Positions 1 to 64,000 of a DNA stretch of 64,000 nt are shown here, one piece after another. Positions within the stretch are counted from its first letter, which is position 1. Each line of letters starts with the position of its first letter. This DNA is from Halarcobacter sp. (GTDB lineage: Bacteria; Campylobacterota; Campylobacteria; Campylobacterales; Arcobacteraceae). The stretch covers positions 682,001-746,000 of the forward strand of contig NZ_OY780939.1 in the NCBI RefSeq assembly GCF_963675975.1. The letters are read 5' to 3'. Made by a program: the position numbers and the translations under genes. The notes below the pieces were generated by a model that worked only from the letters and a program-made list of their open reading frames with translations, had not been told where the DNA came from and did no database searches.

Positions 1-192
1 ATATGAGGCTTTTTTTGTATATATTGCACTTTCTAAAAAGTTTTTTGCAGGAACACATCCCCAGTTTAGACAAGTTCCACCTAAGTGTTCCTCATCTTTT
101 TCTATTAAACATACAGATTTTCCACCCTCACCTAATAGGGAAGCTATCTCATATCCTGCCGGTCCTGCTCCTATTACTACTACATCATACAT
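1..192 (-). CDS. lpd: Dihydrolipoamide dehydrogenase (E3/L-protein), 5' part only
   Basis: This is the N-terminal 64 residues of a flavoprotein disulfide reductase; the rest lies beyond the left edge. It would reoxidise the dihydrolipoyl arm of GcvH and other lipoyl proteins, using FAD and NAD+. Visible are the dinucleotide-binding GAGPAG near residues 8-13, the acidic end of the second strand (CLIEKD) and the redox motif GGTCLNWGC with Cys41 and Cys46, followed by VPAK. The ATG lies directly after the lipA stop codon, so it is the last visible gene of the glycine cleavage operon. The neighbours support the L-protein role; a 2-oxoacid dehydrogenase E3 is biochemically the same enzyme. Confidence 0.9.
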   Translation of the reverse strand, partial: MYDVVVIGAGPAGYEIASLLGEGGKSVCLIEKDEEHLGGTCLNWGCVPAKNFLESAIYTKKASY

Positions 193-193
193 A

Positions 194-1084
194 TTACTCT
201 CCTACATACTCATGTGCTAAATATGAACTTCTTGTATATGGACTTGAATGAACATACTCAAAGCCTAAATCTAAAGCTATCTGTTTATATTTTTCAAATT
301 GTGAAGGTCTAACATACTCAACAACTCTTTGAAACTCATTTGATGGTGCCAAATATTGACCAATACTTAAGTAATCACACCCAACATCTCTTAAGTCTTT
401 CATCACTTGAATCATCTCATCTTCGGTTTCACCAAGCCCTACCATAAGTGCTGTTTTTGTTTTAGCAGTTTTAGGAGCCAAAGCTTTTAATTTTTTTAGA
501 ACTTGAAGTGATCTTTTATAGTTTGCAGCTTTTCTTATCTTATATAGACTTGGTACTGTTTCCATATTATGCCCCAAAACTACTGCTCCACTATTTGCCA
601 CAAGTTTTAAAGAGTCCATATCTCCTTGAAAATCAGGGATTAAAAGCTCAACTTTTGTATCTGGTAACTCTTTTAAGATATTTTGAGTTACTTCATAAAA
701 CTGTCTTGCTCCCCCATCTTTTAAATCATCCCTAGCTGGACTTGTGATAACCACATATTTAAGGTCAAGTAATTTAACAGAAGTTGTTACTTGCTCAATC
801 TCTTTTTTGTTTACTTCAAGAGGTTTTCCAGTAGCTACATTACAATAGCTACATCTTCTTGTACAAATTGCCCCAAGGATTAGAAAGGTTGCATTTTTTT
901 TAGAGAAACATTCGCTTATATTTGGGCATTTTGCCTCTTGGCAGATTGTATGGATACCAACATTGTTTAAAAGTTGGTCCATCTCTTTTTGTGCACCAAA
1001 TTGAAGTTTTTTTCTTAGCCACTCTGGTTTTCTACCATTGTCACTGTTTTTTATTGTTTCCCTAATATTCATTTTTTTAGTCAT
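194..1084 (-). CDS. lipA: Lipoyl synthase
   Basis: A 296-residue radical-SAM enzyme that inserts two sulfurs into the octanoyl group on lipoyl domains, here most directly GcvH. The auxiliary cluster cysteines Cys48, Cys53 and Cys59 (CQEAKCPNISEC) and the radical-SAM motif CTRRCSYC (Cys74, 78, 81) are intact, and the C-terminal RSSY motif that ligates the auxiliary cluster is present. The start is supported by AAAGGA seven bases upstream. It lies between gcvPB and lpd on the same strand, so the operon makes the cofactor together with the enzyme that uses it. Confidence 0.97.
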   Translation of the reverse strand: MTKKMNIRETIKNSDNGRKPEWLRKKLQFGAQKEMDQLLNNVGIHTICQEAKCPNISECFSKKNATFLILGAICTRRCSYCNVATGKPLEVNKKEIEQVTTSVKLLDLKYVVITSPARDDLKDGGARQFYEVTQNILKELPDTKVELLIPDFQGDMDSLKLVANSGAVVLGHNMETVPSLYKIRKAANYKRSLQVLKKLKALAPKTAKTKTALMVGLGETEDEMIQVMKDLRDVGCDYLSIGQYLAPSNEFQRVVEYVRPSQFEKYKQIALDLGFEYVHSSPYTRSSYLAHEYVGE

Positions 1085-1109
1085 TTCTAATCCTTTTAAA
1101 TCTTATCTC

Positions 1110-2561
1110 TTAACAGTCAAAACAAACATCAAGCTCTTTAATAGCTCTTGTATCATCAGGTCTACATACACCTAATGTTTTTGGATATTCTTGGAAAGCT
1201 GCTGCATCCTCTTTTGCTAGTTTTACAGCTTCTATCATCCTGTCACAAAACTCATCAATAGTTTGCTTGTTTTCTGTTTCAGTTGGCTCTATCATAATTG
1301 CTTCTTTTACAATCAATGGGAAATAAACAGTTGGTGCATGAAGACCAAAATCTAAAAGATATTTTGCTATATCCATAGCTGTTACTTTATACTCTTTAGC
1401 AAGTGTTTTTGCAGAGAATACACACTCATGCATACATAAAGTATCATAAGGCATATCAAAATACTCTCTTAGTCTTACTCTTATGTAATTGGCATTTAGT
1501 ACTGCTTTTGAACTGGCATTTTTCATCCCATTTCCACCTAAGATTGTCATATAAACAATTGCTCTTAATGAGATTCCATAGTTTCCAAAAAATGGTGATA
1601 TTTTTCCAATAGAATCACTCCCGCCATTTGAAAATTGATACTCTCCATCAACTTTTTTTATTCCAAGGTCTGGTAAAAATGGTTTTAGTTTTTCATTTAC
1701 CCCAACAGGACCTGAACCTGGACCTCCACCACCGTGAGGAGTTGCAAATGTTTTATGAACATTGATATGAATAACATCAAAACCAATATCTCCTGGTCTT
1801 GCCACACCCATAATTGCATTCATATTTGCTCCATCATAATACATCATTGCATCATACTCATGGGCTAAATCGCAAATCTCTTTTATCTTTTTATTATATA
1901 TACCCAAAGTGTTTGGAACTGTAAGCATTACAGCTGCTACTTCATCAGACATTTTCGCTTTGAAAGCTTCAAAATCCATAGCACCATTTTCATCTGATTT
2001 GATAGTGATAACCTCATATCCAACCATTGCTGCTGTTGCTGGATTTGTTCCGTGTGAAGAATCTGGAACAATTACATATTTTCTTTTGTTTCCTTTGCTT
2101 TCATGGTACTTATGAATCATCATAATTCCTAGCATCTCACCGTGAGCTCCAGCTTGTGGAGTAGTTGTAAAAGCACTCATTCCAGTTACTGCACAAAGTT
2201 TTTGTTCTAACATATCTACAACTTCAAGGGCACCTTGAACATCTTCACTCATATTATTTGTAACTAAGTGTGGATGAATTCCAGCAAAGCCTTCAAGAGC
2301 TGCTACTCTTTCAGCTATTTTTGGATTGTATTTCATAGTACAAGAACCAAGTGGGTAGAAGTTTTTATCAATGGCAAAGTTTTTAGTTGACAAATTTGTA
2401 AAGTGTCTAACCACATCAAACTCACTAAGTTCTGGAAGCTGCGCTTTATTTTCTCTAGTAAACTCTTTTTTGATTTCACTTTTAGGAACATCTAATTTAG
2501 GAAGAGATATACCTTTTCTTCCCCCTTGAGATTTTTCAAATATTGTTAATACCTTACTCAT
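1110..2561 (-). CDS. gcvPB: Glycine dehydrogenase (decarboxylating) subunit 2
   Basis: The C-terminal half of the split P-protein, 483 residues. With GcvPA it decarboxylates glycine through PLP and passes the aminomethyl group to lipoyl-GcvH. The PLP lysine is expected to be Lys270 in INVHKTFATPH, followed by a Gly-rich GGGGPGSGPVG stretch typical of the family. The start overlaps the gcvPA stop by four bases (ATGA), which suggests translational coupling of the two subunits. Length and motifs are normal for the two-gene P-protein found in many bacteria. Confidence 0.97.
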   Translation of the reverse strand: MSKVLTIFEKSQGGRKGISLPKLDVPKSEIKKEFTRENKAQLPELSEFDVVRHFTNLSTKNFAIDKNFYPLGSCTMKYNPKIAERVAALEGFAGIHPHLVTNNMSEDVQGALEVVDMLEQKLCAVTGMSAFTTTPQAGAHGEMLGIMMIHKYHESKGNKRKYVIVPDSSHGTNPATAAMVGYEVITIKSDENGAMDFEAFKAKMSDEVAAVMLTVPNTLGIYNKKIKEICDLAHEYDAMMYYDGANMNAIMGVARPGDIGFDVIHINVHKTFATPHGGGGPGSGPVGVNEKLKPFLPDLGIKKVDGEYQFSNGGSDSIGKISPFFGNYGISLRAIVYMTILGGNGMKNASSKAVLNANYIRVRLREYFDMPYDTLCMHECVFSAKTLAKEYKVTAMDIAKYLLDFGLHAPTVYFPLIVKEAIMIEPTETENKQTIDEFCDRMIEAVKLAKEDAAAFQEYPKTLGVCRPDDTRAIKELDVCFDC

Positions 2562-3901
2562 GCTTGTACTCCTAAAGTTTGTGCTAGAGCTTCAACGAAC
2601 ATATCCATTTGCTCTTTTGTTCTTTTTTCAGTTACTGTTACTAAAATAGAGTTTTCAAACCCATCATATAGGTTACCAAGATTTATCCCTGCATAAAAAC
2701 CTTTTTTACTCATCTCTTCTAATAAATCAGTTGCATCGCAAAGTGTTTTAATAACAAACTCATTAAAAGTTTCTCCACTATTAAAAATCTCTACACCCTC
2801 AACTAAAGCTAATTTACCTTTTAGATATTCACTTTTACTATAACAAGTAGTTGCAAGCTCTTCAAAGCCCTCTTTTCCTAAAAGAGATAGAAAGATTGTA
2901 CTTCTTAAAGCTAAAAGATTTTGGTTTGAACAGATATTTGAAGTTGCTCTATGTCTTCTAATATGTTGCTCCCTTGCTTGCATTGTTAATACAAATATCT
3001 CTTTGCCATCTTTATCTAAAGTTTTACCAATAATTCTTCCTGGTAAATCTCTAATATATTTCTCTCTTGTAGCTACAAGTCCAAATGATGGTCCCCCAAA
3101 AGAAAGGTAGTTTCCTAAGCATTGTCCATCAGCTGTAACTATATCAACACCCATAGAAGCAGGGTCTTTTAAAACTCCTAAAGATACTGCATATGCTGAC
3201 ATTACAGCAATTGCTTTATTTTCATGTAGTTTCTCTATTATCTTTTCATATGAGTTTATAGAACCTAAGAAATTTGGGTTTTGAAATAAAAATCCACCAA
3301 CACTATCATCTATTTTTGCTTCAATTGTCTCATAATCACTGTGGTCACCATCTAAAGGTATAATTTCAACTTCTATATCTCTAAATTTTAAATAAGTTTG
3401 CACTACTTTGATATATGTTGGATTTACTCCACCATCTACTAAGATTTTATTTCTTTTAGAGATTCTAACAGCCATAAGTGCAGCTTCAGCCAAGGCAGTT
3501 GCACCATCGTACATAGAGGCATTTGAAACATCCATCCCAGTTAGTTTACAAACTAAACTTTGATATTCATATAATACTTGTAAAGTTCCTTGAGATGCTT
3601 CTGCTTGGTATGGAGTATAAGCTGTATAAAATTCTGCTCTTCCACTTAATGCATCAACAGCACTTGGAACAATATGGTCATAGTAACCACCACCTAAAAA
3701 GATAGTTTTATCAGTTGCATTTTTTGAAGCAAGTGTTTTAAACTTCTCAAAAGTTGTAAACTCATCTAAACCATCTTCAATATCAAGTGAGTCAATTCTA
3801 AGATTACTTGGTACAGAATCAAAAAGCTGATGCTCTTCTTCTAAACCAATAGTTTCAAGCATCTGTTTTATTTCTGTTTGTGTATGGGGAGTATATGGCA
3901 T
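2558..3901 (-). CDS. gcvPA: Glycine dehydrogenase (decarboxylating) subunit 1
   Basis: The N-terminal half of the split P-protein, 447 residues, which forms the heterodimeric PLP enzyme with GcvPB. It starts MPYTPHTQTEIKQML, typical of the family, and carries the conserved FLGGGYYDHIVPSAV region and the LGNYLSFGGPSFG stretch. It lies nine bases downstream of gcvH and overlaps gcvPB by four bases. Nothing is unusual in length or reading frame. Confidence 0.97.
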   Translation of the reverse strand: MPYTPHTQTEIKQMLETIGLEEEHQLFDSVPSNLRIDSLDIEDGLDEFTTFEKFKTLASKNATDKTIFLGGGYYDHIVPSAVDALSGRAEFYTAYTPYQAEASQGTLQVLYEYQSLVCKLTGMDVSNASMYDGATALAEAALMAVRISKRNKILVDGGVNPTYIKVVQTYLKFRDIEVEIIPLDGDHSDYETIEAKIDDSVGGFLFQNPNFLGSINSYEKIIEKLHENKAIAVMSAYAVSLGVLKDPASMGVDIVTADGQCLGNYLSFGGPSFGLVATREKYIRDLPGRIIGKTLDKDGKEIFVLTMQAREQHIRRHRATSNICSNQNLLALRSTIFLSLLGKEGFEELATTCYSKSEYLKGKLALVEGVEIFNSGETFNEFVIKTLCDATDLLEEMSKKGFYAGINLGNLYDGFENSILVTVTEKRTKEQMDMFVEALAQTLGVQA

Positions 3902-3910
3902 ACTTATCTC

Positions 3911-4276
3911 CTATAATGATTCAGTGTATTCGTTGTAAGCCTCTTCATCCATAAGGCTTTCTAGTTCACTCTCATCTGAAATTGTTAATTTATAAATCCA
4001 GTTTGCATTTGCATCTTGATTTAATAATTCAGGTGTATCAAGTAGTGCCTCATTTACTTCTGTAATAGTCCCTGATACTGGAGTATAAATATCACTTGCT
4101 GCTTTAACTGATTCAATAAAGGCAACACTATCTTCAGCACTAACTTCATCATCTACTTCTGGTAACTCTAAAAATGTAATATCACCTAATTGCTCGATTG
4201 CATATGCAGAAATACCAACAACACCATTTTCACCATCAACTTCAACCCACTCATGCTCTTGACTAAATTTTTTCAT
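3911..4276 (-). CDS. gcvH: Glycine cleavage system H protein
   Basis: A 121-residue lipoyl carrier that shuttles the aminomethyl group from the P-protein to the T-protein. The lipoylation lysine is Lys58 in the conserved ESVKAASD motif. The N-terminus is the typical [10 protein letters not shown], and [10 protein letters not shown] leads into the lipoyl hairpin. The start is preceded by TAGGAG. It sits between gcvT and gcvPA in the operon. Confidence 0.97.
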
Positions 4277-4293
4277 TTTTTTCTCCTAATCTT

Positions 4294-5364
4294 CTATTTT
4301 GTTATAAATGGCAACGAAGCTTTATTTGCCTCTATTGCTCCCCTTGCATCTCTTAATTCAAAACTTCTATTTTCATCAAAATTTTCAACATCAACCATAA
4401 CCAAACCTATTCCAACATTTAGTGTTGGAGAAAAAGCTGCAGAAGTTACAAAACCAATTTTTTTATCATCTTGGTAAGCTTCAAAATCTTTTCTTGCACT
4501 TCTTCTTGAAGTTGTTTTAAAAGGGATTAATAATCTTTTTACACCCTGCTCTTTCTGTTTTGCTAAAGCACTTTTCCCTACATACTCTCTTTGTAAATTT
4601 ACAAACATTGATAGATTTGCTTCAAGTGGTGTAATCTCTTCTGTTAAATCGTTTCCATAAAGACTGTAACCCATCTCAAGTCTTAAAGCATCTCTAGCTC
4701 CTAAACCTGCTGGTTTAACGCCATCAGCTAATAGTGCATCCCAAATCTTTACAGCTGTAGTGGCATCTACATAAAGTTCAAATCCAAGTTCCCCTGTATA
4801 TCCCGTTCGACTTAACAAACAATCTTCACCAAATATTTTTGTTTGAACAAAAGAGAAGAAACCCATATCATCTAGATTTACATCAAAATATTTTTGTAAA
4901 ATTTTTTTAGAGTTTGGACCTTGAACATCCAGTTTAGAAACCTCTTTAGATCTGTCATCTAAAGAACCAGTTTTAAGTCTACTTGTAATAGTTTTAAAAT
5001 CAAGTGCAGCTCTTGAAGCATTTACTACAATCATAAGTTCATCTTCGCTTATTCTATAAATAATAAGGTCATCTATAACTCCACCCTCTTCATTTAACAA
5101 AAAGCCATATTTGCATTTTCCTATTTTAAGAGCGTCTATATTTATAGAAGTTGCTTCATTTATACCTGAAGTTTGAATATCACCTTTAAAGAAAAACTCT
5201 CCCATATGTGAAGTATCAAAAAGTGCCACATCGTTTCTACAATAACCATGTTCAGCTATGATTCCATCAAACTGTATAGGCATCTCCCATCCAGCAAAAG
5301 GAACCATCTTACACTTTGTTTCAAGCTGTTTTTCATAAAGTGCAGTTCTTAATAAGCCTTCCAT
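4294..5364 (-). CDS. gcvT: Aminomethyltransferase (T-protein)
   Basis: Transfers the methylene carbon from aminomethyl-GcvH to tetrahydrofolate, releasing ammonia. The preferred start at 5364 has AAAAGGA six bases upstream and gives a 356-residue protein beginning MEGLLRTALYEKQ, in line with the family. A longer frame to 5394 adds eleven unlikely residues. The conserved blocks PFAGWEMPIQF, DTSHMGEF, DVQGPNSKK, SRTGYTGELGFE and GLGARDALRLEMGY are all present. It is the first gene of the gcv operon, and the 378-base gap upstream separates it from the divergent peroxiredoxin. Confidence 0.96.
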   Translation of the reverse strand: MEGLLRTALYEKQLETKCKMVPFAGWEMPIQFDGIIAEHGYCRNDVALFDTSHMGEFFFKGDIQTSGINEATSINIDALKIGKCKYGFLLNEEGGVIDDLIIYRISEDELMIVVNASRAALDFKTITSRLKTGSLDDRSKEVSKLDVQGPNSKKILQKYFDVNLDDMGFFSFVQTKIFGEDCLLSRTGYTGELGFELYVDATTAVKIWDALLADGVKPAGLGARDALRLEMGYSLYGNDLTEEITPLEANLSMFVNLQREYVGKSALAKQKEQGVKRLLIPFKTTSRRSARKDFEAYQDDKKIGFVTSAAFSPTLNVGIGLVMVDVENFDENRSFELRDARGAIEANKASLPFITK

Positions 5365-5742
5365 TACTATCCTTTTAAATTGTTCCAATTTCAAGGGAAC
5401 CTTTATTTTTAAACTTCTTTTAGCAAGATAAGCAAGTTATCTTTAAAGAAGCAAACCTAAAGAGCTTTAAGAATAAAGCTTAAAAGTTTTTATGATTATA
5501 TTTTAAAAGACAAAAGGGGCAAAAAAGTATCAAAAGAGGAAGCATTCAAAATTTTACTGTTTAGCATTTATACAGATATCAATATTTGATAAATAAATAA
5601 TTAAAATATTATTAGTTTTATTTATAGTATAATTATAAGTAAATCTAATGATAAATTAAGTTTAATATAAGATATCAAAATGTATACTTTCATCATCTAA
5701 AGGAAAAAAATTATCTTTTGATATAAATTACAAGGAGTGATT
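5365..5742. promoter_or_regulatory. Divergent control region gcvT / peroxiredoxin
   Basis: A 378-base AT-rich gap between two divergent transcripts. On the plus strand TATAAT lies at 5628-5633 in a T/A-rich context, the usual look of a sigma-70 promoter in this phylum. A perfect palindrome TATCAA-TAT-TTGATA lies at 5577-5591, and the arms ATATCAAAA (5672-5680) and TTTTGATAT (5716-5724) flank the peroxiredoxin leader. A hairpin AGCTTTA/TAAAGCT lies at 5463-5480, on the gcvT leader side. I looked for glycine riboswitch core motifs upstream of gcvT and did not find a convincing one. The operator function is inferred. Confidence 0.45.
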
Positions 5743-6447
5743 ATGGCTTGCGATACAGGTGCAAAACCAATAGAAAAAAAAGAAGAATCAAGTGAAAATC
5801 AAAATATTATAGAAAATAAAAAGGAAGAAAATATGAGTTCAAGTTTAGTATTAAGAAAAGTACCAGAATTTAAAATGGAAGCATACGATGCAAAATCAGG
5901 ACACTACACAGAAGTAAGTAGTGAAGACTATAAGGGTAAATGGCATGTAGTTTGTTTTTATCCAGCAGACTTTACATTTGTTTGCCCAACAGAGATTGCA
6001 GCAATGAATGCAAAATATAATGAATTTCAAGAGTTAGGTGTAGAGATTTTAGCTGTATCAACTGATACAAAATTTTCTCACAAAAGATTTGTTGAAACTG
6101 AACCTTTATTAAAAGGATTAAAACTTACAATTGGTGCAGACTCTACAGGTGCAGTAAGTAGAGCATTTGGTGTTATGATTGAAGAAGAGGGTATTGCATT
6201 AAGAGGAAGATTCTTAATCAATCCAGAAGGAACAGTAGTAGCTCAAGAGGTTCAAGCTCCAATGGTTGGAAGAAATGTAAATGAGTTCTTAAGACAAGTA
6301 AGAGCTTGGCAACATGCTGAAAAAACTGGTGAGGTTTGTCCTGCTGGATGGGTACCTGGTAAGAAAACACTTCCAGTTAACACTGATGTAGAGCAAATGA
6401 CAGGTAGAGTTGGTGATTATATCACTGTTGAAGAGATTATGTCATAA
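5743..6447 (+). CDS. Typical 2-Cys peroxiredoxin (AhpC/Prx1 family)
   Basis: A thiol peroxidase that reduces hydrogen peroxide and organic peroxides with thioredoxin or a dedicated reductase. The peroxidatic Cys81 lies in DFTFVCPTEI and the resolving Cys199 in GEVCPAGW. AAGGAG is placed for the ATG at 5743 (234 residues). A second ATG at 5833 has its own AAGGAAG five bases upstream and would give a 204-residue protein of standard size (MSSSLVLRK). The extra N-terminal 30 residues are charged and low-complexity (KKEESSENQN), so both forms are plausible. It is transcribed away from the gcv operon and ends in a strong terminator. Confidence 0.93.
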   Translation: MACDTGAKPIEKKEESSENQNIIENKKEENMSSSLVLRKVPEFKMEAYDAKSGHYTEVSSEDYKGKWHVVCFYPADFTFVCPTEIAAMNAKYNEFQELGVEILAVSTDTKFSHKRFVETEPLLKGLKLTIGADSTGAVSRAFGVMIEEEGIALRGRFLINPEGTVVAQEVQAPMVGRNVNEFLRQVRAWQHAEKTGEVCPAGWVPGKKTLPVNTDVEQMTGRVGDYITVEEIMS

Positions 6448-6476
6448 AAAAAGGTTAGTTTTTACTAACCTTTTTT
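6446..6476 (+). terminator. Intrinsic terminator after peroxiredoxin
   Basis: AAAAAAGGTTAGT pairs with ACTAACCTTTTTT across a short T-rich loop immediately after the peroxiredoxin stop codon. The A-tract before and the T-tract after make a classical Rho-independent terminator. Confidence 0.9.
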
Positions 6477-6489
6477 AAATGGAGTAAAT

Positions 6490-6924
6490 ATGAAAATTTT
6501 AATAAGCCTATTTTTATTTATTAATTTAGCTTTTTCATCAAGTTTAAAAATTGGTGATGATTTATCAAGTCTAAAAGTTGAAGATCAATTTGATAAAATA
6601 CTAGAAATAAATAAAAATATTAAAAAAATAATAATAGTTTTTTCAAAAGATAAAGGGGATGAGATAAAAAGTTTTTTAGAAACAAATCCAAACTATTTGA
6701 AAATAAACAATGCTTTATATTTTGCAGATGTTAGTGATGCACCAGGATTTGTTACAAATTTATTTATGGTTCCAAAATTTAAAAAATACGATTATTCTAT
6801 TGGACTAATAAGAGATGAAAAAGTAGCTGAAAGTTTTCCTAAAAAAGATGAAAATAACTTAACAATTATAGAACTAAAGGAAAACAAAATCTCCTCTATC
6901 AAATATGAGAAAAACCTAAAATAG
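6490..6924 (+). CDS. Small exported protein, thioredoxin-fold-like, unknown function
   Basis: A 144-residue protein with a short N-terminal signal peptide (MKILISLFLFINLAFSSS), so it is probably periplasmic. The mature part begins LKIGDDLSSLKVEDQFDK, like the start of redoxin domains, and contains an IIIVFSKDKGDE strand, but it has no cysteine and so no redox active site. ATG follows GGAG. It is downstream of the peroxiredoxin but separated from it by a terminator. I do not recognise a named family, and the thioredoxin-like fold is an inference from pattern alone. Confidence 0.7.
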   Translation: MKILISLFLFINLAFSSSLKIGDDLSSLKVEDQFDKILEINKNIKKIIIVFSKDKGDEIKSFLETNPNYLKINNALYFADVSDAPGFVTNLFMVPKFKKYDYSIGLIRDEKVAESFPKKDENNLTIIELKENKISSIKYEKNLK

Positions 6925-6932
6925 GTTTTTCT
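6908..6932 (+). terminator. Intrinsic terminator overlapping the stop codon
   Basis: AGAAAAACCT pairs with AGGTTTTTCT around a five-base loop, and the gene's TAG stop lies at the loop edge. A T-rich run follows, so it ends the transcript of the small exported protein. Confidence 0.8.
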
Positions 6933-6947
6933 CTTTTAGCTTAATAC

Positions 6948-6995
6948 TTGCGGTCATAAATTAACTTGTTACTAACTAAAATTTACAGACCGCAA
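6948..6995. repeat. GC-rich inverted repeat between convergent genes
   Basis: TTGCGGTC (6948-6955) and GACCGCAA (6988-6995) are perfect inverted arms separated by 32 AT-rich bases. The arms are unusually GC-rich for this genome. The spacer is too long for a simple terminator, so a bidirectional structure or a mobile-element remnant are both possible. Confidence 0.5.
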
Positions 6996-7012
6996 CTGTT
7001 AGGCTACAAATA

Positions 7013-7537
7013 TTATCTTTTGTAATAAGCTGTTAAAGTTGACTTCTCAATTGTATGACTGTTAAGATAAAACCCAACAACTGCAGGATTTGTTTTTTCA
7101 TCTAATTCAAGTTTATCAACATCAAGAGCGTGAATTGTAAACTCATATCTATGAGCTTTATCTCCTACAGGAGGACAAGCCCCACCAAAACTGTTTGTTC
7201 CATAGTTATTTAAACTTTGAATAATATCTTTATGAGGTTTATTTCCAAATCCCTCTTCAAGCTTTGAAACACTTTTAGGAATATTAAAAACAACCCAATG
7301 CCAAAATCCTGAACCTGTTGGTGCATCAGGATCATAAACAGTTAATGCAAATGATTTAGTTCCTTTTGGTGCATTTTCCCAAGATAAATCAGGAGATATA
7401 TTCTCTCCACTACATCCAAAGCCATTGAACTCTTGTTTTTTTCCAAATTGTCCTGATACAGTTTCACTTTTTAAAGTAAAACCCTCTGCTAGTAATAAAC
7501 TAGAACTTAAAGTTAAAATTGCAAATAATTTTTTCAT
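7013..7537 (-). CDS. YbhB/YbcL-type Raf-kinase-inhibitor-like protein (PEBP), exported
   Basis: A PEBP-fold protein of 174 residues with a signal peptide (MKKLFAILTLSSSLLLAEG). The ligand-pocket motif TVYDPDAPTGSGFWHW and the later GTNSFGGACPP and HRYEFTIHALD blocks are conserved. The physiological ligand in bacteria is not established. The ATG at 7537 is preferred because AGGAG stands correctly spaced before it; an upstream in-frame GTG overlaps that ribosome-binding site. It is the downstream neighbour of a two-component pair on the same strand. Confidence 0.88.
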   Translation of the reverse strand: MKKLFAILTLSSSLLLAEGFTLKSETVSGQFGKKQEFNGFGCSGENISPDLSWENAPKGTKSFALTVYDPDAPTGSGFWHWVVFNIPKSVSKLEEGFGNKPHKDIIQSLNNYGTNSFGGACPPVGDKAHRYEFTIHALDVDKLELDEKTNPAVVGFYLNSHTIEKSTLTAYYKR

Positions 7538-7551
7538 ATTCACTCCTATTT

Positions 7552-8229
7552 TTATTTATTTAATTTATACCCTGCACCATAAATATTTTCAATTGAGTCT
7601 TTAGGAAGTTTCTTTCTAAGACGTTTGATTATATCTTTTAATTTTGTACTGTTTTCTAAATCAATAATATCATCCCATAAGTAAAGTGCAATCTCATCAC
7701 TTGAAAAAACTTTATCTTTTTTTGAACTAAGTAGTTCTATTAAAAGTGTTTCATGTTTTGTGAGTTTTATTTCATTGTTTTCAAAAAAGAGCGTTTTTGC
7801 ACTTTTATTCCATTTTAAACCATTTTTCAAACTTAGGTATTCATTTTGATTGTTTAATTGTTTAAACTGCTTTGTAGCTTCATTTAAAGCCTCTTTTAAT
7901 TCCATTCTTGAAATTGGTTTAGGAAGATATTTTGTTAGATTTAATTCTGCTGCAAACAATAATTTATCTTGTTCTAAGTGAGCCGTTAGGATTATAACTC
8001 TTGTTAAAGTATCCTCTTCTCTTATTTGTTTTGTTAATTCAAGTCCATTTAGTATGGGCATATTTATATCTAGTAACATAATATTTGGTTTATATTTTTT
8101 GTAAGATTCTAAAGCCTCTTTTCCATTTGAAACAACATAAACCTCTTTAAAATATCTTTTTAGATATCTGCCATAGTTTTCCCTTGTTTCTAATTCATCT
8201 TCAGCATACAAAAGAGTTAAACTATTCAT
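7552..8229 (-). CDS. OmpR-type response regulator
   Basis: A 225-residue regulator with a receiver domain (acidic pocket Glu10/Asp11, phospho-acceptor Asp54 in MLLDINMP, Lys in LPKPIS) and a C-terminal winged-helix DNA-binding domain ending IENIYGAGYKLNK. Its start overlaps the 3' end of the sensor kinase gene by eight bases, so the pair is translationally coupled. The target genes cannot be read from the sequence; the PEBP gene directly downstream is a candidate. Confidence 0.93.
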   Translation of the reverse strand: MNSLTLLYAEDELETRENYGRYLKRYFKEVYVVSNGKEALESYKKYKPNIMLLDINMPILNGLELTKQIREEDTLTRVIILTAHLEQDKLLFAAELNLTKYLPKPISRMELKEALNEATKQFKQLNNQNEYLSLKNGLKWNKSAKTLFFENNEIKLTKHETLLIELLSSKKDKVFSSDEIALYLWDDIIDLENSTKLKDIIKRLRKKLPKDSIENIYGAGYKLNK

Positions 8230-9082
8230 TCTCTTCCTTTGATAAAATAATAGAAAATTTAGCTCCTAAATTTTCATTTTCAACTTTTAATTCCCCATGC
8301 ATAGATTTTTCAACAATCATTTTTGCCATACAAAGACCATGTCCAGTTCCTTGTGAATGCGGTTTTGTTGTAAAATAAGGATCAAAAATTTTTTCAAAAA
8401 ACTCTTTTGGAATCCCTCCACCATTGTCGCTTATTTCTAAATAAGCCTTGTTATCAACTGTTCCTATAAAAATTTTGATTTTTGGATTTTCTATTTTATT
8501 ATCTACTAATACATCTTTTGCGTTATTAAGTATCACTAAAATTGCTTGGATAAACTCTTTTTTTATACCTACAATTTTTGAGTCCTCTTGAATCTCAAAT
8601 TTACACTCAATTTGTTTTGATTCAAAAAGTTTATAAACAAGACCAAAAGCTATATCAAAAGCCTCTTTTATAAAAAATACCTCTTTTTCATCATTTGGTT
8701 GTAAATAGTTATTAAAACTTTCAATAGTATCTGACATATAAAAGGTAAGTTTTTCTATCTCATTTAGATGCTCTTCAAGTTTTTCACTATCTAATTTTTT
8801 ATCTTCAAAATCTGCTTCTATATTTGCTACTACTGAGTTTATTTGTGATAGGGGTTGTTTCCATTGATGAGCTATATGAGCTAAAGTTTCTCCAACTGCC
8901 GCAAGTTTTGATTGGGCAATTAAAAGTTTATCTTTATCTCTTAATTCATTTAGTTGTTTATTTACCTCTTTTTCTAGTTTTTTATTATAACTGATTTTTG
9001 AGATTATAAAAAAAACTAAAGCCAAAGCAAAAATTATAAATATAAATACATAATGTTGATTTTGAATCGCTATATCAAACAT
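8222..9082 (-). CDS. Membrane-bound sensor histidine kinase
   Basis: A 286-residue kinase with a single N-terminal membrane helix (about residues 11-30) and almost no periplasmic part, then a coiled coil, an H-box IAHQWKQPLSQI with His72 as phospho-acceptor, and an HATPase domain with the N-box LVILNNAKDVL, DNGGGIP and GTGHGLCM. The HQWKQPL H-box is the type common in Campylobacterota. With no external sensor domain it may sense inside the membrane or need a partner. It partners the response regulator it overlaps. Confidence 0.93.
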   Translation of the reverse strand: MFDIAIQNQHYVFIFIIFALALVFFIISKISYNKKLEKEVNKQLNELRDKDKLLIAQSKLAAVGETLAHIAHQWKQPLSQINSVVANIEADFEDKKLDSEKLEEHLNEIEKLTFYMSDTIESFNNYLQPNDEKEVFFIKEAFDIAFGLVYKLFESKQIECKFEIQEDSKIVGIKKEFIQAILVILNNAKDVLVDNKIENPKIKIFIGTVDNKAYLEISDNGGGIPKEFFEKIFDPYFTTKPHSQGTGHGLCMAKMIVEKSMHGELKVENENLGAKFSIILSKEENE

Positions 9083-9094
9083 TAGTAATCACAT

Positions 9095-9670
9095 CTATTT
9101 TATAACTTTTTGTAGTGCTTCTACAATAGCTTTTGATTCTAAAGATTTGATTTTATCTTCTAGTGATTGGGCAGTTTCATTATTAGAAATATCTAGCTTT
9201 TTTTGCAAAATATATTCACCCTCATCATAGTTTTCATTTACAAAATGAATAGTACAACCAGACTCTGTTTCTTTATTTTCAATTACTGCTTTATGTACAT
9301 TTGAGCCATACATACCTTTTCCACCAAATTTTGGTAAAAGTGCTGGATGTGAATTTATGATTTTATTTTCATAAGCACAAATAAGATTTTTCTCTAATTT
9401 TTTCATAAATCCTGATAAAAAAATAAAATCAACTTTAAACTCAAGCATAAGATTTGTAATCTTCTCATCTAAGTTTTCATCTGGAAATTTTTTTGCATTT
9501 ATTATAAAATTTGGTATATTTTTATTTTCTGCTTTTTTTAATACATTTGCATCACTATTATTTGATATTACAAGTACAACTTGTCCATCTAAAATTTTTT
9601 CTTCACACGCTTTTTGTATAGTTTCAAAGCCACTTCCATTGTGTGAGGCTAAAATCCCAATTCTTTTCAT
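9095..9670 (-). CDS. purN: Phosphoribosylglycinamide formyltransferase
   Basis: Transfers a formyl group from 10-formyl-THF to GAR in step three of purine synthesis. At 191 residues it matches the family. The active-site triad is recognisable as Asn/His in INSHPALLPKF and Asp in NYDEGEYI, and the folate loop HNGSGFE stands at the N-terminus. The start is preceded by AGGG. It lies 59 bases from ruvC on the same strand and close to the kinase gene. Confidence 0.94.
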   Translation of the reverse strand: MKRIGILASHNGSGFETIQKACEEKILDGQVVLVISNNSDANVLKKAENKNIPNFIINAKKFPDENLDEKITNLMLEFKVDFIFLSGFMKKLEKNLICAYENKIINSHPALLPKFGGKGMYGSNVHKAVIENKETESGCTIHFVNENYDEGEYILQKKLDISNNETAQSLEDKIKSLESKAIVEALQKVIK

Positions 9671-9729
9671 TTTTTTCCCTATAAATTTATGAGGCGAATT
9701 ATAACAACATTTTTTTAAATCCCAAAACT

Positions 9730-10197
9730 CTATTTTAATCTTTGAGAGTGAGTTAAGGCTATTGCTATTGCATCTGTTATATCTAGTGGTTTTATCTCTT
9801 TTTTTATTCCAAGTAATCTTTTTACCATAAAAGCCACTTGCTCTTTTTGAGCTTTTCCATTTCCTGTTACTGCTTGTTTTACCTGTAAAGGTGTATATTC
9901 TGCAAAATTACCAAACTCTTGTAAAACTTTTAAAGAGATTGCCCCTCTAAATTGTGCTAGTTTTATTACTGTTTTTGGATTAAAAGCATAAAACATATCT
10001 TCTATGGCAACTTCATTAATTTCATATTTTTTAAAAATCATATCAAGTCCTTCACACATCTCTACTATCTGCTCTTGAAGAATTTTTGTTTTTATTTTAA
10101 TCAACCCAGCTTCTATTAATTTCACATTATTTCCCACTTTTTCAATAACTGCATATCCACAGTTTCTTGTTCCCGGGTCAATTCCTAATATTTTCAA
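9730..10197 (-). CDS. ruvC: Holliday junction resolvase RuvC
   Basis: An endonuclease that resolves Holliday junctions together with RuvAB. The conserved acidic residues are seen in [21 protein letters not shown] and [12 protein letters not shown]. No ATG stands near the conserved start; a TTG at 10197 in front of KILGIDPG gives 155 residues, normal for the family in this phylum, with AAGGA eleven bases before it. The frame stays open to 10275, but the extra residues run through the DnaA-box-like repeats and look like non-coding sequence. Its upstream region doubles as the origin region. Confidence 0.9.
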
Positions 10198-10386
10198 CTT
10201 TTCACATTTCCTTAGATTTAAACTTTTCACATTATGTAAGTGCTTTATAATGGTACATTTTACATAAATATTCACTTAAGTTCAAAAAGTTCTTCACATT
10301 ATAAAATTTTTTTATTCACCTGTGAAAAACTTTTAAAGTTTATTTAGATATAATCTATCAATTTATATATAAAGAGTAAGTATTTA
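10196..10386. other. Origin region, left part (ruvC-dnaA gap)
   Basis: A cluster of repeats related to the TTATTCACA-type DnaA box: AACTTTTCACAT (10196-10207), AACTTTTCACATT (10221-10233), GTTCTTCACATT (10289-10300), TTTATTCACC (10311-10320) and, inverted and abutting it, TGTGAAAAAC (10321-10330). A very AT-rich stretch (10331-10386) before dnaA could be the unwinding element. Bipartite origins around dnaA are known in Helicobacter and relatives; the assignment here rests on the repeats and gene order. Confidence 0.75.
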
Positions 10387-11694
10387 ATGACAAGCAAAGA
10401 GTTTTTAACTATTATTAAAAAAGAAGCTAATCCAACAGATTACAAAAGATATCTAAAACAATTAAGCTACAAAAAAATTTCTTCTGATGACAAACTAGCA
10501 GTATTTGAAGTTTCAAACAGATATTTAGCATCTTGGATAAAAAGTAAATACAAGCCTTTAATTCAGCACTGTTTCGAAATCTATGATGGAACAAAACCAG
10601 ACATTGAGATAAAAATAACAGGTGAAAAGAAAAGTAAAAAAGAGATTATTTCAGAAAAAGCAAAAAGTGAAGCTACTGAAAGTACTATATTAAACCCTTC
10701 ATATACCTTTGATTCTTTTGTTTTAGGAAGCTCTAACCAAATGGCATATAACGCATCTTTGGCAGTTTCAGAAAAACCAGGTATTCAGTATAATCCCCTA
10801 TTTATCTATGGTGGAACTGGACTTGGTAAAACTCACCTTTTACAATCAATTGGTAATGATGCAATTGAAAAAGGTAAAACAGTAATCTATGTAACAATTG
10901 AACAGTTTATGAATGATTTTACATTTTCTATTAAAAATAAAAATATGGAACATTTTAGAAGTAAATATAGAAAATGCGATGTTTTACTAATAGATGATAT
11001 CCAGTTTTTAAGTGGAAAAGAGCAAACTCAAGAGGAGTTTTTCCATACATTTAATGAACTTCATAATGCTAAAAAACAAATTGTAATGACTTCAGATAGA
11101 CTTCCATCTCAAATTGCAGGTTTAGTTGATAGATTAAAATCAAGATTTGAATGGGGATTAACAGCAGATATCCAAATTCCGGGGCTTGAAACAAAAATTG
11201 CTATTATTGAAAAGAAAAGTGAATTAAATGGAATTAATCTAAGTAGAGAAATTGTAAACTATATTGCAACTAACTTAGATAACTCTATTAGAGAGATTGA
11301 GGGTGTTTTAATTAAATTAAATGCCAGTGCATCACTACTTAATCAAGAGATTAATTTAGAACTTGCACAAAATCTTTTAAAAGAACAAATTAAAGAGAAA
11401 AAAGAAAATATAAAATTACCTGATATAATATCCCTTGTTGCAAATGAATTAAATATTAAACCAAGTGATATAAAATCTAAGAAAAGAACCGCTACAGTGG
11501 CTAATGCCAGAAGAGTAGTAATATATCTTGCTAGAGAATTAACTCATAACTCTATGCCAGATATTGCAAAATTTTTAGGTATGAAAGATCATAGTTCAAT
11601 ATCTAAAAATATTCAAAAAACAAATGAGTTAATAGAAACGGATGAAAACTTCAAATTAATCATCCAAAATCTAAAAAATAAGATCATACATTAA
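10387..11694 (+). CDS. dnaA: Chromosomal replication initiator DnaA
   Basis: A 435-residue AAA+ initiator that binds DnaA boxes, melts the origin and recruits helicase. Walker A is GGTGLGKTH, Walker B is VLLIDDIQFL, and the C-terminal DNA-binding domain carries TATVANARRVVIYLAREL and KDHSSISKNIQK. Domain I is at the N-terminus, joined by a short Lys/Glu-rich linker. It is flanked on both sides by DnaA-box-like repeats, which would allow autoregulation as well as initiation. Confidence 0.98.
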   Translation: MTSKEFLTIIKKEANPTDYKRYLKQLSYKKISSDDKLAVFEVSNRYLASWIKSKYKPLIQHCFEIYDGTKPDIEIKITGEKKSKKEIISEKAKSEATESTILNPSYTFDSFVLGSSNQMAYNASLAVSEKPGIQYNPLFIYGGTGLGKTHLLQSIGNDAIEKGKTVIYVTIEQFMNDFTFSIKNKNMEHFRSKYRKCDVLLIDDIQFLSGKEQTQEEFFHTFNELHNAKKQIVMTSDRLPSQIAGLVDRLKSRFEWGLTADIQIPGLETKIAIIEKKSELNGINLSREIVNYIATNLDNSIREIEGVLIKLNASASLLNQEINLELAQNLLKEQIKEKKENIKLPDIISLVANELNIKPSDIKSKKRTATVANARRVVIYLARELTHNSMPDIAKFLGMKDHSSISKNIQKTNELIETDENFKLIIQNLKNKIIH

Positions 11695-11720
11695 GGAGTG
11701 GAAAAAAAAGTTTAAAGTTA

Positions 11721-11815
11721 AAGTGTGAAAAGGTGTGAACTATTAATGATGTTTATTCACATACACAAAGTGCCTAAAACAGATTGTTTAAATAAAGTTT
11801 TCATCTTTTCACATT
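11721..11815. other. Origin region, right part (dnaA-dnaN gap)
   Basis: A second cluster of DnaA-box-like repeats: AAGTGTGAAAAG (11721-11732, inverted), GGTGTGAAC (11732-11740, inverted), TTTATTCACAT (11752-11762) and TCTTTTCACATT (11804-11815). Together with the repeats upstream of dnaA it suggests a bipartite oriC with dnaA between the two halves. Confidence 0.7.
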
Positions 11816-11860
11816 GTCTACTACTTCCACTAATTAATATAAATAAATAGGAGCTAATAA

Positions 11861-12931
11861 ATGAAGTTCATAATAACAAAAAGCATATTTGAAAATATTG
11901 TTTCATCAATGCAACCTTTTTTAGAAAAAAAAGATGCAAGTTCTATTACTTCTCACATATACTTAGAAGTAAATGATTCTAAATTAACATTAAAAGCAAC
12001 AGATTACGAAATAGGATTAGAATGTTCTATTGAATCTATTACTGAAGCTATATATGGAAAAGCAACAGTAAATGGTTCTAATCTATTAGGTATTATTAAA
12101 AGATTAAAAGATGCAGATATCATAATTGAAACTGCTGATAATAATCTAATTATCAAACAAAACAAATCAACATTTAAATTACCAATGTATGATGCTGATG
12201 AATATCCATCACTAATGTTACAAAATGATTTAAAAAATTTAGAAATTTCTACTATTAATTTAATTAATTCTATTAGAAAAATTACTCCTGCAATTGATAA
12301 CAATAATCCTAAATTTGAATTAAATGGTGCTTTAATTGATATTAAAAGTTCAAAAATAAATTTTGTATCTACTGATACTAGAAGATTAGCTATTTCTCAT
12401 TTACAAAATATCTCAAATGCTGAAGCTCAATTTATTATTCCTAAAAAAGCAATTATTGAAATTCAAAAACTATTTTTAGATGATGCAAATATTATGTATG
12501 ATGAAAACAATCTAATTGTTTCTAATTCAAATATGAAATTTTTTACTAAACTAATAAATGGTAGATTCCCAGATTATGAGAGAATCATTCCTCAAAGTTT
12601 AAAATACAATATGACAATTCCAAAAAGTATGTTAGTGGAATCTATTAAATTAGTAACTTCATTATTCTCAAATATTAAAATTACTTTTAGACCACACTCT
12701 ATTGTATTTGAATCTTTAGATGAAGATACAGAATCAAAAACTCAAATTGATATTGAATTAAATATTGATCAAGAGTTTTATCTTGCAGTAAATGCAAAAT
12801 ATATGCTTGACTTTTTAAGTCAAACAAACAACGAAGATGTTAAGATTGGATTTAATGAATCAAATTTACCATTCTATTTAGAAGATGAAAAATTCTTTAC
12901 AATTGTAATGCCAATCGTTTTAGAAAAATAA
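11861..12931 (+). CDS. dnaN: DNA polymerase III beta clamp
   Basis: The 356-residue sliding clamp subunit that encircles DNA and tethers polymerase III. Recognisable are the N-terminal MKFIITKSIFENIV, FVSTDTRRLAISH, the NGRFPDYERIIPQ loop and the C-terminal VMPIVLEK. Codon use and length are normal. It lies between the right origin repeats and gyrB on the same strand, with gyrB starting 22 bases after its stop. Confidence 0.97.
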   Translation: MKFIITKSIFENIVSSMQPFLEKKDASSITSHIYLEVNDSKLTLKATDYEIGLECSIESITEAIYGKATVNGSNLLGIIKRLKDADIIIETADNNLIIKQNKSTFKLPMYDADEYPSLMLQNDLKNLEISTINLINSIRKITPAIDNNNPKFELNGALIDIKSSKINFVSTDTRRLAISHLQNISNAEAQFIIPKKAIIEIQKLFLDDANIMYDENNLIVSNSNMKFFTKLINGRFPDYERIIPQSLKYNMTIPKSMLVESIKLVTSLFSNIKITFRPHSIVFESLDEDTESKTQIDIELNIDQEFYLAVNAKYMLDFLSQTNNEDVKIGFNESNLPFYLEDEKFFTIVMPIVLEK

Positions 12932-12937
12932 ATTTAA

Positions 12938-15274
<2,337 letters not shown>

Positions 15275-15276
15275 TT

Positions 15277-15301
15277 AAAAAAGAGGTCTTTCCTCTTTTT
15301 T
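15277..15301 (+). terminator. Intrinsic terminator after gyrB
   Basis: AAAAAAGAGG and CCTCTTTTTT form a hairpin around TCTTT just after the gyrB stop, with a T-run. It ends the dnaA-dnaN-gyrB transcript. Confidence 0.85.
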
Positions 15302-15339
15302 ACTTTCCTATCAAATATTCTCAATATATTTGGAGACTT

Positions 15340-15858
15340 ATGAAAAATAAAAAATTTTTATCTTATGAAGCAAAGATAATTTTGGCCATAATATTAGTTA
15401 TTTCTTTTGTATTATTGCCTTTTAGTATCTCTGATTATCTTTTTTCTTATGAAGATAATTTAAAAAATCTTTATTATAAATATTTAGATAAATATCCTTT
15501 ATGGATAGATATGCTAGTACTTATTTCACCTGTAATAATATATATATTAATATCACAAATAAGAAAAAATCGATCAGATTATAAAGAAGATATTATTTAT
15601 AATGTAAAATGGAAATGGGAATGGTCAAGAAATGATATTGTAAATTTACAATGTTTTTGCCCAACTTGTGGTGAAGAGCTTTATTATGAAAGTTTATATA
15701 ATGACAATAATTTAAAACTACAAAAATTAGATTTTATTTGTGATAAATGTAATAAGGTAGTAACATCAATTCCCTATAGTAACAATGTTTCAAGATCATC
15801 TTTAAATATTAAAAAAGAGATAGAAAGAGTAATTAGAAAAAAAATGATGAAAAAATAA
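15340..15858 (+). CDS. Membrane protein with C-terminal zinc-ribbon-like motif, unknown function
   Basis: A 172-residue protein with two predicted membrane helices (about residues 11-30 and 50-66) and a soluble C-terminal part that holds paired cysteines CFCPTCGEE and FICDKCNKVV, like a zinc ribbon. TTTGGAGA stands before the ATG. It is flanked by gyrB, with its terminator, and by a rhodanese gene. No named family is recognised. A ribbon on the cytoplasmic side of a small membrane protein suggests a binding or adaptor role, but that is inference. Confidence 0.7.
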   Translation: MKNKKFLSYEAKIILAIILVISFVLLPFSISDYLFSYEDNLKNLYYKYLDKYPLWIDMLVLISPVIIYILISQIRKNRSDYKEDIIYNVKWKWEWSRNDIVNLQCFCPTCGEELYYESLYNDNNLKLQKLDFICDKCNKVVTSIPYSNNVSRSSLNIKKEIERVIRKKMMKK

Positions 15859-15920
15859 TTATATATTTAATATAATAAAATATTTTTTATGATAAAATTT
15901 TATTATATTAAGGAAATTAA

Positions 15921-16793
15921 ATGAATTTTTTAAAATATTTTTTAGTTTTGTCACTACTTTTTGTGCAATTATTTTCTTCAGATTTAAAAAATGATGAAGA
16001 TATTCCTGCAATTGTTAGTATAGATTGGTTAAAAACAAATTATAATAATCCAAATTTAGTAATAGTTGATTTAAGAGATACACAAGAGTATCTTAATGGA
16101 CATATAAAAAATGCAGTAAATATACCAGGTTTAAAATCTTTATTTGATGAAAAATTTATGATGCCTAAACTTGATTTTCTAAGAAATTTAATGAGTAATG
16201 CTGGCATTGACAGTACTAGTAAAGTTGTAGCTTATGATAATGGTGATTTTATTTGGGCTGCAAGATTTTATTGGATTTTAGAAACCTTAGGGCATGATGA
16301 TGTAGGAATTTTAAAAGTGGCATATGGACCACTTGTAGAAAAATCATTCACTATTTCTACTGAAGAATATAAACCAGAAAAAAAAGAGTTTATACCAAGA
16401 GTTGATAATGAAAAAATCCAAACTAAACTTAGTACACTTTTAGCAATTGGTAAAAAAACTATAATAGATGGTAGAAAAAAATCACATTATGAAGGGAAAG
16501 AATCTTTAGCTAAAAGGTTTGGTCATATTCCAACAGCTAAAAATTATGCTTGCACACAAAACTATCAAGTGTCTGAAAATGGCAATATAATGAAAGATTT
16601 AAATCAATTAAAAGAGGTTTATAAAGACGTATCAAAAGATAAAGAGATAATTCTTTATTGTGACGGTGGAGCAGAAGCAGCATTAAATTATATTGTACTT
16701 CAAGAATTGGGTTACAATGTATCTGTTTATGATGGTTCTTGGCTTGAATGGGGGAATGATAAAGAAGTTCCCATAGAAAATCCATCAAAGTAG
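15921..16793 (+). CDS. Exported two-domain rhodanese-type sulfurtransferase
   Basis: A 290-residue protein with a signal peptide (MNFLKYFLVLSLLFVQLFSS) and two rhodanese domains. The first has VIVDLRDTQEYLNGHIKNA and an inactive-looking YDNGDFIWAARFYW loop; the second has the catalytic Cys in ILYCDGGAEAALNY. It would move sulfane sulfur in the periplasm, the usual role of 3-mercaptopyruvate or thiosulfate sulfurtransferases; the substrate cannot be told. It is followed after nine bases by a sensor kinase gene, suggesting co-transcription. Confidence 0.88.
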   Translation: MNFLKYFLVLSLLFVQLFSSDLKNDEDIPAIVSIDWLKTNYNNPNLVIVDLRDTQEYLNGHIKNAVNIPGLKSLFDEKFMMPKLDFLRNLMSNAGIDSTSKVVAYDNGDFIWAARFYWILETLGHDDVGILKVAYGPLVEKSFTISTEEYKPEKKEFIPRVDNEKIQTKLSTLLAIGKKTIIDGRKKSHYEGKESLAKRFGHIPTAKNYACTQNYQVSENGNIMKDLNQLKEVYKDVSKDKEIILYCDGGAEAALNYIVLQELGYNVSVYDGSWLEWGNDKEVPIENPSK

Positions 16794-16801
16794 TTTAAAA
16801 G

Positions 16802-18622
16802 ATGCAATATAAAGGCTCTATTAAAAAGCGATTAACAGCAATAATTGTTTCAGTTACAATTTTAACTGCGTTAATAGGTTATAGTAGTTTTGTATATTGG
16901 TATATGACTAATCAATATAACAATGTATTAAAACTTTCAAAATCAGTAGCTTTAGTTTTAGGGCAAGATATTGCAAAACTAGTATTATTAAATGATATTT
17001 CAGTTGCAGCAGATATAACTACAAAATTAAAATCTTTTAAAACTTTAGATTCAATGGTTTTATATAAATTAGATAATACTCCTATTTTACAATATTCTAA
17101 AAATGAAAAAAGTTTTGTAGCTGATAAATTACCTGATGAAAAAAACAGACAAACTACTATTGATACTCAATTTTTAAAACTGTATGTAGACGCAAAGTAC
17201 CAAAATAATCATTTAGGATATATTCAATTTAAATTTTCAATTCAATCTATTTATGATGTAATAAAAAAAGATATCTATTCTATCTTAACTATTTTATTTA
17301 TTATGTTGATTTTTTCTTATATTCTAGCAACTATTTCATCAAGAAGATTTACAAAACCTATTTTAAAACTTGTTACATTTTTGGAAAATGTTGATTTCTC
17401 ACACTCTTTAAATAAAGAGATCCATACAAAAGAAAATAATGAATATGGTAAATTATATAATGAAGTAAATATTATGTTAGATAGGCTTGAGAAAGCTAAA
17501 TTAGAACTTCAAATAGCAGCTGCAGCATTTGATACACAAAATGGTATGGTTATTACAGATAAGTATCAAAAGATTTTAAAGGTTAATAAAGCATTTACAA
17601 ATATCACCGGATATACAGCCCAAGAGGCTGAAGGTAAAACTCCAAGTATATTAAAATCAGGTATTCATGGTGAAGAATTTTACAAGAAAATGTATAAATC
17701 TTTACAAATAAATCATTTCTGGATGGGAGAAATCAATAATAAACATAAAGATGGAACGGTTGTAAATGAGTTATTAATTATCCACTCAATATTAGATGAT
17801 AACAATGAAGTTTTATATTATGTAAGTTCATTTAGTGATATAACCTTACAGAAAAAAGCAGAGGCAGAGTTAAAGCTAAAAGAAGAATTATTAATACAAA
17901 AATCAAAAATGGCTTCTATGGGGCAAATGCTTGAGAATATAGCCCATCAATGGAGGCAACCTTTATCTATCATCTCTACAACATCAAGTGGGCTTTTATT
18001 GAGAAAAGATATGGGTATGGAGATACCAAAAGAGGATGAAGTTGCAGATTTAGAAAAAATAGGAGATACAGTTAAATATTTATCTCAAACAATTGAAGAT
18101 TTTAGAAACTATTTTAATCCAAATAGAAATAAAGAGTTATTTAATTTAAAAGAGTGTTATGAAAAAACACTAAAACTTTTAAATACTAAATTTAGTGTAT
18201 TAAATATCAAAGTAATACAAAGGCTTGAGGATGTAAATGTATTAGGTTATGAAAATGAGTTTACACAAGTTATTATGAATCTTTTAAATAATACAAAAGA
18301 TGTTCTTGTTGAAAAAAATAAAGAAAATAGACTAATGTTTGTTTCTATTTATAGAGATGGAAACAATGCAATTTTTTCAGTAAAAGATAGTGGAGGAGGA
18401 ATCCCTTCACATATTATGGATAAAATATTTGAACCATACTTTACAACTAAAGGTAAAGAGAAAGGTACAGGTATAGGTTTATATATGTCTAGAGAAATTA
18501 TAGAAAAGCATATGGATGGTAAACTTAAACTTCAAAATAAAAAATTTATTTATGAAGAAAAAGAGTTTATTGGTGCCCATTTTAAAATCATCTTACCTTT
18601 AAAACAAAAAAATAAAAAATAA
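16802..18622 (+). CDS. PAS-domain sensor histidine kinase
   Basis: A 606-residue kinase with a first membrane helix near residues 12-32, a periplasmic sensor region, a second helix near 155-178, a HAMP-like segment, a PAS domain (about 235-355), an H-box MLENIAHQWRQPLSII and an HATPase domain with MNLLNNTKDVL, DSGGGIP and GTGIGLYM. No response regulator gene adjoins it, so it is an orphan kinase here. It follows the rhodanese gene by nine bases. Confidence 0.93.
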   Translation: MQYKGSIKKRLTAIIVSVTILTALIGYSSFVYWYMTNQYNNVLKLSKSVALVLGQDIAKLVLLNDISVAADITTKLKSFKTLDSMVLYKLDNTPILQYSKNEKSFVADKLPDEKNRQTTIDTQFLKLYVDAKYQNNHLGYIQFKFSIQSIYDVIKKDIYSILTILFIMLIFSYILATISSRRFTKPILKLVTFLENVDFSHSLNKEIHTKENNEYGKLYNEVNIMLDRLEKAKLELQIAAAAFDTQNGMVITDKYQKILKVNKAFTNITGYTAQEAEGKTPSILKSGIHGEEFYKKMYKSLQINHFWMGEINNKHKDGTVVNELLIIHSILDDNNEVLYYVSSFSDITLQKKAEAELKLKEELLIQKSKMASMGQMLENIAHQWRQPLSIISTTSSGLLLRKDMGMEIPKEDEVADLEKIGDTVKYLSQTIEDFRNYFNPNRNKELFNLKECYEKTLKLLNTKFSVLNIKVIQRLEDVNVLGYENEFTQVIMNLLNNTKDVLVEKNKENRLMFVSIYRDGNNAIFSVKDSGGGIPSHIMDKIFEPYFTTKGKEKGTGIGLYMSREIIEKHMDGKLKLQNKKFIYEEKEFIGAHFKIILPLKQKNKK

Positions 18623-18701
18623 ATCTCTTACATTTTGTAATTAAATTAAATAAGATTCTTTTTTTTAACTATACTTTCACAAATAATAAAAGGAAAATAT
18701 A

Positions 18702-19097
18702 GTGAATATATGTGGAATTGAATTAAAAAGTAACCAATTATTAATAGCAACATTCAACGAAAATGAATATATAGATTTAAAAACAAAAAAAATAGTATTA
18801 GAAGATGATGAAAATCAATTAAGTATAAGAGAATTTTGTAACCAATTCTTACTTTTTTTAGAACAAAATAATATAGAAAAAGTGTATATTAAAAAAAGAG
18901 CAAAAAAAGGTAATTTTGCGGGTGGTGCAGTTACTTTTAAAATGGAAGGATTAATTCAACTAAATCCTTTATGTGAAGTTGAATTAGTTTCAGCTCAAAC
19001 TATCTCAGCTTTTGAAAAAAAGAATATTATAGAATTTCCAGAAAAGTTGATGAAATACCAAGAACAAGCTTTTTTAACTGCATATTCTCAATTATAA
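18702..19097 (+). CDS. DUF3010-type protein, unknown function
   Basis: A 131-residue protein with the DUF3010 pattern: MNICGIELKSNQLLIATFNE at the start, IEKVYIKKRAKKGNFAGGAVTFKMEG in the middle. The fold looks RNase-H/actin-like (short strand, hairpin, ICGIE start), but no function is known to me. The start is GTG with AAAAGGAAA upstream. It stands alone, with a perfect terminator downstream. Confidence 0.8.
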   Translation: MNICGIELKSNQLLIATFNENEYIDLKTKKIVLEDDENQLSIREFCNQFLLFLEQNNIEKVYIKKRAKKGNFAGGAVTFKMEGLIQLNPLCEVELVSAQTISAFEKKNIIEFPEKLMKYQEQAFLTAYSQL

Positions 19098-19127
19098 AAT
19101 ATATTTAGCTTAAATATATTATTTTTT
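19098..19127 (+). terminator. Intrinsic terminator after the DUF3010 gene
   Basis: AATATATTTA and TAAATATATT form a perfect ten-base-pair stem with a GCT loop, followed by ATTTTTT. It begins immediately after the stop codon. Confidence 0.75.
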
Positions 19128-19177
19128 AATATAGATAAAATAGCTATAATATTCTAACTCGCAATAAAAGGGATTTT

Positions 19178-20707
19178 ATGAATGAGCAAGAATCAATAGA
19201 TAAAATTGAATTAGTATATTTAACAAAAGATGATCATGAAGATATCGTAAGACTTATGGAAGATGAGTATAGATATCTTGACGATTCTGTATGGACTCAA
19301 GAAGAGTTTTATTCACTTATAGAAAAATTTCCTGATGGACAAGCAGGGATTAAAATAAATGATGAATTGGCTGGCTTTGCTTTAAGTATTATTGTTGATT
19401 ATAATAAGTATGATGATACACATAGTTATAAAGAGATTACAGGGAATTACTCCTTTGATACCCATGATGATAATGGAGACTTACTTTATGGGGTTGATAT
19501 TTTTATAAATAAAAAATTTAGAGGTTTAAGGCTTGGAAGAAGGCTTTATGAGTTTAGAAAAGAGCTTTGTGAAGAGAAAAATTTAAAAGGTATTATTTTT
19601 GGTGGAAGGATTCCAAACTATTCAAAATATGCAGATAAAATTTCACCTAAAGAGTACATTCAAAAGGTTAAATCAAGAGAGATTTATGATCCAGTATTAA
19701 ATTTTCAATTATCAAATGATTTTTATGTAAAAAGGGTTATTAAAAACTATCTTGAAGGGGATATCCATAGTAAAGATTATGCTTGTCTTTTAAGATGGGA
19801 CAATATCTATTATTCAAAACCAACAAAAGAGCCTATGTCTGAAAAAAGAGTTATAAGACTTGGACTTATCCAATGGCAAGTAAGACCCTATAACAATATT
19901 GAAGAGGTATTAGAACAAGCCGAATATTTTGTAAACTCTATCTCTTCATATAGAAGTGATTTTGCCCTATTTCCTGAGTTTTTCAATGCTCCACTTATGG
20001 CAAAATACAATCATTTAAGTGAAGCAGATGCAATTAGAGAACTTGCAAAATATACTCCTCAGTTTGAAGAGGAGTTTTCAAAACTTGCAATCTCTTATAA
20101 TATAAATATTATAACAGGAAGTATGCCTCAACTTGTTGATGGGGTTTTATACAATGTTGGGTTTTTATGTAAAAGAGATGGTACCGTTGAAAAATATTCA
20201 AAAATACATGTAACCCCAGATGAAGAAAAAGTTTGGGGCTTAAAAGGTTCAAATGAGATTAGAACCTTTGACACAGATTGTGGAAAAATTGGAGTTTTAA
20301 TCTGTTATGATTCAGAGTTTCCAGAGTTAAGTAGACTTCTTGCTAAAGATGGAATGAATATTTTATTTGTACCATTTTTAACTGATACTCAAAATGGATA
20401 CTCAAGAGTTAGACTTTGTGCCCAAGCAAGGGCAGTTGAAAATGAGTGTTATGTTGCAATTGCAGGTTGTGTTGGAAACTTACCAAAAGTTGCCAATATG
20501 GATATTCAATATGCACAATCAGCTGTATTTACACCTTGTGATTTTGCATTTCCTGCAAATGGAATAAAAGCAGAATCAACACCAAATACAGAGATGATTT
20601 TAATAGCTGATGTGGATTTAGAACTTTTAAATGAACTTCATAATATAGGAAGTGTAAATAATCTAAAAGATAGAAGAACAGATATTTATGATGTAATTAG
20701 AAAATAA
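19178..20707 (+). CDS. GNAT acetyltransferase-carbon-nitrogen hydrolase fusion
   Basis: A 509-residue two-domain enzyme. Residues 10-205 form a GNAT domain with an RGLRLGRRLYEFR acetyl-CoA loop (115-127). Residues 225-500 form a nitrilase-superfamily domain with the catalytic triad Glu267 (FPEFF), Lys342 (SKIHV) and Cys376 (LICYDSEFPE). Amide hydrolysis or acyl transfer is expected of the second domain; no substrate can be named. The fusion is found in other bacteria. A VOC-family gene follows after eleven bases. Confidence 0.9.
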   Translation: MNEQESIDKIELVYLTKDDHEDIVRLMEDEYRYLDDSVWTQEEFYSLIEKFPDGQAGIKINDELAGFALSIIVDYNKYDDTHSYKEITGNYSFDTHDDNGDLLYGVDIFINKKFRGLRLGRRLYEFRKELCEEKNLKGIIFGGRIPNYSKYADKISPKEYIQKVKSREIYDPVLNFQLSNDFYVKRVIKNYLEGDIHSKDYACLLRWDNIYYSKPTKEPMSEKRVIRLGLIQWQVRPYNNIEEVLEQAEYFVNSISSYRSDFALFPEFFNAPLMAKYNHLSEADAIRELAKYTPQFEEEFSKLAISYNINIITGSMPQLVDGVLYNVGFLCKRDGTVEKYSKIHVTPDEEKVWGLKGSNEIRTFDTDCGKIGVLICYDSEFPELSRLLAKDGMNILFVPFLTDTQNGYSRVRLCAQARAVENECYVAIAGCVGNLPKVANMDIQYAQSAVFTPCDFAFPANGIKAESTPNTEMILIADVDLELLNELHNIGSVNNLKDRRTDIYDVIRK

Positions 20708-20717
20708 AAGGATTTTT

Positions 20718-21110
20718 ATGTTCAAAATTAAATCTTTAGACCATTTGGTTCTAACTGTAAAAGATATCGATAAAACAGTAGAGTTTTATACAAATATTTT
20801 AGGTATGGAAAAAGAGATTTTTAAAGAAACAAGAATTGCTTTAAAATTTGGACATCAAAAAATAAATCTACACCAACTAGGAAATGAGTTTGAGCCAAAA
20901 GCAAAAAATGTAAAAGAGGGAAGTTCTGATTTGTGTTTTATTAGCGAAACTAGTGTAGAAGAGTTTAAAAAGCATATTGAAGATAATAAAATAGAAGTTA
21001 TTGAAGGACCTATAAAAAGAACTGGAGCAATGGGTGAGATAAACTCTATTTATCTAAGAGACCCAGATGGAAACCTAATAGAGGTTTCTAACTATATTTA
21101 TAAAATATAA
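20718..21110 (+). CDS. VOC (glyoxalase/bleomycin-resistance) family protein
   Basis: A 130-residue single VOC domain with metal-ligand candidates His10 (DHLVLTV), His54/His57 (INLHQLG) and Glu near the C-terminus (DGNLIEVSNY). It resembles small glyoxalase-like proteins of unknown substrate. It is probably co-transcribed with the GNAT-nitrilase gene, and the two end at a bidirectional terminator. Confidence 0.87.
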   Translation: MFKIKSLDHLVLTVKDIDKTVEFYTNILGMEKEIFKETRIALKFGHQKINLHQLGNEFEPKAKNVKEGSSDLCFISETSVEEFKKHIEDNKIEVIEGPIKRTGAMGEINSIYLRDPDGNLIEVSNYIYKI

Positions 21111-21140
21111 CTAAACTAATATAAAAATATATTAGTTTAG
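21111..21140. terminator. Bidirectional terminator between VOC gene and lrgB
   Basis: CTAAACTAATATA and TATATTAGTTTAG form a perfect thirteen-base-pair stem around AAAA. It lies between convergent genes and contains the lrgB stop codon. Confidence 0.8.
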
Positions 21141-21845
21141 AAATCCTATAACAATAGGTAATAAAATAGCAGTAAATATACCACAAAGTCCCATTGCAAG
21201 TGCTCCAAATGCTGCTGCTTTTTCTCCCATTTCTACAGCTCTTGCTGTACCAATTCCGTGAGAGATTAATCCAAGAGCAAAACCTTTTGAAGTATCATGT
21301 TTTATTTTCATAACTTTAAATACCAAACTTCCAAAAAGTGCCCCAATAATTCCTGTAATAATCACAAATCCAACTGCTAAAGATGGAATTGCTCCAATTT
21401 GTTCAGAAGTTATAATTGCAATTGGTGCAGTAATAGATTTTGTAGTCATTGATAACATTGTACTTATACTTGCATCTAAAGACCAAAGCAGTAAAAGTGC
21501 AATGAATACTGAAAATGTTCCAGCAACAAAAAGTGTTATAACAATTGGAAGAAACAAAGACTTGATATATTTTAAATTTTTATATAAAGGTAAAGCCAAA
21601 GCAACCGTTGCAGGTCCTAAAAAGAAGTGTATTATCTCAACAGATTTAAAATACTCTTTGTATGAGGTTCCTGTTATTAAAATCGCGCTCATAATAAAAA
21701 TATATGCAATTACAATTGGTTGTAGCAAAGTGTGTTTATTGGCTTTCTCATAAATTATAATTCCTAATTTGTATGAGCCTAATGTAAAAATCAACCAAGT
21801 TAGAGGAGTTGATGTAATATATTCTACTAATGCATCATAATTCAT
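21132..21845 (-). CDS. lrgB: LrgB/CidB-type membrane protein
   Basis: A 237-residue membrane protein with about seven hydrophobic helices and the LrgB signatures MTTKSITAPIAI and SHGIGTARAVEMGE. LrgAB/CidAB proteins have been linked to murein hydrolase control and, in several organisms, to export of pyruvate or glycolate. Its start overlaps lrgA by eleven bases. It is the third gene after the dehydrogenase and lrgA. Confidence 0.9.
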   Translation of the reverse strand: MNYDALVEYITSTPLTWLIFTLGSYKLGIIIYEKANKHTLLQPIVIAYIFIMSAILITGTSYKEYFKSVEIIHFFLGPATVALALPLYKNLKYIKSLFLPIVITLFVAGTFSVFIALLLLWSLDASISTMLSMTTKSITAPIAIITSEQIGAIPSLAVGFVIITGIIGALFGSLVFKVMKIKHDTSKGFALGLISHGIGTARAVEMGEKAAAFGALAMGLCGIFTAILLPIVIGFLN

Positions 21846-22191
21846 TTTTTTTCTCCTTCTTTGTTGTCATAATATCTATTAATTTTGCACTAAATGCAAG
21901 AGCAATTAATGTTCCAAAAAATAGAGAAATAACAATAGCCCAAAACTCTTTTGAAATAGTGTCTACTTGTGTGATAATTCCCATTGCAGCAGGTATAAAT
22001 AAAAGTGGTAAATATCTTAAATGTAAAAACGCTGCATTATCAAGGGATTGAAAACTACTTTTTTTAATAATAAGAAAAAATAAAAGTAGAACCATACCAA
22101 TAACAGGACCAGGAACTATCAAATCAAAAAATCTCACTACACATCCTCCAAGAAATTGGAAGATTAGTAGTGTTATCAAACCTTTTAACAT
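21835..22191 (-). CDS. lrgA: LrgA/CidA-type holin-like membrane protein
   Basis: A 118-residue protein with four hydrophobic helices and the family motif VPGPVIGMVLL. It forms a pair with LrgB, with which it overlaps. It lies five bases downstream of a hydroxyacid dehydrogenase gene, which fits a link to small organic acids, but that is inference from position. Confidence 0.88.
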   Translation of the reverse strand: MLKGLITLLIFQFLGGCVVRFFDLIVPGPVIGMVLLLFFLIIKKSSFQSLDNAAFLHLRYLPLLFIPAAMGIITQVDTISKEFWAIVISLFFGTLIALAFSAKLIDIMTTKKEKKNEL

Positions 22192-22196
22192 AAATA

Positions 22197-23048
22197 TTAG
22201 TCTTTAAACAGTTGGTAAATTGAACAAAAGTCCTCTTCACCTTTACCATCTTTTTTCATTTTTCCAAATAACTCTTTTGGAACGGAAGCTGTAAATAGTG
22301 GCTGATTTAAACTATATGCTAAATCTTGTAATGTATGTAAATCTTTATAAATAGCATTATTTGAGAAGTGTGCAGAAAAATCCTCTTCTAATAGTTTTTG
22401 AGTTTTAGCTTTTAAAACTAGTGATTGCCCACCACCAACTCCAAGAATCTCTAATAATGAACTTTTTTCAATATCACAAGCTTCACCTAAAGCAGTACAT
22501 TCTGCAATTGTAGCCATAAATGAACCTAAACATAGGTTATTGATAAGTTTCATTTTTGAAGCTTTTCCTTCATCTTTTAAATAAAATATCTCTTTACCAA
22601 TTTTTTCTAATAAAGGTTTGCAAGCATCAAAAGTCTCTTTTTTACCAGCTGTTACAATAGTAACTAAACCTTGTAAAGCTGGTGCTACACTTCCAAAAAT
22701 TGGTGATTCTAAATATTCACCCTCTTTTTCATCTACAAGTTTGTGAAACTCTAATACTTTTTCATAGTGATTTGTTGTTAAATCTATAATTGTTTTTCCT
22801 GTTAAATCAGCACTTAATAAACCATTTTCCATTTTAAATATATTTTCAACAGCACTTGATTCAAATAAACACATAAATACAATATCACATTTTTCAATTA
22901 ATTCTTTTGGTGAATCAACAATTGGGTAACCTAAATGTTCAACTTTCGATTTTGTTCTATTATATACAGTTAACTCTTCACCCATATCTGTAAGTCTTTT
23001 TGCAATAGCAGTTCCTAAATTTCCTAAACCTATAAATCCTACACTCAT
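22197..23048 (-). CDS. NAD(P)-dependent beta-hydroxyacid dehydrogenase family protein
   Basis: A 283-residue enzyme of the 3-hydroxyisobutyrate/tartronate-semialdehyde/glyoxylate reductase family. The Rossmann motif GFIGLGNLGTAIAKRL is at the N-terminus, SPIFGSVAPALQGLVTIV resembles the substrate loop, and the catalytic Lys is in GKASKMKLINNL. The substrate is undecided; glyoxylate or succinate semialdehyde are typical for GLYR-type members. It is the first gene of an operon with lrgAB and is divergent from a small LRV-like gene. Confidence 0.87.
   Translation of the reverse strand: MSVGFIGLGNLGTAIAKRLTDMGEELTVYNRTKSKVEHLGYPIVDSPKELIEKCDIVFMCLFESSAVENIFKMENGLLSADLTGKTIIDLTTNHYEKVLEFHKLVDEKEGEYLESPIFGSVAPALQGLVTIVTAGKKETFDACKPLLEKIGKEIFYLKDEGKASKMKLINNLCLGSFMATIAECTALGEACDIEKSSLLEILGVGGGQSLVLKAKTQKLLEEDFSAHFSNNAIYKDLHTLQDLAYSLNQPLFTASVPKELFGKMKKDGKGEEDFCSIYQLFKD
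22953..22968. promoter_or_regulatory. NifA-type upstream activator sequence candidate
   Basis: TGT-N10-ACA (TGTTCTATTATATACA), the NifA binding pattern. It lies inside the dehydrogenase gene about 178 bases upstream of the sigma-54-like promoter of the LRV-like gene. Such a pattern occurs by chance roughly every few kilobases here, so position is the main support. Confidence 0.35.
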
Positions 23049-23145
23049 AATCTTCCTTTCTTTTTTTAGAATTATAGTTAAATTTATTATAAATCTTATT
23101 TAGAACATATAAGAAAAAAATTATTAAATTAAAATTTTTACTCTT

Positions 23146-23161
23146 TGGAATAATATATGCA
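23146..23161 (+). promoter_or_regulatory. Sigma-54-like promoter for the LRV-like gene
   Basis: TGGAATAATATATGCA shows GG and GC with the ten-base spacing of -24/-12 elements. It closely resembles the element before the nif ferredoxin. It leaves a leader of about 15 bases with GAGGAG before the ATG at 23186. Confidence 0.5.
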
Positions 23162-23185
23162 TATATTTTTTTTGAGGAGTTTATA

Positions 23186-23500
23186 ATGAGTATAAATGAA
23201 AAAACTATTTTTGAACAAATTAAAATAGCTATTACAAGCGATAATATAAAGATACTTAGAAAGCTTTGTGACTCTGCAGATATGAATGTTCGTAGAGCTT
23301 TGGCTAAAAACAAAAATATTGATGAATTTATTGGAAATAAATTACTTTTTGATCCAGTGCTAAATGTATCATATCAAGCTTCATTAAATCCAAATACAAC
23401 ACAAAAAAGAGTTTTTGATGAAAAAATCTTAACTCAATGTGTAAAATGTGATGTAGATGAATTAAAATTAGATTGTGCTAATTGTCCCCATTCTAAGTAA
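23186..23500 (+). CDS. Small LRV-like repeat protein with C-terminal Cys cluster, copy 1
   Basis: A 104-residue protein. Residues 20-70 hold helical repeats of leucine-rich-repeat-variant type (NVRRALAKNKNIDEFIGNKL then DPVLNVSYQASLNPNT). The C-terminus has C85-x2-C88-x8-C97-x2-C100, fit for zinc or an iron-sulfur cluster. Two paralogues lie in this window with the cysteine spacing conserved exactly. LRV proteins with an Fe-S cluster are known from nif regions of Azotobacter, where the cluster is N-terminal. A sigma-54-like promoter upstream supports a nitrogen-fixation link. Function unknown; it overlaps the convergent lysE-like gene by eight bases. Confidence 0.85.
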   Translation: MSINEKTIFEQIKIAITSDNIKILRKLCDSADMNVRRALAKNKNIDEFIGNKLLFDPVLNVSYQASLNPNTTQKRVFDEKILTQCVKCDVDELKLDCANCPHSK

Positions 23501-24128
23501 TAATTGTATTTAAAAGTATTGAACTACCAATACAAAATAGAATAAATCCAGATATGTTTTCAATATGATTAGAATGCTTATCTAAAAAGTTTTTGCTTTT
23601 TTTATTTGTAACTAAATAAACAATAAATATATCCCAAAAAAGTACAGCAAAAAACATCCAAGCGGCATAAAATGATTGAACAAAAAATGGGGTACTATTT
23701 TGAATAGATATTGAAAACATTGTAAAATAAAATATTGAGTTTTTTGGATTTAAAATAGCTGAAAAAAATCCCATTGAAAAATATTTTAGAATATCTTGTT
23801 TATTTTTCTTTTTCTCAATTTTTTCTCCAAAAAGATCTCTTTTTTGAGATTTTAATAATAAAAAACCAATATATAAAAGATAAACAGAACCAAGAATTTT
23901 TATAATAGTAAAAATAAACTCATTGTTTTTTATAAGAGTTATTCCAAATAGTGCAAGCAAAATATATACTAAGTTTGCAATAGCAATACCAGTAGAAGTG
24001 ATTACTCCACTAAGTTTTCCATATTTTGAAGAGTTTGAGAGTATTATAAAAAAGTCTACTCCAGGACTTAAAAGTGCCATAAAATGTGCTAGAGCTAGGG
24101 CTAAAAAACCCATTAAATAAATTTCCAT
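23493..24128 (-). CDS. LysE-family translocator
   Basis: A 211-residue membrane protein with about six helices and the family N-terminus FMALLSPGVDFFIILSNSSK plus ILNPKNSIFYFTMF. Such proteins export amino acids or other small molecules; the substrate is unknown. It is followed on the same strand by nothing close, and the AraC-type regulator gene lies 43 bases upstream, which suggests possible co-transcription or regulation. Confidence 0.88.
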   Translation of the reverse strand: MEIYLMGFLALALAHFMALLSPGVDFFIILSNSSKYGKLSGVITSTGIAIANLVYILLALFGITLIKNNEFIFTIIKILGSVYLLYIGFLLLKSQKRDLFGEKIEKKKNKQDILKYFSMGFFSAILNPKNSIFYFTMFSISIQNSTPFFVQSFYAAWMFFAVLFWDIFIVYLVTNKKSKNFLDKHSNHIENISGFILFCIGSSILLNTIIT

Positions 24129-24170
24129 CTAATTCCTTTTAAAAAAGAAATTATAAGTTATTGATTTTAT

Positions 24171-24995
24171 TTAGTCTTGTACAAAATTGAGTTTATATTG
24201 ATTGGGTGTAGTTGCAACTATTTTTAAAAAATTTCTGTGAAAATGACTTTGATCTGCAAATCCACACTCTAAAGCTGTATCTACTAAAGAGTTTCCTTTT
24301 TTTAGATACTCTTTTGCTTTATTTATTTTTTCATTTATTAAATAAGCATGGGGAGTCATATTTAGTTTATTTTTAAATAGTCTAATTATATAAAATGGAT
24401 TTAAATCAAATTTGTTTGCTAAGTGATTTAAAGAGATATTCTCTTTATAGTTTTTTTGAATATATTTTTGTACTTGCGAAAATTTTAAATCATCTTCATT
24501 ACTTGGAGTTTTATGGAAATCATTTATGTAGGTTTTAAATAATTTTGTAAAAAACAGTATTAAATCTTCCTCTTTTTCTTCATAGGTTATATTAGTAAAC
24601 ATTGTTTCACACAAGCTTTTAAACTCTTCATATATATTTTTATCATCTAAAAAGTCTTTATCAAAGGGTATAAACTCCTTTATATCTTCACAAATAGTTT
24701 TTTGAATACCATAACACCAATTTTCATCTAAATAGAGCATATAATAAAGATTTGGAGTTTTATCTATAGGGTTACATGAGTGAATCTCATTTGGATTTAC
24801 TAATGCTAACATTCCAATATCAAAATTATAGATTTTATCTTTATTTGTATATATAGTTTCACCTTTTATATTTATTCCAATAGACAAGGTATCATGTAAA
24901 TGTTTTTTATAATGTTTTGTATTGTTTGAATATCGAAGTTCCAAATATGGTAAGTTTTCATCTGTAAAAATTTTAGTGAATATTTTTTCTTTCAT
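24171..24995 (-). CDS. AraC-family transcriptional regulator
   Basis: A 274-residue regulator. The N-terminal cupin-type sensing domain shows HYKKHLHDTLSIGINIKGE and LVNPNEIHSCNP, and the C-terminal 100 residues hold two helix-turn-helix motifs (SLNHLANKFDLNPFYIIRLF and DTALECGFADQSHFHRNF). The domain pattern resembles regulators of LysE-type exporters, which fits the exporter gene just downstream. It is divergent from the FMN-binding protein gene. Confidence 0.9.
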   Translation of the reverse strand: MKEKIFTKIFTDENLPYLELRYSNNTKHYKKHLHDTLSIGINIKGETIYTNKDKIYNFDIGMLALVNPNEIHSCNPIDKTPNLYYMLYLDENWCYGIQKTICEDIKEFIPFDKDFLDDKNIYEEFKSLCETMFTNITYEEKEEDLILFFTKLFKTYINDFHKTPSNEDDLKFSQVQKYIQKNYKENISLNHLANKFDLNPFYIIRLFKNKLNMTPHAYLINEKINKAKEYLKKGNSLVDTALECGFADQSHFHRNFLKIVATTPNQYKLNFVQD

Positions 24996-25123
24996 ATATA
25001 ATTATAATCATTTTATGATTTATTTATGTTTTAGAAAGGAATAAGCTTTTTATATGTTTATATAAGTAATAATTACAAAAAAAGTAAAATATTTTTTACT
25101 TAAATTTATTGAATGGAATTAAA

Positions 25124-25140
25124 TATGCATTTTTTGCATA
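25124..25140. promoter_or_regulatory. Palindromic operator candidate before the PNPOx-like gene
   Basis: TATGCA-TTTTT-TGCATA, a perfect inverted repeat 14 bases before the ATG at 25154 and overlapping the likely leader. It could bind a dimeric regulator, perhaps the AraC-type protein encoded divergently. Confidence 0.4.
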
Positions 25141-25153
25141 AAAAGAGAAAAAA

Positions 25154-25594
25154 ATGGGTAAACAATATAAACAATTAACAAAAGAAGATATAGATTTTAT
25201 AAAAAAGCAAAAGTTATTTTATATCGCTTCTTGTAGTGATGCAGAAGTAAATCTATCACCAAAAGCTTATGATAGTATTGCAATTGCAGCAGAAGATACT
25301 ATACTTTTTTTAAGTTATCCAGGAAGTACTAATAGAACACAAAAAGATGTTTTAAATGATGGTAAAATTACACTCTTATTTAATGCTTTTGAGGGAGATC
25401 CTTATCTTTTAAGAATATTTTGTAAGGCAAATATAATAGATAAAGATAGTGACAAATTTCAAGAATATTTAAAATACTTCACTTTAGAAAATCAAAAAGT
25501 AAGAGATATTTTTGAGTTTAAAATCCAAAATATAGAATCTAATTGTGGTTTAACTGTTCCTATTATGGAATATAAAGGTGATAGAAAATCTTAA
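25154..25594 (+). CDS. Pyridoxamine-phosphate-oxidase-like FMN-binding protein
   Basis: A 146-residue split-barrel flavoprotein with the family start LTKEDIDFIKKQKLFYIASC, the LSPKAYDSI substrate-side motif and SYPGSTNRTQKDVL. These proteins bind FMN, F420 or haem; the real substrate is unknown. The start is set by the purine-rich AAAAGAGAAAAAA run. It overlaps the convergent reductase-like gene by four bases. Confidence 0.87.
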   Translation: MGKQYKQLTKEDIDFIKKQKLFYIASCSDAEVNLSPKAYDSIAIAAEDTILFLSYPGSTNRTQKDVLNDGKITLLFNAFEGDPYLLRIFCKANIIDKDSDKFQEYLKYFTLENQKVRDIFEFKIQNIESNCGLTVPIMEYKGDRKS

Positions 25595-26958
25595 GAGTCA
25601 AAATTAGCTCCATAGGTTTTTATTCCTATTTTTTTTAATGCATAGGTCATATCTATGGTAAACTTTTGATTAGACATTACAAATACTGCTTCAGGATTAT
25701 AATGTTTTACTGCTTTGAGTGCTAAATTTATATAGTTATCAGTTTTAAACCCTTTTAACTCATCACTTGTTGTATCTAAAATATGTAAGCCAATCTCCTG
25801 ATTAGATATACTTTGAGTAAGTTTTGATAATAATTCAGTTGAAAACTCTTTATCTTGTGCTCTTCCAATCCAAATCACATCCATTTTTGTTTTTTTATTT
25901 AATACCATACAAGGAATTATTGGAGCAATTCCTCCTCCTGTAACTATTATTAGAACATGGTCATAAACACTGTGATTATACATAAAGCCTTTGTTTCTTT
26001 GTTTTTTTATACTACACTTACTTAAAGTGTGATTGCCTTTATTTAAATCTTTAACTATTTTTTTTGTTCTATCTCCTGCAGGGGTGATATATAGTGTTCT
26101 ATTTTTTAAATCATTAAAATTTATCATAGAGTCACCAAAGGGATGATAATATCCATTTGCTAAGGTAATTTTTGAATAAGTACCAAAAGAAGGTTTTCCA
26201 GAAATCTCTATTCCAATTACATGTGGTGCAGTATGAACTATTTTTGGATATATTCTTTTTGTACCTATCCAAGGTGTTATTAATAACAAAACAATTATAC
26301 ATATTAAAATAAATTGAGGCTTATGTAAAGTGTCAAGAAGGTTGAATCCTAAAACAAAGTTTATTTGTAAATAATAGATTGTAAGTAAAAATATAGCAAT
26401 ATAACCAAAATATCTATGAATATTTTCAAAGGTATTATGATACTTTCTTCTAAAATATGCTAAAGATGTTCCAATTATTATTATAAATAAGATTAAAAGA
26501 TTAACTCCAATTGAAAGATATGCAGCTGGTACTTTTTCAAGGGCATAACTTAGATGAACAGAAAACCAGACTAGTGCAGAAATAGCCATCATTTTATGTA
26601 AATAACCAATTGAATTTGATAATTGGTGAAATACATAATATTTCCCTTTTGCACCTATTATTTCAAATAATATAGAGTTCACAGTATGATTTCTTGCTAG
26701 TATTGTTATTAATAAAGAAGTGATTGCAAATAATGATGCTGTATCAATTTTATCTGAGGATTTGAAAAATATTAAAAAAAATAGTAGATTAATAAAAAAA
26801 GATACTAAAAACCAGATTATAAAACAATTTTTCTCATTATAGGCCTGTCTTAGTAACCGTGACTTTAAATCAAAAGTATATTTTGTAGGGTTTTTTATAA
26901 ATTTATCAATCTTAGTGTTAAAAGCATTATATAACATAAGATTAACTGATTTTTTCAT
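25591..26958 (-). CDS. Ferric-reductase-like membrane oxidoreductase
   Basis: A 455-residue protein. The N-terminal half holds about six membrane helices with histidines in HQLSNSIGYLHKMM, FSVHLSYAL and ENIHRYFGYI, suited to haem. The C-terminal half is a ferredoxin-reductase-like domain with the FAD region SKITLANGYYHPFGDS and the nucleotide motif IIVTGGGIAPIIPCM. It would move electrons from NAD(P)H across the membrane to metal or oxygen. No partner gene adjoins it. Confidence 0.82.
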   Translation of the reverse strand: MKKSVNLMLYNAFNTKIDKFIKNPTKYTFDLKSRLLRQAYNEKNCFIIWFLVSFFINLLFFLIFFKSSDKIDTASLFAITSLLITILARNHTVNSILFEIIGAKGKYYVFHQLSNSIGYLHKMMAISALVWFSVHLSYALEKVPAAYLSIGVNLLILFIIIIGTSLAYFRRKYHNTFENIHRYFGYIAIFLLTIYYLQINFVLGFNLLDTLHKPQFILICIIVLLLITPWIGTKRIYPKIVHTAPHVIGIEISGKPSFGTYSKITLANGYYHPFGDSMINFNDLKNRTLYITPAGDRTKKIVKDLNKGNHTLSKCSIKKQRNKGFMYNHSVYDHVLIIVTGGGIAPIIPCMVLNKKTKMDVIWIGRAQDKEFSTELLSKLTQSISNQEIGLHILDTTSDELKGFKTDNYINLALKAVKHYNPEAVFVMSNQKFTIDMTYALKKIGIKTYGANFDS

Positions 26959-27079
26959 TGATTACCTTTAAAATATGTTTTATAATCATATTAGAAATAT
27001 TATTAAAGTTTATTTTAAAATATGATAATTAGATAAATTTTTTTATTATTTTAGGATAAAGTTACAAAAAACAATTTTC

Positions 27080-27472
27080 TTATACCAATGGATCTTCTCC
27101 TATTTTCCACTCTGATAAGTACTTTTCTACTAAATGAAAGTCTTCACCTTTGTGTTCTGTAAATGTAATATATTGATTTTTGTTATCTACTTTAAATAAT
27201 GTGTAAACAATATCCATAAATCTTAAAGCTAATTCTCTTCTTTGTTCTATAGTTCTTCCTTCTCTGATATCGAGATTCATTAGACATATATCATCTAAAC
27301 TATTTGCTCGTCCTATAGATATTGAGTATTTATCATATTCTCTAATTGAAATAGCTATATGGTCAGTTTTTGTCTCCATAACTTGGGCAAAAGTATTTTG
27401 AATATCTGCAATAAATTGCTCTTTTATATTATTTTCAATTTTTTTGTTAATCTCAAATTGTAAGTGAGGCAT
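27080..27472 (-). CDS. Tautomerase-superfamily protein
   Basis: A 130-residue protein whose Met is followed by Pro2, the catalytic base of the 4-oxalocrotonate tautomerase/MIF superfamily. MPHLQFEINKKI and HIAISIREYDKYSISIGR are typical strands. The length suggests a two-module member. The substrate cannot be told. It stands alone, divergent from the second LRV-like gene. Confidence 0.82.
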   Translation of the reverse strand: MPHLQFEINKKIENNIKEQFIADIQNTFAQVMETKTDHIAISIREYDKYSISIGRANSLDDICLMNLDIREGRTIEQRRELALRFMDIVYTLFKVDNKNQYITFTEHKGEDFHLVEKYLSEWKIGEDPLV

Positions 27473-27589
27473 TGTTTATCCTTTTTATTAATACTATATC
27501 TATATAGATTAAAATATTTTATATTTTAATACTAATATTTAAATTTAAGGTAATTTTATGAAATATCTCATAAATGACTCATTTTTAAA

Positions 27590-27605
27590 CTGAACGTAAG
27601 TTCAG
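27590..27605. promoter_or_regulatory. Palindromic operator candidate before LRV-like copy 2
   Basis: CTGAAC-GTAA-GTTCAG, a perfect inverted repeat 39 bases before the ATG at 27644. Its form suits a TetR- or MarR-type dimer. No regulator gene of these families is nearby. Confidence 0.4.
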
Positions 27606-27643
27606 AAGGAATAAAATTAATTATTAAATTTTAAGGAAAAAAG

Positions 27644-27976
27644 ATGACAATGCCTGAAAATACAATAGATCATCAACTTGAAAGAGCAACAGAGAGTAAT
27701 GACTTAAGAGAATTATGGATATTGCATAAATCTCCATTAATGAATGTTAGAAGAGCAGTGGCAAAAAATATAAATATTGACTCAAAAATAGCGAATAATC
27801 TTGCAATGGATCCAGTGTTAAATGTAAGTTACATAGCAGCAAAACATCCAAAATGTGAAACAAAAAGAGATTTTTGTCCTTCTATTATCAGTGCATGTGT
27901 AGAGTGTATGGAAGATGAAAGAGGTTTGGTTTGCACAGGATGCGAAAAATTAACTAATTCATCTCTTTCTTTTTGA
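27644..27976 (+). CDS. Small LRV-like repeat protein with C-terminal Cys cluster, copy 2
   Basis: A 110-residue paralogue of the protein at 23186. It has the same repeat core (MNVRRAVAKNINIDSKIANN then DPVLNVSYIAAKHPKCE) and the cluster C85-x2-C88-x8-C97-x2-C100 at identical positions, plus extra cysteines at 71 and 78. AAGGAAAAAAG precedes the ATG. No sigma-54-like element was found upstream, unlike copy 1; instead there is a palindrome. It overlaps the convergent transporter gene by 18 bases. Function unknown; metal or Fe-S binding is inferred. Confidence 0.85.
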   Translation: MTMPENTIDHQLERATESNDLRELWILHKSPLMNVRRAVAKNINIDSKIANNLAMDPVLNVSYIAAKHPKCETKRDFCPSIISACVECMEDERGLVCTGCEKLTNSSLSF

Positions 27977-28825
27977 GTTTAGTATAGCAATAGCTATACC
28001 AAACAATATTAAATCTGTAGATAAAAATAATTTAAAAGTAAATAGTTCATCCAAAATTAAAACACTTAAAAAAATTGATAAGGGTGGAACTATTAGTTGA
28101 ACAATACCTGATGTAACCATGGTAATTTTAGGTAAAATATAATACCACATCAAATAACCTATGGAAGATGTGATTCCTCCTGAAAGAAATGCTAAAAAAA
28201 CTCCATAAAAATTAAAGTTTATATTATCAATAAATATAAGATAAAAAACAATACTAATAAATGTAGCTTTTAAAAAATTATCACTTGTATGTATTAGGGC
28301 AGTTTTTGTATTTTTTCCAAGTATTGTATAAAGTGCCCATGCTAAACCAGATATAATCATCAACATAGAGTGAAAAATTGAAATATTTAGTTTTTCATCT
28401 GGTAATAGTAAATAGATTAAACCTACAAAAGCAAAACAAAGTCCTAGAAGTTTTTGTTTTGTTATAGTTTCTTTTTTTATAAGGGCTACAAGCATAATAA
28501 GTAGTTGTACCACTGCAAAAAGTATTAATGTTCCTATTCCTGCATCTAAATTTATATATGCATATGAAAAAGTCATAGCATAAATAAATAAAAAACTAGA
28601 ACTAAACCAATTGTTTTTTAGTTTTAAATCTATAGTTTTATTTTTAAAAAAAAAGATGATAAATAAAGTTATAGTTCCAAATAATAATCTAAAAAATGTA
28701 AAGCTATAAGCATCTATATTGTTATCTAGTAAAGCAGCTCTAGCTAATAAAGAGCTTGTTGAAAAGAAAAAGAGTGTAAGAATTATTAAGAAAAAAAGCT
28801 TTATTGTTGAAAGCTTTTTTTCCAT
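27959..28825 (-). CDS. EamA-type (DMT) transporter
   Basis: A 288-residue membrane protein with ten hydrophobic helices in two EamA repeats (SSLLARAALLDNNIDAYSFT; later SGLAWALYTILGK and YLMWYYILPKI). Members export or take up metabolites such as amino acids or nucleotides; the substrate is unknown. It starts three bases downstream of the flavoprotein gene and is probably co-transcribed with it. Confidence 0.9.
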   Translation of the reverse strand: MEKKLSTIKLFFLIILTLFFFSTSSLLARAALLDNNIDAYSFTFFRLLFGTITLFIIFFFKNKTIDLKLKNNWFSSSFLFIYAMTFSYAYINLDAGIGTLILFAVVQLLIMLVALIKKETITKQKLLGLCFAFVGLIYLLLPDEKLNISIFHSMLMIISGLAWALYTILGKNTKTALIHTSDNFLKATFISIVFYLIFIDNINFNFYGVFLAFLSGGITSSIGYLMWYYILPKITMVTSGIVQLIVPPLSIFLSVLILDELFTFKLFLSTDLILFGIAIAILNSKRKR

Positions 28826-28828
28826 TAT

Positions 28829-29857
28829 TTATGCTTTGAATTGTGGGTTGTTTTCAAAAAATTCTTCAACTTTTTGAGTATGTGAATATATTTTCCCACT
28901 TTTTTGTAAATAAGAGTTTACAATATGATAACCATGATTAAGTGCCGCAGCAATAGAACCACCAGTATTAAAAGCAATATCTCCTGCTACGTGCATACTT
29001 GAAATATTTGTTTCATAATGTTCATTATATATAGGCTTACCTTTTTCGTCCACTTCTATTCCTACTTTTTTTAGAAAATCAATAGGAGCAGTTCCACCTA
29101 TTGCATAAACAATTCTATCATAAATAGTATAGTAGCCATCATTAAAATTTACTTTTACTTTACCATGTTCATTTTCTAAAGATAAAATATCTGTATCCAT
29201 TCTAAGTCTTAGTTTCTCTTGACCATTATATTGGTATAGAATATCTTCATTTTCTGGATTTAATCTTGTAAATTCATCTTTTCTATAAACTAAAGTTACT
29301 GTGTTTCCTTCATCTGCTAATTCATATGCATATTCAGCAGCACTATTTCCACCACCAACAACAAGTATTTTTTCACCCTCATTACATTTGTCTAAATTAA
29401 AATTTACAAACTCTTTTATAGATGGTGGGATTTTATATGCAGGTTTATTTGGCTTTCCCATTTTCCCAATAGTAATAACAACTGCTTTAGCTTTAAAACC
29501 TTTAGTTGCAGTGGTTACCATAAATAAACCATCTTCTTCACTTTTTATAATATTTTCAACTTCAGTATTGAAAGCAGTATCAATTTTCTCTTCATCTAAT
29601 AGTTTGTCAAAAAAATCAAGTGTAGTTTCTTTTGTCCCATCCATAAAAGGAATATTTCCTTCTATATTAATAGTTTGACCTTTCCAATCTTTATCAACAC
29701 GCTTATTATCTTTATAAAATTTTCTTATAGTACTTGAATGATTATCAGCTTTGTCAATTAGTAAGATATTTTCAATTCCATGTACGGCAGCCTCAACTGC
29801 TGTACCTATTCCCCCTGGTCCTCCACCAACTATTACTAAATCATAAACAGTTTGCAT
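28829..29857 (-). CDS. FAD/NAD(P)-dependent oxidoreductase of the thioredoxin-reductase-like group
   Basis: A 342-residue flavoprotein with an FAD-binding GGGPGGIGTAVEA near residue 12, a second nucleotide motif VVGGGNSAAEYAYEL and a C-terminal MHVAGDIAFNTGGSIAAALNHG. It lacks the CxxC redox pair of thioredoxin reductase, so it resembles YpdA- or ferredoxin-NADP-reductase-like members. The substrate is unknown. It is first in a two-gene unit with the EamA transporter and divergent from queF. Confidence 0.87.
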   Translation of the reverse strand: MQTVYDLVIVGGGPGGIGTAVEAAVHGIENILLIDKADNHSSTIRKFYKDNKRVDKDWKGQTINIEGNIPFMDGTKETTLDFFDKLLDEEKIDTAFNTEVENIIKSEEDGLFMVTTATKGFKAKAVVITIGKMGKPNKPAYKIPPSIKEFVNFNLDKCNEGEKILVVGGGNSAAEYAYELADEGNTVTLVYRKDEFTRLNPENEDILYQYNGQEKLRLRMDTDILSLENEHGKVKVNFNDGYYTIYDRIVYAIGGTAPIDFLKKVGIEVDEKGKPIYNEHYETNISSMHVAGDIAFNTGGSIAAALNHGYHIVNSYLQKSGKIYSHTQKVEEFFENNPQFKA

Positions 29858-29882
29858 GTAAAAACTCCCAATTAAAATTTTA

Positions 29883-29912
29883 TGAGTATACTATAAATAA
29901 TACTTATACTCA
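29883..29912. promoter_or_regulatory. Inverted repeat in the flavoprotein-queF divergent region
   Basis: TGAGTATA and TATACTCA lie as perfect inverted arms with a 14-base AT-rich spacer, 26 bases upstream of the flavoprotein start. A TATAAT at 29952-29957 could serve queF. The operator role is inferred. Confidence 0.35.
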
Positions 29913-30028
29913 AATAAGTTTTATAATAATACTTAATTGGTATAAAAATAGTATAATAAAATCTGTAAGTGAATTTTGGATAAAATAATATCTTTAATGA
30001 AAAAATAACACGATGAGGATTTACAATA

Positions 30029-30406
30029 ATGAAATATGGTGAAAAAGAGATTGTTGACTTTGATATTAACAATGAAGAAAATTTTTGGCCAAATACAAAT
30101 GAAAAAAACTATACTATCAATATAGAGCTTCCAGAATTTATGGCAAAATGTCCAAGAAGTGGATACCCTGATTTTGCAACTATTAAATTAGAATATGTTC
30201 CAGAAAAGCTTGTAATTGAGTTAAAAGCACTTAAAATATACATTAATACATTTATGTATAGAGAGGTTTCTCATGAAAATGTTGCAAATGAGATATTTGA
30301 TACTCTTTATGATAAATTAAAACCTAGATATATGAAAGTTATAGCTGACTTTAAACCACGTGGGAATGTGCATACTGTAATTGAAATAGATAGCGACAAA
30401 ATGTAA
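30029..30406 (+). CDS. queF: NADPH-dependent preQ0 reductase (QueF)
   Basis: Reduces 7-cyano-7-deazaguanine (preQ0) to preQ1 in queuosine tRNA synthesis. It is a 125-residue short-type QueF with the catalytic Cys41 in MAKCPRSGYPDFA, Asp48, and the substrate-binding block FMYREVSHENVANEI. GAGGAT precedes the ATG. I saw no preQ1 riboswitch in the leader. It is followed after nine bases by a DNA-binding protein gene. Confidence 0.95.
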   Translation: MKYGEKEIVDFDINNEENFWPNTNEKNYTINIELPEFMAKCPRSGYPDFATIKLEYVPEKLVIELKALKIYINTFMYREVSHENVANEIFDTLYDKLKPRYMKVIADFKPRGNVHTVIEIDSDKM

Positions 30407-30415
30407 GGATTTTCT

Positions 30416-31042
30416 TTGGAGAGATTGGTAACTACTGCACAAGCTGCTGAAATACTTGGATTATCTCTCCAAGGTGTACACTATAGAATAAGAAAAAAAC
30501 AACTAAAATCTTTAAAAAAATCTGGTAAAACCTACGTTTATATTAACGAGACTCAAGAACCTAAACCAAAAGAAGAACCAACTATTGAACTTAAAGAGTT
30601 TGTTCCTAATGAAACTATAAAAGAGATAGTTAAAGCAAAAGATGAACAAATTGATATTTTAAAAAAATCTATTAAATGGATGAAAAAACAATATGGTTCA
30701 GAGATAATTAGACTTGAAAAGAATCAAAAAAGAATTATAGGTGTATTTAATAGGGAAATAGAGCTACTACAAAGTGCTTTTAATGAAATGAGATCAATCT
30801 ATAAGCCCCAACTAGAATTTAATCAACAACAAGCCCAAAATGCTTACAAACAAAATATACAGAAAGATAGATTTATTACTTTACAAGATTTTTCAGTATT
30901 AATGAAAAAAAACAATAAAACATCAGAAGATATAAAAAATATTATATTAAAAGCTATTAAAGATAAAGATTATAGATTTATTTATAATAAAAAAGATAAA
31001 AAACTTTTGATTTTAAATGAAGATTTTTCTGATTTGATTTAA
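30416..31042 (+). CDS. Putative DNA-binding protein with N-terminal HTH and coiled coil
   Basis: A 208-residue protein starting at TTG, with AAGGA six to seven bases upstream. Residues 1-45 hold an excisionase/MerR-like winged HTH (TTAQAAEILGLSLQGVHYRI), followed by a long, charged helical segment (about 70-140) likely to be a coiled coil, and a basic C-terminal part. It is a chromosomal gene in operon with queF, not near an integrase, so a regulator or nucleoid-associated role is more likely than excision. No named family is recognised. Confidence 0.8.
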   Translation: MERLVTTAQAAEILGLSLQGVHYRIRKKQLKSLKKSGKTYVYINETQEPKPKEEPTIELKEFVPNETIKEIVKAKDEQIDILKKSIKWMKKQYGSEIIRLEKNQKRIIGVFNREIELLQSAFNEMRSIYKPQLEFNQQQAQNAYKQNIQKDRFITLQDFSVLMKKNNKTSEDIKNIILKAIKDKDYRFIYNKKDKKLLILNEDFSDLI

Positions 31043-31066
31043 AAAGGAAAAGTGCTAAAAGCACTC
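31040..31066 (-). terminator. Terminator of the SRP RNA
   Basis: On the minus strand AGTGC and GCACT pair around TTTTA and are followed by TTTTCCTTTTT. It overlaps the 3' end of the RNA stem. Confidence 0.75.
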
Positions 31067-31166
31067 TTCTCCAGGTACCCAAACACACCAAAGATAGAGG
31101 TGCCTTGCTATGTTCCCATCCTGGGGCGTTGTCTCTAAAAATGATTGTAAGGGGCTAAAGAAGAGC
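31064..31166 (-). ncRNA. ffs: Signal recognition particle RNA (4.5S-type)
   Basis: On the minus strand the RNA has the SRP helix 8 core: CCAGG, then an ATG stem, the GGAA tetraloop, CAT, and AGCAAGG, which is the part Ffh binds. Its ends close perfectly: CTCTTCTTTAG at 31165-31155 pairs over eleven positions, with two G-U pairs, with CTGGAGAAGAG at 31074-31064. The length of about 103 bases suits the short bacterial form, and a terminator follows. The exact 5' end is uncertain by a few bases. It lies antisense in the gap between the HTH gene and the YqaA-like gene. Confidence 0.88.
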
Positions 31167-31276
31167 ATAAAAAGTACCTAAATACTCTTTGTGCTACTCT
31201 TTAAAAGGTTGTAATTTTATCTTAAAGAAACTTAAAGTTTTTATAAATAGAATAGCTAATTAAAAAAAGGTAATAA

Positions 31277-31690
31277 ATGGTCTATTTAACTCTGTTTTTT
31301 TCAGCTTTTCTTTCAGCCACATTTTTCCCTTTTGGAAGTGAAGCCGTACTTATTTATGATATTTTACAAGGCTACAATATTTATTATCTTCTTTTATTTG
31401 CAACCATAGGAAATACCTTAGGTTCAATTGTAAACTATGTTTTAGGATACAAGGGAGAAGAGTTTTTAGAAAGAAAAAACTTGCTTAAAAGGGAAAAGAT
31501 AGATAAGTATATAAAGTTTTTCTCAAAATATGGGGGAGTTACACTTCTTTTAGCTTGGGCCCCAATTATTGGAGACCCACTTACTTTTATTGCTGGGATT
31601 TTAAAATACGATTTTAAAAAGTTTTTGATTTTGGTTGCTATTTCTAAGTTTTCTAGATACTTATTTTTAGCACTAATCACTTTATATTAA
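31277..31690 (+). CDS. YqaA/DedA-family membrane protein
   Basis: A 137-residue membrane protein with about four helices and the SNARE-associated/VTT signature of the YqaA family: SATFFPFGSEAVLIYDIL, GNTLGSIVNYVLGY and WAPIIGDPLTFIAG. The role is unknown, perhaps in membrane lipid handling as for other DedA relatives. It overlaps the convergent ureG gene by nine bases. Confidence 0.88.
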   Translation: MVYLTLFFSAFLSATFFPFGSEAVLIYDILQGYNIYYLLLFATIGNTLGSIVNYVLGYKGEEFLERKNLLKREKIDKYIKFFSKYGGVTLLLAWAPIIGDPLTFIAGILKYDFKKFLILVAISKFSRYLFLALITLY

Positions 31691-32269
31691 AGCTTTAATC
31701 CACTCTTTTAGCTTATCAAAACTATTATCATCTTTGTTTGTTAGAAATATACTTGGTTTGTTTTTTCTACTGTTTTTTACATCCTCTTGATAGCTTTCTA
31801 AATCAACGTTTACAAAAGGACAAAGGTCAGTTTTGTTTACTACTAAAAGGTCAGAAAAAAGTAGTCCTGCACCTTTTTTTCTAGGAATATCTGCACCTTG
31901 AGCAACATCAATAACATAAAGATAATAATCAATTAGTTCATAAGAGAATGTAGCACTTAGATTGTCTCCACCACTTTCTACAAAGATAATATCTGGATTG
32001 AACTTTTCTTCAAGCTCTTCTACTGCTTTTTGATTCATCGAAATATCATCTCTAATTGCTGTGTGTGGGCAACCACCAGTTTCTACACCTATGATTTGCT
32101 CACTATTGATATCAAGTTTCTCTTTTAAGTAGTTTGCATCTTCTGTTGTATAGATATCGTTTGTAACAATACCAAGAGAGTATTCATCTTTTAAAATATT
32201 TGTTAGTTTTTCAATAATAGATGTTTTACCACTTCCAACTGGTCCTGCTATTCCTATTTTTATACTCAT
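31682..32269 (-). CDS. ureG: Urease accessory GTPase UreG
   Basis: A 195-residue GTPase that drives nickel insertion into urease together with UreE, UreF and UreD. The P-loop GPVGSGKT is at residues 9-16, the nickel-binding Cys-Pro-His motif is in GGCPHTAIRDD, and NKTD is present. It is the last gene of the ureAB-C-E-F-G unit and follows ureF after 15 bases. Confidence 0.97.
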   Translation of the reverse strand: MSIKIGIAGPVGSGKTSIIEKLTNILKDEYSLGIVTNDIYTTEDANYLKEKLDINSEQIIGVETGGCPHTAIRDDISMNQKAVEELEEKFNPDIIFVESGGDNLSATFSYELIDYYLYVIDVAQGADIPRKKGAGLLFSDLLVVNKTDLCPFVNVDLESYQEDVKNSRKNKPSIFLTNKDDNSFDKLKEWIKALI

Positions 32270-32284
32270 ATTTTATAATCCTTT

Positions 32285-32974
32285 TTATGTTGTAAACATT
32301 TTTGGTTCTAGATTAAGATGGCTGAAAATAACCTCTTCAAATAGAGGGTTGAAGTTACTTACTTTTCTAGAACTTTGTTGTATCTTTTCTTCTAAAATCT
32401 CATCAAAACTAAAAAGTATTTGTTGTATCTCACTTGGTTTTATTCTTGAGATTTTTAAACTTGCACTTGCTATATTTATTAAACTTTTTTTCGCCCAAAG
32501 AAGTAAAAATATATCTTCATCAAGTCCTAATTCATAAGCATAAGAGCTTAAAATAAATAGTTCATTTCCGTAAGATTCTTTATTTTTTACTTTTTCAAAG
32601 TAGCTTTTTACTATAGAGGTTTTTATATCAAAATCTATATGTTTTAGGTAGTTTTCACCTAAATCTTTAGAAGCTTTTGCCCACTCGTAACTTAGCATTG
32701 AAGCAAACTTTTTATCCTCTTTTAGAAGATGGTTTAGTTTTTCCTCTTTAAGTAGAGTAAATACCTTTTTTACTATAGTAAACTCCATCTTTTGGTATTG
32801 GTCCTCAATTATATTTTCAAGGAAGTTTTTTAGGCTTTCTTTGTCATTTACAAAACCTAAAACAATATGTGGTTCTAGCCCAAAAGAGTGTACAAAAGCT
32901 CCTGATGGAAAAACTCCATCAAGAAGTTGTATAAACCTACTTAAGGCTTTAGTGGGAGTGATGTGCATTTCCAT
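32285..32974 (-). CDS. ureF: Urease accessory protein UreF
   Basis: A 229-residue all-helical scaffold that binds UreD and the UreG dimer for nickel loading. Family motifs are LLDGVFPSGAFVHSFGLE at the N-terminus and SIVKSYFEKVKN later. Its start overlaps ureE by 26 bases; a second ATG two codons downstream is an equally possible start because neither has a strong ribosome-binding site. Expression is therefore probably coupled to ureE. Confidence 0.93.
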   Translation of the reverse strand: MEMHITPTKALSRFIQLLDGVFPSGAFVHSFGLEPHIVLGFVNDKESLKNFLENIIEDQYQKMEFTIVKKVFTLLKEEKLNHLLKEDKKFASMLSYEWAKASKDLGENYLKHIDFDIKTSIVKSYFEKVKNKESYGNELFILSSYAYELGLDEDIFLLLWAKKSLINIASASLKISRIKPSEIQQILFSFDEILEEKIQQSSRKVSNFNPLFEEVIFSHLNLEPKMFTT

Positions 32975-33383
32975 TTGGTTTGAAAATACCTCTGCTTTTT
33001 TGAACTTCTACTTTATCAATAGACTCACAAGCTTTTATAATATCAGCTGTTGAGATATCTTCTAAAATAGTTATTTTGTAATCTTCTATACAAATAGGTT
33101 GGTGTCTATTTCCTATTTCATAAGCAATTTTAGCAAATGTGATATGGTCACTAAAAGTTAGTGTATAGATTTCATCCTCAGATTTAGAAACTTTGATTTT
33201 ATATCCATCTTCACAAACTAGAATATCATTTTCATGAAGGTGAGTGTATTTTGCTTTTACAATAAACTCTCTACCCTCTTTTGATATTGCACATAAGTTT
33301 GGTTTTTGCATATCAAACCAGTCTAAAAGTACACTATCATTTGCCTCTTCATCTCTTCTAATTTCAGTTACTTTACAAATCAT
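32949..33383 (-). CDS. ureE: Urease accessory nickel chaperone UreE
   Basis: A 144-residue nickel metallochaperone. The conserved central GNRHQPICIED with its His ligand is present, and the C-terminus ends in the His-containing GNAHHSH. It sits between ureC and ureF with overlaps or short gaps on the same strand. Length is typical. Confidence 0.95.
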   Translation of the reverse strand: MICKVTEIRRDEEANDSVLLDWFDMQKPNLCAISKEGREFIVKAKYTHLHENDILVCEDGYKIKVSKSEDEIYTLTFSDHITFAKIAYEIGNRHQPICIEDYKITILEDISTADIIKACESIDKVEVQKSRGIFKPNGNAHHSH

Positions 33384-33395
33384 TTTAATAAACTC

Positions 33396-35099
33396 CTAGA
33401 ATAAGAAATATTTCTTAGCCATTGGTAACTCTTCTTGGAAAGATGATTCTATAATCTCACCATTAACTTTTACATCATAAGTTTCTGGATCAACTTCAAT
33501 ATCTCCAATAAAGTCATTTAGCTTCATATCTTTTTTACCAATATTTCTAGTGTTTTTAACTGGCAACATCACTTTTTTAGTATCAAGATGCTCTTCTAAA
33601 CCTTTATCTAAAGCTAAGTGAGATACAAAAATTGCACTTGTATTAGCTGCTGCTTTACCTAAGCTTCCAAACATTGGTCTATACATATTTGGTTCTGGTG
33701 TTGGAATAGATGCATTACTATCACCCATCATTGCTAAAGCTATAAATCCACCTTTTATGATAATCTCTGGTTTAACACCAAAAAATGCCGGAGTCCAAAG
33801 TACTAAGTCAGCCATTTTACCAACTTCTACACTTCCTACATGCTCATCAATACCACAAGCAATAGCAGGGTTTATAGTGTATTTTGCAACAAATCTTTTG
33901 ATTCTTTCGTTATCACTTAGTTCATCATCACCTTCAAGTGCACCTCTTTGTTTTTTCATAGAGTCTGCTACTTGCCAAGTTCTTGTTACTACTTCACCTA
34001 CTCTTCCCATAGCTTGTGAATCTGAACTTGTAATTGAGATTGCTCCAATATCGTGTAGTACATCTTCAGCTGCAATAGTTTTACCTCTGATTCTAGATTC
34101 TGCAAAACTTACATCTTCTGGAATCTTTGAACTTAAGTGGTGACAAACCATAAGCATATCAAGGTGTTCTTCTATTGTGTTTCTTGTATATGGTAAAGTT
34201 GGGTTTGTACTTGATGGTAAGATATTAGCAAGTCCTGCAACTTTCATAATATCAGGTGCGTGACCACCTCCAGCTCCTTCAGAGTGGAATGTATGGATAG
34301 TTCTTCCACCAAAAGCATTTACAGTGTTATCTACAAAACCTGATTCATTTAAAGTATCTGTGTGAATTGCAACTTGAACATCAAAATCATCTGCAACTTT
34401 TAAACAAGTATCAATAGCATTTGGAGTTGTTCCCCAGTCTTCGTGAAGTTTTAATCCCATAGCCCCAGCTTCAATTTGCACTTTTAGAGCTTCATAATTT
34501 GAGCTGTTTCCTTTACCCATAAAACCAAAGTTTAATGGTAAGTCATCAACTGCTTCAATCATTTTGTGGATGTTAAATTCACCTGGAGTACAAGTTGTAG
34601 CATTTGTTCCTGTATTAGGCCCTGTACCACCTCCAATCATAGTTGTAACACCACTTGCTAGTGCTTCATCTATTTGACCTGGGCTTATAAAGTGAATATG
34701 TGAGTCAATTCCACCAGCAGTGATGATTTTACCCTCTGCTGAAAGAATCTCAGTGTTTGCACCAATCTCTAAACCTTCAGTTATCCCATCGCAGTTGTAT
34801 GGATTTCCAGATTTTCCAATAGCAGAAATCTTTCCATCTTTGATGCCAATATCAGCTTTGTAAATACCAGTATAATCAATAATTACAGCATTTGTGATGA
34901 TAACATCAGCAGTTTCAACTGCTAGTGGAGATTGGCTCATCCCATCTCTAATAGTTTTACCACCACCAAATTTTGATTCTTCACCATAAGTTGTATAATC
35001 TTTTTCAATCTTTGCTACTAAAGAAGTATCAGCTAATCTAAATCTATCACCAGTTGTTGGTCCATACATTGATGCATATTTTGCTTTAGAAATTTTCAT
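33396..35099 (-). CDS. ureC: Urease subunit alpha
   Basis: The catalytic 567-residue subunit of urease; hydrolyses urea to ammonia and carbamate at a dinickel centre. Metal ligands His134/His136 (DSHIHF), the carbamylated Lys217 (GLKLHEDWG), and the flap and catalytic histidine region MVCHHLS are all present. It corresponds to UreB in Helicobacter naming. Its start overlaps the ureAB stop by four bases. Confidence 0.98.
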
Positions 35100-35779
35100 A
35101 CTCTACTCCCTATAAAATCTGCTAAGTTTTTCATAGCTTTTTCTTTAGTTTCCTTTTCATCTAGGTAACCATTTGTCAGCCCATTAAATCCTGCAATATA
35201 TCTTTTACCTTTATATGGAACTACTTCAATCTCTTTTTTAGACCCTGGCTCAAATCTAACAGAAGTACCACTTGGGATATTTAGTCTTTGACCATAAGCT
35301 TTTTCTCTATCAAACTCTAAAAAAGCATTTGTTTCAAAGAAGTGGTAGTGTGAACCAACTTGAATTGGTCTATCTCCCACATTTTCTACTTCTATTGTAG
35401 TTACAGGTGCATTTTCATTTAGTTCAATCTCACCCTCATCTATGAAGTATTCCCCTGGAGTTACATCTGTTTTTGTTTCAGGAATTGGATTATGAACAGT
35501 TACTAGTTTTGTTCCATCATCAAAAGTAGCTTCTGTTTGAACCATATGCATCATAGATGCAACACCTGGCATAACATCTTCTGCTTTTAAAACTTTTGTT
35601 GCATCAACCATAAGTTGTGCAACACTTTTACCATCTCTAGCCCCTTCAAGTATAAAAGAACTGATAATAGCAGAAGCTTCGGGAAAGTTAAGTTTAAGTC
35701 CTCTTTCTTTTCTTTCCCAAGCTAGCTTAGAAGCTGTATAAATAAGCAGTTTTTCCTGCTCACGGTTTGTTAAAAACAT
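35096..35779 (-). CDS. ureAB: Urease subunit gamma-beta fusion
   Basis: A 227-residue fusion of the small urease subunits: gamma (about residues 1-100, with [15 protein letters not shown]) and beta (about 105-227, with [16 protein letters not shown] and [11 protein letters not shown]). The same fusion is called UreA in Helicobacter. GGGAGG stands seven bases before the ATG. The upstream gap contains an AT-rich TATAAG-like region, so this is the likely start of the ure transcript. Confidence 0.96.
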
Positions 35780-35865
35780 CAGATGCCTCCCTTTATTTTT
35801 CTTTCTTATATTATCTAAAATTAAAAGCTTATTATTTTTCCAGCTGTATACTTAATATTCACTAA

Positions 35866-36519
35866 TTATATAATACTTTCTTTATATTCTCTTCTATATC
35901 TATGTAAAAGTGGTTCTGTGTAACCTGCTGGTTGCTCTTTACCTTCAAATATTAAAGCATAAGCTGCTTTAAATGCATATCCATCATAAGTTGGTGCCAT
36001 ATTTATATAACTTGCATCTTTTTTATTTTGTTTATCAACAACTTTTGCCATCTGTTTTAAAGACTCTAAAACTTCCTCTTTTGTACAAACTCCATGCTCA
36101 ATCCAGTTTGCAAGATGTTGAGAAGAGATTCTAAGTGTTGCTCTATCTTCCATAAGTGCCACATTGTTTATGTCTGGAACTTTAGAACACCCAATACCTG
36201 CATCAATCCATCTAACAACATATCCTAAGATACTTTGGCAGTTGTTATCTACTTCATTTTTGATAGTCTCTTCTGATAAATCTTCTTTTAGTAATGGAAT
36301 AGTTAAAAGTTCATCAATACTTGCTCTTCTTTTCCCTTTTAACTCATTTTGGATACTTAATACATCAACTTTATGATAATGCATCGAGTGTAAAGTTGCA
36401 GCTGTAGGAGATGGTACCCAAGCAGTATTTGCTCCAGATTTAGGATGAGATATTTTTTCAACCATCATTTTTGCCATCTCATCTGGCATTGCCCACATAC
36501 CTTTTCCAATTTGAGAGAA
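35866..36519 (-). pseudogene. glcB: Malate synthase G, C-terminal remnant
   Basis: The C-terminal ~215 residues of malate synthase G (condenses glyoxylate and acetyl-CoA to malate). They contain [47 protein letters not shown] and [13 protein letters not shown]. The normal protein is about 720 residues, so the N-terminal two thirds, with most of the active-site barrel, are gone. Homology runs up to GFSQIGKG at about 36519, where the sequence passes directly into a divergent ABC ATPase remnant; an in-frame stop lies just beyond. It cannot be active. Confidence 0.88.
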
Positions 36520-36959
36520 ACCTTGAATGTGATGTTATCTCCAAGATTAATACTTGGAAAAAGTAAAGAAGAAGCAAAAGAACTAGCAATGCAATGTCTA
36601 AAAAAAGTTGGAATGGATCAATTTTTTGACCAATATCCAGAAAGTTTATCAGGTGGACAAAAACAAAGAGTTGCTATTGCAAGATCTTTAGCAATGTCTC
36701 CAAAAGTATTACTTTGTGATGAGATTACATCTGCTCTTGACCCTGAATTGGTTGGGGAAGTTTTAAAGGTTTTAGAATCCTTAGCTAAAGAGGGAATTAC
36801 TTTGATATTAGTTACTCATGAGATGAACTTTGCAAGAGACATTGGAGATAGAGTTATTTTTATGCATAATGGTAAAATTTGGGAAACAGGTGAAAGTGAA
36901 GAGGTTTTTGCCAATCCTCAACAGATGAATTAAAAAACTTTTTATCTTCAGTATTATAA
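36520..36959 (+). pseudogene. Polar amino acid ABC transporter ATPase (GlnQ-type), remnant
   Basis: The C-terminal part of a GlnQ/HisP-type ATPase from [20 protein letters not shown] through the signature LSGGQKQRVAIARSLA, Walker B VLLCDEIT and the switch LVTHEMNFARD. The N-terminal part with Walker A is missing, cut at the junction with the malate synthase remnant. A one-base deletion near 36920 ends the frame early (ANPQQMN-stop); restoring an A gives the family C-terminus TDELKNFLSSVL ending at 36959. It is doubly inactivated. Confidence 0.88.
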
Positions 36960-36982
36960 TAGCCATTTTATATGGCTATTAT
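36956..36982 (+). terminator. Hairpin after the ABC ATPase remnant
   Basis: ATAATAGCCAT and ATGGCTATTAT form a perfect eleven-base-pair stem around TTTAT, beginning at the original stop codon. No clear T-run follows, so termination is probable but not certain. Confidence 0.5.
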
Positions 36983-37133
36983 CTCCACAAATCATTTATA
37001 TACATTATTTATACAGTTTTTATCTCTTCACCTAAGTAACCATTTAGTTGTAAAGATATACAATATTTCATAACTTTCTTAAAAAATCTTTTTAAGTTTA
37101 AAATAAATAACAAATCATTCTAAGGAATTAAAT

Positions 37134-38093
37134 ATGAGATTAAGTTCAATTTTTAAAAGTGCTCTTATGTCAACACTTTTAGTATCTTCTGCTTTACAAG
37201 CAAAATCTGTTTATATTGCAACAACTGCAATTGTGGAACATCCAGCACTAGATGCTGTAAGAGATGGAGTTAAGAAAACATTAAATGACAATGGTTATAG
37301 TGGTGATAATCTTAAATTTACTTATGAAAGTGCTCAGGGAAAACCTGATATTGCTTCACAAATTGCTAGAAAAATGGTAGGTGAAAAACCTGATATTATT
37401 GTTGCAATTGCAACACCATCAGCTCAAGCAGCAGTTACTGCTACAAAAACAATTCCAGTTGTATTCTCAGCAGTTACAGATCCATTAGCAGCAAAACTTG
37501 TTCCAAGTTTAGAAAAACCAGGTGGAAATGTTACAGGATTATCTGATATGGCTAATATTAAAGAACATTTTTCTTTAATTAAAGAGTTTGTACCTAATCT
37601 TAAAGTGATTGGTATTCCATATAATCCAGGTGAAGCAAATGCAGTTTCGATGCTTGACAGTGCAAAAGTTGTAGCAGAAGAAATGGGTATTAAAATTGTA
37701 GAAGCAGCAGCTCCAAAATCTTCAGATGTAATGATTGCAGCAAAACAATTAGTTGGAAAAGCAGATGCTATTTATTGCCCAATTGATAATACAATTATCT
37801 CAGCTGTTGAATCAGTTATAAAAGTTGGTATTGATGCACAAGTTCCAGTATTTGCAGGTGATACAAGTACAGTTGAAAGAGGTGCAATTGCAGCTGTTGG
37901 ATATAACTATTTTGATTTAGGTCGTCAAACAGGAGATATCGTTTTAAGAATTTTAAAAGGTGAAAAACCAGGTTCAATTGATGTGAAAATGGCAAAGGGA
38001 ACAGATCTTTATGTTAACCCAAAAATGGCTAAAAAAATGGGAATTGAAGTTCCAAAAGCGGTACTTGAAAAAGCTACTAAAGTTGTAAAATAA
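37134..38093 (+). CDS. ABC transporter substrate-binding protein (TrpX-like)
   Basis: A 319-residue periplasmic binding protein with a signal peptide (LMSTLLVSSALQAKS), of the ABC_sub_bind family. Motifs are DIASQIARKMVGEKPDIIVAI split over two helices, VVFSAVTDPLAA and PVFAGDTSTVERGAIAAVGY. The family includes TrpX-type proteins linked to aromatic amino acid uptake in Gram-positives; the substrate here is unknown. TAAGGAA precedes the ATG, and the leader holds a CTTAAAAA/TTTTTAAG hairpin. It is first in a three-gene operon. Confidence 0.9.
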   Translation: MRLSSIFKSALMSTLLVSSALQAKSVYIATTAIVEHPALDAVRDGVKKTLNDNGYSGDNLKFTYESAQGKPDIASQIARKMVGEKPDIIVAIATPSAQAAVTATKTIPVVFSAVTDPLAAKLVPSLEKPGGNVTGLSDMANIKEHFSLIKEFVPNLKVIGIPYNPGEANAVSMLDSAKVVAEEMGIKIVEAAAPKSSDVMIAAKQLVGKADAIYCPIDNTIISAVESVIKVGIDAQVPVFAGDTSTVERGAIAAVGYNYFDLGRQTGDIVLRILKGEKPGSIDVKMAKGTDLYVNPKMAKKMGIEVPKAVLEKATKVVK

Positions 38094-38108
38094 TAAAAAG
38101 TTGTTAAT

Positions 38109-39011
38109 TTGTCACTATATGCTTTTTTAGGAACCCTTGAGATAGGGTTTATTTATGGGTTAGTTGCTATGGGAGTCTATCTTACTTTTCGTATTTTAGA
38201 TTTTCCAGATTTAACTGTTGATGGAAGTTTTACACTAGGAGCAGCTGCAACAGCTGCTCTTATAGTTTCTGGAGTTAATCCTTATTTATCAACTTTATTA
38301 GGTACACTTGCAGCAGCAAGTGCAGGTATTGTTACAGCTTGGTTAAATTTACGTTTTAATATTCTTCATCTACTTGCAAGTATTCTTACAATGACAGCTT
38401 TATATACGATAAATCTTCGTGTAATGGGAAAACCAAATCTTGCTTTAATTATGGAGCCTACAGTTTTAACTCCATTTGAGGATTTAGGAATTCCAGCTAT
38501 GTATTTAAAAGTTATATTTGTAGCTGTGTGTGCTCTTATTGGGGGCTTATTATTAGCATGGTTTTTATATACTCAATATGGTTTAGCAATGAGAGCAGTT
38601 GGTTCTAATAAAAGAATGGCTCAAGCAAATGGTATTGTTGTAAAAGAAAAAGTTTATGTGGGACTAGCTTTATCAAATGGTTTAGTAGGACTTGCAGGGG
38701 CTTTATTTGCTCAAACAAGTGGTTTTGCTGATTCAACAATGGGGATTGGAACTATTGTTGTAGGGCTTGCTGCAGTTATTATAGGTGAATCTTTATTTGG
38801 AACAAAATCTATGTTAGTTGTTGTATTAAGTTGTATTATTGGTTCTCTTCTTTATAGAATTGCAGTTTCAATGGCACTTAACGCAGACTTTTTAGGTTTC
38901 CAAGCTTCTGATTTAAACTTGCTTACAGCTGTGCTTGTTACCTTATCATTAATATTCCCAAAATTACGTAGTGAATATAAAGCGAAAAAAGCAAAAAGGA
39001 AAAAAGCATGA
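38109..39011 (+). CDS. ABC transporter permease (TrpY-like)
   Basis: A 300-residue permease of the branched-chain amino acid type, with about eight membrane helices and the motifs FPDLTVDGSFTLGAAATAA and ALSNGLVGLAGALFAQ. The start is a TTG 16 bases after the preceding stop. It works with the binding protein upstream and the ATPase downstream, whose ATG overlaps its stop. Confidence 0.9.
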   Translation: MSLYAFLGTLEIGFIYGLVAMGVYLTFRILDFPDLTVDGSFTLGAAATAALIVSGVNPYLSTLLGTLAAASAGIVTAWLNLRFNILHLLASILTMTALYTINLRVMGKPNLALIMEPTVLTPFEDLGIPAMYLKVIFVAVCALIGGLLLAWFLYTQYGLAMRAVGSNKRMAQANGIVVKEKVYVGLALSNGLVGLAGALFAQTSGFADSTMGIGTIVVGLAAVIIGESLFGTKSMLVVVLSCIIGSLLYRIAVSMALNADFLGFQASDLNLLTAVLVTLSLIFPKLRSEYKAKKAKRKKA

Positions 39012-39811
39012 TTTGTTGTAAGGATTTACATGTTACTTTTAATCATGGCTTAGCAACTGAAAAGTTAGCTTTAAGAGGTGTTGATTTAACTATACCTGCA
39101 GGTCAATTTGTAACTGTTATTGGTTCTAATGGTGCAGGAAAATCAACTTTACTTAATACAATTGCAGGTGATATTGAAGCAACACATGGACAAATATTTT
39201 TTAATGACAGAGATGTAACAGCTTTACCGGCAACTGGTCGTACAAAAGATATTGCAAGAGTATTTCAAGATCCTCTTGCTGGAACTTGTGGTGATTTAAC
39301 AGTTGAAGAGAATATGGCTTTAGCTTATGGTAGAGGAAAAAGAGGTACTTTATCTTTTGCATTAAATAGTAAACTTAGAAAACTTTTCCAAGAACAATTA
39401 AGTAGACTAAATCTAGGTTTGGAAGATAGATTAAACTCTCAAATGGGACTTTTATCAGGAGGTCAGCGACAATCAGTTAGTCTTTTAATGTCTGCTTTAC
39501 AACCAAGTAGTATTTTATTACTAGATGAACATACAGCAGCATTAGACCCTAAAACGGCAGCTCTTATTATGGATATTACTTCACAAATTATTGAAGAGAA
39601 ATCATTAACAGTAATGATGGTAACTCACTCTATGAGACAAGCTTTAGACCATGGTAGTAGAACTATCATGCTACATGAAGGTAAAATTATCTTTGATTTA
39701 GAAGGTAAAGAAAGATCTAAATATGAGGTAAAAGATCTACTTAACTTATTTGCTCTTGCTAGAGAAGATGGCGAAGAGTTGGATGACGATAAACTATTAT
39801 TAGACAGTTAG
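39008..39811 (+). CDS. ABC transporter ATP-binding protein (TrpZ-like)
   Basis: A 267-residue ATPase with Walker A GSNGAGKST, Q-loop VFQDPLAGT, signature LSGGQRQSVSL, Walker B ILLLDEHTAALDP and switch His in VTHSMRQA. The DEHTAALDP form is typical of the TrpZ-like group. It overlaps the permease gene by four bases (ATGA) and ends in a hairpin terminator shared with the convergent ureD. Confidence 0.93.
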   Translation: MICCKDLHVTFNHGLATEKLALRGVDLTIPAGQFVTVIGSNGAGKSTLLNTIAGDIEATHGQIFFNDRDVTALPATGRTKDIARVFQDPLAGTCGDLTVEENMALAYGRGKRGTLSFALNSKLRKLFQEQLSRLNLGLEDRLNSQMGLLSGGQRQSVSLLMSALQPSSILLLDEHTAALDPKTAALIMDITSQIIEEKSLTVMMVTHSMRQALDHGSRTIMLHEGKIIFDLEGKERSKYEVKDLLNLFALAREDGEELDDDKLLLDS

Positions 39812-39836
39812 CATAGTTTTTTAACTATGTTACTGT
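39804..39836. terminator. Bidirectional hairpin between ABC operon and ureD
   Basis: ACAGT..CATAGTT pairs with AACTATG..ACTGT around TTTT, between two convergent genes and overlapping both stop codons. Confidence 0.7.
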
Positions 39837-40579
39837 TTCCCTAAGTTAAACTCTTTTTTATCAATATTTTTTCTATATATATTCCAAATCTCTTTTTGAA
39901 GCTTTTTTATTTTTATCATGTCATTTGCTGATATTGAACCTAAAATCATATTTTTTGATTTTGAAAAAGTAAAAGAATCAAAACCCTCTTTATGTAAAGT
40001 CTTTAAAAACTCTTCATTGTTTTTTGTTTTGATATAAAGTTTTAGATAAATATAGTTTTTGTTTTCATGTCTTTTTATATAATCTTTTAAATCTTTTCCT
40101 AATACTTCAAAGTTTTCGTAATACTCTAACTTTTTATTACAGAAGAATTTATTTCTAACTAGCATTGAATCAAAATCAAAATGCTCATAACTTCTACCTT
40201 GAGTTAAAATATCACTATAAAAGAATGTAGAGTTTTCATCTGCATCTATTCTAAGGATTTGTAGAAGTTTTGAATTTTTATATAATATTAGTTCATCATT
40301 TAAAAACTCTAAATTTGAATCTTTTAGTTTTATATTTATATAGTTGATACCAAAATCTTTTTTTGAAGGATAAACTTTTGTAGCGGATTCTGTAGTAAGA
40401 ATTGCATTTGAACTTTCAAGTAAGATATTTGTTTTTATTTTATCGTTTGGAAAAATTCCCTCACCTATGCTAAGAAGTTTTACATAGTTTTCTGTTTCAC
40501 TAAAATAATAGTATCTTGTTGGTAGTTGTAGTTTGTTTAGTGAAAACACTTCATTTTTAAAATCTATTGATATGCTCAT
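39830..40579 (-). CDS. ureD: Urease accessory protein UreD (UreH)
   Basis: A 249-residue urease maturation factor that bridges apo-urease and UreF-UreG. The conserved TTESATKVYP is clear, and the rest is divergent as usual for this family. It lies about 4 kb from the other urease genes, separated by the ABC transporter and the two remnants, although on the same strand. That gap probably reflects insertion or rearrangement within an ancestral ure cluster. Confidence 0.9.
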   Translation of the reverse strand: MSISIDFKNEVFSLNKLQLPTRYYYFSETENYVKLLSIGEGIFPNDKIKTNILLESSNAILTTESATKVYPSKKDFGINYINIKLKDSNLEFLNDELILYKNSKLLQILRIDADENSTFFYSDILTQGRSYEHFDFDSMLVRNKFFCNKKLEYYENFEVLGKDLKDYIKRHENKNYIYLKLYIKTKNNEEFLKTLHKEGFDSFTFSKSKNMILGSISANDMIKIKKLQKEIWNIYRKNIDKKEFNLGKQ

Positions 40580-40616
40580 ATTCTCTTTTTCTGCTTATTT
40601 AATTATTGTATAAAAA

Positions 40617-41135
40617 CTAATCTCTTACTAAATAGATCTCTTCATCTTTCATATTATATTCTATTTGTTCTACTATTAATTTATCTTCTTTATTTGTTTC
40701 TGCTCTATCTAAAACAAAAAATTCTTCTTTATCTTTTATACAAATTAATGGGAAGTGCCAAACACCTTTATTGTAGTGAACACCTTGGTCTCCATTTGTT
40801 TCAAAAATTTCTAGTGTTGATAAGTCTGGTTCTCTTCCTCCTAATGCAACTGCACAGTAGAAAGGTTCTTTGCTTCTTGGTATAAATGTTTGGGAAAATA
40901 AAGGATGTTTTTCTAACATATCAATTAGTAATGGAAATTTTCTTTTATTTCCCACATATATATGTAAAGTGGTGATTCCACCTTTTTCATTTGTATCCAT
41001 ATTACAAATTTCATAAAACTTTTCAGCAGAGCCTCTATTTATCATCATAGAATCTCTTCCCTCTTTTTCGATAACTTCTCCAAACTTCTTAAAAGCTTCT
41101 TTTGTTAGAGGTTTTGGTTTTATCTCTATTTTCAT
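40617..41135 (-). CDS. allA: Ureidoglycolate lyase
   Basis: A 172-residue cupin enzyme that splits ureidoglycolate into urea and glyoxylate, the last step of allantoate breakdown. Family motifs are AFKKFGEVIEKEG, FIPRSKEPFYCAVALGG and GVHYNKGVWHFPLI. Its product urea is the substrate of the urease encoded nearby, and it is probably co-transcribed with ureD (37-base gap). No allantoinase or allantoate hydrolase is in the window. Confidence 0.92.
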   Translation of the reverse strand: MKIEIKPKPLTKEAFKKFGEVIEKEGRDSMMINRGSAEKFYEICNMDTNEKGGITTLHIYVGNKRKFPLLIDMLEKHPLFSQTFIPRSKEPFYCAVALGGREPDLSTLEIFETNGDQGVHYNKGVWHFPLICIKDKEEFFVLDRAETNKEDKLIVEQIEYNMKDEEIYLVRD

Positions 41136-41500
41136 CTTATACCTTTAACACATTTTCAATAATAAAACCCTAGTAAATACCTTGAGTATATAGGTTTAAT
41201 AAGCGTAATATTATCATAAATACAATTACAAGTAGACTATTTTTTCATACTTTCTAACTATATATAAAATTTAAACATGGCCTGTATAAAAAATAAACAT
41301 TGGCTGTGTACAATTATTGATAAAAAATATCTTTACAAAAATGTCACCAAGTTATAAAATACGATTAGAAAACATATATGAGGTACTAATCCTACTAATA
41401 AGTATCTCTTTGATGTTTTAAATATATTAACTCTTATCTTACAAGAGTGATGTCATTAAGTTGATTCAAATTGAATCTAAATATAAAACTAAGGAATAAC
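41136..41500. promoter_or_regulatory. Divergent control region allA / TRAP operon
   Basis: A 365-base gap with no gene. Near-direct repeats AAACATGGCCTGTATA (about 41274-41289) and AAACATTGGCTGTGTACA (about 41302-41320) could be regulator sites. A perfect palindrome GATTCAA-A-TTGAATC lies at 41463-41477 just before the ribosome-binding site of the TRAP binding protein. No sigma-54 element with correct GG-N10-GC spacing was found. Confidence 0.45.
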
Positions 41501-42598
41501 ATGACTAAAAATAGAAGAGATTTCATTAAAAAAACAGGTTTAGCTGGAATTGGTGCAGCAGTAGCAATACCTTCAATTGCAAGTGCAGACTCAAAAAAAA
41601 CATTTAGATGGAAAATGACAAACTGCTATGGTGCAGGTGCTCCATTTTATTCAACAGGACCTGGAAGTGCTGAATACTTTTGTAAAAGAATAGAAGAGTT
41701 ATCTGATGGTAGATTAAGAATTAAACATTATCCAGCGGGTGAACTTATTCCTGCTATGGAAGGTTTTGATGCAGTTTCAAAAGGAACTATTCAAATGAAC
41801 TGGGGTAACTCATTTTTCTGGGCAGGTAAAACATTTGCAGCTCAATACTTTACAGCAGTACCTTTTGGTATGAACTTCCAAGGAACAAATGCTTGGTTAC
41901 AATTTGGTGGAGGACAAGAGCTTTGGGATGAAGTTTATAAACCATTTAATGTAATAGGATTAGCAGCTGGTAATACTGGTGTTCAAATGACAGGTTGGTT
42001 CAAAAAAGAGATTAATTCTGTAAAAGATTTAGATGGTCTTAGAATGAGAGTTCCAGGGCTTGCAGGTAAAGTTTTAGAGCAACTTGGTGTTGGAGTTAAA
42101 CTTCTTCCAGGTGGTGAAATTTTCCCAGCATTAGAAAGAGGTGTAATTGATGCAGCAGAATTTGTTGGTCCTTTCCAAGATAGAAGAATGGGATTACATA
42201 AAGCAGCTAAATTCTACTATACAACAGGTTGGGGAGAACCAAGTAATACAACTGAATGTTTAATAAACAAAGATGCTTGGGCGACATTACCAAAAGATTT
42301 ACAAGCAATCGTAAAAACAGTTGCGGCAGAGTGTAATCTTATGGGATTATCTTGGTCTGAAGCAAATAACTCAGAAGCTTTAGAAGACTTAGTTAAAAAT
42401 GAAGGGGTACAAGCTAAAACTTTACCAGATTCTGTTATTGAAAAATTAAAAGAAGTGACTTTTGCTACATATGACAAATTAACAGCAAAAGATCCATTAG
42501 TAAAAAAAGTTCACGACAGCTACTTTGCTTTTAAAGCAATGCACGATGATTGGCAAAATAAAAGTGAAGAAGTAGTGATGACTAAGTTGTCATCATGA
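41501..42598 (+). CDS. dctP: TRAP transporter substrate-binding protein DctP, Tat-exported
   Basis: A 365-residue periplasmic binding protein. The start at 41501 is set by AAGGAAT and yields the twin-arginine signal NRRDFIKKTGLAGIGAAVA; a longer frame to 41471 is unlikely. The family motif LKMRVPG appears as LDGLRMRVPG, with the carboxylate-binding Arg, and FPALERGVIDAAEF follows. It would bind an organic acid. Genes nearby point to a ureide, oxamate or gamma-glutamyl compound. It overlaps dctQ by four bases. Confidence 0.92.
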   Translation: MTKNRRDFIKKTGLAGIGAAVAIPSIASADSKKTFRWKMTNCYGAGAPFYSTGPGSAEYFCKRIEELSDGRLRIKHYPAGELIPAMEGFDAVSKGTIQMNWGNSFFWAGKTFAAQYFTAVPFGMNFQGTNAWLQFGGGQELWDEVYKPFNVIGLAAGNTGVQMTGWFKKEINSVKDLDGLRMRVPGLAGKVLEQLGVGVKLLPGGEIFPALERGVIDAAEFVGPFQDRRMGLHKAAKFYYTTGWGEPSNTTECLINKDAWATLPKDLQAIVKTVAAECNLMGLSWSEANNSEALEDLVKNEGVQAKTLPDSVIEKLKEVTFATYDKLTAKDPLVKKVHDSYFAFKAMHDDWQNKSEEVVMTKLSS

Positions 42599-43098
42599 TA
42601 TTAAGTATTTCAAATAGACTTGATGCGTTCATAGAACGCACTGGTCAAATAACTTCATGGTTGATTTTTATTCTGGTTTTAATGGTTTCAGGTGATGTTC
42701 TTTTTAGGTATTTCTTTCATATAAGTTCAATTGCAGAACAAGAGTTACAATGGCATATATTAGCAGCAATCGCAATGTTTGGTTCAGCATTTACTTTTCA
42801 ACAAGGTGAGCACGTAAGAGTGGATCTTTTTTATCATCATTATAGTGAAAAAGTAAAACTATATATGGATGTTTTAATTCCTTTATTAATAATCATTCCA
42901 TTTTCGTTATTTATAATATATTTATCAAGTGAATATGTAATGCAATCATATCACACAGGGGAAGTCTCTCCAGACCCAGGAGGTTTACCTTATAGATATT
43001 TGGTTAAATCTTTAATACCAATTGGATTTACACTTATCTTAATACAAGGGTTGGCAGTTTTATTAAAAGCTGTATCTAAAATAAAAGAGGAAAAATAA
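42595..43098 (+). CDS. dctQ: TRAP transporter small permease DctQ
   Basis: A 167-residue membrane protein with four helices, the small TRAP subunit. The motifs SGDVLFRYFF and EQELQWHILAAIAMFGSAFT with HVRVDLFY are typical. It starts within the dctP stop (ATGA) and is followed after three bases by dctM. Confidence 0.92.
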   Translation: MILSISNRLDAFIERTGQITSWLIFILVLMVSGDVLFRYFFHISSIAEQELQWHILAAIAMFGSAFTFQQGEHVRVDLFYHHYSEKVKLYMDVLIPLLIIIPFSLFIIYLSSEYVMQSYHTGEVSPDPGGLPYRYLVKSLIPIGFTLILIQGLAVLLKAVSKIKEEK

Positions 43099-43101
43099 TC
43101 A

Positions 43102-44427
43102 ATGGATCCACAAATATTAGCAATTATGATGGTTGTCTCTCTTTTTGCATTAATTTTATTAGGAGTTCCTGTTGCTTTTGCAATTGCAGGTGCTGGTTTA
43201 CTTTTTGGGGTTATTGGAGTTGATTTAAATCTATTTAATCTTTTACCTTCAAGAATTTTTGGTGTATTAACAAACTATACATTATTGGCTATTCCTCTTT
43301 TTGTTTTTATGGGTATTTTACTGGAAAAATCCCGTTTAGCAGAAAAGATGCTTGATGTTTTAGGCTTATTATCAGGGAAAAAACCTGGTGGGATGGCAAT
43401 TGCAATTATTGTAGTTGGTATATTAATGGGTGCTTCAACAGGTATTGTTGGTGCTACAGTTGTTACCTTAACAATGATTGCTTTACCAACACTATTAAAA
43501 AGAAATTATAGTCATAGTGTATCTTGTGGTACTATTTGCGCATCTGGAACATTAGGACAAATATTACCTCCTAGTTTAGTTTTAATTTTATTAGCTGATA
43601 TTAGTGGAGAAGCTATAGGACCTTTATTTGCTGCTGCATTAATGCCGGGATTATTATTAGCTACTTGTTATATTGTTTATATAATTTTATTAAGTAAATT
43701 TGCACCCCATCATGTGCCTCCAATTGATGAAGAGGAAAGAGGACAATACTCTAAAAAAGAGTTATGGATAGAATTTTTTAAATCAGTTGCACCACCTTTT
43801 TTACTAATCTTTGCGGTATTAGGTTCAATCATTGGTGGACTTGCAGCTCCTACTGAGGCTGCTTCAATGGGAGCAATAGGTGCACTTTTAATAGTTTTTT
43901 TAAGTAAAAGACTAAGTTTAGAAATTTTGAAAGAAACTTTATATGAAACTATGAAAGTGACTGGTATGATTATGTTCGTTTTAATTGCTTCTCAAGTTTT
44001 TGGATTAAGCTTTAGGGGATTAGACGGGGATTATTTAGTTGAAGATTTATTTGCAGCAATACCTGGTGGTATGTGGGGTGCAATATTATTTATGATGGTT
44101 GTATTATTTGTTTTAGGTTTTTTCTTAGAATGGATAGAGATCTCATATATAGTTTTACCTCTTGTTTTACCAATATTTCATGCTTTAGATGTGGATATGA
44201 TTTGGCTAGGAATTTTAGTTGCTTTAAACTTACAATCCTCATTTTTAACCCCACCTTTTGGATGGTCACTATTTTTCCTAAAAGGTGTAGCGCCAAAAGA
44301 GATTAAAACAATGGAAATTTACAAAGGGGTATTACCATTTATTGTGATTCAAGTTATAGTAATTGCACTTGTGATGATATTCCCAGAAATAGCACTTTGG
44401 TTACCCAAAGCAATAGGATGGATGTAA
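43102..44427 (+). CDS. dctM: TRAP transporter large permease DctM
   Basis: A 441-residue protein with about twelve helices, the transport channel of the sodium-driven TRAP system. Conserved blocks include GASTGIVGATVVTLTMIAL, CASGTLGQILPPSLVLIL, LAAPTEAASMGAIGALL and LNLQSSFLTPPFGWSLFFL. It is followed within one base by the gamma-glutamyltransferase-like gene. Confidence 0.95.
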   Translation: MDPQILAIMMVVSLFALILLGVPVAFAIAGAGLLFGVIGVDLNLFNLLPSRIFGVLTNYTLLAIPLFVFMGILLEKSRLAEKMLDVLGLLSGKKPGGMAIAIIVVGILMGASTGIVGATVVTLTMIALPTLLKRNYSHSVSCGTICASGTLGQILPPSLVLILLADISGEAIGPLFAAALMPGLLLATCYIVYIILLSKFAPHHVPPIDEEERGQYSKKELWIEFFKSVAPPFLLIFAVLGSIIGGLAAPTEAASMGAIGALLIVFLSKRLSLEILKETLYETMKVTGMIMFVLIASQVFGLSFRGLDGDYLVEDLFAAIPGGMWGAILFMMVVLFVLGFFLEWIEISYIVLPLVLPIFHALDVDMIWLGILVALNLQSSFLTPPFGWSLFFLKGVAPKEIKTMEIYKGVLPFIVIQVIVIALVMIFPEIALWLPKAIGWM

Positions 44428-44428
44428 T

Positions 44429-46024
44429 ATGAATAACTTACCTTTAACACAAGTTTCAAATAATGGGATGGTGGTTTCACCACACCATAAAGCATCAGAT
44501 GCTGGACTTGAAATTTTAAAACAAGGGGGAAATGCAATTGAAGCTACAATTGCAGTTGCCTCATCTTTAGCAGTTCACTACCCACATATGACTGGGATTG
44601 GTGGAGATGCTTTTTGGTTAATATATGACCCTAAAGAGGGTGTTAGTTTTATTGAAGCGTCTGGATACTCAGGTTTTGATGTAAATATGAGTCAATATAA
44701 AGGGATAGAGACAATCCCTTTTAGAGGAAGGTTAGCTGCAAATAGTGTGGCTGGTGCTGTTTCAGCATGGGACTTAGCATACAAAAAAAGTATAAAAGAT
44801 TGGAATGGAAAACTTTCAACTTCAAAACTTGTAGAAGAAGCAGTTACTTCTGCTAAAAATGGTATTGTAGTTACTGAATCTTTATCTCAAACACTTGAAG
44901 AGAAAAAAGATGAGTTAATAGTAGACCCATATTTTGCTGATATCTATTATCCAAATTCGAATGTACCACAAAAAGGTGAAAAGCTTGTTCAAGAAAAACT
45001 TGGAAAAACTTTAGAAACACTAGGTCAAAATGGATATGACGATTTTTATAGAGGAAGTTTATCAGAAAATATTGCAAATGATTTAAAGCAAAGAGATGCT
45101 TTATTATCAAAAAAAGATTTAAGTGAGCATAATGCTTCTTGGAATAAAGCTTTAGAGATGAAAACAAGCAATGCAAAACTTTTTAATGCTTCAGCTCCAA
45201 CTCAAGGTGTTGCTTCACTTATGATTTTAGGTTTATTTGATAGATGGGTAGAAAAACTGCCACAAAAAGATTCAACAAATCATGTACATCTATTAGTAGA
45301 AGCAACAAAAATTGCTTTTAAACATAGAGATAAAATGAATACAGCAGCAAGTCCTGAAGAGTTACAAGCTTGGCTTGAACCTGAATATCTTGATAAATTA
45401 AGTGAAGATATTGATTTAGAAAAAGCAATGCCTTGGGGAGAAAATGCAGCTCCTGGTGATACAACTTGGTTTGGAGTTGTAGATAGTGAAGGTAGAGTTG
45501 TAAGTGCTATTCAAAGTATTTACCACGAATTTGGAAGTGGATTAACTCTTCCTAAAACTGGTATTGTTTGGCAAAATAGAGGTTGTAGCTTTGCTCTTAA
45601 TTCAACTCATATTCAAGCTTTAGAGCCACATAAAAAGCCATTTCATACATTGAACCCTGCAATTGCATTGTTTGATGATGGAAGAGTAATGGCTTATGGA
45701 ACTATGGGTGGAGATGGACAACCTCAAACTCAAGCAGCAGTATTCTCAAGATATGCTTATTATGAAGAGGATTTGCAAACATGTATAAACAATCCAAGAT
45801 GGCTACTAGGAAGAACTTGGGGTAACTCATCTCAAAGTTTAAAACTTGAATCTAGATTTGATGAGAAGTTAATAAATGAACTAAAAGAAAAAGGTCATGA
45901 TGTTGAGATTTTAGGTGAACTAGATTCTGCTGTTGGACATGCAGGGGCTTTAGTTTATGATACATCTAAAACAATTAAAGGGGCATTTGACCCAAGAAGT
46001 GATGGTAAAGCATCAAGTTTTTAA
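44429..46024 (+). CDS. Gamma-glutamyltransferase-family Ntn hydrolase, oxamate-amidohydrolase-like
   Basis: A 531-residue protein of the GGT family with no signal peptide, so it is cytoplasmic, unlike classical GGT. The likely nucleophile after self-cleavage is Thr345 in PGDTTWFGVVD, and IGGDAFWLIYDP and GTMGGDGQPQTQAAVF are conserved. Length, lack of a signal peptide and neighbours (AllA, urease) fit the HpxW oxamate amidohydrolase branch, but the substrate is inferred. It is co-transcribed with a TRAP transporter that may import the substrate. Confidence 0.8.
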   Translation: MNNLPLTQVSNNGMVVSPHHKASDAGLEILKQGGNAIEATIAVASSLAVHYPHMTGIGGDAFWLIYDPKEGVSFIEASGYSGFDVNMSQYKGIETIPFRGRLAANSVAGAVSAWDLAYKKSIKDWNGKLSTSKLVEEAVTSAKNGIVVTESLSQTLEEKKDELIVDPYFADIYYPNSNVPQKGEKLVQEKLGKTLETLGQNGYDDFYRGSLSENIANDLKQRDALLSKKDLSEHNASWNKALEMKTSNAKLFNASAPTQGVASLMILGLFDRWVEKLPQKDSTNHVHLLVEATKIAFKHRDKMNTAASPEELQAWLEPEYLDKLSEDIDLEKAMPWGENAAPGDTTWFGVVDSEGRVVSAIQSIYHEFGSGLTLPKTGIVWQNRGCSFALNSTHIQALEPHKKPFHTLNPAIALFDDGRVMAYGTMGGDGQPQTQAAVFSRYAYYEEDLQTCINNPRWLLGRTWGNSSQSLKLESRFDEKLINELKEKGHDVEILGELDSAVGHAGALVYDTSKTIKGAFDPRSDGKASSF

Positions 46025-46040
46025 ATAAGGACAAATTTTT

Positions 46041-46847
46041 ATGAATGAATTATTAGTTTTAGTTCCAATTTTACTTGCAAGTGGGGTAGTTGCTGGTTTG
46101 CTTGCAGGATTACTTGGTGTTGGTGGAGGAATTGTGATTGTTCCTATGCTTTATCATATTTTTATTTATATGAATATTGATATCTCAATTGCTATGCCAT
46201 TATCTATTGGAACATCTTTATCAACTATTGTTGTAACTTCAATAATATCAGCTAGATCTCACCATAAAAAAGGTGGGATTGATTGGGATTTATCTAAAAA
46301 ATGGATTCCATTTGTGATTCTTGGAGTTTTAATTGGAGCATTTTCATCTAAATTTATAGATGGAACAAATTTAAAATTTATGTTTGGTATTCTACTTTTA
46401 CTTGTATCTCTTAATATGATTATTAGTAGTTTTAAAAGTCTAGTAATAGCAGAATCTCTTCCAGGAAGATTTGGGCAATCTATTTTTGCTACACTTCTTG
46501 GTGGCTTTGCTTCTTTACTAGGAATTGGTGGGGGAACTTTGATGGTTCCTTTATTATCTTTATTCTCTTTTCCAATTCATAGAGCTGTTAGTACAGCTTC
46601 ATTGTTTGGTTTGATTATTAGTGTGCCTGCAACTATTGGATATATTATTGTGGGATGGAATGTAGAAAACCTACCATTAGCCTCTACAGGTTATGTTAAT
46701 TGGTTAGCATTTATAGTACTAGTTCCAATGACAATGTTTTTCGCACCATATGGTGTAAAACTAGCATATAAATTAAATGTAAAACAGTTAAAACTTGCTT
46801 TTGCTATATTCTTATTATGTGTTGGGATCAAAATGGTTTTAGTTTAA
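46041..46847 (+). CDS. TauE/SafE (TSUP) family membrane exporter
   Basis: A 268-residue membrane protein with about eight helices and the twin repeat motifs GLLAGLLGVGGGIVIVPML and ASLLGIGGGTLMVPLL. Members move sulfite, sulfoacetate or organic anions. It is the last gene of the TRAP operon, so it may release a product anion of the imported compound. Its end is covered by a perfect hairpin. Confidence 0.9.
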   Translation: MNELLVLVPILLASGVVAGLLAGLLGVGGGIVIVPMLYHIFIYMNIDISIAMPLSIGTSLSTIVVTSIISARSHHKKGGIDWDLSKKWIPFVILGVLIGAFSSKFIDGTNLKFMFGILLLLVSLNMIISSFKSLVIAESLPGRFGQSIFATLLGGFASLLGIGGGTLMVPLLSLFSFPIHRAVSTASLFGLIISVPATIGYIIVGWNVENLPLASTGYVNWLAFIVLVPMTMFFAPYGVKLAYKLNVKQLKLAFAIFLLCVGIKMVLV

Positions 46848-46857
46848 AACCATTTTG
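46829..46857. terminator. Hairpin at the end of the TRAP operon
   Basis: CAAAATGGTTTTA and TAAAACCATTTTG form a perfect thirteen-base-pair stem with a GTT loop that contains the region of the stop codon. There is no strong T-run, so factor-independent termination is probable only. Confidence 0.55.
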
Positions 46858-46876
46858 ATAAAGGGATTAGCCTATT

Positions 46877-47158
46877 TTATTTTTTTAAATTTTTATAAAC
46901 TTCGTTGTTTTCTCTTCTACCAACAGTTAGAACTAAAACAACGACCTGTTCATCTTTTACTTCATAAGCTAGTCTATAACCAATAGTTTTTAATTTGATT
47001 TTATAAACATTTTCAAAACCACTTAACTTATCCTTTGGAATTCTTGGATTTTCAAGTCTCTCTTTTAGTTTCTTTTTAAACTGTTCTTTTATAGTACTAT
47101 TTAGTTTATTCCACTCTTTTAAAGCTTTTTGGTTAAACTCTAGGTTATAACTCATCAA
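46877..47158 (-). CDS. RelE/ParE-type mRNA interferase toxin
   Basis: A 93-residue toxin of the RelE/StbE family with the pattern LEFNQKALKEWNKL, VYKIKLKTIGYRLAYEV and VLVLTVGRRENNEVY. It is expected to cleave mRNA at the ribosome. It overlaps the antitoxin gene by 14 bases, the antitoxin coming first, as usual for type II systems. Confidence 0.9.
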   Translation of the reverse strand: MMSYNLEFNQKALKEWNKLNSTIKEQFKKKLKERLENPRIPKDKLSGFENVYKIKLKTIGYRLAYEVKDEQVVVLVLTVGRRENNEVYKNLKK

Positions 47159-47396
47159 TATTAACTTTGATAGGTTTTTCTATATCAGATAATCTTTCTT
47201 CTACTTTTTTAGATAAGTGATATTCTTCTACTATCTCCATAAGTTTTTCATATGTTTCTGATGGAATTAAGTATGCACTTGGGCTGTTATGATTTAAAAT
47301 AGCTATTGCTTCATCTCCTGCATTTTTTAGTAATTCTGTTGGAGATTTTTTAAGTTCTGTAATACTTGCTGTATAGTTTGCTAATATTGTATTCAT
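47145..47396 (-). CDS. Phd/YefM-type antitoxin
   Basis: An 83-residue antitoxin (StbD/Phd-YefM-like) with an N-terminal DNA-binding part ASITELKKSPTELL and AIAILNHNSPSAYLIP, and an acidic C-terminal tail that would bind the toxin. Such proteins repress their own operon. It is the first gene of the pair. Confidence 0.9.
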   Translation of the reverse strand: MNTILANYTASITELKKSPTELLKNAGDEAIAILNHNSPSAYLIPSETYEKLMEIVEEYHLSKKVEERLSDIEKPIKVNIDEL

Positions 47397-47688
47397 TTTA
47401 ATACCTTTTTAAGTACTTTTTTTAAGATTTAATTATACATCTAATTTAAATTATTGTCAATTACCCTACAGCCATCTTTGAAATACTTTTCCATAAGAAT
47501 GGAGGTATTTCATTTTTTAATTCCCAAATTATACTTATCAAATAAAAAAATGGTTAAAGGTGGAGTATATACAGGAAATTGATTAGAAACAATTAAATCT
47601 ATGTTATAAATAATTGATATATTCTGAGTAAATTGCATATATTTCATATCCATAATAATATTAAAATGGTTCTAGTTGATTTATATAT
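47397..47688. other. Gap without recognised gene between antitoxin and urtE
   Basis: About 290 bases of AT-rich sequence. The part next to the antitoxin must hold its promoter. An open frame of 27 codons runs from an ATG at 47499 on the plus strand, but it has no recognisable relative. I see no tRNA. The gap ends in a hairpin whose T-run points to a plus-strand transcript. Confidence 0.4.
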
Positions 47689-47725
47689 AAGGGACGGTTA
47701 CTTTTTTAGTAAATCCCTTTTTTTA
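47689..47725 (+). terminator. Orphan hairpin terminator with plus-strand T-run
   Basis: AAGGGA..TTACT pairs with AGTAA..TCCCTT around a T-rich loop, and TTTTTTT follows on the plus strand. It may also stop the minus-strand urt transcript, whose last gene ends at 47726, but the T-run favours a plus-strand RNA. Confidence 0.65.
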
Positions 47726-48421
47726 TTATACTGATAGATATTGTTCTACTATCTCATCACTTAAGTGTTCTATCTCACCTTTTGCAACAACATTTCCTCT
47801 ATCTAGTAGATAAAAATCATCTCCATGTCTTCTTGCAAATGGTAGTTTTTGTTCAACTAAAATAACAGTTATCTTTTCCTCTTTTGTAAGGTAATCAATA
47901 ACTCCTCCAATTTGTTGAACTATATTTGGCTGAATACCTTCACTTGGCTCATCTAGGATTAAAAGTTTTGGTTCTAAACAAAGAGCTCTTCCTATTGCTA
48001 ATTGTTGTTGTTGTCCTCCACTAAGGTCTCCACCTTTTCTTTTTAACATATCTTTTAAAACTGGAAATAGCTCATATATCTTTTCAGGAACTTGTTTTAA
48101 GCCATTTCTGTTTCCTAATAATCCAATTTCTAAATTCTCTTTAACAGTTAGTTGTGAGAATATCTCTCTTCCTTGTGGAACATAACCTATACCAAGTCCT
48201 GCTCTTTTTTCACTTCCTAATTTACTAATATCTTTGTCTTCATAAATAATTTGACCACTTTTAATAGGAAGTAATCCCATAATAGCTTTTGCTAAAGTTG
48301 TTTTACCAACTCCATTTCTTCCCATAAGACAAGTACATTTCGCAGGTTCAATCTCTAAGTTTAAATCCCAAAGAGTATGACTTTGTCCATAAAATTGGTT
48401 TAAATTCTTTATATTTATCAT
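47726..48421 (-). CDS. urtE: Urea ABC transporter ATP-binding protein UrtE
   Basis: A 231-residue ATPase with Walker A GRNGVGKTT, signature LSGGQQQQLAIGRAL and Walker B LLILDEPSEGIQP, the last being typical of UrtE/LivF. It powers urea uptake with UrtD. It begins one base after urtD and is the last gene of the urt operon. Confidence 0.96.
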   Translation of the reverse strand: MINIKNLNQFYGQSHTLWDLNLEIEPAKCTCLMGRNGVGKTTLAKAIMGLLPIKSGQIIYEDKDISKLGSEKRAGLGIGYVPQGREIFSQLTVKENLEIGLLGNRNGLKQVPEKIYELFPVLKDMLKRKGGDLSGGQQQQLAIGRALCLEPKLLILDEPSEGIQPNIVQQIGGVIDYLTKEEKITVILVEQKLPFARRHGDDFYLLDRGNVVAKGEIEHLSDEIVEQYLSV

Positions 48422-48422
48422 C

Positions 48423-49211
48423 TTACTCTCCTAGATATACTTTTCTAACTTTCTCATTGTTCTGAACATCTTTCATAGAACCCTCTGCCAAAACAGAACC
48501 CTCATGAAGTACTGTAACCTTTTTTGCAATACTTCTAATAAACTCCATATCATGTTCAACAACCACAACAGAATGATTTTTTGAAAGCTCAGTTAAGATT
48601 TGACCTGTTTTTTCAACTTCACCTGGAGTCATACCAGCAACTGGTTCATCAACTAATAAAAGCTTTGGACTTTGCATAAGAAGCATTCCTATTTCAAGCC
48701 ACTGTTTTTGTCCATGTGAAAGGATAGAAGCTGGATTGTTATAGTGCTCTTTTAGACCAATTAGTTCCATAGTCTCTTCTATTTTATCTTTTTGCTCTCC
48801 ACTAAGTTTTGCAAATAAAGTTTTGAAAAATCTTTTATCATCTTTCATAGCAAGTTCAAGGTTTTCAAAAATTGAGTGACCTTCAAATACTGTTGGTTTT
48901 TGAAACTTTCTTCCAATACCAATTTCGGCAATTGTTGGCTCATCCATTTCTAATAGATTTGCTGCTTGTCCAAAAATAACATCCCCTTTATCTGGTTTTG
49001 TTTTTCCTGTAATTACATCCATCATAGTAGATTTTCCTGCACCATTTGCCCCAATGATACATCTTAATTCTTCATATTCTATTGATAAAGATAAAGAGTT
49101 TAAAGCTTTAAATCCATCAAAACTAACTGTAACATCATCTAAATAAAGGATTCTATCACCTTTTTTTAAATCACCTACATTTTGTTCATTATCATGTTTA
49201 AGCAGTAGCAT
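48423..49211 (-). CDS. urtD: Urea ABC transporter ATP-binding protein UrtD
   Basis: A 262-residue ATPase with Walker A GANGAGKST, RKFQKPTVFEGHSIFENLEL, signature LSHGQKQWLEIGMLL and Walker B LLLVDEPVAGMTP; the HGQKQWLEIG form is characteristic of UrtD. It overlaps urtC by 14 bases. Confidence 0.96.
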   Translation of the reverse strand: MLLLKHDNEQNVGDLKKGDRILYLDDVTVSFDGFKALNSLSLSIEYEELRCIIGANGAGKSTMMDVITGKTKPDKGDVIFGQAANLLEMDEPTIAEIGIGRKFQKPTVFEGHSIFENLELAMKDDKRFFKTLFAKLSGEQKDKIEETMELIGLKEHYNNPASILSHGQKQWLEIGMLLMQSPKLLLVDEPVAGMTPGEVEKTGQILTELSKNHSVVVVEHDMEFIRSIAKKVTVLHEGSVLAEGSMKDVQNNEKVRKVYLGE

Positions 49212-50328
49212 TAGAAAGCTCCTTTTTATCTTTTCTCAAATTTAATTTTGAAATAAGTCCAACTACACCTTTTGGTAAGAATAGAGTTACTACAACAAAT
49301 AAACCACCTAAAGCATATAACCAAACTTCTGGAAGAGCAGAGGTAAAATATGTACTTGCATAATTTACGATAAATGCTCCAACTATTGCACCATATAAAG
49401 TTCCTCTTCCACCGATTGCAACCCAGATAACAAGTTCGATTGAAAATAATGGTGAGAATACATTTGGATTTATAATTCCCACTTGTGGTACATATAAAGC
49501 CCCAGCAACACCAGCCATAGCGGCACTTACTATAAAAATAAAAAGTTTATATTGCTCAACTTTATATCCTATAAATCTTGTTCTACTCTCGGCATCCCTA
49601 ATAGCTATACAAACACGTCCTAGTCTTGAGTTTATAATAAATCTTGCTATTAAATACCCTGCAAAAAGAGCAAGGAAAGAGATTATAAGTAAAACTATTC
49701 TTGTACTATCAGCTTGTAAATCGAAACCTAAAATATCTTTAAAGTCTGTAAGTCCATTGTTTCCACCAAATCCCATGTCATTTCTAAAAAATGCTAACAT
49801 AAGAGCATAAGTCATAGCTTGAGTGATGATTGATAAATAAACTCCTGTAACTCTTGATCTAAATGCTAAGTATCCAAATACAAAAGCTAATAATCCAGGA
49901 ACAAACATAATCATAATAAGTGTAAAAATAGGATTATCAAAACCATACCAAAACCAAGGTAACTCTTTAAGGTTCATAAATACCATAAAGTCAGGTAATT
50001 CAGGATTTCCATAAACACCTCTATCACCTATTTGTCTCATAAGATACATACCCATTGCATATCCACCAAGGGCAAAAAATGCACCATGACCAAGACTAAG
50101 TATTCCTATATATCCCCAAACTAAATCAAGAGCAAGTGCTAAAAGAGCAAAAGCTAAATATTTACCAAGAAGAGTAACTGTATATGTTGAAACATAAAGT
50201 GCCGAATCTTGTGGTAAAAGAAGGTTTGCAAAAGCAACATAAATAACTACTAATGCAAGTATTCCTAATACTATTTTACCACCTTTATCATTTTCTAAAA
50301 TTTGTAAAAATATTGGTTTTCGTTTCAT
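49198..50328 (-). CDS. urtC: Urea ABC transporter permease UrtC
   Basis: A 376-residue membrane permease with about ten helices. The start at 50328 is chosen because AAGGTGG stands just before it; the frame continues upstream into urtB. Motifs are ALALDLVWGYIGILSLGHGAFFALGGYAMGMYL, here in several blocks, SRVTGVYLSIITQA and WVAIGGRGTLYGAIVGA. It pairs with UrtB in the membrane; its ATG lies eleven bases after the urtB stop. Confidence 0.95.
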   Translation of the reverse strand: MKRKPIFLQILENDKGGKIVLGILALVVIYVAFANLLLPQDSALYVSTYTVTLLGKYLAFALLALALDLVWGYIGILSLGHGAFFALGGYAMGMYLMRQIGDRGVYGNPELPDFMVFMNLKELPWFWYGFDNPIFTLIMIMFVPGLLAFVFGYLAFRSRVTGVYLSIITQAMTYALMLAFFRNDMGFGGNNGLTDFKDILGFDLQADSTRIVLLIISFLALFAGYLIARFIINSRLGRVCIAIRDAESRTRFIGYKVEQYKLFIFIVSAAMAGVAGALYVPQVGIINPNVFSPLFSIELVIWVAIGGRGTLYGAIVGAFIVNYASTYFTSALPEVWLYALGGLFVVVTLFLPKGVVGLISKLNLRKDKKELSNATA

Positions 50329-50338
50329 CTTTTCCACC

Positions 50339-51940
50339 TTAGTCTTGAGCATCTCGACCTTTTTGAGGGAAAAGCCCTCTAGGTCTTTTTTGAATAAATA
50401 GGATAATAAATACAAGGATAATAACTTTTGCTAAAACTGCCCCTGCAACTGGTTCTATAAATTTGTTGATTTCTCCAAGTGTAATTGCACCAATTAGTGT
50501 TCCCCATAGGTTACCAACTCCACCAAATACAACAACCATAAAACTATCTACAATATATGCTTGTCCTAGATTTGGTCCCACATTTGTAAGTTGAGATAAT
50601 GCAACCCCTGCAATACCAGCAATACCTGAACCAATACCAAATGTCATAGCATCTATCCATGAAGTTTTTATCCCCATTGCCTGAGCCATTTGTCTATTTT
50701 GTGTAACAGCTCTAACTTTTAAACCTAATGAAGTTTTATTTAAAACCATTAAGATTCCAATAAATACCAAAATAGCAAAGATAATGATATATAATCTATT
50801 GTATGTAAGTGAAAGTGCACTGTTTATCTCCAATGCTCCACTCATCCAATCAGGAGTTTTAACCTCTTGATTTAGTGGAGAATAGATTGTTCTTACTATT
50901 TGTTGTAATATTAAACTAATCCCAAATGTAGCAAGTAAAGTCTCAAGTGGTCTTCCATATAAGTGTTTAATTACAAGTCTTTCAATAATAATACCAACTA
51001 TACCACTTACAATAAATGCAGCAGGAATAGCTACAATAATTGAGTATTCTATTAAGTTTGGCATAATTTGTTGAAGAGTATATGTAGTATATGCTCCAAT
51101 CATCATCATCTCACCATGGGCCATATTAATAACTTTCATTACACCAAATGTAATTGCAAGTCCAATAGCTGCAAGAAGTAAAACAGAACCCATACTAAGA
51201 CCAAAAAATGCTTTTTCTAAAACACCATAATATGATCTGATTGTTTCAACAGATGAAATTGAGCTATTTGCAGCTTTTTGTAACTCTTTACTAATACCCT
51301 CTTTATTTGCAATTGTTTTTAGTGTTGCTAGAGTATCTGAAGAGATAAAATCACTTAAGTCTTTAACTGCTTTGATTTGCTCTTCACCACTTGAATATTT
51401 TGCTAAAATAATTGTCTTAGCTTCAAGTAATACCTCTTTTACTTCACTATCTTTCTCTTTTGATAAAGCTTTTTCTATTAACTCTTTTGAGTCTTCATCT
51501 ACATTTGATAAGATATTTTTTGCTGATTTAAGCCTTATCTCTTTCTTTTTTGAGAAAAGATTCATCTCTGCTAGATTTGATTTAATAATACTTCTTAATC
51601 TATTATTTGTTTTTACTTTTTTAAACTCTCTTCTATTTTGTGGTTTAAGCGTTTTACCCTCTAAAAAAGTTTTTGTGTGATAAGTACTTCCCTCTTTTTT
51701 TTCTAGAAGTACAAATATTCCCTCTTTTTTTGTATAAAGAAGGTCACCCTCTACCATCTTTTTAAGTAAAATCTCTGTTCTGTCATCTTCTGCATATTTT
51801 TCAACTAATTCTTTAACAACTTTTGCTTTTGTTTTAAAAGATTGTGTTTTTAATTTTTCGATATCAGTTTCAAAATTTGCAAATAGTGAGCTTAAGAAAA
51901 ATAAATTAAGAAAGATTATTTTTAAAAAATTGATTTTCAT
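50339..51940 (-). CDS. urtB: Urea ABC transporter permease UrtB
   Basis: A 533-residue permease. Residues 1-20 form a signal peptide, residues 25-225 an extracytoplasmic helical domain rich in Lys/Glu, typical of UrtB proteins, and the rest a branched-chain-type permease (GLAITFGVMKVINMAHGEMM, LLATFGISLILQQIVR, VVFGGVGNLWGTLIGA). A hairpin terminator separates it from urtA. Confidence 0.95.
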   Translation of the reverse strand: MKINFLKIIFLNLFFLSSLFANFETDIEKLKTQSFKTKAKVVKELVEKYAEDDRTEILLKKMVEGDLLYTKKEGIFVLLEKKEGSTYHTKTFLEGKTLKPQNRREFKKVKTNNRLRSIIKSNLAEMNLFSKKKEIRLKSAKNILSNVDEDSKELIEKALSKEKDSEVKEVLLEAKTIILAKYSSGEEQIKAVKDLSDFISSDTLATLKTIANKEGISKELQKAANSSISSVETIRSYYGVLEKAFFGLSMGSVLLLAAIGLAITFGVMKVINMAHGEMMMIGAYTTYTLQQIMPNLIEYSIIVAIPAAFIVSGIVGIIIERLVIKHLYGRPLETLLATFGISLILQQIVRTIYSPLNQEVKTPDWMSGALEINSALSLTYNRLYIIIFAILVFIGILMVLNKTSLGLKVRAVTQNRQMAQAMGIKTSWIDAMTFGIGSGIAGIAGVALSQLTNVGPNLGQAYIVDSFMVVVFGGVGNLWGTLIGAITLGEINKFIEPVAGAVLAKVIILVFIILFIQKRPRGLFPQKGRDAQD

Positions 51941-51955
51941 ATAAGTGCCTTTTGT

Positions 51956-52002
51956 AAAAAAGAGAGGAGAAATTAGTAGGAGATAAACCCCTCTCTTTTT
52001 TT
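51956..52002 (-). terminator. Attenuator-like terminator between urtA and urtB
   Basis: On the minus strand AAAAAAGAGAGG pairs with CCTCTCTTTTTT around a loop of about 22 bases and is followed by a T-run. It would let urtA be made in excess over the membrane genes, common for binding-protein operons. Confidence 0.7.
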
Positions 52003-52008
52003 AGATTT

Positions 52009-53283
52009 TTAGTAGTTTTGACCTGAACACTTTTTAGTTACAGTGTTGTAGTTACCACAATTAATTGGTGCAGTCCAGTCAGCAATTACATCTTTTGAAG
52101 ATGGTAAGAAATCTGACCAAGCATCACCTGGAACCTCTTCTGTTGAGAATACAGTTTCAAATTGACCATCTTCTTGAATCTCACCAATAAGTACTGGTTT
52201 TGTTAAGTGATGGTTTTTAAGCATTTTTGCTGTTCCACCTGTTAAGTTAGGAACTTCAAGACCAATAATAGCTTTACTTACAGCATCAACATCAGTAGTA
52301 CCAGCTTTTTCAACAGCTTTTACCCAAAGGTTGAAACCAATATATGTAGCTTCCATAGGGTCATTTGTAACTCTTTTGTCATCTTTAATGAATTTTTTCC
52401 AAGTTTTGATAAACTCATCATTTAAGTCAGATTCTGCACTTTGGAAGTAGTTCCACGCAGCTAAGTGACCAACTAGAGGTTTTGTATCTAAACCTGATAA
52501 CTCTTCTTCACCAACTGAGAAAGCTACAACTGGAATATCTTCAGCAGAAATACCTTGGTTACCTAATTCTTTATAGAAAGGAACGTTTGCATCACCATTG
52601 ATTGTAGAAACAACTGCTGTTTTCTTACCTGCATTACCAAATTTTTTGATATCACTTACAATACTTTGCCAATCAGAGTGACCAAATGGAGTATAGTTAA
52701 TCATAATATCAGAAGCTGGAACACCTTTAGCTTTTAAATAAGCCTCTAAGATTTTATTTGTTGTTCTTGGATAAACGTAGTCAGTACCAGCTAAAACCCA
52801 TCTTTTAACACCGATTTCATTCATTAAGTAATCAACTGCAGGAATCGCTTGTTGGTTTGGCGCAGCACCTGTATAAAATACATTTTTAGAAGACTCTTCA
52901 CCCTCATATTGTACAGGGTAGAATAATAGTCCATTTAACTCTTCAACAACTGGAAGAACTGATTTTCTAGAAACTGATGTCCAACAACCAAATGTTACAT
53001 CAACTTTATCTTGAGTTAATAATCCTCTCATTTTTTCAGCAAATAGTGGCCAGTTTGAAGCTGGGTCAACTACTACAGGCTCAAGTTTCTTCCCTAAAAC
53101 CCCACCTTTTTTATTTTGTTCATCAATTAACATTAAAACTGTATCTTTTAATGTAGTCTCTGAAATTGCCATTGTTCCAGACAGTGAGTGTAATACACCA
53201 ACTTTGATAGTATCAGCAGCGTGAACTAACATTCCACCTACAAGGGCAGATGTTACAATTGCTTTTGCAAACATTTTCTTCAT
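52009..53283 (-). CDS. urtA: Urea ABC transporter substrate-binding protein UrtA
   Basis: A 424-residue periplasmic urea-binding protein with a signal peptide (AIVTSALVGGMLVHA). The start at 53283 has AAAGGAG eight bases upstream; the longer frame lacks a ribosome-binding site. Family motifs are VGVLHSLSGTMAISETTLKD, TFGCWTSVSRKSVLPVVE and LFYPVQYEGEESS. It is the first gene of urtABCDE. Confidence 0.97.
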   Translation of the reverse strand: MKKMFAKAIVTSALVGGMLVHAADTIKVGVLHSLSGTMAISETTLKDTVLMLIDEQNKKGGVLGKKLEPVVVDPASNWPLFAEKMRGLLTQDKVDVTFGCWTSVSRKSVLPVVEELNGLLFYPVQYEGEESSKNVFYTGAAPNQQAIPAVDYLMNEIGVKRWVLAGTDYVYPRTTNKILEAYLKAKGVPASDIMINYTPFGHSDWQSIVSDIKKFGNAGKKTAVVSTINGDANVPFYKELGNQGISAEDIPVVAFSVGEEELSGLDTKPLVGHLAAWNYFQSAESDLNDEFIKTWKKFIKDDKRVTNDPMEATYIGFNLWVKAVEKAGTTDVDAVSKAIIGLEVPNLTGGTAKMLKNHHLTKPVLIGEIQEDGQFETVFSTEEVPGDAWSDFLPSSKDVIADWTAPINCGNYNTVTKKCSGQNY

Positions 53284-53302
53284 TTGTACTCCTTTGTGAT
53301 TA

Positions 53303-53319
53303 AATATCATTTTGATATT
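53303..53319. promoter_or_regulatory. Palindromic operator candidate before urtA
   Basis: AATATCA-TTT-TGATATT, a perfect 17-base inverted repeat about 20 bases upstream of the urtA start. A TATACT -10-like element lies beyond it on the minus strand. The binding factor is unknown. Confidence 0.4.
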
Positions 53320-53392
53320 CTATGGTGGAAGTATAAAAAAGTTGTGTTGTCTTAGTGTTGTTTTTTTTAAAACATTTTAAAATTGTGGTATA

Positions 53393-56023
53393 TTATTTAT
53401 ACAAGCTAGAACATAGTTTAGAGATTTCACTAAATTGAAACTTGTTTACAAATGTAGTTATAGTGGTCTTTGTAAAGCTATCTACTTTATTTTCTTCAAG
53501 AGTTTTAAGGATTGAGTTTCCATCAAGTTTTGTTGCTAAATCAGCTATTTTTCTTGCTATATCTTCTTCTAAAACAATTGTTTTTTGTGTAGTTGTTTCA
53601 TTTTCATATTCAAAATCAATCTTTAAAAACTTTTGTAGGGCATTTGCTATATCTTTTTCTTCAAAAGGTTTAGGTACAAAAAAGTCTGCTCCACTGTTTA
53701 AGGCTTTTTGTTTATCATCTTCAAATACATTTGCAGATATTGCAATAATAGGGATATCCTTTGTTTGTTCTTTTCCTTTTAATATTTTTGTTGTTTCTAT
53801 CCCATCTAAATTTGGCATAAGAATATCCATAAATATTAAATCAAAATTTGATTTTTCAATATGAGTTAATACTTCTTTTCCATCATTGGCTTCTATAGTA
53901 TTTATATTATAAGAGTTTAGAAGTTGAACCAATAAATCTCTATTTGCTTTTGTATCATCTGCAACTAGTATATTTATATTCTCTGTAGATTTTACTTTTA
54001 TAATATTGTTTTTTGTATTTTCTTCTTCTAGTACAAAATCAATCTCTTCTATTATAAGGTTGAAACTAAAAGTACTACCTTTTTCAAGTTCACTTTGTGC
54101 CTCAATTTTACCACCCATTTTTTCTATAAGCTCTTTTGTAATAGCAAGTCCTAATCCTGTACCTTCATGTTTGTGGGTTTTTTCTTCTATTTGTTCAAAG
54201 GGTTTAAATACAATCTTTAGGGCTTCTTCAGACATACCAATACCTGAATCACTAATATCAACTAATAGTTTTAAACCTTCTGCTTTGATATTTGCTTTTA
54301 TAAATCCTTCATTTGTAAATTTTAAAGAGTTTCCTAATATATTAATTAGAATTTGTCTTAATCTTTTTTCATCACATCTTATATATTTTGGAACAGATTT
54401 ATCAATATTTAGACTAAAGTTTAAACCCTTTGCTTCACATCTAGAAGTAAACATTGATTCTATCTCTTCTAAAAGTCTAAATAGATTGAAATCATTTGGA
54501 TTTATATTTATTTTTCCTGCTTCTATTTTTGCAAACTCTAATATCTCATTTATTAAAGATAATAGGTGTTGCCCACTACTGTATATTGTATTTATATTTT
54601 GTTTTTCAGAGTTTTCTATTTGGTTTGATTTTTTTAATAAAGAGGTAAATCCTAAGATTGCATTTAGAGGTGTTCTTAACTCATGGGACATATTTGTAAG
54701 AAATATAGATTTTGACCTATTCGCTTTTTGTGCTTCAATAGTAGCTTTTTTTAGTTGATTCTCATACTCTTTTCTTTTTGTAATATCTGAAAAAACAACA
54801 ACTGAACCCTCTAAAACACTAGAATTATTTGAATAAATAGGAGTACTTATATAATCTATTGGAAACTCTTTATTATCTTTTGAGATAAATGTTTGTTCCT
54901 CTTTTTGAACCAACATTAATCTCTCTTTTTGTTGTGCTGTTTTAGAAAAAAGATGTTTTGCAATTGTTTTATTTAGGTATTTACCTATCAATTCTTCAGA
55001 ATCATATCCTAAAAGGTTTGAAGCTGTTGGATTAACAAATATAAATCTTCCCTTTGAATCAAGTCCAAAAATCCCTTCCCCAGCAAGATCAAGAAGTCTT
55101 TTATTTTGTTTTTGTGATTCTATTAGTTGAATGGCATTGTCTTTAAATACTTCAACTGCTCCAATCATCTCACTCACCTCATCCATAAACACTTTTTGTG
55201 GTAAGTCTATATCCATATCATTTTTTGCTAGTTTTAACATCCCTTTATTTAACATCTCAACCGGATGTATAATTCTATGTAAAACAATAAATATAAATGA
55301 AAATACAAAAAGAACAATTAAAAATAGTACAGCTATTGAAAGGTATGTTTCCATTTTTTTAACAGTTTCATGGGCTTCATCTACTCTTAACTGTGTTCTT
55401 GCTTCAAAGGCTTTATAAAACTCATTTAAAGGTTTCATAATAGCTATTTTTGCCCTATGGTATTCATCTGAGTGCATAATCTCTCTAGCGAGTTTAAAAT
55501 CAGGCTCTTTTTTTATTGTGTAGTTTCCATTTTCATCTTGAAATATACCTTTTATGGCATTCATAGCTTTTGTTTCAAGATTTGTTAAGTCATCAGATTC
55601 TTGTTGAGATTTATATAAAAGTGCTAATTCCTCTTCTGGGAAACCTGCTTGTTTCATTAACACCTTTAAAGGGATTTTAGCTCCATCAAGTTCAGGTTTA
55701 CTTCCATCTAAGGTATAAAAGTCCCAAAAAATTCTATTATAATATTTTGGTCTTTCTTTTTTGCCATTTCTAATATCAAGTACAGTATGAAACTGCTCTT
55801 TAAACATCTCTTTACCTGTTATTACATGAGTTCTTGCCATCCTTGTTAAATCATCACTACTTTGTCTTAATTCATCAGCTAGGACAAGGGAACGATGTTG
55901 CATCTTATAAGCATTTTCAAGTTGGTCTACTGCTCTTTGATACTCACTTAATATAAATACAACACTTATAAGTGCACTACTGTTTATTATAAGTAAAAGT
56001 ATAAATAGTTGTTTAAGTTTCAT
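53393..56023 (-). CDS. Hybrid sensor histidine kinase/response regulator
   Basis: An 876-residue protein: a membrane helix at residues 5-25, a large extracytoplasmic sensor (about 30-225), a second helix (about 228-250), HAMP, PAS (about 305-420), HisKA with His in NMSHELRTPLNAI, HATPase with DSGIGMSEE and GTGLGLAIT, and a receiver with the acceptor Asp in LIFMDILMPNLDG. The C-terminal 80 residues look like a degenerate HPt-type helical region. It is encoded just upstream of urtA on the same strand and divergent from two further signalling genes, so a urea- or nitrogen-related role is likely but inferred. Confidence 0.93.
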   Translation of the reverse strand: MKLKQLFILLLIINSSALISVVFILSEYQRAVDQLENAYKMQHRSLVLADELRQSSDDLTRMARTHVITGKEMFKEQFHTVLDIRNGKKERPKYYNRIFWDFYTLDGSKPELDGAKIPLKVLMKQAGFPEEELALLYKSQQESDDLTNLETKAMNAIKGIFQDENGNYTIKKEPDFKLAREIMHSDEYHRAKIAIMKPLNEFYKAFEARTQLRVDEAHETVKKMETYLSIAVLFLIVLFVFSFIFIVLHRIIHPVEMLNKGMLKLAKNDMDIDLPQKVFMDEVSEMIGAVEVFKDNAIQLIESQKQNKRLLDLAGEGIFGLDSKGRFIFVNPTASNLLGYDSEELIGKYLNKTIAKHLFSKTAQQKERLMLVQKEEQTFISKDNKEFPIDYISTPIYSNNSSVLEGSVVVFSDITKRKEYENQLKKATIEAQKANRSKSIFLTNMSHELRTPLNAILGFTSLLKKSNQIENSEKQNINTIYSSGQHLLSLINEILEFAKIEAGKININPNDFNLFRLLEEIESMFTSRCEAKGLNFSLNIDKSVPKYIRCDEKRLRQILINILGNSLKFTNEGFIKANIKAEGLKLLVDISDSGIGMSEEALKIVFKPFEQIEEKTHKHEGTGLGLAITKELIEKMGGKIEAQSELEKGSTFSFNLIIEEIDFVLEEENTKNNIIKVKSTENINILVADDTKANRDLLVQLLNSYNINTIEANDGKEVLTHIEKSNFDLIFMDILMPNLDGIETTKILKGKEQTKDIPIIAISANVFEDDKQKALNSGADFFVPKPFEEKDIANALQKFLKIDFEYENETTTQKTIVLEEDIARKIADLATKLDGNSILKTLEENKVDSFTKTTITTFVNKFQFSEISKLCSSLYK

Positions 56024-56094
56024 ACAGGTTGTTTATTTTCTTTCTCTTTTTTTAAGTTATAATAACTAAAATCACAGAAGAAATTAGAGGTTAT

Positions 56095-57153
56095 ATGACT
56101 AAAAAATATACTATATTGATTGTTGATGATAAGTTAGAAAACCTACAATACTTAAATAAAGTACTTCAAGATGAAGATTATGATATCAGAGCTACACCTG
56201 ATGGAATGATGGCTTTAGAAGCTGCTAAACTAAATACTCCTGATTTAATCCTTTTAGATATAAAGATGCCAAATATAGATGGATATGAGCTTTGCCGACT
56301 TATAAAAAAAGAGGAAAATCTAAAAGAGATACCTATCATATTTATTTCAGCTCTTGATAGTGTAGAGGATAAAGTAAAAGCTTTTGAAGAGGGTGGAGTT
56401 GATTATATTACAAAGCCCTTTGAACCAAAAGAGATACAAGCTAGAATAAAAACCCAATTAGAGATTCACAAAAGTAAAATTATGATTGCTAGACTTTTAG
56501 AACAACAAGATTTATTTGTTAAAAAGATTATGCATGAGATGAATACTCCGGTTTCTATTATCTCTTTAAATAGTGATTTAATAGAGCAACAATATGGACC
56601 ATCAAAACAAGTTGAAGCTATAAAGGCTTCAGTTAAAACCTTATCTTCTATTTATGGCGATCTTTCTTATAAGATAAAAAAAGAGAGTAGAGAGTATAAA
56701 GTATCTAAAATAAATCTTTTACATTTTATAAGTTCAAGAGTTCAGTTTTTTGATGAGTTAGCAAATACTAAAGATATTCATATTGATTTGGGATACAATG
56801 AAGAGTTAGAGATATTTATGAATAAATATGAGTTTGAAAGAGTTATTGATAATACTTTGAGTAATGCCATAAAGTATAGTAAAGAATCTGGTGAAATTAA
56901 TCTATTTTTTGGAAAAGAAAATGGTAAACACCTTATTATAATAGAAGATTTTGGTATTGGTATTGAAGATACAAGTAAAGTGTTTGATGCTTATTATCAA
57001 CAATCAACTAAAAAACTAGGATTAGGTTTGGGTTTAAATATAGTAAAAGAGATCTGCGATAAATATGAGATTGAAGTTGAGGTAGAAAGTACTAAAAATA
57101 TTGGAACTAAATTTATATTTAATATTGATTCTGTTGTAAAGAGTAGTATATGA
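56095..57153 (+). CDS. Receiver-histidine kinase protein, cytoplasmic
   Basis: A 352-residue protein with an N-terminal receiver (Asp55 in LILLDIKMP, Lys in YITKPFEP) followed directly by a HisKA-like domain with His147 in IMHEMNTPVSII and an HATPase domain with NTLSNAIKYS, EDFGIGIED and LGLGLNIVKE. It has no membrane segment, so it probably takes phosphate from the divergent hybrid kinase and passes it on. Its stop overlaps the next regulator gene by four bases. Confidence 0.92.
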   Translation: MTKKYTILIVDDKLENLQYLNKVLQDEDYDIRATPDGMMALEAAKLNTPDLILLDIKMPNIDGYELCRLIKKEENLKEIPIIFISALDSVEDKVKAFEEGGVDYITKPFEPKEIQARIKTQLEIHKSKIMIARLLEQQDLFVKKIMHEMNTPVSIISLNSDLIEQQYGPSKQVEAIKASVKTLSSIYGDLSYKIKKESREYKVSKINLLHFISSRVQFFDELANTKDIHIDLGYNEELEIFMNKYEFERVIDNTLSNAIKYSKESGEINLFFGKENGKHLIIIEDFGIGIEDTSKVFDAYYQQSTKKLGLGLGLNIVKEICDKYEIEVEVESTKNIGTKFIFNIDSVVKSSI

Positions 57154-57827
57154 AGATATTTTTATTAGAAGATGATTTCTCTCTTAACAGACTTATTTGT
57201 AGTGCCTTAGAGGATAGAGGGTTTTTTGTTACAAGTGTAGATGATGGCTATGATGCTATGACTCATGTATTAAACAATAAATATGATTTATATATTTTAG
57301 ATATAAATGTACCAGGCTTTTCAGGACATGAAGTTTTAGAGCAAATAAGAAAAGTACATGAGAGTTTGCCAGTTATAATTGTAAGTGCACAACTTGATAT
57401 AGATAATATCTCAAAAGCATATGATTTAGGATGTAATGATTATTTAAAAAAGCCCTTTGAGCTTGAAGAGTTGATGCTTCATATTAAATACCATATAAAA
57501 ACAATTTTAAATAGTGATGTGGATAAGGATATAATTGATTTAGGTTCAGGCTTTAGTTTTGATTTAAAAGATCAATCTTTATATAAACATGGTCATGAGA
57601 TTGTATTAACCCAAAAAGAGAAACTTCTATTAACTCTATTTATCAATAATCTTGATAAAACTGTTACCTCTGAGATGATACATGAATATGTATGGGACAA
57701 CAAAGAGATGGAAGCAGTTAGTATGAGAAGTATGATTCATAAACTTCAAAAAAAACTAAAAAGTGGTATGATTGCAAATATAAGAGGTGTGGGATACAAA
57801 CTTATAAGTAAGAATATACAATTATAA
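57150..57827 (+). CDS. OmpR-type response regulator
   Basis: A 225-residue regulator with a receiver (Glu7, Asp8/Asp9, acceptor Asp51 in YILDINVPGFSG, Lys in YLKKPFE) and a C-terminal winged helix ending IANIRGVGYKLISK. It overlaps the receiver-kinase gene by four bases and is the likely output of the three-protein relay. Target promoters are unknown; the urt operon is the nearest candidate. Confidence 0.93.
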   Translation: MKIFLLEDDFSLNRLICSALEDRGFFVTSVDDGYDAMTHVLNNKYDLYILDINVPGFSGHEVLEQIRKVHESLPVIIVSAQLDIDNISKAYDLGCNDYLKKPFELEELMLHIKYHIKTILNSDVDKDIIDLGSGFSFDLKDQSLYKHGHEIVLTQKEKLLLTLFINNLDKTVTSEMIHEYVWDNKEMEAVSMRSMIHKLQKKLKSGMIANIRGVGYKLISKNIQL

Positions 57828-57829
57828 AT

Positions 57830-58150
57830 TTATATATCACACTTTGAACAATCAAGGTGTCTTTCATCTACTGTACATACAATACATTTATGAGCAAGGT
57901 CACTTTCTCTAAACTCTCTTGTTACAGTACAGTTTTCATGTAAGGTAGCCATATATGATACGTTTAATACTGGATCATAAGCTAAACTGTTTGCGATTTC
58001 TGTATTTAAAGCACTATTTTGTGCTAAAGATCTTCTAACACCAATACTTTTTGAGTTTGATAGTTTCTTTAAAAGTTTTAAATCAGTTGAATTTAAGGCT
58101 TGATGAATTTCATTATGATGTTCTTCTATATTAACTTTATAATGGCTCAT
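57830..58150 (-). CDS. Small LRV-like repeat protein with C-terminal Cys cluster, copy 3
   Basis: A 106-residue paralogue of the proteins at 23186 and 27644. The repeat core reads IGVRRSLAQNSALNTEIANS then DPVLNVSYMATLHENC, and the cluster is C89-x2-C92-x8-C101-x2-C104. AGGAG precedes the ATG. It is the next gene after the nif ferredoxin on the same strand, beyond a hairpin, so partial read-through is possible. The link to nif mirrors the LRV-FeS gene in Azotobacter. Function unknown. Confidence 0.87.
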   Translation of the reverse strand: MSHYKVNIEEHHNEIHQALNSTDLKLLKKLSNSKSIGVRRSLAQNSALNTEIANSLAYDPVLNVSYMATLHENCTVTREFRESDLAHKCIVCTVDERHLDCSKCDI

Positions 58151-58251
58151 ATTATCTCCTAATAATTTTATAAGATAATATTATTATATATTTATAGCAT
58201 GAATATAGCGAAATAGTTATTTTTTAATAATTTTTAAAATTTGATTGAGAG

Positions 58252-58271
58252 AAAGGGGAATTAACCCCTTT
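58252..58271 (-). terminator. Hairpin after the ferredoxin gene
   Basis: AAAGGGG and CCCCTTT pair around a six-base loop directly behind the ferredoxin stop. The T-run on the minus strand is short, so it may be leaky towards the LRV-like gene. Confidence 0.6.
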
Positions 58272-58276
58272 TTTTA

Positions 58277-58663
58277 TTAGAAATTTTGAACGTTTGCCGC
58301 TTCTTCTCTATCAGCCATTGAGATATCAGCAATAAATTTTTGTTCTTTTACTTCAGGTAACATAAGACCTTTTTTCTTGTGCTCTCTAATTTTATATACA
58401 CCCTCTTCATTTTTTTCTGCATAATATTCATTGAATTCTGCAGTATAAGGCATATCCCAAACAATAGCACCTTCAGTTGGACATGCTTCAGCACATCTTG
58501 GAGCGTCAGCGTGATCTACACACTCTACACATGATTCTGGTTTAACATAAAAGTAATCTTCATATGGATTCTTTTCATGACCCTCTTCTAAGATTGCTGC
58601 AACTGGACACTCTGGTGCACATGCTTCACAACTAATACATTCTTCTGTAATTCTAACTGCCAT
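58277..58663 (-). CDS. Nif-type 2[4Fe-4S] ferredoxin
   Basis: A 128-residue ferredoxin with two cluster motifs: C9-x2-C12-x2-C15-x3-C19-P and C45-x2-C48-x8-C57-x3-C61-P. The eight-residue insert in the second motif and the C-terminal extension are typical of FdxN/nif-associated ferredoxins that feed electrons to nitrogenase or NifB. A sigma-54-like promoter and a NifA-type site lie upstream. AAGGAT precedes the ATG. Confidence 0.92.
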   Translation of the reverse strand: MAVRITEECISCEACAPECPVAAILEEGHEKNPYEDYFYVKPESCVECVDHADAPRCAEACPTEGAIVWDMPYTAEFNEYYAEKNEEGVYKIREHKKKGLMLPEVKEQKFIADISMADREEAANVQNF

Positions 58664-58699
58664 TTTTTCATCCTTCGCTTTAAAATATAAAACTAAAGA

Positions 58700-58715
58700 T
58701 GCAATAACTATTCCA
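58700..58715 (-). promoter_or_regulatory. Sigma-54-like promoter of the ferredoxin
   Basis: On the minus strand TGGAATAGTTATTGCA shows GG and GC elements with exact -24/-12 spacing, 37 bases upstream of the ferredoxin ATG. NifA is a sigma-54 activator and its gene is 3 kb away. Confidence 0.6.
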
Positions 58716-58718
58716 TTA

Positions 58719-59180
58719 TTAATCTAAATGGTTATACCAAGCTGATAGGTTACTTCTTTTAAAGGATTTTTTTAGATAAAACTCTTTTGCATTAGTGTTA
58801 TCATTGTCACACACTAATTGCACTCTTTTTATATGGTGTTTATTTGCATATTTTTTTAGATACTCAAAAAGGTAAGTTCCTATTCCCATATCTCTATAAT
58901 CATCACTTACGATAAAATCTTCAATAAGTCCAGTTTTAGCTCCAACTGCTGTAGAGATAATTGTTTGCATGGTAACCATTGCAACAACTTCTTCCTCAAA
59001 TTTTGCAATTACAACAAGTGATTCTTTCCTTTTTAATAAAAGTTTTAATCCCTCTTCATGTTTTGCTTTGTCAAAGTGAAAATCTTTTTCTATGGTAAAT
59101 AGTTGTTTAAGAAGGGGGATTAATGAGTCTATATCCTCAATCCCCGCATTACATATTTGTAGATTATTTTTTAATATCAC
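58719..59180 (-). CDS. GNAT-family N-acetyltransferase
   Basis: A 153-residue acetyltransferase with the acetyl-CoA site DDYRDMGIGTYLFEYLKKYA and the C-terminal NTNAKEFYLKKSFKRS. The substrate is unknown. Its start overlaps clpX by 17 bases, so it is the last gene of the nifA-headed operon. Its coding region holds the NifA-type activator site used to explain the ferredoxin promoter. Confidence 0.9.
   Translation of the reverse strand: MILKNNLQICNAGIEDIDSLIPLLKQLFTIEKDFHFDKAKHEEGLKLLLKRKESLVVIAKFEEEVVAMVTMQTIISTAVGAKTGLIEDFIVSDDYRDMGIGTYLFEYLKKYANKHHIKRVQLVCDNDNTNAKEFYLKKSFKRSNLSAWYNHLD
58796..58811. promoter_or_regulatory. NifA-type upstream activator sequence candidate
   Basis: TGT-N10-ACA (TGTTATCATTGTCACA), 81 bases upstream of the ferredoxin sigma-54-like element and inside the GNAT gene. 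Spacing fits NifA activation by looping. Confidence 0.5.
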
Positions 59181-60417
59181 TGTAGCTTATCTCTTTTTTG
59201 TCTGTAAGTTTTTCATCTCCAGGCTTTTTATAAATTAGCTCTATCTCTTCTTCTTTATTTATATACTCTTTTGTGATTGTACATGAACCTAAATTCTCTT
59301 CTGAAGGTATTGTATATTGTAATGGAAGCATTATCTTTTCAATGATACCTCTTAGTCCTCTAGCTCCAACATCTTTTTCAACTGCAATCTCTGCAATCTC
59401 TTCTAGTGCACTATCACTAAAGTTAAGTTCAACTCCATCCAATTCAAAAAGGATTTCATATTGTTTTGTAATGGCATTTTTAGGCTCTTTTAAAACTCTT
59501 ATTAAATCTTCCCTTGATAGTTTATCAAGTTCAGCAATAACAGGAATTCTTCCCATAAACTCAGGAATAAGTCCAAAATTGATAAGCTCTTTTGGCTCTA
59601 TCTCTTTTTTTATCTCTTCTTCATCTTTACCATTAACAAATCCCATCACTGAAGCTTTTTCTTTCTCTTTATCTTTTCGTAAGCCTACAAAAGCTCCCCC
59701 ACAGATAAATAAAACATGAGTTGTATCAAATAATACAGTTTCAGCAGTTGAGTTTTTTCTACTTCCTTTTACTGGAACATAAACATCAGCACCTTCTAAT
59801 ATTTTTAGAAGTCCTTGTTGTACACCCTCTCCACTCACATCTCTACCACTTGTAGCACTTTCACTTTTGTTTGCAATTTTATCAATCTCATCAATATAAA
59901 CTATACCTCTTTTTGCCTTTTCAAGGTCAAAATCTGCAGCAGCTAAAAGTCTTGAAAGGATAGATTCTACATCTTCACCCACATAACCAGCTTCTGTTAA
60001 TGCTGTTGCGTCTGCAACTGCAAAAGGTACATCCATGATTTTTGCTAAGGATTTTGCTAAAAGTGTTTTACCTGAACCAGTAGGTCCAACTAACATAATA
60101 TTTGATTTTTCAATCTCTACATTTTTAATAATAGGTTTATCAATTCTTTTATAATGGTTATATAAAGCAACAGCTAAAACTTTTTTAGCGTCATCTTGAC
60201 CTATTACATATTCATCTAGATGTTCTTTTATCTTAATAGGTACATTTAGACCTTTTTGAAACTCTTTTTTTGAAGTTTGTACAGCTTCTTTTTCTAAAAC
60301 AGATGAACACATAGTGATACACTCATCACAAATATGTGAAGTTTCACTACTAAATATTTTTTTTACTTCTTTTATCTCTTTCCCGCAGAAGTCACAGGTA
60401 CTTGTTTTATTCGCCAT
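59164..60417 (-). CDS. clpX: ClpX ATPase, nif-associated copy
   Basis: A 417-residue AAA+ unfoldase. The zinc-binding domain has Cys8, Cys11, Cys30 and Cys33; Walker A is GPTGSGKT, Walker [11 protein letters not shown], and the GYVGEDVE pore loop and [13 protein letters not shown] sensor-2 are present. It works with ClpP to unfold or degrade tagged proteins. In Azotobacter a nif-linked ClpX2 is known to control nitrogenase assembly proteins, which fits its position after nifA. Whether the genome has another clpX cannot be seen here. It overlaps both neighbours. Confidence 0.94.
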
Positions 60418-61234
60418 GGCTATCTATAAATTCATCAATACTCATTTTAATATTTTCTAATGAATGAGTTTTAATAAATTTATCCTCTTTTTTTGTTAGT
60501 TCTTCTTTATTTAAAAGTGTAAGTCCACCTTTAAGACCAATTGTTACTTCATTTGCTACCATTCTAAAGGTATCTCTTGAAAAATCAACTCCCATAAAAA
60601 GATATTCTTTATCTTTTCTGTACTCTTTTAGTACAGGAGGAATTGCATATCCACCCATAGCTTCAGTTAACCAATCAACAAAGTCTGCATCTGAAATGAT
60701 AAAATTCATTTCTGGCTTTGTTGAACCCATTGGTTTAAATAGAATTGGTAGATCTAAAGATAAGGCCTCTTTTTCTACTTGTTTATATTCACTTGTTGAT
60801 ACTTCATATTTATAAATAATAAATCTGTCATAATCTGCTGTAATTCTAGAGATTCCTGTGATTAAGAAGTGATCACAATCACTATATACTTTTTGTAATG
60901 AGTCATCAACAGTAGTATCGATTACATATTTTGGTTTAAATTTTGATAACCATTGGTAAACTTTTGGTACTTCATACTCTTTTGAACTAAAGATATGATT
61001 TGTCATTTGAACAACAAACTCTCTACCTTTTCTTTGTTCTAAACTCATTGCAGCACGGCTATACTCATACATTAGCCTTGGACTCATAGCTCTACCGTTA
61101 TTTAGTGCTAAAATCATTGAGTCGCTATCAAATGGTAATTGTGTACCATCAGATGCTATTGTACCTTCAAATACACCCATTCCTAAAAATGGAATTAAGG
61201 TACCATTTTTTAATTTTTCAATAATATCATCCAT
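60407..61234 (-). CDS. SIR2-fold protein with altered active site, nif-associated
   Basis: A 275-residue protein with the SIR2_2-like layout: TLIPFLGMGVFEG near the start, PKYVIDTTVDDSLQKV (101-116), LPILFKPMGS (162-171), SDADFVDWL and YLFMGVDFSRDTFR. In active relatives the middle motif is TTN-D and the third is LHG with the catalytic His. Here they read TTVDD and PMG, so NAD-dependent deacylase or NADase chemistry is doubtful. The start at 61234 overlaps the previous gene by eight bases, and the end overlaps clpX by eleven. Confidence 0.8.
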   Translation of the reverse strand: MDDIIEKLKNGTLIPFLGMGVFEGTIASDGTQLPFDSDSMILALNNGRAMSPRLMYEYSRAAMSLEQRKGREFVVQMTNHIFSSKEYEVPKVYQWLSKFKPKYVIDTTVDDSLQKVYSDCDHFLITGISRITADYDRFIIYKYEVSTSEYKQVEKEALSLDLPILFKPMGSTKPEMNFIISDADFVDWLTEAMGGYAIPPVLKEYRKDKEYLFMGVDFSRDTFRMVANEVTIGLKGGLTLLNKEELTKKEDKFIKTHSLENIKMSIDEFIDSHGE

Positions 61235-61736
61235 GACATCCAACTCCTGTGTAGGATTGATATACCTTATTAAGTTCAACTCGTACTCTTTCCATATCAA
61301 GAGGCTTTTCTAAATCTTCAGGTATATCAATATGATAAATGGCTCCATCTTTTCCAATTATAAATAAAGCCTTTGTTAATTTGTTTTCCATAGACCCACT
61401 TACAATTTTCGTTCCGTACATCTCTCCAAACTCATCATTTACATCAAAAACTGGAATTATTCTCTTTAATTTGGGTAATTCTATCTCTTTATTAAAAAAT
61501 AGATAAGTATTTATTTCTACTTTTGAATCATTCATAAAGTTATCAAAAGATTCTATTTCCTCTTTGAAATCTTCAAAATTTGGAAATGATATAAATATTT
61601 GAATAGTTCTATCTGGACTTGCTTTTTTTATAGTGAATTCTTGTCCTTCAATATTTTCTACATCAACATCTTCTGCCATATAACCAATATCAATTATCTC
61701 ATCTGTAATTTTAAACTCTTCATTTTTATAAATCAT
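61227..61736 (-). CDS. Thiol-peroxidase-fold protein without peroxidatic Cys, nif-associated
   Basis: A 169-residue protein that resembles Tpx/peroxiredoxin in layout: IDIGYMAEDVDVENIEGQEF, RTIQIFISFPNFEDFKEEI, VFDVNDEFGEMYGTKI, ALFIIGKDGAIYHIDI. Where Tpx has FPS-x-DTPVC it has FPNFEDF, with no cysteine; the only Cys is 167 in the C-terminal GVGCHG. It is probably a binding or regulatory protein. The ATG at 61736 lies inside the nifA end, and the gene overlaps the SIR2-like gene. Confidence 0.75.
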   Translation of the reverse strand: MIYKNEEFKITDEIIDIGYMAEDVDVENIEGQEFTIKKASPDRTIQIFISFPNFEDFKEEIESFDNFMNDSKVEINTYLFFNKEIELPKLKRIIPVFDVNDEFGEMYGTKIVSGSMENKLTKALFIIGKDGAIYHIDIPEDLEKPLDMERVRVELNKVYQSYTGVGCHG

Positions 61737-63276
61737 TTGATATCCCATATTTTTTGATTTTATAACCAATTTGTCTAAGAGTAATACCTAACTCTTTTGC
61801 CGCATGGGATTGATTAAAGTTATTATTTTCTAAAGCTGTTTCTATTGCTTCTTTTTCTATCTCTTCTAAAGTTTTATTTTCCATAGGGATAGTTTTATAC
61901 TCTTTTTTAAGATTAGCATCATTAAGTGCAGGAAGAAGTAATAACATATCAAATTTATTTATTCCATCTTCATTACCCATTAAAACTATTCTTTCTAAAG
62001 TATTTTCAAGTTCTCTTACATTTCCTGGCCATGGATAATGCATAAGAATCTCCATAGCTTCATCAGTGATTTTTACAACTTTTTTATGGTTTTTAATGGC
62101 TCTTTCAAGGAAAAATTCAACTAATTGTCTAATATCATCTCCCCTTTCTCTAACAGGTGGTAAATCTATTGGAATTACATTTAATCTATAATATAAATCC
62201 TCTCTAAACTCACCATCTTCAACCATCTTCTCAAGATTTCGATTTGTTGCTGCAACAAGTCTAACATTTACTTTTATTGTTTTGCTTCCACCAACTCTTT
62301 CAAATTCTCTTTCTTGTAAAACCCTTAGAAGTTTTACTTGGGCTGATGCTGAGATATCCCCAATCTCATCTAAAAATAAAGTTCCCCCATCAGCTAATTC
62401 AAATCTACCTTTTCTTGTTTCTCTTGCATCTGTAAATGCACCTTTTTCGTGTCCAAATAGTTCACTCTCTAATAATGTATCAGTAATAGCAGCACAGTTA
62501 AGTTTAATAAATGGCTCATCTTTTCTTTTACTTCTTTTATGTATTGCAGCTGCTACTAACTCTTTTCCTGTACCAGTTTCTCCTCTAACTAATACTGTAA
62601 CATCAGATTGAGCGATTCTTTGTATTACTTGGAATACCTGTTGCATTTTAGGGCTATCTCCAATAATATCTCCAAAGTTGTGAACTTTTGAATCCCATTC
62701 CATTTTATAATAAAGTTTCAACTCTTTTAATCTCTCTTTCTCTCTATTATTTAGTTGATAAGAGTAAATTGATTGTGCAAATATTGAAGCGATAATTGTC
62801 AATATTCTAACACAGTCCTCAAAACCTATTTCTGTACTTTTTGTAAGTGCTGCTCCTAATACTCCAATTGTCATATCTTCTATAACTAAAGGTACTGCAA
62901 CATAAGATAGGTTATTAAAATCTTTTTTCCCAGATTTATTTAAAAATAGTGAATCATTATGTATATTTTCTACTACAACAGGTTCTTTGGCTTCTGCTGC
63001 CATACCAGTAACACCCTCTCCAAGCTTATAACATGAAAGTTTTTTTTGTATTGATGAAAGTTCAACTGAGGCAAAAACATTAAGCATTTCATCCTCTTCT
63101 AAAAGGTGAATAGTACAGTTTGTAAGATTTAGTGAGTTTTTTAAAATCTTCATTGATTTTTCCAAAGATGTTTTCAAATCATAATTGTTTGCCATCATTG
63201 AAGCTATATCATAAAGTGTTGTTAATTCTCTTGTTGTTAAACAGCTCTCACATGCAGATTTATCCATTAATGCCAT
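61726..63276 (-). CDS. nifA: Nif-specific sigma-54 activator NifA
   Basis: A 516-residue activator: GAF domain (about 20-175), AAA+ domain (about 205-440) with Walker A GETGTGKE (232-239) and Walker B GGTLFLDE (297-304), and a C-terminal Fis-type HTH (FNQSHAAKELGITLRQIGYK). The sigma-54 contact loop reads GAFTDA (279-284) instead of GAFTGA. No cysteine pair lies in the linker before the HTH, unlike oxygen-sensitive NifA proteins, but an N-terminal CESC (9-12) recalls VnfA/AnfA. AAAGGAG sets the start. It heads an overlapping five-gene unit. Confidence 0.92.
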   Translation of the reverse strand: MALMDKSACESCLTTRELTTLYDIASMMANNYDLKTSLEKSMKILKNSLNLTNCTIHLLEEDEMLNVFASVELSSIQKKLSCYKLGEGVTGMAAEAKEPVVVENIHNDSLFLNKSGKKDFNNLSYVAVPLVIEDMTIGVLGAALTKSTEIGFEDCVRILTIIASIFAQSIYSYQLNNREKERLKELKLYYKMEWDSKVHNFGDIIGDSPKMQQVFQVIQRIAQSDVTVLVRGETGTGKELVAAAIHKRSKRKDEPFIKLNCAAITDTLLESELFGHEKGAFTDARETRKGRFELADGGTLFLDEIGDISASAQVKLLRVLQEREFERVGGSKTIKVNVRLVAATNRNLEKMVEDGEFREDLYYRLNVIPIDLPPVRERGDDIRQLVEFFLERAIKNHKKVVKITDEAMEILMHYPWPGNVRELENTLERIVLMGNEDGINKFDMLLLLPALNDANLKKEYKTIPMENKTLEEIEKEAIETALENNNFNQSHAAKELGITLRQIGYKIKKYGISNDL

Positions 63277-63341
63277 TATTGAACTCCTTTTGCAGTATAA
63301 ACATTAGATTGTATAGTTATTATATTATAGTATAAAAATTA

Positions 63342-63377
63342 GGGTATTTATAGTATTTTCATGTCTATAAAATACCC
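63342..63377 (-). terminator. Terminator after nifT
   Basis: On the minus strand GGGTATTTTATAG pairs with CTATAAATACCC, with one bulge, around an eleven-base loop, followed by TAATTTTTAT. It separates the nifT transcript from nifA, which has its own TATAAT-like promoter. Confidence 0.65.
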
Positions 63378-63386
63378 AATGAATGA

Positions 63387-63596
63387 TTAGTCAGCTATCT
63401 TTTTGCAAACTTCCTCTTTAGGTAAGTTTTTAGGCCCTGGTTGTATCCACCAAGTTTCACCATTTGAAAGTTCAACTTCTCCACCCCAGTTTTCTTCAGT
63501 ATCAAACTCTAGTGCTTCTATTGTTTCTTCCATATCTTTTTTTGCAACATAAAAATATATTACACCGCTATCTTCTCTAAGCATTACTTTTGCCAT
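63387..63596 (-). CDS. nifT: Nitrogen fixation protein NifT
   Basis: A 69-residue protein of the NifT/FixU family: MAKVMLREDSGVIYFYVAKKDMEE, in the family pattern, then NWGGEVELSNGETWWI. The precise role is not known; the gene normally follows nifHDK. It lies 31 bases downstream of a flavoprotein gene and upstream of nifA, separated from the latter by a hairpin. Confidence 0.92.
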   Translation of the reverse strand: MAKVMLREDSGVIYFYVAKKDMEETIEALEFDTEENWGGEVELSNGETWWIQPGPKNLPKEEVCKKIAD

Positions 63597-63627
63597 ATCT
63601 TCTCCTTTTTTTAAGTTAAATTACACT

Positions 63628-64000
63628 TTAGTGTTTATTGATAATAAGCTCTCTTATTCTATTTAAGAGATCTTTTTCTTCTAATTCTAATTTAAAGAAA
63701 CCTTTTTTTATCTCTTTTATTAAAATATGTTTTGCATATTTTTCTTTTGTTTCTTCATAATCACTTCTGTGATGAGCTCCTCGGCTCTCTTTTCTTTTTT
63801 TAGCTGCTAAAATTACAGCTTCAGAAACTTCAAGTGCATTTCTTAACTCTAAAATTGAGATAAGTTCAACATTATTTCTTCTTTCTTTATTTATACAGTG
63901 TAGAGAATAAGATTGATTTCTTAGATATTTTATATAATCAAAGGCTTTAACTAAACTCTCTTTAGTTCTTAAAATACCTACATGTTTAAACATGGTATTT
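63628..64000 (-). CDS. FAD-dependent succinate dehydrogenase/fumarate reductase/aspartate oxidase-family flavoprotein, C-terminal part
   Basis: The last ~123 residues of a flavoprotein that continues past the right edge. Visible are VGILRTKESL, LELRNALEVSEAVILAAKKR and the conserved ESRGAHHRSDY that closes the active site in the SdhA/FrdA/NadB family. The final tail is short for SdhA. Its place before nifT suggests a nif-linked member, but the exact type cannot be told from this part. Confidence 0.82.
   Translation of the reverse strand, partial: NTMFKHVGILRTKESLVKAFDYIKYLRNQSYSLHCINKERRNNVELISILELRNALEVSEAVILAAKKRKESRGAHHRSDYEETKEKYAKHILIKEIKKGFFKLELEEKDLLNRIRELIINKH

Follow-up and report, generated by a model that had tools for sequence, protein, structure and literature searches.

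The locus described here raises the question of how two divergent genes came to be broken at a single point, and what their host lost with them. The window (the whole stretch of DNA analysed, 64,000 nucleotides, G000:C1:682001-746000) belongs to a Halarcobacter genome of 3.27 Mb, which is a single contig and 99.97% complete. The junction region, window positions 36000-36900, was used as query against 41 genomes, the host among them. The genus set comprised 16 genomes including the host and the family set 104 genomes, with one genome per species. Both pieces were present on one contig and in the same orientation in four congeners (G010, G001, G006 and G015), and the genes of G010 (L029), a malate synthase G of 717 aa and an ATPase of 242 aa, served as references. 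The features of the region are as follows:

35096-35779, minus strand: ureAB, intact left flank of the presumably lost block.
35866-36525, minus strand: remaining 3' part of glcB (malate synthase G), of 219 codons and a stop codon, from profile search and relatives.
36445-36933, plus strand: chimeric ORF of 162 aa, whose first 27 codons run antisense to glcB and the rest along the ATPase tail.
36525-36528, no strand: putative deletion junction, between left homology up to 36525 (or 36527) and right homology from 36526 on.
36526-36959, plus strand: distal portion of the ATPase gene of an amino-acid ABC transporter, from profile search and relatives.
37134-39811, plus strand: TrpX-like substrate-binding protein (below the model cut-off), permease and ATPase, intact right flank.
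39830-40579, minus strand: ureD, urease accessory gene (PF01774), on the far side of the presumably lost block.
40617-41135, minus strand: second ureidoglycolate lyase (allA) paralogue, retained near ureD, from family search.

The minus-strand piece matched the malate synthase G model NF002825 over positions 507-723 of 726 only (E 3.7e-117), with a score of 392.7 bits, below the cut-off of 565. Aligned to the full-length gene, it corresponds to residues 501 onward of the G010 protein, and an ATG at 36498 opens a 210-aa ORF within it. Alignment with 1d8c indicated that R338, E427 and D455 (E. coli numbering) are absent and D631 is kept; these we take to be the four catalytic residues of malate synthase, three of which are lost from the stump. 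Full length and the catalytic residues, the features by which a functional malate synthase G was recognized, are thus both wanting. The stump was the sole malate synthase match in the host genome. Seven congeners have glcB at full length, and ureAB adjoins the gene in the host as in all seven relatives compared.

The plus-strand piece starts at residue 99 of the 242 of the G010 ATPase. With residues 1-98 the Walker A motif (residues 36-44), by which a functional ABC ATPase was recognized, is gone, and LSGGQ and Walker B are retained. The EhuA, HisP, TcyN and GlnQ models matched the piece only from positions 97-112, all below their cut-offs and with similar scores (172, 171, 166 and 163 bits, respectively), so the name GlnQ-type, given to this ATPase in the preliminary description, is right only in a broad sense. 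With both profile matches confined to C-terminal parts, the same description was correct in recognizing two broken genes with a common breakpoint. In addition, compared with all four relatives, the ATPase stump lacks one A in a run of A at 36918-36922 (near 36920), which shifts the last 12 codons; the frame stops at 36933, about 8 codons ahead of the relatives' stop at 36957-36959. The absence of this base may be ancient, recent or an error of sequencing.

As judged from their sequences, both stumps are most likely dead and without function, and the ORF at 36445-36933 appears to be a chance chimera with no sign of being a gene of its own. It is extremely improbable that this ORF or that of the glcB stump is now a working gene: both frames are open and amino-acid changes in the ATPase stump are few, but the lack of Walker A, the base missing near the end and the loss of three of four catalytic residues speak against it, and the low change is explained by recency.

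The position of the join was refined with the relatives. The sequence GAGAGAAACCTTG is common to G001, G002 and the window, so the malate-synthase homology reaches 36525; after it G002 and G006 go on with AAG and G010, G001 and G015 with CA, and with an ancestral AA, like that of G002 and G006, the left homology would reach 36527. The ATPase homology begins at 36526 (AATGTGATG), the right side of the join reading GAAAATGT in the four relatives versus TTGAATGT in the window. The overlap is 0-2 bases, as the AA at 36526-36527 is assignable to either side. A breakpoint at 36519-36524 had been proposed; the exact place lies slightly to the right, at 36525-36528. Since an overlap of at least 2 bp is expected in about 20% of random joins (per-base match chance 0.287), the term "short-homology" deletion used before was too strong.

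Within 100 bp of either side of the breakpoints, the longest direct word was 6-7 bp in the four relatives, versus random means of 8.2-8.7 (27-29 random pairs per genome), and the longest inverted words were 7-8 bp, versus 8.1-8.4. Values for G002 were 8 bp (direct) and 9 bp (inverted), with random means, once this genome is included, of 8.2-8.8 and 8.0-8.4, respectively, but G002 lacks the ATPase side. No long repeat was thus detected at the join in the comparison with relatives, and no transposase-like frame was seen beside it when the ORF lists were read by eye, in agreement with the earlier observation of neither a long repeat nor an insertion sequence. Deletion mediated by repeats, homologous or slipped-strand, was rejected on account of the lack of a direct repeat at both breakpoints.

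Only the host gave a match across the junction, both among the 104 family genomes and among the 16 genus genomes. Any match at all was found in 15 of the 104, the other 14 having one side only or the two sides apart. The possibility of a junction common to sister species was rejected, as no other family genome gave a spanning match.

In the four congeners holding both pieces on one contig, both genes are of full length and the same orientation, and the two breakpoints are separated by 14,464 bp (G010), 14,586 bp (G001), 14,488 bp (G006) and 14,458 bp (G015). Gene order is alike in all of them: ureAB, glcB, allantoin-type permease, allA, allantoicase, puuE, gntR, racemase-family gene, livF, livG, livM, livH, liv-type substrate-binding protein (SBP), amino-acid SBP, two permeases and ATPase, the liv names being assigned by presumed resemblance. 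The intact divergent glcB and ATPase genes with others between them, which relatives had been expected to show, are therefore present, and the 14.5 kb between identical points in four of four bear out the proposal of a deletion between divergent genes. Before the deletion the two genes would not have been neighbours: the block presumed lost comprises the allantoin cluster, a Liv-type ABC operon and the remaining genes of the amino-acid ABC operon. In G010 it contains a PuuE allantoinase (TIGR03212) and an allantoicase (TIGR02961), both over cut-off, a ureidoglycolate lyase (PF04115 above cut-off, NCBIfam models below), a purine/allantoin permease (PF02133, allantoin-specific NCBIfam models below cut-off), an Asp/Glu/hydantoin racemase (PF01177) and a GntR-FCD regulator. 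The ATPase and trpX-like genes are about 1.4 kb apart in G015 and G006 (L032:16932-18353 and L031:17034-18448), versus about 0.15 kb in G010.

The comparison of breakpoints makes it very probable that the block between glcB and the ATPase gene, about 14.5 kb, went in one illegitimate deletion, presumably recent. The ancestor would have been arranged as G010, G001, G006 and G015 are today; a single event from about codon 500 of glcB to about codon 98 of the ATPase gene would have left the 3' ends of both genes as dead stumps, head to head, and would account for two genes being cut at one point. With an overlap of 0-2 bp, the mechanism was probably end joining independent of RecA and Ku, or a replication error. 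Ku (PF02735) was found in none of the 16 genus genomes and, among 14 control genomes, in one, B. subtilis, making classical bacterial end joining unlikely; joining by Ku/LigD was rejected for this reason.

The final junction is by itself equally compatible with one deletion or with several nested ones. An unlikely alternative is a series of deletions, or a rearrangement, whose final step alone is recorded in the join now seen. In favour of it, G002, G009 and G014 have glcB through the liv-type SBP and, in the stretches fetched, lack the amino-acid SBP/permease/ATPase module. In G009 the alignment shows the spacer alone (homology from 37033) and nothing of the ATPase tail. G014, a single-contig genome, retains about 110 bp from the very end of the ATPase gene (homologous to window 36848-36959) at L033:14608 to about 14718, adjoining the region upstream of the liv-type SBP gene, so the module can go by itself; this relic has small insertions and deletions of its own and is followed by the normal spacer and the trpX-like gene. 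On the other hand, the stumps of the host end at one point with no gene piece left between them, so that one event is enough, and the G014 scar cuts the ATPase gene elsewhere. By the alignment, G014 lost its ATPase module through another cut than the host, an independent scar in a different species, which shows that real genomes do lose this stretch.

The age of a single deletion was approached through substitutions in the stumps, counted on the host lineage and on a partner lineage with an outgroup. The counts (synonymous/non-synonymous) were as follows:

glcB stump, G010 with outgroup G006: host 28/11, partner 12/7.
glcB stump, G010 with outgroup G001: host 21/8, partner 24/12.
glcB stump, G010 with outgroup G009: host 15.5/10.5, partner 24.5/5.5.
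glcB stump, G002 with outgroup G009: host 19/10, partner 20/10.
glcB stump, G002 with outgroup G006: host 23/14, partner 18/6.
glcB stump, G015 with outgroup G006: host 27/11, partner 14/4.
ATPase stump, G010 with outgroup G006: host 14/0, partner 8/3.
ATPase stump, G010 with outgroup G001: host 11/1, partner 10/2.
ATPase stump, G015 with outgroup G006: host 40.5/18.5, partner 3/1 (set aside).

The last triple was not used further, as G015 and G006 are the closer pair in the ATPase gene. The non-synonymous share of the glcB stump on the host lineage is raised in four of six triples and lowered in two. Among the controls it is higher in five of six triples for the intact ureAB and in none of three for the trpX-like gene; given the ureAB result, the excess in the stump is no sign of decay. 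These triples assume a topology that varies by gene (in ureAB the host is nearest to G015), and gene exchange blurs them; ureC was outside the comparison, as within the stretches used only the host had enough of it.

By themselves the substitutions give no clear date. Taken together, the junction seen in the host alone, the few changes in the ATPase stump, the lack of excess in the glcB stump over ureAB and the one missing base point to a recent event. Stumps so little decayed fit a recent event, but also one in the laboratory or in the assembly. An assembly error, with the block still intact in the strain and two far-apart sites falsely joined by the assembler, would also agree with the presence of the block in all four relatives that keep both pieces. 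We consider it very unlikely: the host genome is a single contig of high completeness, the 14.5 kb were not found elsewhere in it among 40 scored of 478 first-look candidates, and with words of 6-7 bp at most and a join of 0-2 bp there is no common repeat to collapse. Nothing at the breakpoints would thus have misled the assembler; otherwise an error of assembly would have the same appearance as a recent event.

In that search, made with the 14.5-kb block of G010, the host genome gave a match to the allA paralogue (window 40625-41147, 523 bp, 76%) and 22 other short ones of 29-255 bases and 66-97% identity, the one at 97% being 29 bases long. Allantoicase was not found in the host in the search across the 16 genus genomes, nor was PuuE in a search run without a positive control. 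Transfer of the block to another place in the genome is not supported by the host searches for the block, malate synthase, allantoicase and PuuE. At the protein level, the retained AllA shares about 68% identity with the one encoded within the G010 block. The family is present in nine of the 16 genus genomes, with two copies in six of the seven cluster-bearing ones and a single copy in G015 (cluster-bearing), the host and G007 (without allantoicase). The urease genes left in the host are ureAB (profile search), ureC, ureE, ureF and ureG (frames read) and ureD (PF01774). They are split into two groups, ureAB to ureG at 31682-35779 and ureD at 39830-40579, with the region of the relatives' allantoin cluster between them; the deletion would have put the two groups nearer each other.

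Seven of the 15 congeners have both allantoicase and full-length malate synthase G, and the other eight have neither; in the host malate synthase G is present as the stump only. The isocitrate-lyase family is above cut-off in 16 of 16 genus genomes (56-65 bits), but its matches cover just 85-106 of 526 positions, in frames of 297-370 aa, presumably as expected of a methylisocitrate-lyase-type protein. Co-occurrence and adjacency suggest that glcB in this genus serves glyoxylate derived from allantoin and not the glyoxylate shunt. On balance, we slightly favour the view that glcB is the dedicated outlet of a self-contained module from allantoin to malate plus ammonia, placed among urease genes and kept or lost as a unit, and that the host has been caught just after its loss by a single cut. 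Malate synthase has been reported in A. anaerophilus IR-1 (PMC4584990); the terms isocitrate lyase, glyoxylate and allantoin are absent from the main text of that paper. Judged by titles and the openings of abstracts, no paper on allantoin in Arcobacter genomes was found in the literature searched.

From its gene content, the host should have lost allantoin use and malate synthase, with urease, its accessory genes and the second allA remaining. The loss should put an end to the breakdown of allantoin to glyoxylate and urea and to the use of that glyoxylate. The strain is predicted not to grow on allantoin and may still hydrolyse urea, and it should not be annotated with malate synthase or with this amino-acid transporter. 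The 16 genomes offer a natural series for the loss of a nitrogen-scavenging module: seven with the cluster, eight without it and one with a fresh scar.

In relatives, the whole allantoin catabolic set (PuuE, allantoicase, AllA and allantoin-type permease) lies beside urease and malate synthase G; in the host this set is missing, but for the second AllA paralogue and the urease genes. Illegitimate deletion, independent of RecA and with short or no homology, leaves truncated pseudogenes. The host resembles such deletions in general in having two genes cut at one point with the block between them gone, no long repeat and an overlap of 0-2 bp, and differs only by the particular genes affected, the size being about 14.5 kb. 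The scar is a fresh instance of a well-known, ordinary kind of gene loss.
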